From positions 26,814,376 through 26,878,375 of the forward strand of contig NC_092567.1 in NCBI RefSeq assembly GCF_037975245.1: 64,000 nucleotides of DNA, given 5' to 3'. Each line of letters begins with the position of its first letter. The first letter of the stretch is position 1. Position numbers and translations under genes: made by a program. Below, piece by piece: positions 1 through 64,000 of the stretch. Source of the stretch: Apostichopus japonicus (lineage: Eukaryota > Echinodermata > Holothuroidea > Aspidochirotida > Stichopodidae). Below the pieces are notes generated by a model. The model did not search any database. It saw only the letters and a list, made by a program, of their open reading frames with translations, and was not told the DNA's origin.

Positions 1-248
1 AGATGTGGAGCAAGCTTTTCTTTGGCAGTCAGTATATATTTTCGAAGAATGACATATGCTTCGGGTATCATTTTTCTGTGAATCACCAATATAATTTCTT
101 AATTTTTCATCTCAAGTACTTCATCTTCAGTAAAAATATTACAAACACGGAAATGAGATATAGGGATTTTTTATATAAGTTAAAATTTGCTATTAAACTT
201 GAGAAAGAACTAAAGCAAAGAGGCAAAGCTTGTATTTCTTACGAGTAG
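1..248 (+). mobile_element. LINE ORF C-terminal fragment, cut by the window edge
   Basis: An open frame runs from base 3 to a stop at 246-248. Its FGY...NFLIF..KYFIF pattern followed by a basic tail resembles the extreme C-terminus of animal non-LTR retrotransposon polyproteins (L1/Tx1 type, from memory). The best internal support is that the same pattern recurs at 18302-18484, where it is followed by an AATAAA signal and a poly(A) run. The 5' part lies outside the window, so intactness cannot be judged. Family assignment is inference. Confidence 0.4.
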
Positions 249-1248
249 TTAATAGACTCATTTAGTAATTGCACTATACTGTTCAGCTAATTACGATGCA
301 TTATTGTTTTTAATGTACTTATCATTACTTGTAAAAGGTCGTTGACCTTATTGTATTCAAATATGTACGAATTGGCACAATTAAGATTGTTACCATAGAG
401 ATACCAAGCGTGGTAAAAAGAAAGAAAGGAAAAGACGCTTTATTCCGGTTGGCATTGTCATGAAGAGGTACAGTAGCTCTCATATCTGCCTGCATGTGTC
501 CGATATATTTTAGGTATGATCTCATTGGTCAGGTCAGGGTAGAGGGGGACTCCTGGGTCAAGGAGGTCATAGCCTCGGGGCCGAGTCAATTTGGAGGGGG
601 GAGGTGGACAATATGGGATAAACAATAATATATTCTCACTTTAACAACTGAATATACTTAAAGAATAACAAAGATTTTAAAAAGACGGTCCCGAATAGAA
701 TACACTCTCGAAATAATACCTCTGAGGAGAGGACTCATATCCATCACAGAAGTCTTTGCCCATTTTGTGTGTTTGTGTCTTATTATAGAATGTCAACTGC
801 GGATTTGAAGCCCAATTAGGTTTTTTTTTTTTGGGGGGGGAGGAGTGTAAAATTGAAATTTTATTGGTTTAATATTATTTCCGTTGTTGTTTTTCTTTCC
901 CTTTGAATCTTTTATAGATGATCTACTTGTAAAATTTCTATTTATTTAAGACCTCCTCAGCTTTTTCGTATTTCAGAAACTTAAAGTATTTATTTTTCTC
1001 GACAAGAGATTTCTAAGTCCGTTCTTTGTTTATAACCTTGGAGGCTTTGTTATGATTCTGTTTTCCCTATTAAAAGTGTAATCATATTCGATAGGGAGAA
1101 CAAGTAATATTTGTTACGACAGCTTCCCCACCTCCGATGGTCAAAGGTTGTTATAATTTCCTTAGATTGTAACACGTTAAAACTTGATTAACAATAAGTT
1201 TGCTAACAACTTACTTTCCTTGAGAACCTGACTCTCCAAGTTATAGAA
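249..1248. other. No gene recognised
   Basis: AT-rich sequence with scattered stops in all frames and a T-run/G-run near 822-841. No exon, RNA gene or repeat array could be supported. Confidence 0.5.
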
Positions 1249-1274
1249 CCGCACTGAAAACTTAAATTGGTTCA

Positions 1275-1640
1275 CCGACTAACATAACATTAGTCCATCT
1301 GGTGCCTCTCCCGACTAACATAGCCTTGGTCAGTTGCTATACCGACTAATTTATTCCTTAGTCAGTTGGATTTCTTAGTCGGTCATCTTAGTCCGTCAGC
1401 TTAGTCGATCAACAATTTCTCAGTCGGTAAATGTATATTAGTCAGTTACATTAGTTGGTGACATTAGTCGGTCTTTACCGACTAATTTATATGAGCCACC
1501 GACTAGTTTATAGCAGGTTTTACATTAGTCAGGATGGTGCCTCTCCCGACTAACCTTTCTTAGTCCGTATCGACTGACTAGTTGCACCGACTAGATTCAC
1601 TGAAAGAATTAAACCCGACTAGTTTCACTGACTAGCATCA
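1275..1640. repeat. Left subterminal ACCGACTAA/TTAGTCGGT repeats
   Basis: About twenty degenerate copies of a 9-bp motif occur in both orientations in under 400 bp, interspersed with CACTGAAAGAA motifs near 1598 and 1643 that echo the element end. They match the right-end cluster. In characterised transposons such motifs are often transposase-binding sites; that role is inference here. Confidence 0.55.
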
Positions 1641-2273
1641 CTGAAAGAAAAGAGAGAAGAAGAAACAAATAATGTGTACGTTGGCAGTATTTATTTCTGA
1701 TAAAACTTCTGATGTCTACAAAAGGCTGACTTTCGACAGATAGAGAAGAAATCACTGTAAATAAAATCTGAAAATCTGATTTTTTTTTTCCAACAAAGTT
1801 AAGACAAGTTAATGGATCAAACATGAATCGCAAAAGTATAGCACTGCACAATAATGCAAAGTTGAATCTTGGGCAAGGGTTCCTCATGACTTTCCTTTTA
1901 AAGTGGTACCCCAAATCGACACCAGTTAAGTCTTCACGAACAAAGAGTGTTTCTCTTAACCACAAATGGCCTCCCACTTGTCTTCAGGAAGCCAAAATCT
2001 GCACCATTATTGACCTGTGAACAGAAAATATGATATACGTGTAAGAACAGATACAGATATAGCACATGATAACTCACATTATCATAAACATACATTTACA
2101 TTAAAATTTTATAACATATTGGGAGGTATACATTTAAATCTAGGTCCCTCAAATTATAAGCCAGGAATAGCAGCTTTACCGAATTATTATTAGCTTTGCA
2201 CAGCATAACACCAAGTTATTTCTCAAAGCTTAATAATTATGTTAATCATGTTAATAATGATCCCAACAGACCG

Positions 2274-3657
2274 GGATCCCAGAGGGTTTGGTTAGCTGGG
2301 AAGGTAACCAATTGCCTTGTACATCACAATGTTCACAGTGCATTCCTGTATATGAAACCAGACGACTGGCAAACCGACTGTGGTGGGTGTGGCTGGGAGA
2401 GCAATTTTAAAGTCACCTGATAGCTAACCTAGATCAGTTTTCATGGTAACACATCAAAGTAAGTACAATATGTCAGGTATGGCCCCAAGAGCAACAAATG
2501 GCCATTGCCAGTAATTATTGGTGGTGGGGTACCCCTGCCAGTGATCTATATTTGACCCCTCAAGGCTGACCTAGGTCAGCTCATGAGGTAACCACTTGAA
2601 ACCTACTGGAAAATGTTGGTTAGGGCTTCAGATACAACTGATGGGCATTGCCAGTAATTTATATTGGGGGGGGGGTACCCCTGCCAGTAGACCCCCAAAA
2701 TGCCCATTCCCTCATTGACCTAGGTCAGCTCATGAGATAACCAGTTGAAAAATTACTGGAAAATGATAGGTATCACTTCATATGTAAGGGATGGGCATTT
2801 CCAGTCATTTACATTGGTGGGGTAACCCTGCCAGTAGACCCCCAAAATGCCCATCCCCCATTGACCTAGATTAGCTCATGAGGTAACCAGTTGAAAACTA
2901 CTGTAAAATGATTGGCAGGACTCTATATATATGTAAGGGATGGGCATTTCCAGTAATTTATATTAGTGGGGTACCCCTGCCAGTAAACCCCCAAAAAGCC
3001 CCCCCCCCCCTCATTGATCAAGGTCAGCTCATGATTTAACCAGTTGAAAACTACTGGAAAATTATTAACAGGATTCTATATGTAAGGGATGGGCGGACTC
3101 TGGCAGTGGTGGCCCACCAATATAAAATACTGGAAATGCCCATCCTTACATATGAAGTGATACCTATCATTTTCCTGTAGGTTTCAACTGGTCAAATCAT
3201 GAGCTCACCTAGGTCAATGAGGGGATGGGCATATTGGGGGTCTACTGGCAGGGGTACCCCACCAATAAAAATTACTGGCAATGCCCATCCCTTGTATCTG
3301 AAGTCCTAACCAACATTTTCCAGTAGGTTTCAAGTGGTTACCTCATGAGCTGACCTAGGTCAGCCGTGAGGGGTCAATTATAGATCACTGGCAGGGGTAC
3401 CCCACCACCATTAATTACTGGCAATGGCCATTTGTTGCTCTTGGGGCCATACCTGACACATTGTTCTTACTTTGATGTGGTTACCATGAAAGCTGCTCTA
3501 GGTTAGCTATTAGGTGACTTTAAAATTGCTCTCCCAGCCACATCCACCACAGTCGGTTTGCCAGTCGTCAGGTTTCATATACAGGAATGCATTGTGAACA
3601 TTGTGATGTACCAGGCAATTGGTTACCTTCCCAGCTAACCAAACCCTCTGGACTCCC
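2274..3657. repeat. Imperfect 1.4-kb foldback (inverted repeat)
   Basis: The left arm starts AGAGGGTTTGGTTAGC (2281) and its complement closes the right arm (CTAACCAAACCCTCT, about 3635-3649). The arms pair in order: the CAGACGACTGGC block near 2358 with the one near 3560, then CTAGGTCAGCTCATGAG blocks and GGGGTACCCCTGCCAGT blocks, turning over near 3095. The left arm carries an extra ~120-bp internal unit (near 2750, 2870 and 3010), so the arms differ in length. No coding capacity. Confidence 0.75.
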
Positions 3658-5649
3658 ACTCTACAGATCAGTGAAAATTTGACCAAACTTATGAAGCTTG
3701 CACGTAAATGATAAACTAGACTGTTTTTTTTTTAAAACAGGTTATGAAAAGTATCTTAAATATCATTAAACAGTTGGGTACAATAGTTAAACTCACTCTT
3801 CCATCTTTTTTCTCTATGGTACTTGTTCCTTTGCTTTTTGGACTCTTGGATAAACTCTTTTGTTCTGCGAAGGGTACCAATATATCATCTTAAAACATGT
3901 CTTTAAGCCATATATAACACAGTTCTCCTCTTCTGTTGTTGCCTCCACACTGGTGTCGTACATCACAGGAAAGCTCACCCTTGACTTAGATATTTGGCTT
4001 TTCAATTCCTGCTGGAAAAAAGAAACAGCAAAGTATTCATCATTTGAAAAAAAAAAAAAAAAGTTGTCACCACAAAGTTATGTGAGATTTGCTTCCACTA
4101 TAGTCTCAAAAAAACAATCCCAAAGTTTGAAGCAGACTGTATAAAGCTGAAAATTTGAACGAGAGTGTCATCACCATTGCAACCAGAATCAAATGCCCAG
4201 AATACAGAGATAATAAAACATGGGCTAAATCTTTGTTTGTTTTTATGATCTTTAAAAATATAAAATTTTAGAAACAGAAATGCACTGAGCCAACTTATTT
4301 ATAGGCCTAATCGTTTTTAGTTGTTGTTTTGCTTGCTCACATAACAAGCCTGTTTAGACCTAGGCTAGAGGAGAATCAGTACTTTGTTACACTAAGTTTG
4401 TCTACGGTCGTTTTGATTTAGTCTTACTAGTAGTACTAAAGTATATAATGGACCGGCGAAGACTAGAGAATACCCAGAGTTTTAGCAACTGCGTTAAACT
4501 GTATCATCTGATCTATTATTTACGCCAATGAGTTTCATTCAATCTACAGTAGGATCAAAAAGAGAAAACTAATTAATCTTAACCTTTAAACTTTGCTACT
4601 AAACAGATATGCTTGAATTACAAATAAATGTCAAAAAAACATCATAATCTAAGAATCGATGCATATACATACACATAAACAGAATAATTTGAATTCGCGC
4701 AAGTGAACCCTGCACTACATTGGACAGTAAAAAAACGTGCAATTAGACCAAACTAAACATACTAAATTTTCCGTTACTTCTACATAAAATATCAATACAA
4801 ATACAACAACTTACTCTTTTGGCAGTATACTAAAAGCACATGTTATAATAACTTCAGACTATCAAGCTTTCCTGAGAAAAAAACGGTTAATACTTCTTAC
4901 AGTAAGCAAGTCGACCGTGAAGGAATGTCGCAATTGTTTCCTGGGCGTGACCGGAAATTAAATACTAAAAAATGATAAATGAAAAGGTTAAATAGAACTG
5001 AAGCGTGCATCCTGACTGCTCGCAACATATAATACCGTTGACTAGCCAACATAATGTGTTCAGCCGACTGTGACTGTACGTTTGAAGGTCTAGCCTTGCT
5101 TATTCAATATCACAAAGCCTACCCATTTAGATTCACATGGGAAATTACAGGAAATCTTTACCAAATGAGTGTAGACTTCAAATAAACTATTGAGCCTTAT
5201 AGTTCCAGCATTTGTTTGGGAATAAATTAGAAGATCATGTGCCACTGTTCAATCTAGCCCAATACACACATAACACATTGTTAATTGGTGTTTAGAATGC
5301 ACACTTTAGTGTTGAGAATGCACTGCAGTACCCAGTAGAAGCCTATAGGCTACTCACTGTCATTGCACTTGTGTATTGCGAAACGCCAACGTGACAACGG
5401 TAGCGTTACACTAACCATAATACAGTACTAGTGCCAGTGGCCTAACAATTAACTTTAATTTTACCTTCTAGTTAAAGGAATAACAGGTAGGCCGATGATG
5501 CAGTTAATACCTCCATTCTTCTAAAGACCTTCTTGGGTGATTTACGGTTGAAAGTTGCTTAGAGTGATCGTATGAAACTATGCCAAGCCCAGCAAGCTGC
5601 CGTTGCCTCTCGGTTTCCAAATTGAAGTGAATCGAATTGGGTTAAAATA

Positions 5650-5890
5650 CATTAGTCCGTCGACACCGACTAAGCTACGATTATGGCGTAAATCGGGTGT
5701 CCGTATCGTTCTTAGTCCATGGGTTAAAATACCTTAGTCCGTCGCCACCGACTAAGCTGAGATTATATTTTCCTTAGTCAGTGTAAACTAACTAAGAAGC
5801 AGCGATGAAACGAAGATTTTTGCTAGTCCGGGTGCATTGACTAACGTTAAAGACTAATTTAACGTTAGTCCGTTGCAATATTGACTAGTT
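5650..5890. repeat. Right subterminal TTAGTCCGT/ACCGACTAA repeats
   Basis: Copies of the same 9-bp motif as the left cluster, including a partly duplicated block (GGGTTAAAATAC at 5639 and again near 5729) followed each time by TTAGTCCGTCG. Confidence 0.55.
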
Positions 5891-5910
5891 TATTTTTTCA
5901 GTGCGGAGAC

Positions 5911-6027
5911 GTCGATTAATTGGAATCAATTTATTTGAATCGATTAATTTGAATCGATTAATTTGAATCGATTAATTGGAATCGATTAATTGGAATCGAT
6001 AAATTTGAATCGTTTAATTTGCATTGA
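5911..6027. repeat. 14-bp tandem repeat
   Basis: About eight copies of TTGAATCGATTAAT with small changes, directly after the 1249-5906 element. The unit contains the palindrome AATCGATT. Confidence 0.8.
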
Positions 6028-6658
6028 TTTGATGTCTGTGCGATGGCAAATAATCGGAACGTGTCAAAAGGTGCTCGCAAGAGTAACCATATTTTAATCT
6101 CTAGGATATTTGTCAGATGCTAAACGACGGATAACCGGAAAGTTCGAGTAGTAAGTAAATATAGCCTTCCCGTACAGACGCACACTACGAGTAACTGTTC
6201 TTCCAGTTTCGTATCTCATTGCATTATGTCAATTAATATGCGTCAATTTTATAGGTATGCTGTATTGGCCCCAAATATGCTAGATATTGAAATATGGTCA
6301 CATTTGGTCAAAGTTCTTAAACTGTTTTTATTACAACCTCCGATGAAATTTTCCTCACTGGGACATTCAGTCATTTTGTGTGCTCTTTAAAATTGTCTGA
6401 GAACAATTTGGAGAGTAAAGACCTCCAGGAAAGTACTTCCTGAAAACTTCTAGCAATTATAGCGTGCTGTAATTTGAGGCCTATACTGACTACCTTTAAA
6501 CCCTGGTTTATTATCGGTACATGATTGAATCAATTCACATATGTTTACTTGGTCTTTATTTTAATTGGAATTCGAACAAATGATGAACTTAGCAAAGAAG
6601 CTTGCAATATAAAAATGTACAGTAAAGAACTTATGAGACTGTTAAATCATTTAATAAT
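6028..6658. other. No gene recognised
   Basis: AT-rich intergenic sequence; nothing recognisable. Confidence 0.5.
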
Positions 6659-6778
6659 ACACTTTAAAGTTTTACGGTAGTTGATGCAACACTTTAAAAT
6701 CGTAATGTATTTGATGTTACACTTTAAAGTGGTCACGTATATCATGTAGCACTTTAAATTGTTAAGCGTATTTGATAA
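6659..6778. repeat. 30-bp tandem repeat, four copies
   Basis: Four 30-bp units each begin with (A/G)CACTTTAAA, at 6659, 6689, 6719 and 6749. The units are diverged after the shared head. Confidence 0.8.
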
Positions 6779-7567
6779 TATTAGGAATGGCTAAATATTT
6801 AAAATAGACGCAACACAGACCGTCATTTCAAGCTGAAAGGCTTAACCGTAAATATAATCTCTATCGTCTAGACATGTTACCATGGTAACACCTTGTCAAG
6901 CTTCAAGAAATCTTTGACTGGAGTTTCTATCATTGTCCTCCGAATTTTTCCTTAAATTCCGGAAGACAGTCTGAAGGACACACTTGTCTTACGAGTACCA
7001 ACACTGCATTCCTCTTGGTATAAGTACGATATGCGAGTACAAATTTCGAGTACAATCACGTGGTATTTCCTTGGGATCTATACATACATATCAAACTTCC
7101 CCGTGCATGAGTACAAGTATGCTAGAATTCGACTACAGATCTAGACTCACTACGAGTCTGCTATATAGACAGTGTGTATAAAGAAGTTTGCAATTACCAT
7201 TCAGGGTGACCACTTTTTGTCTGCCTAGCATATTTCGGATGAATTATTTCAGCGTCGATCAAGGTCTGTGTTACATCTATTGATGTGATCCTAATATGAA
7301 CTGATACCTCAAAAAAGTCCAAAATGACAAGAATTTTAATTTATTTTACAATATTTTCACATCATTTTTTAAAATTCAAATCCATAACGTATAATGGTTT
7401 AACATATTGATAGAAAAACATAAAGTTACAGTCACGTGAGACAGTTAAAAGTGTAAAACCAACAAATTATTCGTGGAAATTGAAAAGGAAACCTGACAAC
7501 AAGTAAATCAAAAATGACTAGATGAAGAAAAGTTGAAACATGCAATGAGCTATTGTCATGAATGAAC
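6779..7567. other. No gene recognised
   Basis: Contains a short open frame at 6984-7181 rich in TACGAGTA-like words, with no recognisable protein features. Nothing else supported. Confidence 0.4.
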
Positions 7568-7780
7568 CCTTGTATATGGCGCGCTGTTCGCACCATATAT
7601 ATGTTGCCGTCGTAGAAACTTACGTTGCCGTCGCGGTTTCTTATATTGCCGTCGCGAAAACGTAGCTTTCTGACCCCAAAACGTACGATGCCGTCATGGA
7701 AACTTAAGCATAAGCTTTAGTTTCTGCAGGGCGACAACATAAAAATAGTACAAACGGCGCGCCATACTTGTACTTACATT
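7568..7780. mobile_element. Short inverted-repeat element (MITE candidate)
   Basis: CTTGTATATGGCGCGC near 7570 is roughly complementary to GGCGCGCCATACTTGTAC near 7757-7774, giving ~20-bp imperfect inverted ends around a 200-bp body. The body holds four copies of TTGCCGTCG-like units about 25-30 bp apart. GC-rich ends in AT-rich surroundings support a mobile origin. No target duplication was identified. Confidence 0.35.
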
Positions 7781-8104
7781 ACTAGGTGTTCCTAACATAT
7801 TAGGAACCAGCTGTAATTTCTATTTAGTCTGAAAGTACTTAATTGCGCTACACAACTGTTCCTTTCCTTTTTTTCCTGAACAGTTCTGGGCTGGAGAGTG
7901 GTAAAGGGGTAGCGGTTGGGGTCGAATAGTATATAAGGTCACGACAAGCTTATACGTTGTCTTAATATAACGAACATTCATTCCAATGAAAAAGAGTCGC
8001 TTTAAAGTTGTCCAAATACCCTTAGTATTGGAAACCCTGATAATGTAGAGGTCGCACCAAAATTGTAGATGTTTTTCATCAAAATAAACAAATTTGTGCG
8101 ATAC

Positions 8105-8290
8105 AAGAAGACTAATATTTGCCCAAATTGATCTCGATAGTTGAAGAATAATATTAGCCCATATTTATCTCGATAGTTGAAGAATAATATTAGCCCAAAT
8201 TGATCTATATAGTTCAAGACTAATATTTGCCCAAAATTGATCTCGATAGTTGAAGAATAATATTGGCCCAAATTGATCTCGATATAGTTT
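8105..8290. repeat. 36-bp tandem repeat
   Basis: About five copies of a 36-bp unit built on CCAAATTGATCTCGATAGTT. Because 36 is a multiple of three it produces a repeating 12-residue open frame on the minus strand, which is not a gene. Confidence 0.8.
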
Positions 8291-8693
8291 AAGTCTGTAT
8301 ATGGTGTTGCTTAACATAATTCAGTTTATTAAAGTGCAATTAGTCACAGAGGAGATTCTTCGATTCATTTCTTTCTGACATGATTTGTTAGTCTATATCT
8401 AGGAAACCCCAATGCGCATGTGCAACCATGTATCATGTGACTATGCTCAGTTTTCTGTGAGCACTTTCTTTCCCCAGATTCACATTCAAATATATTACGT
8501 CATTCGTAACAGACATCAAAATTGTTTCAGAATAATATGGCTTCTCATATCCTTACAAAGTTCTCTTCTTTAATACAACATAAACGTAATAAAAATTACT
8601 TTTTTTTCAAATTTTTGCCTTAATTTCAAATAACCACTTATTACCGAATAAAACGTTTTTTTTCATTTATATCATTGCACTCATTTATTCAAA
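8291..8693. other. 3' flank of the first tetraspanin gene
   Basis: AT-rich; apart from the possible poly(A) hexamer next to the stop codon, no feature is supported. Confidence 0.4.
8684..8689 (-). terminator. Possible poly(A) signal of tetraspanin 1
   Basis: AATAAA on the minus strand, four bases past the TAG stop of the tetraspanin gene. The hexamer is canonical but common by chance in AT-rich DNA. Confidence 0.3.
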
Positions 8694-11600
8694 CTATGCC
8701 TTCTCTTGAACCGCATCAATCACACAACAGGAGAACATCATTGCAATTATCTGTCAAAATAATTTGAAAAAAAAACATTGGGAAAATTAAGTAGTCATAG
8801 CCGCCTCGTATTGAGCATGTTAGAGTTATAATATCTCACATTATTAAATGAAATACAATGAAGGAGAAAAAATGAAATACAGCTTAGATTTATATTACCA
8901 CCAACAAACAATGTTGACAGAGTTTGTTTTAGTTAGTTTATCCTATACGCCGGGTAAAATACACACTTTCTGTGTCAAATAAAGTAAGTTAATCGAAGGG
9001 CACACGTAAGGTAAATGTAAGCCCAAGGTAAGTTAAAGGCAGGGTAAAAGTTAGGAACATGTATTATTAATGGAATGTTAAAGGAATTGTTTATATTAAC
9101 TTAAGGAAAGCTGACAGTGTGTTTAAACTAAAGGTAATGATAAAGGTAATATAGGATGGAATTTAAAGGCAAGTTAAAACTCAATGTATGTAGGTAAGAT
9201 TTAGGGAAGATATGTTCAATAATAGTAATAAGGATAGGGTTTAAGGGTAAGCTAGAAAAGAGGTTAACAGAAGATAATTGTTAAATAAATGTTAATGTAT
9301 TGTTAAATCAAGATATAGAGGTAAGGGCAAGGTGTGGTTAACACAAGGTCGTACTAGAAAGACAAATGTAAGGTCAATGTAAAGGAATGCTGGAATGCCA
9401 TGTTCAGGAGAACGCATCATATATCTTACCTCGAAAACCAGAACACCCAAGCACACACCTGCCAAGATAGCAATGTTGGATTCTATCTTACCAATACTTG
9501 CTGCAACGCAGCCCTATGAAAGAAAAGAATGACATACAACTTTAGGGTGAGTGATTTTTGTTGTTGTTGATTTTTTTGCTTTAAAAGAGCTTGACGTTTG
9601 TTCATATGTTTTCTTGTGTTTGAAAAGAATGACTCTTTTCCATTCCCTCCCACTTCCCTCCCACTCCCCTCCCACTTAACTTAGAGATAAAGCCCAACTA
9701 ATTCTAAACTCTAAGATATGTTTGATTTGATATTAATCTATGGGTCATTAGCGGATTCAATATATTTCAGCATATATAGATCCTGTAGGTATTTGGAACT
9801 TTCTCTTAACACAATTAAACTATTTTACGTTCGCCTGGAGAGTTAACTGAAAGTAGGGTAGCACATGCCAGTTGAAAACAATCTATGCTCTAACAGCCTT
9901 GCAAAGTGATGGAATTGTGTTCAGACACCTTTTCCTTTATTCAACATTTCGAATACAAAAAAACAACCTAAGAAAGAATAGAAAAGTTACAGATAGCAGT
10001 AACATTAATTCATGTTGTCCATACTGCATGGGAAAACGGCCTTCTTATGTATGTAAGCAAAGAAGGAACGTTACGGCCTTCCTTCTACCCTCAAACCCCT
10101 TAATCCATATTGTGTACGTTATTGCAGTGGGCGCAGGTACTGGTAATGGGACCAATCCAAGACATATCACCAAATAGGACTGAGCAGGGCATATATAATA
10201 TAGTTATATATATAGTTATATATATATATAGTTACATCGAGATTCAGTCTGTATTATATTTTATGCAAATAAAGGTAAACCTTGATAATATTTCTGATGA
10301 GATGTTACAGATTAATATACTTACCGGCTCGTGTCGTGTGGGTGATGTATAACTACACGGGTCTGGAGGGGTCGTCGCAGTACAGCAGGAGGGTGGTAAC
10401 TTTCCTTCCTCTACCTGCCACACTGAATCTGTGTAATCAGTGTAATTATAGGCACCGCAACATTCAAACTACAAAACAATGGAGGTAACATATATATACA
10501 TTAAAACACAATAGGCCTAATTAAAGAAAACGGACCGTCTTTTGCTAAAAACGTGAATAGTTAATTGCTTTCTCCACCTTTAAAAAGGGAACATATAAAT
10601 AATCTAACCCCTTGTGATCAATGTTGTGATCGCAAACCCTTTTAGGGATTTTGGAGGGTCGTTAAAAGACAATTGGAGAAAGAAGGACGTGGAACAAATA
10701 GGTGCGATGTCATAGATGCACTGAGAGATGAACTTGATTTTTTATGAATTTATTTCCATCAATTCACAATTGTTTAATTTCCTTCAGCAAGCAAGCACGG
10801 AATGCACAATAATGTGAACACACCATTATTTTCCCTAAGTTTGTTAAACTTTTCACCCTTTAGTGATATATGTTGATTCGTATCCATGAATCCAAGGCCA
10901 CATCGATAGAATCAATCCATGAAATGTACAAACAAACAAAATCACATACTCGAACTTTACATTCTAGTATATTTCTCTCGTATTTGTTTTTTCATTTAGA
11001 TCATAGCAAAACATTTTATGTATGGCAGAATCGATCCTGCGAGATTCGAAAGGTAAGAAAATGCTCCTTTCTTAGAGGGGAGATAATATATATATCTTCA
11101 GGGATTGATTCTAGTTTTAAGTCCGTCTATCATTAACTGCATGTAAGTTCGTCGTTATAGATGTCCATTTGTGTGTCTCCTTGCCCCCCCCTCACCCCTC
11201 CCCTCCCTCTCTCTCTCTCTCTATTTCCACCTCTACCTCTCTTCATCTCTCCACCCCTTACCACCTCTACCTCTCTCTATTCCTAAAATTTAATCTCTCT
11301 CTCTCTTTGAGTATCTGTCATTTAAAAAACTATATATGCAGCCTACCACACAGAGAGATAGACAATCAGACGGTCCTAAGTTGATAACAAACTGAGAAAA
11401 TAAGCTTAATATTTTCGATAGTCATAAGCTTTCGATTACCTTTTCTTGCATGTAATCTATTGTTTCTGTTGCGGAATTATATTCGCCGTAGCTCTCACTT
11501 ATTGTCTTCGTCATGCCCTCTGTCATTGATCCTTCCAGCTGTTAATGTCAAGAAATTTGAAAAATTATTTTTATTTTATTTTTAAATATCTCTGACTCCT

Positions 11601-13644
11601 TCCACCAGAACAAAGCAATATTTTATTTTTATTTATTTGCATTTTTAGTTTTTTTTTCTGGCGCAGAAAAGTATACTGAAAATGCAAACAACCATTTTAC
11701 TCATTACTGTACATAATGTATCGCTATATATTAATGTAAATAAGTAATAAAATAAAATATATCTAGCTCGGTTATAAATTCAAGTAAAATACAATGAAAT
11801 CAATATAAAAGTTACTCAAAAATGCGAAATATTACTAAGGAATTAAAAATAATTCGAGAGTAATTCGAATTTTTCACTGATACCAGATGCGAGCCAAAAA
11901 TTTCTCTGCTCATTTCAAAATAAAACACACACAAAATAAAATATGCAAAAAGATAACAAAACGAGAAATTCAAATTAATTCTAAAGATTATTAAACAGCG
12001 AGTTTTCAAAACTCTCGTTGGTTATAAATATGGCCATTATTCTTCACCATATGTTCGTGGATCAATAAAGATATTTAGTTATATATTCCATAAAGAATAA
12101 ATCACATCAAAATAACAAAATTCTTAGATAAAACCAAAAACATAAATATTTAGGACTTATTATATGTTTAGTTACTTACTTCGCCTTTATAGACCAAGGC
12201 CAGAATGCCAGCAGTCAGCTCACCAAGAACAATCAATAGCAGCAGACAGAAATACTAAAAATGAAAACAAAATAATGTAACACATTTTGGAAATAATTCA
12301 AAAAGCCGCTGCCCAACAAATATGGATAATTATTGACAAAATTATCCATTTCTAAGGCATTTTGGAATATAATTTAGATTGGGATTTGGGCTTCGGTTTA
12401 CATGTCAGAAATTTGTCGTTCAATTTCGTTCATTACGTACTTTTGAGCTGTGATAAAACTCCCAATGTGAAAAACACATCTTAGTATATGCCTACTAACT
12501 TTCACTGCAATCGTTTTACATGGTGATATTAGCTGTTCATCTCTGTAGTTTCATTATCAAGATATATTTGACTTTTGCTTTATCATTTGTTAACCCCTTC
12601 AATTAAGGGTATGATTCTCGAGTTTGCAAGTTTCAAACAACGTTCACCATACTATTGTTTAAGTCTGTTCTGTTTTACGCTGGTCATGCAAATCACCACC
12701 ACGAACATAGCTAACCCGCTACCTATTTCCTCCTCACTCGTACAATGATGTATCAACTATGCTTGATCTAATCATTTGCAAACTGAAATCACATTGACTA
12801 AAAATATTAGATCCCCTTTTCACCCTCCCTCGGATCCGTCAATCCCTCTCCATCTATACCCTAATGGGCTTTGCTTGATAATGGATCTGTAAACTGTTAT
12901 ACGATTTTGGGAACTACATCACCACTCACCCCACCCCCTCTCCCATCCACTACTTTTATTACCCACGCAAATAGAATTCTTGCCAATAAAACCCACCGTT
13001 TTCAAGAAACAGATGTTCTCCTTCATAGCTCCACAACAACCGCAAAATCCGACGATGAAACAGAAACATCCCAGCCCTAATATGATCCCAGCTACCGGTG
13101 TTATCTTATCCTCAGAAAATAGCTCTTCGAACCGACTGGCCTCTACTAGCATCCATATTCCCAACCCAACGAGAGCAAGACTAGACGCCTGTTGGAGAAT
13201 TTCAAGGAAGCAATTAAATATAAATTAACACTAATAAAAGTAATAAGATGATCTTATGGACATTATTTATAATGGTTGTGCGCATACTCAGACTATCAGA
13301 ACCTAGCAACGGTGATCGTCCATTGATGATATAAATATAGTTAACGTTAAGTCAGACGGAGCCTAGACGCCTAAGCGTATAGTTTAGCATATGGAAGTTT
13401 GTTAGGTCTGATCACGAGTAAATGTGTACTATTATTAGTTTATAATGGTGATATATATATATATATATACAGACACGCTCGCAGATTGATTCTTTACAAA
13501 CAACTGTAAACAGTTCGGTATTTTCAAGTATAAACCATGTATTTGATCGTGCGTTCTTGCTATAGCTGCTTGGAGAGCACTCAGTTAGGACAATTTTTCT
13601 ATACTGTACTGTCATGTCTCGTTTCAAATATATATATATCGTTT

Positions 13645-13710
<66 letters not shown>

Positions 13711-13834
13711 TGCTAAACTTAAGCGTAAATAATATATTTAAAGTCATTTTTTACATCAAACAACTTACCCAAACAGCAAAGTTAATAATTAAAAGAAGAA
13801 GTTTGGCAATTTTAGGTCCACATCCAGCTACCAT
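8694..13834 (-). CDS. Tetraspanin 1, complete seven-exon gene (238 aa)
   Basis: Tetraspanins are four-pass membrane proteins that organise receptors and integrins into microdomains at the plasma membrane and endosomes. Coding exons in mRNA order: 13834-13769, 13188-12997, 12254-12180, 11538-11440, 10468-10325, 9513-9430, 8750-8694, all GT-AG and phase 0. Residues 1-22 begin MVAGCGPK; TM1 about 11-36; TM2 about 52-75 with GFCGCCGA, the family's conserved loop; TM3 about 87-108; large extracellular loop with CCG at 147-149, PSCC to C173, C182 and C194 (six cysteines) and an N-Y-T glycosylation sequon at 152; TM4 about 200-225; short tail with a CC pair ending at TAG. The start is chosen for the family-typical cytosolic head; an acceptor TTCTATTCAG just upstream (exon from 13871) suggests a non-coding first exon, perhaps ending at a GTAAGC donor near 14746. 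Subfamily is unsettled; the GYEVM-type sorting tail of CD63 is absent. Confidence 0.9.
8985..9400. repeat. Degenerate AAGGTAA-rich stretch in tetraspanin 1 intron 6
   Basis: AAGGTAA, TTAAAGG and TAAGG words recur irregularly. This looks like an eroded simple repeat; no clean period could be fixed. Confidence 0.3.
11181..11310. repeat. CT-rich low-complexity tract in tetraspanin 1 intron 4
   Basis: CTCTCT, CCTCTCC and CACCTCTACCTCT runs. A continuous frame here encodes mostly S/L/P and is an artefact of composition. Confidence 0.8.
13250..13625 (-). repeat. Dispersed repeat, copy A (intron 1 of tetraspanin 1)
   Basis: The reverse complement aligns through most of its length with 26690-27085. 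Shared words include CCATATGCTAAA, TAGGCGTCTAG, CAATGGACGAT, CAACCATTATAAAT and the GAGAGCAC(C/T)CAGTT end. The far end runs into an (AT)n tract. Its orientation relative to the host gene is opposite to copy B, so these are independent insertions and not a relic of the tetraspanin duplication. Confidence 0.6.
13647..13707. repeat. (AT)n microsatellite
   Basis: About 30 uninterrupted AT dinucleotides in intron 1 of tetraspanin 1. Confidence 0.95.
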
Positions 13835-13871
13835 GATGAAAGTTGTAGATGACTTTTGACGTTTAAAATAT

Positions 13872-15159
13872 CTGAATAGAAGTAGGAAATCAAATAGAAA
13901 AATATGAAGCAAACATTCATTGAACTTGGCATCGAATGTTATAAGTTACTATGACTGGGTTCAAATAATTAATTACATTGAGCACGAATAGTAAATGATT
14001 ATGTTCCATACTTTACGACTCCCGTCGAAGAGATTCTCTTTATCATAAACATAAACATTGTTCGTGTTTGTGGCAAAAATACCCCAACCAGCCCGAATCC
14101 AATATTCTAAAAACGTGGAGGTTTGGCCCTGGAGCCCCTGAAACCGTCCTCTTTCGAGAATTTTTTTAAAATTTTGCATTTGTGAGGCAAATATAGACTT
14201 ATTAATTTGACTAAATATAGACTATAATTAGGTCTACATATTGCAAGGTTGTCCTAATATCTGTTTTTAACTTTGTTTGGGTGTGTACATCATACCCTAC
14301 ACACCAACCCTCCCCCCCCCCCCCCCCCCCGTTGCATGATCTGCGCTTGCAGAAGTTATTGAAAACTCTACCCTCGATCAGAGTTTTTTTTTAATCAAAC
14401 ATCGATACATCTAGCCTTGTCCTACAACTCTTTCATTTCTACTATATCCAGCTTGGATTACTTTACATATTAGATTCGGGACGAACCCTGGTATAGATCT
14501 AACCCTTTTATATTGAGAAAGTTGCACAAAAAATCAGCTTGGTAGAAGAATCGATTTCAATTCTTCCTTAGTGATATTGATAATATTAATTTCTTCATGA
14601 CTGTGTATTCTCAAATGATATATACTCTAAAATTAACAAGCCTATAAATGAAATACCATTAACAAGACAAACGGCATTTAATCTATGATTGGGTAGACTT
14701 TATACAACAAAAATAAACAAAAATAGATATTCCTAAAAAGCTTACCTTATTGAATGGGATAAAAATCTAGTGAGTTATTGAGACTTCAATATCGAAATGT
14801 AAGCTGCGAAAGATAATACTCTGAAATGAAATTGATCTCGTGATGTTCGTCCTCATATTAATAATCTTGAAATTGCACTTTAGACATGATTGTCACCGAC
14901 TGCAGTCGACAATGATTGTCAGCTTGTCTTAATGATGGCCAAAGGTTGATATTAGTGAGACGCCCTAGATAACCTATACGTCCATATATGTGCATGGACT
15001 TACGCAATGCAGCTGATATGGATTTTCTGTTAAAGTTACTAATTGTTAAATCTATGTGAGCAAGCTATAACGTATTGAAAAAAATCCAACATAATAAAGT
15101 AGCAAAGGCGGGAGTTAATGCATATTCAATTTATTCAGAGTTAATGAGTAATTATAGCA
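13872..15159. other. Intergenic / 5' flank of tetraspanin 1
   Basis: Apart from a C-run at 14312-14330 and a possible non-coding exon donor near 14746 (GTAAGC on the minus strand), nothing is supported. A promoter cannot be located by eye. Confidence 0.4.
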
Positions 15160-15270
15160 GGAGTTGCTGTGTTCGTGTGAGAGGGGTGGTGTGTGTGTAA
15201 GGGGGTGGGGTGTGTGTGGGGGGGGGGTTGCGGTGTGTGTGAGAAAGGGGCGGTGTATGTGTGGGGAGTG
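15160..15270. repeat. GT/GGGG-rich low-complexity tract
   Basis: Runs of GTGTGTGT and GGGG(T/C)G, continuous in several frames because of composition. Confidence 0.7.
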
Positions 15271-15670
15271 GGTAAGAACTGAAACGTTAATCAGAGCAAA
15301 AGTTTCACTAAGCTTTCTATCAGAAGTTGACATAAGAATGTGGCAGAAATAATCAGTTTACCGAATTGAATTCTCGTTACTTATAAAGTTAGTATGCAAT
15401 TGGGATATCTAACCTCTTGTAATTTATAAACGATTTGTTGGCATTAACAATGTAGCCTGAATATTCACAGGAGTTGACGTCACCATCAACATTTAATTTT
15501 AAATGACCACTTTTAAACACAGGTGAAATTCTTTAAAATGGGAGACTTACTTTAAAGGTAGAGAGATCCTTTGCAATCAGGAGTCCATTTTGTCATGTTC
15601 AGTTGTCTATATCACTCACACTTTAAAGGAATCTATGAACTACATAGATGCGAATCCGCTAGGGGTGTGA

Positions 15671-15735
15671 AGCGGGAGGGGAGGGGAGGGGAGGGGAGTG
15701 GATGGGAGAGGAAGGGAGGGAGGGAGAGGAGTGGA
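15671..15735. repeat. GGGGA/GGGA-rich simple repeat
   Basis: Tandem GGGGA units degrade into GGGA and GAGGA. Confidence 0.8.
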
Positions 15736-15796
15736 TATTATTTATCCACCTTACTGTATATAGCCTTTGTATATACGCATTCCTTTGGCATCAGTG

Positions 15797-15797
<1 letters not shown>

Positions 15798-15847
<50 letters not shown>
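15798..15847. repeat. (AT)n microsatellite
   Basis: About 25 uninterrupted AT dinucleotides. Confidence 0.95.
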
Positions 15848-15849
<2 letters not shown>

Positions 15850-17630
15850 GGCTACATCCGGCGTTTCAGTGTTTCCAATATATGAAGTGACTAGGACAGG
15901 AGGCATCTGTCTTGTTTTCATTGAAAACTACGCCTGTTGACATACCTCAAATACCTTTAATATAAAATCGGTATTACACCTCGTTAAGTATTACATTACA
16001 TATGTATTGTTTAATTAGTGATAAGATAATGAAATACTTTAGCAACCGATAGTTTGTCTATACAAAATATTGATTTAATTGTTTAACTTAAAACAAAAAA
16101 TTATAAATTAATGATAATATACATATCAACAAGAACTTTGAAATAGGAATGTACAGATTTAGGAGAACACTTCTTATGATGACGTCACCGACATTCTATT
16201 ATTTCCTGTAGTAAGCAGGGACGGGAGTCTGGTGTGTGATAAAATCTAGTTTACATTCACAAATTGAACCATTTTCTCACTTATCAAGTTATCAAAGATC
16301 AACACAAGGGTTATGAGAGTGCACCCCTGGTGAATTTGAATCTGACAATTTACACAGAATTAACAATTTAGGAAATATTAGGCAATATTTAAGCAAATAT
16401 ATAAATCATTTTATGCGTAAATATTTCTTGTAGAAGTGACTCTACATAGTGACTCACTGTCTATATGTGATCTCCACAACCTTTTCATATGACAGTGGTA
16501 TCAGCAGGTTCGAAGTTTACAGTGTTTGGAGGGCGTAAAAGTTTACAGTGTACTATAACAAACAAACTGCTTCTGTGTCCGATGAGGGCTTATCAGCATG
16601 TGCGTCAATGGATTAATTGATATGAAATTAGGCGGTTACAAGTTTAAAAAAACCCTTATGTCTGACTGATATTGTTATACACATTCCATTTTGGCGTTCT
16701 CTCCATTTGCTTGTCATCAAGCAACCTTCTACCATCGCCTCAATTAAATTTAGCTCGATATTTAGGTTTTAAGATCATGTTCCTAACCATGATAATCTTT
16801 ACTTCAATTGTGTGAACATTGTACTGAATTAACTAAAATTTCATGAAAATTTACTCACAAATGGCGATTCTCAAACAAGTTGTTTTCATAAGGCTGGTAT
16901 TCGTTGCATGAGAACCAAAACCTATGGGCACTATTTCAGTCATGAATTTATATTTAGACATTACACAGTTACAGTGTCAGGACTATATGACGTAGACACA
17001 TAACTAAATCAACGTAATTTATGGCCCTTCTGACAATGATAGGCTGTTGTGGTTGTTAATATGCCTACGTGTGTAACTAAAGAGGAGTAACAATACGTAA
17101 GTCATTGGTACAAAGTACGCAGGATTCTACAATCAATGCGTTTCGCTTTACTTGAATAAATATTCCTTGAAATTTGTGTTAGGCAGTGGCAAGATTGTTC
17201 TAGTGCATGCTTTCTTGGAAACTTAATATAATCTGTCTAAATGGTTTAAAATATCCGTGACTTAAGTTGATTGCTGAATGAGAGTGTTGGATATTGTCTG
17301 TGATCTTATGTGAAAACAACATTCTTGTAGCATTTTGTATGGCAGAGATATGATTTTATTTTTCAAATTTGGTGATTACATGTTATAATAATATGAATGG
17401 ATTTGGCAACCACAGGAATTCATCCAAAAATGGTTTTGTTTTCTTTATACATGATTTCATTCACTTATTCACAAAGAAAAATGAATTTCTATAAACAAAA
17501 ATCCATTATTCTTAAATTTAAAATATCAGCGATCATTTCAAATGTATCATATTTCAAGAGAAAAAACCCAAAAAGATTATAAAAGGAAACTAAAACTTCA
17601 AATGAGCATCTGACATGATGACATCACAGA
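15848..17630. other. No gene recognised
   Basis: AT-rich intergenic DNA. A 61-codon frame at 17397-17582 shows no recognisable features. A TGACGTCA word at 16178 resembles those at 27219-27317 but is otherwise isolated. Confidence 0.5.
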
Positions 17631-17713
17631 CCACTTCCTGTGAAACACTTCCTGTGAACCACTTCCTGTGATCTAATTCCTGTGATCTAATTCCTGTGAT
17701 CTAATTCCTGGGA
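17631..17713. repeat. 14-bp tandem repeat
   Basis: Six copies of a unit varying between CCACTTCCTGTGAA and CTAATTCCTGTGAT. Each carries CTTCCTG or ATTCCTG. Confidence 0.85.
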
Positions 17714-18280
17714 AAAAATCAAGGTTTTATCCAATCAAAATGATCAAAAAATATCACATTCAATCAGGGAGTTGATCTAACAACTATTTTCCAAGTCAGG
17801 GACAATATAATTTAGTGAGGTTTTCACTACAAGGGTGGAATACATTTTTTGAAGTTACATCCTTTAAATTAAGGTAATAGGAGGCAGCATACAGACAAAT
17901 AACGGTAACTTGTGTATGATAAACTGGATAAAGAGTTTTAATTTAATCTGTTCTCGAGTTGTTCGCTGGGTTGGTTTCATCAAGACCAACTGTAGCGCAA
18001 ATGATAGATAATCACTTAATTAATATACATTTATTTCATTTAGTCGAGAAGATACTAAGATAAAAGACTACAACCGTATTGATGGTTTGACGTGAATGTA
18101 TTCTGGCTCCGCATGTAAAGTATACTTCAGAATACAACACTGAGGAATTAAAACTTAAACTTAAAATCATAAAGAAATATCCATGTTTGTTGATTATAAT
18201 CATAATAAAATAATTATGGCCTTATTGTGTCTTGCAATGAATTATACAGTAGCGCATATTTGATTTGATATTCAGATTGA
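17714..18280. other. No gene recognised
   Basis: AT-rich intergenic DNA without supported features. Confidence 0.5.
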
Positions 18281-18292
18281 ATTACAAGACAT

Positions 18293-18800
18293 TTTCTGGG
18301 AATGTCGAGCAGGCAGTTCTTAGTAGACAATTCTGTTTTGTTTTTAAAACAAGACATTTTCTTTGGTTATAAGCTTACTCTCAAACATCCCTATAACTTT
18401 CTTATTTTCATGCGAAATACTTCACATTTCAACAGAAAACTCTGGGCAGTATTCCTAAGGTTATGGATTTCCTTTTCAATTTAAGGTCTATACTTACAAG
18501 TTGAATATTATCTAATCCTCCGATTTCTCTTCAGTTAGCACCCTTTGTATAGTGTTTATTACTTGTTTGGTTTCCTGTTCAGTATTTTGCTTCTCACTGT
18601 TTTGCGATCTTTATATTTAAGTAGTATTATTGTAAGTTTTGTCTTCTCTGCAGTTGCAATGTGTATTGGTAATATTGTGTACTATGAAAAAATGTTATTA
18701 GGCAATGATTGTGTTGTATTGTAATACTAAAGAACTCACTAAATTATCATGTATATTTGTATAAATGTCAACGAGTCAATAAAGAGATGGGGAAAAAAAA
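18293..18800 (+). mobile_element. 5'-truncated LINE copy with poly(A) tail
   Basis: A short frame (18302-18484) shows the FGY...NFLIF C-terminal pattern also seen at 1-248. It is followed by about 300 bp of 3' UTR, AATAAA at 18778-18783 and an A-run ending at 18800. Flanking sequences ATTACAAGACAT (18281-18292) and ATTTGCAAGACAT (18802-18814) look like a slightly diverged target-site duplication. Together these are the hallmarks of a 5'-truncated LINE inserted by target-primed reverse transcription. Clade (L1/Tx1-like) is inference. Confidence 0.6.
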
Positions 18801-18814
18801 GATTTGCAAGACAT

Positions 18815-19405
18815 AAAATATTCTAAAAAGTCAGGTATAAGAACCTGTTATGTGTGCAGAAGCTTATTACTCGCACCTTTTGAAGCTAAATCTTTTCAAT
18901 AATATTGTATTTTCCTAAGTAAAGGTCTCAGCTATTCAGGGAACAGATAACCGTCACCAATACAAATCGTGCGTATCATGCCAACATACTTCATCGATAA
19001 ATATTTGTTTTATTATAATATAAATGTATATTCTTAATCTCAAAATAGTGATTCACTTGGCATGTGTGATTATCGATCAATGAACTTTAACCCGGGCTGA
19101 CGTCACTGAAGTCCTTTCTCATTACTCAGCCTGGATAAAGGAATTTTTTTTTTATAAATGGACATGTGAGCAAACCGCCCATGCATGTGTTACATTGTTG
19201 TTGACGTATGTTTGCCACTGGCTTAAACATAAAGTTACGTATAGTGGTTATGTAGTAAAATAGCCCCTTACATATCTTCAATATGTAATAACATACTCCC
19301 TACAATACTATGATTACGTAATAATGTATCATTCACCTTTCATATAAAGGACCTTACCTATCTTGAGAATGTAACACTGTACCATCACCGTCCACATCAT
19401 GATTA
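18815..19405. other. No gene recognised
   Basis: AT-rich. The end begins to show GTAATA.TATACTCC words that lead into the following minisatellite. Confidence 0.4.
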
Positions 19406-20462
19406 TGTAATACTATACTCCCAGCATATATTATTATTATGTAATAATATACTCCAAGCACATATTATTATTATGTAATACTATACTCCAAGCATATATT
19501 ATTAGTATGTAATAATATACTCCAAGCACATATTATTATTATGTAATAATATACTCCAAGCACATATTATTATTATGTAATACTATACTCCAAGCATATA
19601 TTATTAGTATGTAATAATATACTCCAAGCACATATTATTATTATGTAATAATATACTCCAAGCACATATTATTATTATGTAATAATATACTCCAAGCACA
19701 TATTATTATGTAATAATATACTCAAAGCACATATTATTAGTATGTAATAATATACTCCAAGCACATATTATTATTATTATATAATATACTCCAAGCACAT
19801 ATTATTATTATGTAATAATATACTCCCAGCACATATTAATATTATTATTATGTAATAATATACTCCAAGCACATATTATTATGTAATAATATACTCAAAG
19901 CACATATTATTAGTATGTAATAATATACTCCAAGCACATATTATTATTATTATATAATAATATACTCCAAGCACATATTATTATTATTATGTAATAATAT
20001 ACTCCCAGCACATATTATTATTATTATGTCATAATATACTTCAAGCACATATTATGATTATGTAATAATATACTCCAAGCACATATTATTATTATTATTA
20101 TTATTATTATATAATATACTCCAAGCACATATTATTATTATGTAATAATATACTTCCAGCACATATTATTATTATTATTATTATGTAATAATATACTCCA
20201 AGCACATATATTATTATGTAATAATATACTCAAAGCACATATTATTAGTATGTAATAATATACTCCAAGCACATATTATTATTATTATTATTATATAATA
20301 ATATACTCCAAGCACATATTATTATTATTATGTAATAATATACTCCCAGCACATATAATTATTATTATGTAATAATATACTCCAAGCACATATTATGATT
20401 ATGTAATAATATACTCCAAGCACATATTATGATTATTATTATTATTATTATTATTATTATGT

Positions 20463-20465
<3 letters not shown>
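19406..20465. repeat. ATATACTCCAAGCACATATTATT minisatellite, ~1.06 kb
   Basis: About 27 units of a 34-50-bp repeat with core TATACTCCAAGCACATATT followed by a variable (ATT)n block and TATGTAATAA. Length differences come mostly from the number of ATT triplets, so this is a minisatellite with an embedded microsatellite. Confidence 0.9.

Positions 20466-20513
<48 letters not shown>
20466..20513. repeat. (AT)n microsatellite
   Basis: AT dinucleotides continue directly from the minisatellite. Confidence 0.95.
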
Positions 20514-20516
<3 letters not shown>

Positions 20517-20817
20517 TTCACTTGACATATGTAGCTCATAACGTATCCTGATTAATTAATAACATACAGCATTACTAACAATAGTCTACAGGGTAACCGG
20601 GAACAGAAATAGGGCATAAATTAACAATAAAAATAAACACAAAATATGAAACACTGTGTACCTTGGTATCCCCCGAACGGAACTATACTCTTAGCGTATG
20701 TAATTGGCTTCCATGGGTTTCTGTGTATAACACATAACTGTCTTCAACAGTTGTTTCGGCGTAGTTCATGCGAATAATTAAATTACTTGTAAATTAATTT
20801 AAATGAGAAACTAAGAT
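20514..20817. other. 3' flank of tetraspanin 2
   Basis: AT-rich; no supported feature apart from presumed 3' UTR. Confidence 0.4.
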
Positions 20818-26258
<5,441 letters not shown>

Positions 26259-26556
26259 TTTGAAAATTGTTTCGGTTCACGAAGGAAAGTTAACAAAAAT
26301 TTGAAAAAAATCTGCAGGAAAATTAAAAAAAACAGTCAGAAGCCAACAATCACATGTTAAGAGGAGGCTTCCATCAACCATAAAACAATGTTTGTTATTA
26401 GTTTACCTCACGGACGTTCAATTTAACAGTTCTACTACTTTCAGTTAGGCCTAGATTTGTACAAGGTTCTTCGATTTCTAATATCTGCACTTTGAGTGTT
26501 ATGCAAACACTATGAATATGAAAACATATGAATATTCATTAAGCTATCTCTCCCAA

Positions 26557-27085
26557 CAGCCAGTTGGGGACAGTTTTCTAATGCTAATACCGCTCTAAAC
26601 TGTCCTACCATATCATGCTTCAATGCACTCGTATTGACAGTATGAACAGTTACTAACCTTTACCTGATAGAAATATGATATTCATACTGTTCATACTGAC
26701 AAAACAAGTGCTTTGAAGCGGGACATGAAAGTACAGCATAGAATAATTGTCCCAACTGGGTGCTCTCAAGGCAGTTATAGAATGAATGCACGATCAAATA
26801 CATGGTTTATACTTGATAATACCGAACTGTTTACAGTTGTTTGTTAACAATCAAACCGCGAGCTTGTCTATAAATCACCATGATAAACGGTAACGTAATA
26901 AAAGTACACTAGTAATGCAATTAATCGTTATCATACCTAACATAGTTCCATATGCTAAAATATAAGCATAGGCGTCTAGACTCTGATTGGACGTTTCTAT
27001 ATTTATATTAGCAATGGACGATTTCCGTTGCTATGGTCTGATGATCTGAGTGTGCGCCCAACCATTATAAATTATGTCCATATGC
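26557..27085 (+). mobile_element. Dispersed short element, copy B, with inverted-repeat half
   Basis: 26557-26775 is a hairpin-like unit. CCAGTTGGGGACAGTTTTCTA near its left end is complementary to TAGAATAATTGTCCCAACTGG near its right end, and CAGTATGAACAG/CTGTTCATACTG form inner arms. Sequence from 26690 on matches copy A (13250-13625, inverted), and the hairpin part matches copy C (51480-51700). Three copies in 64 kb, no coding capacity: a short non-autonomous element. Boundaries are approximate. Confidence 0.5.
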
Positions 27086-27218
27086 GTTACCTTGTGCACA
27101 TGTGAAACATGCATATAAAATAGCTTATATATAACAAAGAAACAAGTTACCACACAAATTAAGTGTAAAATAAAATCTACTCGTATGCAGTTAAGGATGG
27201 TACAAAATTCCGATATGA

Positions 27219-27317
27219 TGACGTCACAAACATCTTTTAAACTTTGACATATAATTTAAAATGAACATAAAATGACGTCACAGACATATTTTACACTTTG
27301 AGATATAATTTAAATGA
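27219..27317. repeat. Two-copy tandem repeat with TGACGTCA
   Basis: Two ~55-bp copies of ATGACGTCACA...ACTTTGA.ATATAATTTAAA. Each contains the palindrome TGACGTCA (a CRE core). Regulatory use is unproven. Confidence 0.5.
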
Positions 27318-28689
27318 ACATAGGGTATACGCGAAGGAACACAGAGGACGAATATAGCCGTACACTGCATGTTCAACTGATTATTGCATTCTTACAACAT
27401 GTAAATGCAGATCAGCTATTTTAAAAGGAAATTTACATATCTGAAATGTGAAAATGTCTCTGATAACAAACCTGCACCTTAGTGGGAAAATAATTCCAAC
27501 TATACTATGTAATGGGAGTAAACAGGTTCAAATTATATTACAATATATAACACCATTATGCTCAAACCCATTAACTGGCTTATCTCATTAACTAATAATC
27601 ACAGATATATTTCAAAATCTTTTTGGAAAAATGGAGGAAAAAAAAGCACTTTAAAATCCTTTCTTCAATCTATAAAATCTAAACAAATTTAGCTTAATAT
27701 ATGCTTTTCTTTTCTTCTTCGTCTTAAAGATTTGTACTTTATCCAATGATTGTCTATAAGTTGATACAGAAGTGAGATACTTACCAAACTAGATCCGTGG
27801 AGTACCTGAGCAAGCAATGAGATTATCTCCCAGAAATTGTTCGTTAGTCCAATGAAATCTCCCTAAAAGGGCTAGAATACTAAGTGACCTTTGGTCTCTA
27901 TCCGCAAACAATACCAACTGGCCGGTCGAACAGCTGAAAGCTTAAGATATCTTAAAATGACCCAATGTGTGTGTGTGAAGAGTCATCCTTCGAAGCAAAC
28001 AGATTTGGGTGATAAAAGAAGAGTTGTTGTCCATCGAAAATGATGTAGTATTTGGTTACTTTTCAATGATTTGCACGTTTGGTAGACTGGCAGAAAAGGG
28101 TTGGGCATTGCTAAAGAGACATATGAAGAAGTATATAGGAAATGTAAAGTCCTTTAAATTTGGTGAATTTAGAAAATTTATACAAACACATAGTTCAAAC
28201 CAAGAATCGTTTATTGCTGTTGAAATGATTAGTAGACCTATTATACTATGTACGTGATGTTCAGCTTGTATGTCCATCATATCATCTTGTTTAACGTTAC
28301 AGACTTGTCAACCTTTCCAATGTTAATTCGTTTAGGGTAGAGTAAGAAATTAACTTTTGATCATCATTTTCACAAACAAAACCTGTTTGATTTGATATCA
28401 AGTGAAATACTTCAAGTTTATATTTATAAATCACGCAAGAACGTGTGAAATCAAGGGAAACCTATGATGATTTTTATAAAAGTGAGAAGTCAGTGCTTGT
28501 GGATAATTTATAAAGTGTCCGAAGATAGTTTTATAATAGATAGCATTGGTACCAGTGTATACAAGGGTATCATTTTGAGTACCGACGTAAGCCAGCACTA
28601 AAGTAAAATGAATTTCTAAGAATGTATAAGGGGGAGTAAAACTTTATGCAACCAATTCGGGTACACGAACAGACTCATAAAAACTAATA
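27318..28689. other. 5' flank of tetraspanin 2; no gene recognised
   Basis: A GTAAGT donor on the minus strand following base 27785 could close a non-coding first exon of tetraspanin 2. An 82-codon frame at 28009-28257 shows no recognisable features. Confidence 0.35.
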
Positions 28690-28746
28690 TATATGATATA
28701 TATATATATATATATATATACTGTCGACCTAAGGTATGATCCATAG

Positions 28747-28776
<30 letters not shown>
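28690..28776. repeat. Two (AT)n tracts
   Basis: 28697-28721 and 28749-28777 are AT runs separated by about 28 unique bases. Confidence 0.9.
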
Positions 28777-28782
<6 letters not shown>

Positions 28783-28840
28783 TTCAATATATGCTGTTGT
28801 TACATACATACATGTATGTATTATACCTATGGTCTTGATA

Positions 28841-29062
28841 GTTTATTTCAGTTAGTTTAGTAGAAAAAAAAAGCATCAGGACGGACACTCAAGTCCCCAT
28901 CAAGGACCCTACAGAGAGAGAGAAAAAACTGAAGACACAAACACTCAGACCCGATTACAATGCTTAAAGTACTTGTCCAAAGCATTTTTAAACCCATTCA
29001 AACTCATTGCAAGTGCAACATTCTCAGGCAAACCGTTCCACTCATTCACATTGTTGGAGGCC
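28841..29062 (-). mobile_element. CR1-like LINE 3' end, 5'-truncated
   Basis: On the minus strand the sequence reads a C-terminal ORF tail (NEWNGLPENV... then FKNALDKYFKHCNRV, stop), a short 3' UTR with GGGTCCTTGATG, and a TAAACTAA-type tail. The same sequence is present on the plus strand at 63453-63940. The VNEWN.LP pattern and short tail repeat are typical of CR1-group LINEs. Confidence 0.75.
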
Positions 29063-30064
29063 TTTAGCTAATGTCTTCAAGTTTGGGGGTGAAGGGGTGG
29101 GGGTAGTACCCGTTTTTTTCCCTACGTCCTCTTTGCCTTAGGTGCTTATGACATTACGTGTGAAGCAGCCACGTATAATCAAAGTTATACCGAATAAATG
29201 GTTTTATACAAAAGTGAAGCATAACCCAAGATTTCCCACCCCCCCCCCCACCACCTCTTCGCACCCATCTGCTGGAGCCCATCACATCATTTCGACATTT
29301 AATACCATGGAGTTACATGTTCCCCATTAAGTATTAGAATATTCACAAATGTGACAAAAGCTACCATAATCGAGGTTCGTGTGATCATAGGAATGTGGGG
29401 GGGGGGGCTGGATGAACAAATGCATATTTAGTTCAACAATTACATACAACCGTTTCCTACAAAGCCCCCCCCCCCTTCCTACACCAACCTTCCCTCCACT
29501 TTTGCTCCGCTCAGTAACACAGGTGAAATTATCTGATTCGCCAAGGACTGCACATAAGTTTCATTATATGCGCACAAGCTCTCTACATAGGGAAGGCTGC
29601 AACAACATACAACCTTAATTTGAAAAGTTCTGTGTTAGCTACACAATTCCGTGTAGTATATTGTTGTACTGTACTATTGTAATTAACTGCTTGCGGAGGC
29701 GAAATATTACCTTTGAACATCATGCAAGCGTTCAAAGGAATTAATTAGCTATGCTTTGTTAATTATCAACGCTTTGTTTGAATTAGTTGGTGTTGTTGTT
29801 GAGACAAGGACTTCGGAAAGGCTAAGTTTGTTGACTTTGGTTGTTTGAACTTTGATGAGTGTTTTCTTTAAATGAAGGATAAAGACTTATCATAGAAACA
29901 AAACCAGTGACGTCAGAGGTGTGCGTTGTACTTTACGTGCATGTATTCTACACGAGTTGAGTAGCAACATATTTTGTGTATCGTTAATCGTTTCGTCTCC
30001 ACGGTACGAGAAACCGGAACTACATCAGGAAATCCAACGTGACCTTCATGTGACCTTCATTCAT
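29063..30064. other. No gene recognised
   Basis: Homopolymer C/G runs near 29240, 29398 and 29465. Short frames around them are compositional. Confidence 0.45.
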
Positions 30065-30975
30065 GGTCTAGCTTCCAGTGTATGGCGGGCCATCAGTCTC
30101 AAATCGTGGGAGATCGACTTATACCGATTTAAATCGACATATACCAATTTCCTTCGACTTATACCAGTTTCCAGCAGCTTCAATTGACTTCTACCGAATT
30201 AAATTGACATAAATCATTTTAGTTCTACATATCTATGGAGGGCCATCAGTCTCAAGTCGTGGGAGATCGACTTATACCGATTTAAATCGACATATAGCAA
30301 TTTCCTTCGACTTATACCAGTTTCCAGCAGCTTGAATCAACATATACCAGTTTAAGTCTACATATCATCGATTTAAATCGACATATACCAGTTTAATTCG
30401 AATTATACCAGTTTAAATCGACATATACCAATTTAAATCGATGATATGTAAAATAAATCGATGATATGTCAATTTAAATCGACATCTACCAATTTAAATC
30501 GATGATATGTCGAATTAAATCGGTAGAAGTCAATTTCCGTGGACTTATACCAGTTTCTATCAACACAAATTGACATATACCTATTTAAATCGCCACATCT
30601 TCGATTTAGCTCATTAACATATTCCAAATCCCGATTTCGGTGATGATTGACATGTGGAGATACATCACGTGTAGTCGCCTGACAAGGCGGGCGAATAATT
30701 AAAAATAAACACGAGCACAGTGGAATGCATGATTTAAACTGGTATAAGTAGAATTAAATTGGTATATGTCGATTTAAATTGACATATACCGATTTAATTC
30801 GACATATCATCGATTTAAACTGGTATATGTCGATTTAAATTGACATATACCGATTTATTTTACTTATCGATTTAAATTGGTATATGTCGATTTAATTCGA
30901 TGATATGTCGAATTAAACTGGTATATGTCGATTTAAATCGACATATACCAATTTAATTCGACTTATCATCAGGTC
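30065..30975. repeat. Palindromic AT-rich repeat cluster (ATTTAAATCGACATATACC)
   Basis: Dozens of copies of ATTTAAATCGACATATACC in both orientations, plus ATCGATGATATGTC variants, in two blocks (30081-30560 and 30735-30975) around ~170 bp of unrelated sequence. A ~153-bp direct duplication (GGGCCATCAGTCTCAA at 30087 and near 30240) lies at the left. The inverted arrangement could be the subterminal repeats of a DNA transposon or a palindromic satellite. Confidence 0.7.
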
Positions 30976-31252
30976 ATCAAAGAATGACAACTGGAATTAA
31001 AACTAACTGGTTATTGTGTTCCAATAATTTTGAGGCACATTGCAGAATGGTGAAGAATGGTGTCACCTCTACATACATACATTGCGATTTAATTCAATCA
31101 ACCGCTACATCACATGTCCTTATATTTTCTATGTTCAATTCTCGCCCTTTGTCTGTTCAGACTTCCAGAGATCGGAGAAGGATAAAGAGGAAAGAAGTTG
31201 GTTCCACCCGGCCACTCTTTCGTGCTGTACAATATGTATGTGTTCTTATTAC

Positions 31253-31361
31253 TGTGTAAAAGTAAGAGGGCCCGACGTTTCGATCCTACCAGGATCTTCT
31301 TTAGATCCTCTGAAGAAGATCCTGCTAGGATCGAAACACCAGGCCCTCTTACTTTTACACA
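31253..31361. repeat. Near-perfect 109-bp hairpin
   Basis: TGTGTAAAAGTAAGAGGGCC at the left is complementary to GGCCCTCTTACTTTTACACA at the right. The arms continue through GACGTTTCGATCCTACCAGG and CCTGCTAGGATCGAAAC to a loop near 31303-31311. Two 50-base arms of this quality mark a recent foldback or MITE. Confidence 0.85.
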
Positions 31362-32500
31362 TTCTCTTACACAGGCTCTTTAGTAAATAACCAGTTTGCT
31401 TTACAGTTTTGTTTTATTTTAACCTTATTACTGTATCAGCCTCGGAAACCATTAAATACAGGTATGCGAGAAGTGGTGGAACTTTAACTTAGCTGTCTGT
31501 GGAGGGCGGTGTTCCATTATACAGAATAGGGCAAAGAAGGACAAACAAATGATCGTAACGGTAAAACACGCTAGATTTAAATACACGAATTTGTAGAAAA
31601 ATATATCGAAATAGTTTAACAATCATCATGGACAGAATATTTACAACATCATAAAAAAAACTCTAAACAACAATTGAAAAAGAAAGAAACTTGGGAAAAC
31701 TATACCAATATGATTAATATTTTATATTGAGCTCAGTCGTAGTAAACCGCATCGAAAAGTCACCCCTTTGCACCATTTCCACGGCACATACCATTTGTCA
31801 ATAGTGGTGTTGAATGAATAATCGACATTCATCTTCTGAAATTTGAACTGATAAACCCTTCCAGCAATCAGATAGTAAAATAGTCAACAAGTCTGGTGTG
31901 AAATAGAAAGAATACTGTTGATCTAACAAGGCTCTTGAGGGTTTACCACATCTACAAAATAAACAACCATTTACTTTAACCTTTCCTTCACTTTGGTCTT
32001 TCTTTCACTTTGAAGTGTAAACATTTTAATTAATAAATTTGTGACCTTTTAGATAAGTCAAGATCTTTTCAATGTAGCACTCTCAGATATGTTAAAGGTC
32101 ATATGTAGCTGTATTGTTTAAATAAGCTGTCACATATTTAATTTACAATAGCGCCACCAATCACCAGTCTTTAGTTTACGCAACTCTTGCATCGAATCTG
32201 TTGGTGTTGTCAACAGTACGGTAGTGTTAATTTGGTAAAAACAGTACAAACTACACCAAATATATATATATATACAATTATGCTTCACATCGGGTGGAGA
32301 CCATGGATGAGTTTTACATCAATTTAGTGCAGAAGGTTTACCCACAAGTTGGAAGGCAGTGGATGAGAAAAGTGGTTTTCTACCAGGCAAAAGATAAACA
32401 AAACGTATTTACTTTATAATAAGTGGGCTACCCACTGCAGGACCGCAACCTCTCTGATGGAAGGTGGGACCAGTGGAGTCGTTTTCACTTATGCAACATA
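31362..32500. other. No gene recognised
   Basis: AT-rich sequence with no supported exon or repeat. The last ~100 bp lead into the satellite. Confidence 0.45.
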
Positions 32501-32772
32501 TGGAGCATTGGTACACTACACTCGTTCAATGCGGCTATGGTTATTATCAAGCAATCTACGGTGATATAACAGTGGAGAATTGGTACGCTCGTTCAATGCT
32601 GAATGAGCGGCTATGGTTATTATCAAGCATTCTACGGTGACATTACCTTGGAGTATTGATACACTTGTTCAATGTGGCTATGGTTATTATCAAGCATTCT
32701 AAAGTGATATTACCTTGGAGCATTGGTACGCTCGTTCAATGCGGCTATGGTTATTATCAAGCATTCTACGGT
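32501..32772. repeat. 67-bp satellite, left fragment
   Basis: Four units of the satellite that continues at 34937-43659. The outermost units are the most diverged (an extra CTGAATGAG insertion near 32600), as expected at an array edge. Confidence 0.9.
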
Positions 32773-34926
32773 ACTATCAGTACTATCAGCACCGGTTAAG
32801 GTCAAGCGTCTTAAAACAACTCCAAAATGCTATGATGTAAGCAGACTTCACAATTCACTGATTGCAGAGGAGTTCAGAGCAAAAATAGGAGGTGCCTTTG
32901 AACCTCTACTACATCTAGAGGACACAGATGTTGAGACCTTGTGGGAAAAGTTCAAAAACACCACAAACAAAGTCACGGAAGAAACAGTAGGTTTCCAGCG
33001 GAAGAAACTGGTGAAAGGCCTGCCAGAAGAAGTCAGAAAAATGTGCCATCTCCGCAGGAAAGCTAGAGTTGAGATGCTCAACAACCCTACAGCAGCCAAT
33101 AAGAACAACTGCAAGACGTTTAACAAAAAGGTGAAATATGAGGTAAAACAGTGGAAAAGGAAACTCATAGAAAATGAGGTTTCTGAAATGGAACAAGCCT
33201 ATAGTATGAACAACAGCTCTGACCTCTTCAAAAAAGTGAGGAAGCTTGCTGGGGAGAAAACAACAACCCAGGCTGTAGCCAAAGACAATCAAGGCATTCT
33301 AAGGACAGCTCCAGACGAAGTGATAAAGTGCTGGGAAGATCATTTCAACAAACATCTAAACACAGAATTCCCCAGAGATGATGATATCCTTAAAACCATC
33401 CCGGAGCCTGTCAACCGTAATACCACAAGCTTACCTTTAACCCTAGAGAAGTAGAAGAGGCTGTCAAAAAGCTGAAAAACAATAAAGCCTGTGGCTGTGA
33501 CAGGATATCAGCTGAAGTATTAAAAGAAGGAGGACCACTGATGAATCGGATGCTCCTCAAAATCATCAACAAAGCTTGGTCAGATAGGGAGGTCCCAGAA
33601 GACTGGAGCAGAGGTCTGGTAGCTCCTGTCTATAAGAAAGGTGACAAGCTTGATCCTGCCAATTACAGAGCCATTACTCTTCTGTCCATCCCTGGAAAAG
33701 TCTTCTGCAGGATGCTGCTTACTAGAATCCAAGATACTGTAGAAAACCACCTCAGTGAGGAGCAGTGCGGATTCAGAGCCTCCAGAGGAACAACAGATGC
33801 CATCTTCACAGTCCGCCAGATCTTTGAAAAAGCCAAAGAGAGGAAAATACCGCTTCACTGGAACTTTGTGGACTTCAAAGCAGCCTTCGACACTATTTGG
33901 AGGGAGGCTCTCTGGAAATGCCTGCGCTCAATTGGAGTAGATCCAAAGCTAGTAGACCTCATAGCAAGGATGTATGAGAAAACAAAGTGCTCTGTAATGG
34001 TGAATGGAAAGATCACTGAGTGGTTTGAGGTTCAAGTTGGTGTCAGACAAGGCTGCCTACTATCTCCCTGTCTCTTCAACATCTACCTGGAGTTTGTCAT
34101 GAAAGAGATACAAAATCTTGACTCAGGTCTGAAGAAGGGCAACATGTGTATAAACAACATCCGTTATGCTGATGACACCACTCTCATAGAAATGGACCTT
34201 GACAGCCTACAGGAGGCCACCAACAAACTTCAAGAAGCATGCACAAGATGGGGAATGAAAATCAACCCAACAAAGTGTAAAATAATGTCTGAAGACACCA
34301 AAGATGTTCTCCTTAACCAAGTACCTGTTCAGAAAGTTGACAACTTTGTCTTCCTGGGCAGCAATGTCCCCTCAATGGAAGAAGACGTCAAACGCCGCAT
34401 AAGGTTGGCTTCCTGGGCTTTTGGAAGACTGAAAAATACCATCTGGTCAAACCATGACATCACCAGATCCCTGAAAGTAAGGATTTACCAGGCCCTCATT
34501 CTGCCAATAGCAACTTACAGCTCTGAATCCTGGGCACTCCGTGAAAAAGATCGTCATCGACTTGATGTCTTTGAAATGAGATGTCTCAGAGCAATACTGG
34601 GTGTCTCCATCCTAGATAAAGTGAGGAACAACACCATCAGACAAAGGCTGAATGTAACTACCATCAATGATGCAATCTGCAAGAGACGCCTGAAATGGGC
34701 CGGCCATGTCTTTAGGATGCCGGAGCATCGGCTTCCATATCAAGCATTCAAGAATGACTTCAGCAAGCCAAGACCTCCAGGACGACCACCTTCTAGATGG
34801 AAGGACCTAATCCAGAAAGACCTAGGTATGACAACCCAAGCTGTTGAAAGTTGCGCAGCAGACAGACCAAATTGGAGGAGGATTACTCGCCAGAGGGCAA
34901 AGGGACACAGCGTCCTACGCACCTAA
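32773..34926 (+). pseudogene. Reverse transcriptase ORF of the RTE-like LINE, one frameshift
   Basis: The first frame (from 32773 to the stop at 33454) encodes the linker before the reverse transcriptase. The reading then continues in another frame from about 33435, so one small indel near 33430-33440 breaks it. The second frame (Met at 33541, 461 codons to 34926) carries RT motif A (FVDFKAAFDT), motif B (RQGCLLSP), motif C (YADD at residues 209-212 of that frame) and the C-terminal RRLKWAGHVFRMPE block with a Pro/Arg-rich tail (RPPGRPPSRWKD) typical of RTE-like elements. The only in-frame start upstream (32723) is supplied by the satellite. Confidence 0.85.
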
Positions 34927-34936
34927 GTCAGTCAGT
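32773..34936 (+). mobile_element. RTE-like LINE, 5'-truncated, inserted in the 67-bp satellite
   Basis: The insertion is flanked by an 11-bp target duplication CATTCTACGGT (32762-32772 and 34937-34947). It ends directly after the ORF stop with GTCAGTCAGT instead of poly(A). A very short 3' UTR ending in a short tandem repeat is characteristic of the RTE clade. The AP-endonuclease part expected at the 5' end is missing, so the copy is truncated and dead. Preservation of the frame and exact duplications indicate recent insertion. Confidence 0.85.
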
Positions 34937-37900
34937 CATTCTACGGTGACATTACCTTGGAGCATTGGTACGCATGTTCAATGCGGCTATGGTTATTATC
35001 AAGCATTCTAAAGTGACATTTCCTTGGAGCATTGGTACGCTCGTTCAATGCGGCTATGGTTATTATCAAGCATTCTAAAGTGACATTTCCTTGGAGCATT
35101 GGTACGCTCGTTCAATGCGGCTATGGTTATTATCAAGCATTCTAAAGTGACATTACCTTGGAGCATTGGTACGCTCGTTCAATGCGGCTATGGTTATTAT
35201 CAAGCATTCTACGGTGACATTACCTTGGAGCATTGGTACGCTCGTTCAATGCGGCCATGGTTATTATCAAGCATTCTAAAGTGACATTTCCTTGGAGCAT
35301 TGGTACGCTCGTTCAATGCGGCTATGGTTATTATCAAGCATTCTAAAGTGACATTACCTTGGAGCATTGGTACGCTCGTTCAATGCGGCTATGGTTATTA
35401 TCAAGCATTCTAAAGTGACATTAACTTGGAGCATTGGTAAGCTCGCTCAATGCGGCTATGGTTATTATCAAGCATTCTAAAGTGACATTACCTTGGAGCA
35501 TTGGTACGCTCGTTCAATGCGGCTATGGTTATTATCAAGCATTCTACGGTGACATTACCTTGGAGCATTGGTACGCTCGTTCAATGCGGCTATGGTTATT
35601 ATCAAGCATTCTACGGTGACATTAACTTGGAGCATTGGTAAGCTCGCTCAATGCGGCTATGGTTATTATCAAGCATTGTAAAGTGACATTACCTTGGAGC
35701 ATTGGTACGCTCGTTCAATGCGGCTATGGTTATTATCAAGCATTCTACGGTGACATTACCTTGGAGCATTGGTACGCTCGTTCAATGCGGCTATGGTTAT
35801 TATCAAGCATTCTACGGTGACATTACCTTGGAGCATTGGTACGCTCGTTCAATGTGGCTATGGTTATTATCAAGCATTCTAAGGTGACATTACCTTGGAG
35901 CATTGGTACGCTCGTTCAATGCGGCTTTGGTTATTATCAAGCATTCTACGGTGACATTACCCTGGAGCATTGGTACGCTCGTTCAATGCGGCTATGGTTA
36001 TTATCAAGCATTCTACGGTGACATTACCTTGGAGCATTGGTACGCTCGTTCAATGCGGCTATGGTTATTATCAAGCATTCTACGGTGACATTACCTTGGA
36101 GCATTGGTACGCTCGTTCAATGCGGCTATGATTATTATCAAGCATTCTACGGTGACATTACCTTGGAGCATTGGTACGCTCGTTCAATGTGGCCATGGTT
36201 ATTATCAAGCATTCTAAGGTGACATTACCTTGGAGCATTGGTACGCTCGTTCAATGCGGCCATGGTTATTATCAAGCATTCTAAGGTGACATTACCTTGG
36301 AGCATTGGTACGCTCGTTCAATGCGGCCATGGTTATTATCAAGCATTCTAAAGTGACATTACCTTGGAGCATTGGTACGCATGTTCAATGTGGCTATGGT
36401 TATTATCAAGCATTCTAAAGTGACATTACCTTGGAGCATTGGTACGCTCGTTCAATGCGGCCATGGTTATTATCAAGCATTCTAAAGTGACATTACCTTG
36501 GAGCATTGGTACGCATGTTCAATGTGGCTATGGTTATTATCAAGCATTCTACGGTGACATTACCTCGGAGCATTGGAACGCTCGTTCAATGCGGCCATGG
36601 TTATTATCAAGCATTCTAAAGTGACATTACCTTGGAGCATTGGTACTCTCGCTCAATGCGGCTATGGTTATTATCAAGCATTCTAAAGTGACATTACCTT
36701 GGAGCATTGGTACGCATGTTCAATGCGGCCATGGTTATTATCAAGCATTCTAAGATGACATTACCTTGGAGCATTGGTAAGCTCGTTCAATGCGGCTATG
36801 GTTATTATCAAGCATTCTACGGTGATATTACCTTGGAGCATTGGTACTCTCGCTCAATGCGGCTATGGTTATTATCAAGCATTCTACGGTGACATTACCT
36901 TGGAGCATTGGTACGCTCGTTCAATGCGGCTATGGTTATTATCAAGCATTCTACGGTGACATTACCTTGGAGCATTGGTACGCTCGTTCAATGCGGCTAT
37001 GGTTATTATCAAGCATTCTAAAGTGACATTTCCTTGGAGCATTGGTACGCTCGTTCAATGCGGCTATGGTTATTATCAAGCATTCTAAAGTGACATTACC
37101 TTGGAGCATTGGTACGCTCGTTCAATGCGGCCATGGTTATTATCAAGCATTCTACGGTGACATTACCTTGGAGCATTGGTATGCTCGTTCAATGCGGCCA
37201 TGGTTATTATCAAGCATTCTAAAGTGACATTTCCTTGGAGCATTGGTACGCTCGTTCAATGCGGCTATGGTTATTATCAAGCATTCTAAAGTGACATTAC
37301 CTTGGAGCATTGGTACGCTCGTTCAATGCGGCTATGGTTATTATCAAGCATTCTAAAGTGACATTAACTTGGAGCATTGGTAAGCTCGCTCAATGCGGCT
37401 ATGGTTATTATCAAGCATTCTACAGTGACATTACCTTGGAGCATTGGTACGCTCGTTCAATGCGGCTATGGTTATTATCAAGCATTCTACGGTGACATTA
37501 CCTTGGAGCATTGGTACGCTCGTTCAATGCGGCTATGGTTATTATCAAGCATTCTACGGTGACATTAACTTGGAGCATTGGTAAGCTCGCTCAATGCGGC
37601 TATGGTTATTATCAAGCATTCTAAAGTGACATTACCTTGGAGCATTGGTACGCTCGTTCAATGCGGCTATGGTTATTATCAAGCATTCTACGGTGACATT
37701 ACCTTGGAGCATTGGTACGCTCGTTCAATGCGGCTATGGTTATTATCAAGCATTCTAAAGTGACATTACCTTGGAGCATTGGTACGCTCGTTCAATGCGG
37801 CTATGGTTATTATCAAGCATTCTAAAGTGACATTAACTTGGAGCATTGGTAAGCTCGCTCAATGCGGCTATGGTTATTATCAAGCATTCTACAGTGACAT

Positions 37901-40900
37901 TACCTTGGAGCATTGGTACGCTCGTTCAATGCGGCTATGGTTATTATCAAGCATTCTACGGTGACATTACCTTGGAGCATTGGTACGCTCGTTCAATGCG
38001 GCTATGGTTATTATCAAGCATTCTACGGTGACATTAACTTGGAGCATTGGTAAGCTCGCTCAATGCGGCTATGGTTATTATCAAGCATTCTAAAGTGACA
38101 TTACCTTGGAGCATTGGTACGCTCGTTCAATGCGGCTATGGTTATTATCAAGCATTCTACGGTGACATTACCTTGGAGCATTGGTACGCTCGTTCAATGC
38201 GGCTTTGGTTATTATCAAGCATTCTACGGTGACATTACCCTGGAGCATTGGTACGCTCGTTCAATGCGGCTATGGTTATTATCAAGCATTCTACGGTGAC
38301 ATTACCTTGGAGCATTGGTACGCTCGTTCAATGCGGCTATGGTTATTATCAAGCATTCTACGGTGACATTACCTTGGAGCATTGGTACGCTCGTTCAATG
38401 CGGCTATGGTTATTATCAAGCATTCTACGGTGACATTACCTTGGAGCATTGGTACGCTCGTTCAATGTGGCCATGGTTATTATCAAGCATTCTAAGGTGA
38501 CATTACCTTGGAGCATTGGTACGCTCGTTCAATGCGGCCATGGTTATTATCAAGCATTCTAAGGTGACATTACCTTGGAGCATTGGTACGCTCGTTCAAT
38601 GCGGCCATGGTTATTATCAAGCATTCTAAAGTGACATTACCTTGGAGCATTGGTACGCATGTTCAATGTGGCTATGGTTATTATCAAGCATTCTAAAGTG
38701 ACATTACCTTGGAGCATTGGTACGCTCGTTCAATGCGGCCATGGTTATTATCAAGCATTCTAAAGTGACATTACCTTGGAGCATTGGTACGCATGTTCAA
38801 TGTGGCTATGGTTATTATCAAGCATTCTACGGTGACATTACCTCGGAGCATTGGTACGCTCGTTCAATGCGGCCATGGTTATTATCAAGCATTCTAAAGT
38901 GACATTACCTTGGAGCATTGGTACTCTCGCTCAATGCGGCTATGGTTATTATCAAGCATTCTAAAGTGACATTACCTTGGAGCATTGGTACGCATGTTCA
39001 ATGCGGCTATGGTTATTATCAAGCATTCTAAGATGACATTACCTTGGAGCATTGGTAAGCTCGTTCAATGCGGCTATGGTTATTATCAAGCATTCTACGG
39101 TGACATTACCTTGGAGCATTGGTACTCTCGCTCAATGCGGCTATGGTTATTATCAAGCATTCTACGGTGACATTACCTTGGAGCATTGGTACGCTCGTTC
39201 AATGTGGCTATGGTTATTATCAAGCATTCTAAGGTGACATTACCTTGGAGCATTGGTAAGCTCGTTCAATGCGGCTATGGTTATTATCAAGCATTCTAAA
39301 GTGACATTACCTTGGAGCATTGGTAAGCTCGTTCAATGCGGCTATGGTTATTATCAAGCATTCTAAAGTGACATTACCTTGGAGCATTGGTACTCTCGCT
39401 CAATGCGGCTATGGTTATTATCAAGCATTCTACGGTGACATTACCTTGGAGCATTGGTACTCTCGCTCAATGCGGCTATGGTTATTATCAAGCATTCTAC
39501 GGTGACATTACCTTGGAGCATTGGTACGCTCGTTCAATGCGGCTATGGTTATAATCAAGCATTCTACGGTGACATTACCTTGGAGCATTGGTAAGCTCGT
39601 TCAATGCGGCTATGGTTATTATCAAGCATTCTAAAGTGACATTACCTTGGAGCATTGGTAAGCTCGTTCAATGCGGCTATGGCTATTATCAAGCATTCTA
39701 CGGTGACATTACCTTGGAGCATTGGTAAGCTCGTTCAATGCGGCTATGGTTATTATCAAGCATTCTAAGGTGACATTACCTTGGAGCATTGGTAAGCTCG
39801 TTCAATGCGGCTATGGTTATTATCAAGCATTCTAAAGTGACATTACCTTGGAGCATTGGTAAGCTCGTTCAATGCGGCTATGGTTATTATCAAGCATTCT
39901 AAAGTGACATTACCCTGGAGCATTGGTACTCTCGCTCAATGCGGCTATGGTTATTATCAAGCATTCTAAGGTGACATTACCTTGGAGCATTGGTACGCAT
40001 GTTCAATGCGGCTATGTTTATTATCAAGCATTCTAAAGTGACATTACCTTGGAGCATTGGTACTCTCGCTCAATGCGGCTATGGTTATTATCAAGCATTC
40101 TTAAGTGACATTACCTTGGAGCATTGGTACGCTCGTTCAATGCGGCTATGGTTATTATCAAGCATTCTACGGTGACATTACCTTGGAGCATTGGTACGCT
40201 CGTTCAATGCGGCTTTGGTTATTATCAAGCATTCTACGGTGACATTACCTTGGAGCATTGGTACGCTCGTTCAATGCGGCTATGGTTATTATCAAGCATT
40301 CTAAAGTGACATTACCTTGGAGCATTGGTACGCTCGTTCAATGCGGCTATGGTTATTATCAAGCATTCTAAAGTGACATTACCTTGGAGCATTGGTACGC
40401 TCGCTCAATGCGGCTATGGTTATTATCAAGCATTCTACGGTGACATTACCTTGGAGCATTGGTACGCTCGTTCAATGCGGCTATGGTTATTATCAAGCAT
40501 TCTACGGTGACATTAACTTGGAGCATTGGTAAGCTCGCTCAATGCGGCTATGGTTATTATCAAGCATTCTAAAGTGACATTACCTTGGAGCATTGGTACG
40601 CTCGTTCAATGCGGCTATGGTTATTATCAAGCATTCTACGGTGACATTACCTTGGAGCATTGGTACGCTCGTTCAATGCGGCTTTGGTTATTATCAAGCA
40701 TTCTACGGTGACATTACCCTGGAGCATTGGTACGCTCGTTCAATGCGGCTATGGTTATTATCAAGCATTCTACGGTGACATTACCTTGGAGCATTGGTAC
40801 GCTCGTTCAATGCGGCTATGGTTATTATCAAGCATTCTACGGTGACATTACCTTGGAGCATTGGTACGCTCGTTCAATGCGGCTATGGTTATTATCAAGC

Positions 40901-43659
40901 ATTCTACGGTGACATTACCTTGGAGCATTGGTACGCTCGTTCAATGCGGCCATGGTTATTATCAAGCATTCTAAGGTGACATTACCTTGGAGCATTGGTA
41001 CGCTCGTTCAATGCGGCCATGGTTATTATCAAGCATTCTAAGGTGACATTACCTTGGAGCATTGGTACGCTCGTTCAATGCGGCCATGGTTATTATCAAG
41101 CATTCTAAAGTGACATTACCTTGGAGCATTGGTACGCATGTTCAATGTGGCTATGGTTATTATCAAGCATTCTAAAGTGACATTACCTTGGAGCATTGGT
41201 ACGCTCGTTCAATGCGGCCATGGTTATTATCAAGCATTCTAAAGTGACATTACCTTGGAGCATTGGTACGCATGTTCAATGTGGCTATGGTTATTATCAA
41301 GCATTCTACGGTGACATTACCTCGGAGCATTGGTACGCTCGTTCAATGCGGCCATGGTTATTATCAAGCATTCTAAAGTGACATTACCTTGGAGCATTGG
41401 TACTCTCGCTCAATGCGGCTATGGTTATTATCAAGCATTCTAAAGTGACATTACCTTGGAGCATTGGTACTCTCGCTCAATGCGGCCATGGTTATTATCA
41501 AGCATTCTAAAGTGACATTACCTTGGAGCATTGGTACGCATGTTCAATGCGGCCATGGTTATTATCAAGCATTCTAAGATGACATTACCTTGGAGCATTG
41601 GTAAGCTCGTTCAATGCGGCTATGGTTATTATCAAGCATTCTACGGTGACATTACCTTGGAGCATTGGTACTCTCGCTCAATGCGGCTATGGTTATTATC
41701 AAGCATTCTACGGTGACATTACCTTGGAGCATTGGTACGCTCGTTCAATGCGGCTATGGTTATTATCAAGCATTCTACGGTGACATTACCTTGGAGCATT
41801 GGTACGCTCGTTCAATGCGGCTATGGTTATTATCAAGCATTCTAAAGTGACATTACCTTGGAGCATTGGTAAGCTCGTTCAATGCGGCTATGGTTATTAT
41901 CAAGCATTCTAAAGTGACATTACCTTGGAGCATTGGTAAGCTCGTTCAATGCGGCTATGGCTATTATCAAGCATTCTAAAGTGACATTACCTTGGAGCAT
42001 TGGTAAGCTCGTTCAATGCGGCTATGGCTATTATCAAGCATTCTACGGTGACATTACCTTGGAGCATTGGTAAGCTCGTTCAATGCGGCTATGGTTATTA
42101 TCAAGCATTCTAAGGTGACATTACCTTGGAGCATTGGTAAGCTCGTTCAATGCGGCTATGGTTATTATCAAGCATTCTAAAGTGACATTACCTTGGAGCA
42201 TTGGTAAGCTCGTTCAATGCGGCTATGGTTATTATCAAGCATTCTAAAGTGACATTACCTTGGAGCATTGGTACTCTCGCTCAATGCGGCTATGGTTATT
42301 ATCAAGCATTCTACGGTGACATTACCTTGGAGCATTGGTACTCTCGCTCAATGCGGCTATGGTTATTATCAAGCATTCTACGGTGACATTACCTTGGAGC
42401 ATTGGTACGCTCGTTCAATGCGGCTATGGTTATTATCAAGCATTCTACGGTGACATTACCTTGGAGCATTGGTAAGCTCGTTCAATGCGGCTATGGTTAT
42501 TATCAAGCATTCTAAAGTGACATTACCTTGGAGCATTGGTAAGCTCGTTCAATGCGGCTATGGCTATTATCAAGCATTCTACGGTGACATTACCTTGGAG
42601 CATTGGTAAGCTCGTTCAATGCGGCTATGGTTATTATCAAGCATTCTAAGGTGACATTACCTTGGAGCATTGGTAAGCTCGTTCAATGCGGCTATGGTTA
42701 TTATCAAGCATTCTAAAGTGACATTACCCTGGAGCATTGGTACTCTCGCTCAATGCGGCTATGGTTATTATCAAGCATTCTAAAGTGACATTACCTTGGA
42801 GCATTGGTACTCTCGCTCAATGCGGCTATGTTTATTATCAAGCATTCTAAGGTGACATTACCTTGGAGCATTGGTACGCATGTTCAATGCGGCTATGTTT
42901 ATTATCAAGCATTCTAAAGTGACATTACCTTGGAGCATTGGTACTCTCGCTCAATGCGGCTATGGTTATTATCAAGCATTCTTAAGTGACATTACCTTGG
43001 AGCATTGGTACGCTCGTTCAATGCGGCTATGGTTATTATCAAGCATTCTACGGTGACATTACCTTGGAGCATTGGTACGCTCGTTCAATGCGGCTTTGGT
43101 TATTATCAAGCATTCTACGGTGACATTACCTTGGAGCATTGGTACGCTCGTTCAATGCGGCTATGGTTATTATCAAGCATTCTAAGGTGACATTACCTTG
43201 GAGCATTGGTACGCTCGTTCAATGCGGCTATGGTTATTATCAAGCATTCTACGGTGACATTACCTTGGAGCATTGGTACGCTCGTTCAATGCGGCTTTGG
43301 TTATTATCAAGCATTCTACGGTGACATTACCTCGGAGCATTGGTACGCTCGTTCAATGTGGCTATGGTTATTATCAAGCATTCTAAGGTGACATTACCTT
43401 GGAGCATTGGTACGCTCGTTCAATGCTGCTATGGTTATTATCAAGCATTCTAAAGTGACATTACCTTGGAGCATTGGTACGCTCGTTCAATGCGGCTATG
43501 GTTATTATCAAGCATTCTACGGTGACATTACCTTGGAGCATTGGTACGCTCGTTCAATGCGGCTTTGGTTATTATCAAGCATTCTACGGTGACATTACCT
43601 TGGAGCATTGGTACGCTCGTTCAATGCGGCTATGGTTATTATCAAGCATTCTACGGTAA
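34937..43659. repeat. 67-bp satellite array, ~130 units
   Basis: The unit is ACATTACCTTGGAGCATTGG, TACGCTCGTTCAATGCGGCT, ATGGTTATTATCAAGCATTC, TACGGTG (67 bp). Unit length is almost constant; variants include AAAGTG/ACGGTG, GCGGCC/GCGGCT, GTAAGC/GTACGC/GTACTC and CCCTGG/CCTTGG. Variant order repeats at larger scale: the CCCTGG variant unit at 35957 recurs 2278 bp (34 units) later and again 2479 bp (37 units) after that. Because 67 is not divisible by three, the array yields many overlapping 61-codon frames that are not genes. Confidence 0.97.
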
Positions 43660-43791
43660 TATTACATTTTGACCTCTCTTGCCATTACGTGAAAGTTAAG
43701 TATTACTGCAATCACTAATCATGTCTTAAAACTTGAGACTTTTTTGATCTCTCCTATTCCGATTCTGTGGAGGTGCCACCTTTTAGTAGCT
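43660..43791. other. Unique sequence between satellite and LINE
   Basis: About 130 bp without recognisable features. Confidence 0.5.
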
Positions 43792-43857
43792 TGACAGACA
43801 GACAGACAGATAGATAGACGGACAGACAGATATACAGATAGATAGTTAGATAGATAT
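43792..43857. repeat. Mixed GACA/GATA microsatellite
   Basis: CAGACAGACAGA followed by TAGATAGA and mixtures. It abuts the 5' end of the LINE at 43862. Confidence 0.85.
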
Positions 43858-43861
43858 ATAA

Positions 43862-45865
43862 ATTTGTCTAGTATTGCTAGTATTGGAAACTCTGATCATT
43901 CCACGGTACTTCTTATCCCTGTTTACAAACAAAGAACTATTAAAGTATGGTCTCAAGAGACAACTGATGAGCTGCAAGACTGTTTTGCTGACACGGATTG
44001 GGATCTGTTTAAAGAGGATAATGACCTGCATTCATTCACTGATACTGCTTACATTAACTTCTGTCATGACGTCTGCATACCTACTAAGACTGTTACGCAA
44101 TATCCAAACAACAAGCCGTGGTGTGACAAGGTGATCAAAGCCAAACTTAAGGCCAAGGATGAAGCGTATCGGACCAAAACCACCGATCCGGATCTTTACC
44201 ACCGAGCAAAGTCTGACCTCCGGAAAGCCATTAAGAAAGCTAAGAGAGCCCAGAAGGATCGCATTGAGCAAAAGTTTCAGACCGCGAACTCGAGAGAGGT
44301 ATGGGCCAACATCGAGGCAATTACTCAATATAAAGGGGTAAAGAGGTCAGTAAACACTGATGATGCAGCATTGCCAGATAAGCTCAACGAGTTTTACGCA
44401 CGTTTCGACAGAGGAAATAGTAACCAGCCGATCCCAGTGAACAACGGACATGCTACTGCGCCATTCAATAGTGACATAACTTTGGTAAACTATAAATTTA
44501 AGCGGCTAAATGAACGTAAAGCTGCTGGACCTGACGGTATCACCCCCAAGCTGCTAAAGATGTGTGCCGAGCAACTCGCTGAAGTTTATACGAACATCTT
44601 TAATTGGTCACTTAGCTTATGTGAGGTTCCTAGGTCATTCAAAGATGCAATAATAGTTCCAGAAAAGAAGAGAAACGTATCATGTTTAATTTTAGTTGAA
44701 CATTTTAAATTATTGGAACACCTCAACTTCCCTGCGTCTATTTGTGATTGGATTTTAGATTTCCTTCTATGTCGCAAACAAACTGTTAGAGTAGGCAACA
44801 TTCATTCAGCATCTATTGTTTTAAACACTGGTACTCCTCAGGGTTGTCTTTTATCACCGCTATTGTACTCTCTGTTAACGTACGATTGCAGAGCCGCCGA
44901 TCAGAACTCACGAATCATCAAATTTGCAGACGACACTACAGTGACTGGTTTGATTATCAACGAAGATGAAAGTGGCTACCTTGACGAAGTGGATCTCTTG
45001 GCGAAATGGTGCACCAATAACAACCTGATTCTGAATGTGAACAAAACTAAGGAATTAATTGTGGACTCTAGACGAAACAAAAAAAAAGGACCCTATTTTG
45101 ATAAATGGATCTGTTGTGGAACAGATAAATGCATTTAAGTTGCTAGGCACGTTTATTATGGAAAACTTATCATGGAACACAAATACTGGTGAGATACTGA
45201 AAAAGGGACAACAGAGACTATTCTTTTTGCGAGCCCTAAAATCGTATGGTGTCAGTCAGAATATTTTAATTAATTTTTACCGTGCTATTATTGAAAGTAT
45301 TTGAACTTTAAACATTTTAGTCTGGTTTGGTCGCGCAAGTCAGAATGATCTTAGGAAACTAGAATCTGTCATAAGAAACGTGGAGCGCCTCATTGGCACA
45401 GGCCTACCATCCCTTCACTCACTCTACCAGGAGCGAACATTAAAATGTGTTGAAAATATATTGAATGATGATTACCACCCAGCAACTGATTATTTCAAGT
45501 TCCTGCCTTCAGGCAAAAGAATGCATACTTTTAAGGGTTCTAAAAGATTTACTGACAGTTTTTATCCTTCTGCTGTGAAGATATTCAATGCACACCAGAA
45601 CCGTTAAACAATTTTATACTTTGTAGACTTTATATTGGATATGAGGGCATTTATATATTTTTGTACGCTTTAATATTTTGTAGGTACATTTTATATTTTG
45701 TTCATCTTTATATTTTATAGGAACGTTTTCATATCTATGTATATTATTATACGTCTTATATGTTGTTTACAATTTTTAATGTTTTGAGCTCTTGTTATCA
45801 ACCAACTTCCATTGTATTTTTATATGATTGGCTAAATAAATATCTATCTATCATCTATCTATCCT
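43862..45865 (+). mobile_element. L2/CR1-like LINE, 5'-truncated, internally deleted
   Basis: The reading frame from 43864 carries the end of the endonuclease-RT linker (basic KAIKKAKRAQ region), RT fingers (KAAGPDGI), then jumps at about 44690 from KKRNVSCL to a motif-B-proximal segment (LNFPASICDWILDFL), so the expected PVALTS region and RT motif A are missing. Motif B (GTPQGCLLSPLLYSL) and motif C (FADD, residues 354-357) follow. A frameshift in an A-run near 45079-45087 and an in-frame TGA at 45302 interrupt the C-terminus, which continues to the stop at 45605-45607. The 3' end finishes in a TATC/ATCT tail (45840-45865), as in LINEs with microsatellite tails. Clade is inferred from motif flavour. 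Confidence 0.8.
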
Positions 45866-46107
45866 CTACCCCCCCCACCCCCTCCCCAACCCCCATTGAA
45901 CCTCTTAGTCAAAATTGCAAGAACCCTTATTACAACCTCTTCTACTTTCCTTTCCTGTTTTTTTACAGAGACTTACTTGTTAATCAGAATCTCTGTAAAT
46001 TGTTTGGGAAATCATGCTTCTATTGCATTTTTTCATTTAAATGAACTGTATGTGAAAATGTGTGTTTAGATGAACTGTAAATGAACAGTATTTTACTAGT
46101 TAAAGCC
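45866..46107. other. 3' flank of the arylsulfatase gene
   Basis: A C-rich run near 45870-45892, then presumed 3' UTR or intergenic sequence. No convincing poly(A) signal was located. Confidence 0.4.
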
Positions 46108-49100
46108 TCAAGTCCATGGAATCCAGTTTCCACCATGCAGCATTGGGTTGGAATTAGGATCTCTTGGCTTCCTTGCAGATGGTATCATAGTGGAATTGTA
46201 AAACCGCAGTCGGTCCATTAGTTCTGACAATATGTCTGTTGACGAATTAAATATAAATGTATGAAAGAAAGTGATTTCTTAAGAACAGGCTCTAAAATAC
46301 ACTTTCAGAAACTTAATCCAAAGTCTGACAAAGAATTCATGAAGCTAATAAACTTCAACTTTGCAGATACATAGTTAATATAAGTTTTCTTAATGCAAAC
46401 AAACCAAAAAATGTTATTTAGTTTATAAATATCTTACAAGCATGCAATATCTAATATGAAACACATAACGTTAAAAACAACCAGAACGCCAGTTGGTTTT
46501 GTGGTTCCTTTGCTGACTTTCTGACAAATGTAGAGCAGTTGAGTTAAATTTGAAATAACTATCTGACTAATGTAGAGCAGTTGAGTTAAATTTGTCCAAG
46601 AATGAAGTGAAAACCAGAAAAGATCAGAGATTCCCAGCTCTTACTTGTAGCACTCCCTTGTGGGCATCGACCATTCCATCTACAGTATCGAACGTTTATT
46701 CCAAAATGTTTCAATATCCAGAAAGAACAGTCTTCTTATTTGAAATATACTCAAATATATGTATGAATAAATGGACATTTTCTTTTACCAATTTTGAGCT
46801 ACCAATCTTGTAACCATCCCTTTAATAATTGTTATTAATGAATGACGCACTCCTGACATTGTATATACACTGTGAAATATTTTCACAACTTACTGCCAAA
46901 GCAAATGTCATCTACTATAAATCATAGAGAAAATGCCCAATTTTGAGACCTCTTGAGCCAATTTTTCCACAATTTGAGATAACCTGTTGATCCCTTGAAG
47001 CCCAGAGGGTGAAAACTGATAAGTAACCATAAAAGTACTGATTACTGTATGTATTGAGACTTACAGAGCCCTTCACTAAACTAAACTGAATTTGACCAAA
47101 CCATGTTCATCAAAAGAACATAATCATAGCACTTGAGAATGCACATGTTAATTGGAACTTTAATTTTGGAGTTTAAAAGGTTTTCAGACTTTGACCTCCG
47201 GCTGATCTCACTTGACCTTTGACATCTACAAATTTCAATATGATTCTTGCACTCACCAAGCTGGATCTACATACTAAGTATGAAGTTCAAGAAAGATGTA
47301 CCAATTGTGTTTCATGTTTACAAGATTTTTTTGACTTAAATGTTGACTGCAAATGACCTTTGACCTCCACCAGTTTCAACAAAGATGTAGTTTTAAAGTC
47401 ATCATATTTACAAAGTTTTCAGACTTTGACCTCTGTTGACTACAAATGACCACCTAACTTCACAGAAAAGAACAGGGTTCTTTTACCCAGGTCAACAGAT
47501 CCATATACCTAGTATGAACTTAATCCACCATGAACTTCCTTTAGTTACGTTGTTTACAAGCAAGTGTCACATACGCACACACACGCCCACACACACGCAC
47601 GCACCATCACATAGATTCCTTCAACCTGCAGTAAGGAATGATAAACTAACATCTTTGTACAAACTCAGTCATCAAAAGAAAATAAATAAAAAGTCTGACA
47701 ACAACATTATTGAGGGTCAATATTAACTTCTGCACTGGTTTCTCTTCTCAGACTCAATTCATAAAACTTACCTGGATACATATCTGCAAGGTTGTAGAAT
47801 TCACATGGATCATTAGGGATGTGGTACAAACAGGGTTTCTTAGCAGGGTCACAGTTGGTGCTAGCATTAGCCGGAATCGGTGGGCAGTATACAACACTTG
47901 CCTTTGGCAATTTCTCATGTTCTGTTTGGACAGAATGGAGATAATCATATAACACATAGGGTGTATGACACTTAGAAAACTTTATGCACAACTGGACAAA
48001 CTTACGATAGAATTAAATATCTTTCTCCCTTCCCTTCCCTTCCCTTCCCTTCCCTTCCCTTCCCTTCCCTTCCCTTCCCTTCCCTTCCCTTCCCTTCCCT
48101 TCCCTTCCCTTCCCTTCCCTTCCCTTCCCTTCCCTTCCCTTCCCTTCCCTTCCCTCCCCCTCCCCTCCCTTCCCTTCCCTTCCCTTCCCCTCCCTTCAAT
48201 TTTAGTAACATTTTCACACAAATTGTCGATACATTTCTTGAAGCATGATATGATAGCGTAAGATAACTCTACTTACCATTATTTTCACCCTCTGGAGGAT
48301 ACCAGCCGGACCATTGACCATCATAAACATTACCAGTGATGACCTTGTAATCACCGCTTCTGAGAGCTCCATAGCTACCAACTGGATCGATGTTTAGTAG
48401 TATCTCCCTGCGAGGAGACGGACTATCACTGAAAGACGCAATAAGAGACCAACAATCGTGTTCAACACTTAAATCATACACTTGCGAAACAATTAATGGG
48501 TGATAAGTATGCTTTATCCTTGCATCAGAAAAGAAGGCAGTTTTAGTCTTTATTCACAGATGTGAGGGGGAAAGGGGCTGAAGCTGGTCAGAGGATGGAG
48601 ATATGGGAGAGGGGGGAAGGTTATATAATCTGCCCTGTTTCAGAAATTCTTTGAATGTAATTATTATATCCTCATTTGTACATTGAGAACAGGAAAAAAT
48701 GTTTGGATTTTTGTTAATCCTAAATAAACTGACAAAATTTAAGAATTAGATTTATTTCAATTCAAACAGATACAAGATTAAAAGTTGACCAAACCAAATA
48801 ATTTTCCAATGGTAAGGTGATTGGAGGCAGAAATATAAATTCTGTTCTGCTTCAAAAATAATTTTATAATTTAAATAAAAGTGGAACTGGATATCCTAGC
48901 CTCACTTTTACATTGGGACCACCATGAAATATTTCCAATATTGGTATTTTTAGAGAACTGGCAATAGACATCACATGTGACGCACAATTGGGTGTCGTCG
49001 GCATACATCATATACTGAAACCATGACGGACAATTATATCCTCAATGGGTGCCGTGTACAAACTAAATAATTCTGGTCCCAACACTGAACCCTGGCGGAC

Positions 49101-52100
49101 ACAACAATCTAAAGGTTTAACATCCGACATGACCGACCCAACTGTCAAACCTCAAATATGAACTAAACCACTTATGTACCACACCATCAATACCAAACCT
49201 CGAACACAACCAGCAGGTTCTCAGAGAGATTCCTCAACACATGGACTAGTTTCTTGAAAGGATTATCCTAGGATTATCCTAGGATTATCCTAGGATAGTC
49301 CTAGGATTATCCTAGGATTACCCTAGGCCCCATGTAACATACTTTGATATTGTATCCCAGATATCGAACCCATCGTAAGTATCTTCGCTGATGTTGCCAC
49401 CGGCTAATTTCAGGATCGTTGGGTAGAAATCAGTCACGTGGAGGAGTTTATCAGAAATCCGACCCTTCTTGTTAATGAGTGGGCTGTGTACAAATGACGT
49501 TCCCCTAACTCCTCCTTCCCAGAGGGTGTGCTTCACACCCCTCAATGGGAAGTTGTTGGCATAGTTACCATCAAAGCCATGAGCTGGACCTCCATTGTCG
49601 GTTGTAAATATTATTATGGTGTTATCATACAGGCCAGCTTCCTTCAGGTAAGCAGTTACATTACCCACAGAGTCATCTAAAGCAGCTACCATGCCTGGAG
49701 ATAAACAAGAATATAACGCAGAATGCAGAATGTGACGCAGTTATAAGGTATCCATGGAATACTTTCCTTATTATCTGCTATTATCTGCTTATTATATGCT
49801 GTTACCTCCGACCATATGGTAGCCTAACACAATGGGAAAATCTTGCCTAACCATTGGTTTGCAAAAAAACAAAAATCACACTGCGTAGGATTGGGTAATA
49901 AATAAGTATCGCTTCGGGCGGGTACCCGGATACCCCATGCAAACACTATTTGAAAACAGTTCACAATAACATGGTTATATGCTAAACTAATAAAGCTTTG
50001 GTTGACACAATCCGATTGAGCACCAAAATGTTTTGTTTTGTATTATTTGTGTACATTTTCAATTTTGATTGAAAATTTGAAAGGACTTTCAAGTTTTTTG
50101 CAAACTTAAGCTTAAAGAGGCAACAACATGAATAAAGCAATTAATATTCAAATAAACTGTAAAAATTCTTCCTACCAGCAAATTTTCTACGCTTTTCAAA
50201 GCTGATGTGAGGAAATCGATCGATATATTCTTGTGGGGCTTGTAGAAGGTCATCTTTGTTGGCACTGTGTACGGCTTGGTGGGCCAGGTAGAGAAAGAGG
50301 GGCTGTCAAGAATAAATCAGAGAGGACTTGTTTGAGCAGCATGGCCTGAGGAATACTGGGGGAGCACAGGAGAGAGTAGTAGAAGGCAGAATGGGTGAAA
50401 TTAGGATGGATGAAGGTGGTGTCCCTAATGGAAGGCAGATTGGGTAAAATTAGGATGGATGAAGGTGGTGTCCCTCATGGAAGGCAGAATGGGTGAAATT
50501 AGGATGGACGAAGGTGGTGTCCCTCATGGAAGGCAGAATGGGCGAAATTAGGATGGACGAAGGTGGTGTACCTCATGGAAGGCAGAATGGGCGAAATTAG
50601 GATGGACAAAGGTGGTGTACCTCATGGAAGGAAGAATGGGTGAAATTAGGATGGACGAAGGTGGTGTCCCTCATTGAAAGCAGAATAGGCTAAATTAGGA
50701 TGAAGGTATAAAATAATATTCAGAAGGATGATTTGAAAAGAAATAATATTGCTAACAATCTTTGATAGCAATTTAAGAAAATGTCTTTGTAAGGAATGTT
50801 TTAAGGTTTTGCCTCTCCTACTGCTGACCAGTCTATAATATATTTAAGAGGAATTTCTCTGAAAGTAGTACCCTTTTCAGTTCAAAGAATCTTGGTTCAT
50901 TTTTTCAATAAACATATACGGTAGGTACAATGCAATAGTGCATATTATCCATTACAATGTACATGTGCCAATATATGCATGTTATAGATTTTAGACATTT
51001 TCAAAGCAATTAATGGCCTGCCCTAAAAAATAACTCACCTTGCTAGGGTCATGACCTTTGATGATTTCTCCTGCTTTTGCTGTAAATATCTCTGTTGAGT
51101 ATTGGCCAAACACTGGCTTGTATACATTCCCATCTTGGTGAAAGTCAAACCCTGTGAAATTTTGCTTTAATAAACAGCAGATATCATGAATATGCAACAG
51201 CAATTGCCACATTGTTGTAAATAATAACATTAATATGTAAACCAAACTAAACTGTCAGACATATACTAAGCCAATGATAATGCTAATGAATAACCAATAC
51301 AATTACACAATACAACTACATCATGAATATGCAACAGCAATTGCCACATTGTTGTAAATAATAACATTAATACGTAAACCAAACTAAACTGTCAGACGTA
51401 TACTAAGCCAATGATAATGCTCATGAATAACCAATTACACAATATAACTACATCATGAATATGCAACATTTTATCGGCATGTCTTCTAGGTAGTTTTGAC
51501 AATTTCCTAATGTTCATACCACTCTATACTGTATTCTCGTATCGTGCTTCAGAGCACTTGAACTGACAGTAAAAACAGTTCCTGACCTTTATCGAATAGA
51601 AACAAGAATGTTCATACTGCTCATACTGTCAGTACACCTTCCTTGAAGCATTAAAGTACAGTATGAAAGCAATAATCAACACTAGGTTTTATTTCATAAG
51701 CAATTGCTGTAAGCATGGATTAAAATATCATCATTCCTGACCATAACAAAGTCAATATCATTTATCATCTTATGAACATGTAACAGCTCACCTCATGAAT
51801 ATGCAATAGCTTATCTCATAATTGATATGGTTGAAGAAGTCACCTTTACCACAGTAGTATCCATAGTAAGAATCAGGGCCGTCTTAAGAGATCACCGGGC
51901 CCTGGGCCCGGTAATGGAGCGGGGCCCCTCAATCAAGTGAGTTCGAAAAGATTTGCGTGAAAAATTGACATCCTTGACAAGCGCTCACACATAGACATGC
52001 CTGCATTTACCAACCCTCCCTATGTCGCGCATAAAGCATACAACTTTAGCTGAATAACATACGTGATATATCTAAAAGCTGAAATACATTATAGAAGAGT

Positions 52101-55100
52101 AATCTTCCAGTTGCCCTCCATCCCTTCCCTAACAATACTGGACTCACCATTTGTAACACCCTTGTGTTGAGTCTTTCAACTGAAAGGAGTGTAGGCGGTT
52201 TTACACTATCTAACGCAACGTAGTCGCCAAGCGCATGAAGTATTTTTAAGGGAGGGCGCGAGGAACATGAACTTATAGCATGCTCCTCATGGTGAAACAT
52301 AATTGCACCTATTAGGTGAATTGAGTGTACTGTTAATGGTAGGAGAGACTAGCGTAGGTTCTTATGACCAACTAGACCGGTTTCTGCTCTCAAACTTTAT
52401 AGGAGGAGCTTCATCAGTAGTAGCCTTTGAATATTTTATATTCGGCCTGGGCGTCTCGTTTTCAAAATGCATCTATTTTCTGTGCACAAGTTTTTATGGA
52501 CTCATAGTGCAGCAATAAGAGCATCTAAAAGAGCTTCGTGTGAACCTTGAGAGTCAGCTGATTCTTCGTTAGTACGAAACCTTAAGTTAACAAGTAAATC
52601 TTTGAGATTTTGGGCCCTTTTGTAGGCTCGAATCGGTTCTTTTGGAAACAGTTTGGATAATTCCGCGTGTTGCGAGATTAAGTGCCAATGTTTCAAAAGT
52701 GCTTTTTTTTTCAAATGCGTGATTTTGATATGGGGTGTATAGGTGAGCTTGAACACAAGTGGTGGTTCCTTTTGTTTAGGTTCGGTAGTGAGGTATTGCC
52801 CACGGTTTCAAATTTTATGCCTTTCGTGGCTGAGGCAATATCCTCTTTCTTATTGTTACGGAGTAACAGTTTCTCTGTGTAAGCCTTCGGGGGATTGTAT
52901 ATTCCAGGGTTGCCAACTCAGATTGGAATATTTAATGTCAAACTCTCAAGTGTTTCACCAACTCTCGCCACAAGTTGTCAAGTATCGAATTCAATCAGGC
53001 ATAATGGCCTATTCAAAAAGTTTTCCTCCCATATTAAGACATGGGGTTACTATGATTGCGGGGCCCCTGACATCACGGGCCCTGGGCCAGGGCCCAGTGG
53101 GCCCATGCGTTAAGATGGCCCTGGTAAGAATCAAAGCCTCTTTGTGTTCCAATGTAAACCTCATTATAGAATATATAACAGCTCACCTCATGAATATGAA
53201 TAAGCTTACCTCATAATTGATATGGTTGAATTAGTCACCTTTTCCACAGTAGTATCTATAGTAAGAATCTAAGCCTCTTTGTGTTCCAATGTAAACCTCA
53301 TTATAGAATATGTAACAGCTCACCTCAATATGTAACAGCTCACCTCATGAATATGCAATAGCTCACTGCATAATTGATATGGTTAAAGTAGTCACCCTTA
53401 CCACAGTAGTATCCATAGTAAGAATCAAAGCCTCTTTGTGTCGCAATGTAAGCTTTATTATAGAATATGTAACAGCTCACCTCATGTATATGCAATATCT
53501 CACCTTATGAATATGCAATAGCTCACCTCATAATTGATATGGTTGAAGTAGTCACCTTTACCACAGTAGTATCCATAGTAAGAATTAAAGCCTCTTTGTG
53601 TTCCAATGTAAACCTCATTATAGAATATGTAACAGCGCACCTCATGAATATGCAATAGCTCACCTCATAATTGATATGGCTGAAGTAGTCAGCCTTACCA
53701 CAGTAGTATCCATAGTAAGAATTAAAGCCTCTTTGTGTTCCAATGTAAGCCTCATTATAGAATATGTAACAGCTTACCTCATGAATATGCAATAGCTCAC
53801 CTCATAATTGATATGGTTGAAGTAGTCGGCATTACCACAGTAGTATCCTTAGTAAGAATTAAAGCCTCTTTGTGTCGGAATGTAAACCTCATTATAGAAT
53901 ATGTAACAGCTCACCTCATGAATATGCAATAGCTCACCTCATAATTGATATGGTTAAAGTAGTCACCTTTACCACAGTAGTATCCTTAGTAAGAATTAAA
54001 GCCTCTTTGTGTTGGAATGTAAACCTCATTATAGAATATGTAACAGCTCACCTCATGAATATGCAATAGCTCACCTCATATTTGATATGGTTAAAGTAGT
54101 CACCCTTACCACAGTTGTATCCATAGTAAGATTCAAAGCCTCTTTGTGTTCCAATGTAAACCTCATTATAGAATATGTAACAGCTCACCTCATGAATATG
54201 CAATAGCTCACCTCATAATTGATATGGTTGAAGTAGTCACCTTTACCACAGTAGTATCCATAGTAAGAATTAAAGCCTCTTTGTGTCGGAATGTAAACCT
54301 CATTATAGAATATGTAACAGCTCACCTCATGAATATGCAATAGCTCACCTCATATTTGATATGGTTAAAGTAGTCACCCTTACCACAGTTGTATCCATAG
54401 TAAGATTCAAAGCCTCTTTGTGTTCCAATGTAAACCTCATTATAGAATATGTAACAGCTCACCTCATGAATATGCAATAGCTCACCTCATAATTGATATG
54501 GTTGAAGTAGTCACCTTTACCACAGTAGTATCCATAGTAAGAATTAAAGCCTCTTTGTGTCGGAATGTAAGCTTTATTATAGAATATGTAACAGCTCACC
54601 TCATGAATATGCAATAGCTCACCTCATAATTGATATGGTTGAAGTAGTCACCTTTACCACAGTAGTATCCATAGTAAGAATTAAAGCCTCTTTGTGTCGG
54701 AATGTAAACCTCATTATAGAATATGTAACAGCTCACCTCATGAATATGCAATAGCTCACCTCATAATTGATATGGTTGAAGTAGTCACCTTTACCACAGT
54801 AGTATCCTTAGTAAGAATTAAAGCCTCTTTGTGTCGGAATGTAAGCTTTATTATAGAATATGTAACAGCTCACCTCATGAATATGCAATAGCTCACCTCA
54901 TAATTGATATGGTTGAAGTAGTCACCTTTACCACAGTAGTATCCATAGTAAGAATTAAAGCCTCTTTGTGTCGGAATGTAAACCTCATTATAGAATATGT
55001 AACAGCTCACCTCATGAATATGCAATAGCTCACCTCATAATTGATATGGTTGAAGTAGTCACCTTTACCACAGTAGTATCCATAGTAAGAATTAAAGCCT

Positions 55101-58100
55101 CTTTGTGTCGGAATGTAAACCTCATTATTGAATATGTAACAGCTCACCTCATGAATATGCAATAGCTCACCTCATAATTGATATGGTTGAAGTAGTCACC
55201 TTTACCACAGTAGTATCCATAGTAAGAATCAAAGCCTCTTTGTGTCGGAATGTAAGCTTTATTATAGAATCCAAGATGCCACTGATGATGTAAAGAAGAA
55301 AAAAGCCCCCCAAAAAATAATAAACAAAAGTGGGAAAATTTTTCGAAATTTTTTAAACCCAAACAAAACAGTAGTAAAGGGGTCAATTTATGCAAGAGAA
55401 TCCACTAAAATAAACTACAAAGAAATCCTAAAAAGAGGTTCTCAGTATTGGCTCTGAATTTTTAACATTTACAATATAAATGAAAACTTTATATGAGAGA
55501 AATTCTGACTCAAATTACTCCATAACTTTGAAGAGGATTCAATTAGCCAATTAAATGATTCCACAAGGGAAACAATTAAAATGTTGTCATGAAACCTTTA
55601 TCTTGTTTCAACATGAATGTGGTCATTTAACTCAATCTGTCTAATTTCTGACATATTTAAGGCAATATTGATGACTTTTTGTGAGAGAGAAAATAAATGT
55701 CTGCAAAACAAGAAAGAAACAATTTCTAAATGATATTAAAAAGAATAAACTGGATGATTTCATGCATTTCATTTCTCAATTCAGAAAAAGTGAGATTAAT
55801 ACTGCCTACTAAACATGACCTGCTTGTGTACCATACATATTTCTCAATCTAGATAAAGTGAGATTAATACTGCCTACTACACATGACCTGCTTGTTAGTG
55901 TACCATACATATTTCTCAATTCAGAAAAAGTGAGAATAATACTGACTACTAGACTTGACCTGCTTGTTAGTGTACAATACATATTTCTCAATTCAGAAAA
56001 AGTGAGATGAATACTGCCTACTAGACTTGAGCTGCTTGTTAGTGTACCATACATATTTCTCAATCTAGATAAAGTGAGATTAATACTGCCTACTACACAA
56101 GACCTGCTTGTTAGTGTACCATACATATTTCTGAATCTAGATAGAGTGAGATTAATACTGCCTACTAGGCTTGAGCTGCTTGTTAGTGTACCATACATAT
56201 TTCTCAATCTAGATAAAGTGAGATTAATACTGACTACTAGACTTGACCTGCTTGTTAGTGTACAATACATATTTCTCAATCCAGATAAAGTGAGATTAAT
56301 ACTGCCTACTACACATGACCTGCTTGTTAGTGTACCATACATATTTCTCAATTCAGAAAAAGTGAGATTAATACTGCCTACTACACATGACCTGCTTGTT
56401 AGTGTACCATACATATTTCTCAATCTAGATAAAGTGAGATTAATACTGCCTACTAGGCTTGAGCTGCTTGTTAGTGTACCATACATATTTCTCAATTCAG
56501 AAAAAGTGAGATTAATATTGCCTACTAGACTTGAGCTGCTTGTTAGTGTACCATACATATTTCTCAATCTAGATAAAGTGAGATTAATACTGCCTACTAC
56601 ACATGACCTGCTTGTTAGTGTACAATACATATTTCTCAATTCAGAAAAAGTGAGATTAATACTGCCTACTACACAAGACCTGCTTGTTAGTGTACCATAC
56701 ATATTTCTCAATCTAGATAAAGTGAGATTAATACTGCCTACTAGGCTTGAGCTGCTTGTTAGTGTACCATACATATTTCTCAATTCAGAAAAAGTGAGAT
56801 TAATACTGCCTACTAGACTTGAGCTGCTTGTTAGTGTACCATACATATTTCTCAATCTAGATAAAGTGAGATTAATACTGCCTACTACACATGACCTGCT
56901 TGTTAGTGTACAATACATATTTCTCAATTCAGAAAAAGTGAGATTAATACTGCCTACTACACAAGACCTGCTTGTTAGTGTACCATACATATTTCTCAAT
57001 CTAGATAAAGTGAGATTAATACTGCCTACTAGGCTTGAGCTGCTTGTTAGTGTACCATACATATTTCTCAATTCAGAAAAAGTGAGATTAATACTGCCTA
57101 CTAGACTTGAGCTGCTTGTTAGTGTACCATACATATTTCTCAATCTAGATAAAGTGAGATTAATACTGCCTACTACACATGACCTGCTTGTTAGTGTACC
57201 ATACATATTTCTCAATTCAGAAAAAGTGAGATTAATACTGCCTACTAGGCTTGCGCTGCTTTTTAGTGTACCATACATATTTCTCAATCTAGATAAAGTG
57301 AGATTAATACTGCCTACTAGGCTTGAGCTGCTTGTTAGTGTACCATACATATTTCTCAATCTAGATAAAGTGAGATTAATACTGCCTACTAGACTTGACC
57401 TGCTTGTTAGTGTACCATACATATTTCTCAATCTAGATAAAGTGAGATTAATACTGCCTACTACACATGACCTGCTTGTTAGTGTACCATACATATTTCT
57501 CAATTCAGAAAAAGTGAGATTAATACTGCCTACTAGGCTTGAGCTGCTTGTTAGTGTACCATACATATTTCTCAATCTTGATAAAGTGAGATTAATACTG
57601 CCTACTACACATGACCTGCTTGTTAGTGTACCATACATATTTCTCAATCTAGATAAAGTGAGATTAATACTGCCTACTACACATGACTTGCTTGTTAGTG
57701 TACCATACATATTTCTCAGTTCAGAAAAAGTGAGATTAATACTGCCTACTACACATGACCTGCTTGTTAGTGTACCATACATATTTCTCAATCTAGATAA
57801 AGTGAGATTAATACTGCCTACTAGGCTTGAGCTGCTTGTTAGTGTACCATACATATTTCTCAATCTAGATAAAGTGAGATTAATACTGCCTACTAGGCTT
57901 GAGCTGCTTGTTAGTGTACCATACATATTTCTCAATCTTGATAAAGTGAGATTAATACTGCCTACTAAACATGACCTGCTTGTGTACCATACATATTTCT
58001 CAATCTAGATAAAGTGAGATTAATACTGCCTACTAGGCTTGAGCTGCTTGTTAGTGTACCATACATATTTCTCAATCTTGATAAAGTGAGATTAATACTG

Positions 58101-61100
58101 CCTACTACACATGACTTGCTTGTTAGTGTACCATACATATTTCTCAATTCAGAAAAAGTGAGATTAATACTGCCTACTAGGCTTGAGCTGCTTGTTAGTG
58201 TACCATACATATTTCTCAATCTTGATAAAGTGAGATTAATACTGCCTACTACACATGACTTGCTTGTTAGTGTACCATACATATTTCTGGTTTCAGTTGT
58301 TTTCCGCATACGTTACTTTCCGCTGATTACTTTCCGCTGAAAAAATTCTTCTGCGGAAAACACCGATTTTTCACTTGCCTGTACACTATATTTTTCCGCA
58401 ATTTTGAGATACCAAATTCAGGCAGGATGATTAAAATAACATGAGAAAGTATCAAAGAACGTCGATCAAGGATGGTTAGACTGAGTTCATGTCAGAATAG
58501 TTAAGCTGCTTATAATTTAGAGGAGGCTTGGGGTGTTCGTAATTACGAATTATTAAAGAAGCATATAATACTGGGCAAAGGGACGCCCGCGTTATGAAGG
58601 ATTGAGTATCTAATTAAGTATTAAATATTCGGCCCGCGTAATGATGGTTTAACAAAAAAGGTGTAAAAGGCGGTATCTTTGATTTTCGCTGGAAATAAAA
58701 TGGCTGTATAAGTAAGCCTTACAGCCTAAGCTACAAGTACAACCTTAGCTACTGTATCCTAAATCTAGTCTCGAAGCTACATTTTATCCTGTTACAGTCA
58801 AATCCTATCTTATCCATCTTCCTAAATCCCTCCATGTGCCTAATAATTTCAGTAAGTCATTCTGTTCCTCCCAAAAAGAAACGGTACTTTCCGTTGAAAA
58901 AAACGTTGTTTTCCGCTGACAAATTTGTTTGCGGAAAACAACGTTTTGTTTCAGCGGAAAGTAACGTGTGCGGAAAACAACGGTACCCCATATTTCTCAG
59001 TTCAGAAAAAGTGAGATTAATACTGCCTACTACACATGACCTGCTTGTTAGTGTACCATACATATTTCTCAATCTAGATAAAGTGAGATTAATACTGCCT
59101 ACTACACATGACTTGCTTGTTAGTGTACCATACATATTTCTCAATCTAGATAAAGTGAGATTAATACTGCCTACTACACATGACTTGCTTGTTAGTGTAC
59201 CATACATATTTCTCAGTTCAGAAAAAGTGAGATTAATACTGCCTACTACACATGACCTGCTTGTTAGTGTACCATACATATTTCTCAATCTAGATAAAGT
59301 GAGATTAATACTGCCTACTACACATGACTTGCTTGTTAGTGTACCATACATATTTCTCAATTCAGAAAAAGTGAGATTAATACTGCCCATTACACAAGAC
59401 CTGCTTGTTAGTGTACCATACATATTTCTCAATCTTGATCAAGTGAGATTTGGTTGCTTTTTTACCCTTTGTTCAAAACAAAGTCTCTGTTTGTTCTTGC
59501 TGAGCATTTATTGAGAAGCCCTGGCATAAGATGTTACATGAGTAGTCACATCAATTCAGCCTGTTTTCAGCAAAATTTCATGCATCTTCTAAATCTATTA
59601 CAATAAGTAAATTAACAGCAGAAAGCAGGCAGGATGGTTATAAAAAAATTTGAAAGGAGCAAAGGAAGTGTTGCAGTTTAAGTATGGAAATGCTGAAGCA
59701 GAAACTGTTTAACCTCATAACAGGCATGTAGAATGACAAACAATGATACCTTGCCAACTGCATGGGTCGTGTAACCTAATTGTCTCAATTTTTCTGGTAA
59801 CATGGTGAAGTTCAGAGGAACCCCATAGGGTCTCGATGCACCTATTGTGAGTGTCTGCATACCTGTCAACAGGGTTATCAAAAAGCAACATGATATTAAA
59901 AGTGCACCCCCTTCTTCCAGATATAATACCTTTCCGACTGCATGTGTCTTGTAACCCAACTGTCTTAGTTTTTCTGGTAACATGGTGAAGTTGAGGGGTA
60001 CTCCATAGGGGTGAGTTGCAATGATGACACCAGTCTGCAAACCTGTCGACAGGATTTATCAAAATACAAGGGCAGGTTCACCATGTTAAGATTACTTGAT
60101 CCTATAATTTCCCAATGGCATCTCTTAAGCCAGTTGTCTCAACTTTACAGTTAGCATGGAGAAATGAGTAACATTGTATCAGTCTACACCTCTGTCACCA
60201 GGCAAGGTGTATCACCAATTTATTATGCAGCAAACACAGTGTTCTTTCATCACCAATTTGCAATTATCGTTATACCTTTCCGACTGCATGCGTCTTGTAA
60301 CCCAATTGTCTTAGTTTCACTGGTAACATGGTGGAGTTGAGCGGGACTCCATACGGCTCAGTTGCTTCGATGGTATCGGTCTGCATACCTGTCAATAGCG
60401 TATTTTAAATGTAAATATCGCTCCTGACTTTGAAAACTTGGCAAGTTTGGGGGAATGTGACCATGACAATGCCCTCTTGACCAATGATTTAAATCAGAAA
60501 CAAATTTTGACCTGCAATATCATTTAAATGTTCAAGTATGGAATCACCAAACAAAAGCCATTTCACCTTTAAACTGAGGCTCTAAAAGATATGTAACAAA
60601 CAAGAACTAGATAGAAGGATACCTCTATACACAATTAAAAGAAGTCCCCACTAAAACCTGTACCTGTATGTATGGCATATCTACCAGTGAGCAGAGCACT
60701 TCGAGTTGGTGTGCAAATTGGTAACACATAATAGTTGAACAAAATCACACCATCAAGGGCAAGCTTGTCCATATTTGGTGTCAATATTTGAGGAGAGCCA
60801 TGAAAGCTTACATCATTCCAACCCTGAAAAATAAAGAAAAACAAAATAATTTTCATGAATAAATGTCTAAGAACTTTCTAACACACCAGACAAACATTGT
60901 ACATTCATCCATGAACAAACTATGCAGGTGTACAAATTGAGGCTCTGTGACATTAATATCCACGGCCCTAACCTGGATATAGGGGCTCCAGTGAACGGAT
61001 GCTATAGAGTGGCAAGCTTACCTTGGCATATGTACCAAGTTTCTGAACTTACCAAATCATCGGCTACAATCACAACCACGTGAGGCTGACTGAAGGCCAC

Positions 61101-61166
61101 AACACCAGAAACCACTGACAGAAAAAACACCACAGAAAAATGGACGAGTTGAACAGAGGTCACCAT
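46108..61166 (-). CDS. Arylsulfatase B-like sulfatase, ten exons, 510 aa, with alternative exon 3
   Basis: Family role: hydrolysis of sulfate esters, for ARSB the 4-sulfate of N-acetylgalactosamine in dermatan/chondroitin sulfate, in lysosome or secretory pathway. Exons in mRNA order: 61166-61053, 60823-60664, one of three exon 3 copies (60388-60276, 60042-59930, 59862-59750), 55281-55171, 51164-51039, 50302-50176, 49694-49343, 48428-48277, 47921-47772, 46235-46108. All are GT-AG and phases match throughout. Residues 1-26 are a signal peptide; metal ligands D36 D37; C75-T-P-T-R79 is the formylglycine signature; K129 plus H131 make the GKWHLG block across the exon 3/4 junction; H220; D283-N284; K305 in [11 protein letters not shown]; the C-terminus carries DPNSNP...HGGNW. 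Met at 61166 is preferred over 61217 because a possible acceptor lies between them. Weakest point: the exon 5 acceptor. An AG at 51166-51165 keeps frame and adds QNFT; the stronger-looking CACAG at 51153 would shift frame. Exact substrate is unknown. Confidence 0.88.
47560..47608. repeat. CA-rich simple repeat
   Basis: CACACACGCCCACACACACG in intron 9 of the arylsulfatase gene. Confidence 0.7.
48026..48196. repeat. (TTCCC)n microsatellite
   Basis: About 34 copies of TTCCC, perfect except near the end, in intron 8 of the arylsulfatase gene. Open frames on both strands are compositional. Confidence 0.95.
48955..49215 (-). mobile_element. LINE reverse-transcriptase fragment (CR1-like), decayed
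   Basis: Read on the minus strand, broken frames give a KWFSSYL segment, a motif-B block ([17 protein letters not shown]) and a motif-C block (MMYADDTQL) in order, with frameshifts between. This is part of the palm of a CR1/Jockey-group RT, in the same orientation as the host gene, in intron 7. Confidence 0.65.
49261..49328. repeat. 11-bp minisatellite next to the exon 7 donor
   Basis: Six copies of GATTATCCTAG, ending 13 bases from the GTATGT donor of arylsulfatase exon 7. Confidence 0.85.
50383..50705. repeat. 49-bp minisatellite in intron 5
   Basis: Between six and seven copies of a unit starting GAAGGCAGAATGGGTGAAAT and ending GGTGGTGTCCCTCATG. Confidence 0.9.
51184..51465. repeat. 137-bp tandem duplication in intron 4
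   Basis: TCATGAATATGCAACAGCAA at 51184 recurs at 51321, and a shortened start occurs at 51453. The copies are about 95% alike by eye. The head TCATGAATATGCAA is shared with the exon-4-derived array nearby, but the rest is different. Confidence 0.8.
51480..51700 (+). mobile_element. Dispersed short element, copy C (hairpin part)
   Basis: It aligns with 26557-26775: TTTTGACAATTTCCTAATG, TTCATACCACTCTA, ATCGTGCTTCA.AGCACT and TTCATACTG.TCATACTG occur in the same order. It sits in intron 4 of the arylsulfatase gene. Confidence 0.5.
51874..53123. mobile_element. hAT-like non-autonomous element, 1250 bp
   Basis: The ends are CAGGGCCGTCTTAA and, inverted, CAGGGCCATCTTAA (14 bp, one mismatch). An exact 8-bp target duplication GTAAGAAT flanks it (51866-51873 and 53124-53131). 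An 8-bp duplication with CAGGG-type ends fits the hAT superfamily. No transposase is recognised inside. Confidence 0.8.
52502..52786 (-). pseudogene. Retroelement ORF fragment inside the hAT-like element
   Basis: The minus-strand frame contains a LKHWHLISQ...LFPKEPI.AYKR..NLKDLLV pattern. From memory this resembles the segment after the reverse transcriptase in Penelope-like/GIY-YIG retroelements of animals, where FRR.KNLRDLLV is conserved. If right, the hAT-like element captured a piece of a retroelement. The similarity is from memory only. Confidence 0.35.
55282..55770. other. Unique part of arylsulfatase intron 3
   Basis: AT-rich; nothing recognised between exon 4 and the 72-bp satellite. 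Confidence 0.5.
55771..58288. repeat. 72-bp satellite in arylsulfatase intron 3, main block
   Basis: About 35 units built on TACTACACATGACCTGCTTG, TTAGTGTACCATACATATTT, CTCAATCTAG/CTCAATTCAG, ATAAAGTGAGATTAATACTGCC. Two alternating classes (CTAGATA versus TCAGAAA) and three head variants (CACATGACC, GGCTTGAGC, CACAAGACC) form a four-unit, 288-bp higher-order repeat, clearest at 56461, 56749 and 57037. The unit is 24 codons without stops, so both strands stay open for about 2 kb. Confidence 0.97.
58289..58988. mobile_element. 700-bp inverted-repeat element inside the 72-bp satellite
   Basis: The ends are inverted: GTTGTTTTCCGCATACGTTA near 58296 versus, on the other strand, GTTGTTTTCCGCACACGTTA near 58982, continuing CTTTCCGCTGA. 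CATATTTCT flanks both sides (58280-58288 and 58989-58997), a 9-bp target duplication. Nine bases suggest a Mutator-like or Merlin-like element. Extra internal GCGGAAAAC motifs recur near both ends. No transposase. Confidence 0.75.
58989..59446. repeat. 72-bp satellite, second block
   Basis: Six further units, continuous with the main block before the element at 58289-58988 inserted. Confidence 0.95.
59447..59749. other. Unique intron sequence next to exon 3c
   Basis: No feature recognised. Confidence 0.5.
59750..59862 (-). other. Arylsulfatase exon 3c (alternative copy)
   Basis: 113 nt between TTGACAG and GTATCA, same phases. The head reads [10 protein letters not shown]; the remainder is nearly as in 3b with K-to-T in [10 protein letters not shown]. 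Only 67 nt separate 3c from 3b. Confidence 0.85.
59930..60042 (-). other. Arylsulfatase exon 3b (alternative copy)
   Basis: 113 nt between CGACAG and GTATTA, same phases as 3a. The head reads [10 protein letters not shown]; the remainder differs from 3a only by S-to-F and V-to-E. It keeps the N-x-T sequon and terminal Lys. Confidence 0.85.
60100..60192 (-). pseudogene. Decayed fourth copy of arylsulfatase exon 3
   Basis: Between 3a and 3b the plus strand shows TTGTCTCAACTTTACAGTTA, AGCATGG and CAGTCTACACCTCTGTCACC in the same order and spacing as the intact copies, but with indels and no usable donor. It is an eroded exon duplicate. Confidence 0.6.
60276..60388 (-). other. Arylsulfatase exon 3a (alternative copy)
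   Basis: 113 nt between GACAG and GTATAA. It begins with the last two bases of Gly92 and ends with Lys129. The variable head reads [10 protein letters not shown], followed by the conserved PYGVPLN.TMLP and [10 protein letters not shown]. Confidence 0.85.
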
Positions 61167-62530
61167 CTTGCTTCCAATATATCCGCTGTATGAAAGAACA
61201 CAGAACAATAACATCATGAAGGTGATACAAAGGAAATAAGGTAACTCATTAGAACTATGATACTTTTACGACGTTGAGTCCTCATGGAAGACTCTAGCTT
61301 GTGTAAGGTTCTGAGAATAGTTCTTGTCATCCGTTTTGCTGCCGCATTCTTGCACTTTTATTGGATAGTAGATTAAACTGCAGAATGAAAGATACCATCA
61401 CCCCTATAAATGATATGGTAGACCACAGCAATGTGAGACTGAGTTGTGTTAGCCACTGACTACCTATATGAGCTCTCTCTGGAGTCGCTAATACTTACTA
61501 ACCCTGAACATCTGATTCATTTAACAACATTCTCACCTCACTAGTGACTAATCTGCATACATGCAGCTAGAATGATCTCTGCATACAATAGCACATGACT
61601 TGAGATAACCAATCAAGCATACTGTACGTCTCATTCATCTTGGTAGCAATTCAGTTCAATTCAAATTGATTTCCTAACATGTACACAGCAATGAATCAAT
61701 ACAGATGTCTGGTACCCAAACATAACTCAAGTACACATATGATGGATACTGTATATACTACAGAAAACAAAGGTTGTTTAGCAAATTAGTGACCACAGTA
61801 AAATGTAAAATTCCTGATTACAAGGAACGAGACAACTTTTTTGGGACAAATCACAAATTGCCATTGATTCTTCATTTGAAATAACAGGGCACACAGTAAG
61901 TTTTCAGCTTCAAAATGGCACCAAGGCAATCTTCGAACATTTAAAGGCCAGAAGACATTTTGCCAAAAGCACTTGTGAAAGTACTCACAGACGACATAAA
62001 CCAGGAACGATTCCCGAGTTTGTTTGTCAATACATGTATACATGTATACTACTACTACTTTATAGTAGTTTTCTACAGTATAGGCAACAACCTTGCTTTT
62101 ACCCCAACAAATAATATTTTTGAAAGTAAGTTAACTTTTTATATCTACTTGGTATTTCTTGGATTTTTGTTTTCTTCAATATTTGAAAGTATTTCTTGGT
62201 TTTTTTTTTCTTCAATATTTTTAAGTATTTCTTGGTATATTTCTACAACAATCCATTTGGTTTCAAATGACTTTATCAGACATGAAACTGGTTACATTGT
62301 AATATGACAAAACAATTACAACCATTATCCTGATATTGAAATACTTTTGAGCACTAGCAGGTAAGTGTAGATCTATGCCATAAACTCCATAAAGATGTTC
62401 AACTTAATGTATTTTGGAATATTTTGAGCCAAAAATTTCATTAAAGGCCAATACTGGCTACATATTGGCCATGACAGTGTAACATGTTAGAGGGGCAAAC
62501 TGGTCTGATCGTGGACGAACAAGCTGTCAT
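61167..62530. other. Upstream region of the arylsulfatase gene
   Basis: An acceptor-like TTTCATACAG on the minus strand near 61190 suggests a spliced 5' UTR. Promoter and first exon could not be placed. Near 62130-62240 a TATTTCTTGG..TTTTTCTTCAATATTT unit is repeated about three times. Confidence 0.35.
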
Positions 62531-63446
62531 CAGACCTGTCAACCTGCTTGACCCCAAAATAGGGAGAATAACATATTTCAGGGCCAAAAAATAGGGTGAA
62601 TGAGGTGAAAATAGGGAGGTTGGTAATTTTCAACTGAAATGATATAAATACAGGTACTCCTAAATAAGTAGTCTACATTACCGCTCACGTATAACTGGAT
62701 ATGTGAACGCGCACAGGATCGTACAAAGACGTATCAACAAGTACAATCGCGTATAAAATTGTTGACAAACAAATTGCCGGGTAGACGCCGCGTAGACACC
62801 TAGTATTATCCCTGAGTGAGTTTATACGCAGGAAATGCTATTGTGCTCAATGAATAGGGATTAAAGTCGCCGAAAGAATTAGTGAGATGTTTGAAACAGC
62901 CGTTTCTTAAATCGTAGTTTAAGACGTGATATTCACCTAGCAGTGAAGAGGACACAGGTAAATTGTTTGCCGGCATAGAACTTAACTGTTTTTCGTCGTA
63001 TACAAATAGCCTACATGCGAACTGCACACATTCGGTAGGCCGCGCCACGTATACAAACAAGTTACAACTTGTGTATATTAAACTGAGTACACCATGGCAT
63101 ATGCACAGTGCACGCCGTACTACTGTACTGTATTCAGGACTCGACCAAGGCCAACGTACAAAAACGACCTTGGGCGAAGTCTGAGAACTGACAAAGCAGC
63201 CTGCTATATTGGTCGAGAGTCCCGCACAGCACTGTGTCAGTCGTAACGTGTTTGTAAACAATCAATCTATTTTTAGATTACACTTATTTCGCGAATAAGC
63301 ATAGGACTAACTGTTGACTATTTTTAGAAATGTCGCAAGTGATGAAACATTAAAAAACCGGGAGAAAAGAATATGAAACCGGGAGGCCGGGAGATTCGGG
63401 TAAAACCGGGAGTCTCTTGGTAAAACCGGGATAGTTGATGGGTCTG
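62531..63446. mobile_element. 916-bp inverted-repeat element
   Basis: The left end CAGACCTGTCAACC and the inverted right end CAGACCCATCAACT are related, with TGTCAT directly repeated outside (62525-62530 and 63447-63452). AATAGGG(A/T)G motifs inside the left end and ACCGGGAG motifs inside the right end are clustered. It is more GC-rich than its surroundings. A 151-codon minus-strand frame (62806-63261) is not recognisable as a protein. Superfamily is uncertain because a 6-bp duplication is unusual for hAT. Confidence 0.6.
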
Positions 63447-63452
63447 TGTCAT

Positions 63453-63940
63453 TGTTACAATACAGTTACACTACAGGTTAGGGCTACTAGGATGATTAGT
63501 TCCTTAAAGAGTGTTCCTTATTATATGCGGTTACAACTGTTGAATCTCACCACACTGGAGCTTAGGAGGTTATGTAGGGACTTGATTCAGGTTTTCAAGA
63601 TTGTGTATGGTTTTGACAATTTATCCTTTACCGACTTTTTCATGTTTGCTAACAGTAGTTGTACCAGAGGTCATTGTCTTAAACTCCAAAAGTCACATAG
63701 TAGGATTAATATTCAGCATAACTTCTAATAGGGTTGTGAATGAGTGGAATGGTTTGCCTGAGAAAGTTTGCAAGTAGTGTCAATGGGTTTAAGAATGCTT
63801 TGGACAAGCACTTTAAGCATTGTAATCGGGTCTGAGTGTTTGTGTTTTCAGTTTTTATTCCTCTCTCTATAGGGTCCTTGATGCGGACTTAGGTGTCCCT
63901 CCCTGATCCTTTTTTTCTAATAAACTAAACTAAACTAATA
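63453..63940 (+). mobile_element. CR1-like LINE 3' end, 5'-truncated
   Basis: The frame begins with RATRMISSLKSVPYYMRL and LTTLELRRL..DLIQVFKI, the conserved C-terminal region of CR1-group RT proteins. A frameshift near 63725 precedes the NRVVNEWNGLPEKV block, and the ORF tail ends at 63832. The 3' UTR holds GGGTCCTTGATG and a TAAACTAAACTAA tail. Same family as 28841-29062, opposite strand. Confidence 0.8.
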
Positions 63941-64000
63941 CAGGTATTATTTAGGCCTAGCCTAAAGTAAGGCCTAACTGTTAGGTCTACACCTTATGCA

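Follow-up and report, generated by a model that had tools for sequence, protein, structure and literature searches.

Does a single arylsulfatase gene of the sea cucumber Apostichopus japonicus make several enzymes by choosing among tandem copies of its third exon? The question is raised by a window of 64,000 nt, by which we mean the whole stretch of DNA that was analyzed; it ends about 19 kb short of the end of contig C7, in a genome of 671.6 Mb on 35 contigs. A preliminary description of this window had reported three consecutive 113-nt copies of exon 3 and proposed that exactly one of them enters each mRNA, so that one gene would make three sulfatases with different segments near the active site. 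We designate the three copies C, B and A in the order of transcription, and a fourth, decayed copy between C and B, which the preliminary description does not mention, is designated D.

The minus-strand gene that carries copies C, B and A is an intact arylsulfatase-B-like gene (Table 1). The boundaries of exons 1-8 were fixed from the sequence and the closest paralog; the phases are consistent across all eight exons, and the product comprises 418 residues at the end of exon 8. A phase mismatch had pointed to a micro-exon between exons 4 and 5, but the exon boundary of the paralog, which moves the acceptor 13 nt further upstream, resolves the mismatch. The versions of the protein containing C, B or A match the Pfam Sulfatase family (PF00884) with E values from 3e-58 to 7e-58, and the DDLGW and TDNGG segments as well as the Lys and His of GKWHLG are present in every version. 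The C-x-P-x-R formylglycine motif, encoded in exon 2, reads CTPTR. The GKWHLG segment, whose Lys and His have catalytic roles in sulfatases, is split over exons 3 and 4, such that Lys129 closes each of C, B and A and WHLG opens exon 4. As the phases agree, the Sulfatase family is matched and the C-terminal exons are present, the gene looks complete and alive; a pseudogene was ruled out by the agreeing phases, the sulfatase scores of all three versions and the presence of the C-terminal exons. Judged from these features, the host gene is an S1 formylglycine sulfatase of the ARSB-like kind with predicted activity.

Table 1. Features of the arylsulfatase-B-like gene, given as positions in the window.
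Feature	Position	Strand	Content	Basis
Exon 1	61053..61166	-	start codon; N-terminus resembling a signal peptide; IVADDL strand	gene model, phases consistent
Exon 2	60664..60823	-	formylglycine motif, Cys75	gene model and PF00884 piece
Exon 3 copy C	60276..60388	-	113 nt, first in transcript	
Exon 3 copy D	60104..60216	-	decayed pseudo-exon	limits extrapolated, about
Exon 3 copy B	59930..60042	-	113 nt	
B-A intron	59863..59929	-	67 nt; candidate branch-point A 34, 52 or 55 nt away from 5' splice site	
Exon 3 copy A	59750..59862	-	113 nt	
Exon 4	55171..55281	-	WHLG..., complete copy	gene model
Exon 5	51039..51164	-		gene model and paralog boundary
Exon 6	50176..50302	-		gene model
Exon 7	49343..49694	-	TDNGG	gene model
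Exon 8	48277..48428	-		gene model
Exon 9 candidate	47770..48009	-	C-terminal, limits not set	tblastn with paralog ORFs, E 2e-17
Exon 10 candidate	46111..46212	-	C-terminal, limits not set	tblastn with paralog ORFs, E 4e-9

The gene belongs to a large sulfatase family in this genome. At least 106 matches to PF00884 were found, many of them clustered at G000:C17:35.9-36.5 Mb and on C11, and these counts are lower bounds. As a separate observation on the assembly, contig C29 contains COX1 as a series of consecutive pieces with broken frame, plus an additional piece (G000:C29:14745-16086 and 30842-31219), and a clean COX1 is present on C35. Translated with genetic code table 9, the C35 gene shows Asn at AAA codons (as in STNHKDIG and GGFGNW) and Ile at ATA codons, at positions where these residues are conserved, which most likely indicates an echinoderm. 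The pieces on C29 are either a rearranged mitochondrial copy or an assembly fragment.

Each of the copies C, B and A is 113 nt long, is flanked by AG and GT, and is entered in phase 1 and left in phase 0, in agreement with the preliminary description. The transcript order of the four copies is C, D, B, A, and their spacing of 172, 174 and 180 nt indicates repeated tandem duplication of one unit consisting of the exon and about 60 nt of intron. D lies in register with the intact copies, and its alignments to C, B and A each score above all 2000 shuffles; it contains gaps and stops and has no donor. At least four copies of exon 3 were thus made at this locus, of which three survive intact and D has decayed. 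A sensitive blastn search for further decayed copies in the surrounding introns yielded weak short matches only.

An artefact of the assembly or a duplicated haplotig was ruled out as the source of the copies. C, B and A differ from each other, which excludes a simple assembly stutter, and a DNA search of the genome with copy B returned three matches, all at the sulfatase locus, which argues against a duplicated haplotig as far as a DNA search can see. When the genome was searched with the exon 3 protein, 15 matches were obtained, namely the three at the cassette and 12 elsewhere. No two of these 12 lie within 24 kb, and no tandem exon 3 was seen in the other sulfatases of the genome by this search, the sensitivity of which is such that diverged tandem copies could escape it.

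The gene also carries other repeats. A 137-bp tandem array follows exon 4 (53124-55281, and about 51815-51873) and contains 14 truncated copies of exon 4 plus one that is split by an insert. The truncated copies begin inside the exon, lack WHLG and the acceptor, and repeat GAG|GTGAGC donors. This array was considered as a second coding cassette and rejected, as its copies have neither the WHLG codons nor an acceptor and 4 of the 14 contain a stop. The insert that splits a truncated copy (51874-53123, 1250 bp) carries short inverted repeats at its ends (CAGGGCC...) and is accompanied by a target duplication of 8 bp, ATTCTTAC, features by which we take it to be hAT-like. Just upstream of exon 5, a 137-bp unit is repeated 2.1 times (51183-51468); its period equals that of the exon 4 array, and a CATGAATATGCAACAGC-like word is common to both. 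Much of the intron between exon 3 copy A and exon 4 consists of a 72-bp minisatellite with 35 copies at 55771-58288 and 6.4 copies at 58989-59450, broken by a segment in which TTACTTTCCGCTGA-like motifs occur in either orientation.

We then considered the eight ways in which C, B and A can be included between exons 2 and 4. Three combinations stay open through exon 8, and all of them are single-copy; the remaining five, in which no copy, any of the three pairs or all three copies together are included, run into an early stop. The preliminary description had argued that exactly one copy must be chosen because 113 is not a multiple of three. The rule itself holds for all eight combinations, but its reasoning does not cover triple inclusion: three copies add up to 339 nt, which is divisible by three, so that length alone does not bar this combination, and it is a stop inside copy B that does.

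A productive mRNA would accordingly join exon 2, exactly one of C, B and A, and exon 4. Exclusivity would arise mainly after splicing, in that skipping or multiple inclusion would give an early premature stop and thereby nonsense-mediated decay; frame and decay together would be enough to leave single-copy products only. For the B-A pair, a second safeguard may exist. The intron between these copies has the 67 nt reported previously, and of the candidate branch-point adenines, which are based on motifs, the one 34 nt from the donor falls below the steric limit of about 50 nt between donor and branch point that is used in two papers (PMC5740500, PMC7969005), the other two lying at 52 and 55 nt. 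Splicing of B to A might therefore be sterically blocked as well. The C-B intron spans 233 nt with the D relic included, so steric block cannot act there now. The acceptors of C, B and A contain 8-10 pyrimidines in 16 positions versus 11-14 of 16 for exons 2 and 4-8, and such pyrimidine-poor acceptors could leave the choice of copy to regulation. Pairing of the docking/selector kind was searched for in 13 intron pairs of this one sequence, with the intron after A represented by its first 400 nt and 100 shuffles for each pair, and nothing consistent was detected: for the lowest pair 2 of 100 shuffles were as low, and for the other pairs 12 or more.

At the protein level, each pair of copies differs at exactly seven residues, and 9 of the 38 positions are variable overall. 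Six of these nine fall in residues 93-102, where the preliminary description had placed most of the differences, and PYGVPLN, the N109-x-T111 sequon and Lys129 are kept in all three copies, as it had also stated. Taken alone, the concentration of the nine variable sites within a 7-residue window does not reach significance (p 0.078). At exon positions 5, 8 and 11 (protein residues 96, 99 and 102), no two copies agree: C, B and A read D, G and L at position 5, E, I and G at position 8, and E, H and R at position 11, respectively.

The variable positions were compared with an alignment of 12 paralogs from the same genome, in which L016, L018, L020, L021, L023, L024 and L026 had been extended upstream in frame to 38 residues. 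Mean entropy is 2.14 bits in the nine replaced columns and 1.06 bits in the remaining ones (p 0.0007). All replaced columns vary among the paralogs as well, the 12 low-entropy columns are all unchanged, and exon position 8 is the most variable of all 38 columns. Changes confined to family-variable columns, with the conserved columns spared, are what coding use predicts. Replacements at paralog-variable columns fit tuning of specificity and also plain tolerance of change; position 8 may help to set specificity or may just tolerate substitution. Val91 and Val93 of ARSA and Tyr108 of GALNS lie near the substrate. The literature consulted on the equivalents of the variable loop in GALNS or ARSA contained nothing usable on its structural role.

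The divergence among the copies was analyzed over 38 codons only, with synonymous sites between A and the other copies near saturation. Between A and either C or B, 60-68% of the synonymous and 11-13% of the nonsynonymous sites are different, and the Nei-Gojobori estimates are dS 0.34 and dN 0.13 for C-B, 1.75 and 0.12 for C-A, and 1.21 and 0.15 for B-A. In a codon model of the three copies, omega = 1 everywhere was rejected (2dlnL 24.42, p 8e-7), and fixing A at 1 was 9.9 lnL worse than one omega. For B and C, omega = 1 since their split was not rejected, either jointly (2dlnL 3.5, p 0.17) or for B alone (p 0.56) and C alone (p 0.069). The picture was similar with a paralog as outgroup: A = 1 was rejected (p 0.0004), and B = C = 1 was not (2dlnL 2.72, p 0.099), nor was B = 1 alone (p 0.62) or C = 1 alone (p 0.71). 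The sister pair is not decided with the outgroup, where the three topologies have lnL from -419.43 to -419.58; under a clock, B and C are sisters by 2.5 lnL over the other groupings. These analyses show that A has long been under purifying selection and that, given a clock, the B/C lineage has been as well; both have probably served as coding sequence for a long time. By the same measures, the C/B/A cluster is old and well preserved.

Exon 4 is multiplied in truncated, evidently non-coding copies and the introns are full of tandem arrays, so that local duplication is cheap in this gene, which counts against a functional cassette. On this ground one could suppose that only A works and that the other three copies are remnants of tandem duplication, as the truncated exon 4 copies are; when the outgroup is used and no clock is imposed, neutrality of the stem, B and C is indeed not rejected (p 0.098). 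With a clock and equal numbers of parameters, however, a model in which A alone is constrained falls 4.5 lnL below one that constrains all copies (8.3 for C alone and 10.7 for B alone). The synonymous divergence of at least 60% between A and C or B would further mean that B and C stayed intact for very long by luck, and the exon 3 copies are complete, whereas the truncated exon 4 copies have no acceptor and some have stops. We therefore regard use of A alone as improbable. Control by poison exons, in which double inclusion or skipping would direct mRNAs to decay and thus set the level of the enzyme, would account for the early stops in all five non-single combinations. It would make amino acid conservation in each copy needless, yet the replacements avoid the conserved columns and each of the three pairs has a dN lower than its dS, and we consider it very improbable.

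A closer competitor is a two-way switch between A and one of B and C, the other being a recent, still intact relic that is heading for the fate of D. That copies die at this locus is evident from D itself, and under the clock, constraint on A, C and the stem with B neutral gains 0.84 lnL over a single omega. The corresponding A+B and B+C models are 2.8 and 9.1 lnL worse. A constrained stem followed by neutral B and C exceeds the single-omega model by 1.3 lnL, a point against a functional cassette. The free omega of the B branch is about 2 in unclocked fits, a value as compatible with adaptive change as with neutrality; in the clocked fit, the omega of B is 0.47. B nevertheless retains its splice sites, its frame and all 12 conserved columns. 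In simulations with assumed divergence and indel ratios, for which D serves as the decayed control, a neutral B or C remained free of stop, splice loss and indel in 0.7-18% per copy, and a neutral B stayed intact in frame and splice sites in 1-18%. All considered, we find the two-way switch somewhat unlikely.

Three intact copies, the logic of the frame and the pattern of substitution are best fitted by one-at-a-time use of exon 3. We consider it quite probable, on sequence grounds, that the locus is a mutually exclusive tandem exon cluster in an ARSB-like sulfatase with at least two copies in use, a reading broad enough to include the two-way switch. Tandem duplication of an ancestral unit, consisting of the 113-nt exon 3 and some 60 nt of intron, would have produced four or more copies, one of which decayed; several of the copies would be spliced in vivo, and at least two are likely used. 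Two or three enzymes would result, identical except between the formylglycine segment and Lys129. The residues at positions 5, 8 and 11 (acidic D/E/E in C, G/I/H in B and L/G/R in A) may alter substrate choice or binding. The fuller proposal, that one gene makes three sulfatases with different substrate preferences through a loop that is acidic in C, neutral in B and basic in A, the versions being made in different tissues or stages, is possible but on balance doubtful. Of the corresponding claim in the preliminary description, alternative use of one copy at a time stands as the best fit, given the frame, the long constraint on A and the B/C lineage under a clock; the part that requires all three copies is less certain, as neutrality of B and C since their split was rejected neither without nor with the outgroup.

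Sulfatases are usually thought to have one specificity per gene. If the proposal is true, sulfatase specificity would here be set by splicing and not by separate genes, and isoforms that differ in one 38-residue segment would, if the cassette is used, constitute natural swap experiments on sulfatase specificity. With three copies alive and one dead, the locus documents how alternative exons are born and lost. The high synonymous divergence (dS 1.2-1.7) predicts that the cassette is present in other echinoderms.

Within this genome, the closest exon 3 outside the cassette is that of the paralog at G000:C7:24081606 (L015/L027), with 55% identity. It shares with the cassette gene the positions of the two introns that flank exon 3, and a single exon 3 was found there, with no tandem copies seen. 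Among solved structures, human ARSB (PDB 1fsu) is the best relative (E 4e-112 over residues 27-383), and the alignment with it runs gap-free through exon 3 as far as GKWHLG. The ARSB loop contains two cysteines (WPCQPSC), whereas the gene described here has T/S and G at these places. We know of no duplicated exon in human ARSB.

Clusters of mutually exclusive exons are well known in animals. In arthropods, the Dscam and Mhc clusters resemble the sulfatase cassette in having more than two alternative exons in tandem; exclusivity in Dscam is brought about by docking/selector RNA pairing, and no such pairing stood out in the sulfatase introns. In humans, 236 events of mutually exclusive tandem-duplicated exons in 214 genes (PMC9741552) and 629 clusters of mutually exclusive exons (PMC5740500) have been reported, and the word 'sulfatase' is absent from the main text of the former. 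A report of a duplicated-exon cassette in a sulfatase was likewise absent among the open-licence papers listed, as judged by their titles and the starts of their abstracts, which is weak evidence that the example is unreported and agrees, within that scope, with the preliminary description, whose author knew of none. A functional analogy is OGDH, an enzyme tuned by the swapped exons 4a and 4b, for which a short intron with branch points less than about 50 nt from the donor is proposed as a steric block (PMC7969005). OGDH has two such exons and mapped branch points, whereas the branch points of the sulfatase are guessed from motifs and its copies C and B lie 233 nt apart. In the human sets (PMC9741552, PMC5740500), mutually exclusive exons are homologous neighbors in the same frame that swap one segment of an otherwise constant protein, often have a length that is not a multiple of three, and are mostly ancient. 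The cassette described here resembles these exons and is distinguished by its occurrence in a sulfatase and by its three intact copies accompanied by a dead one.
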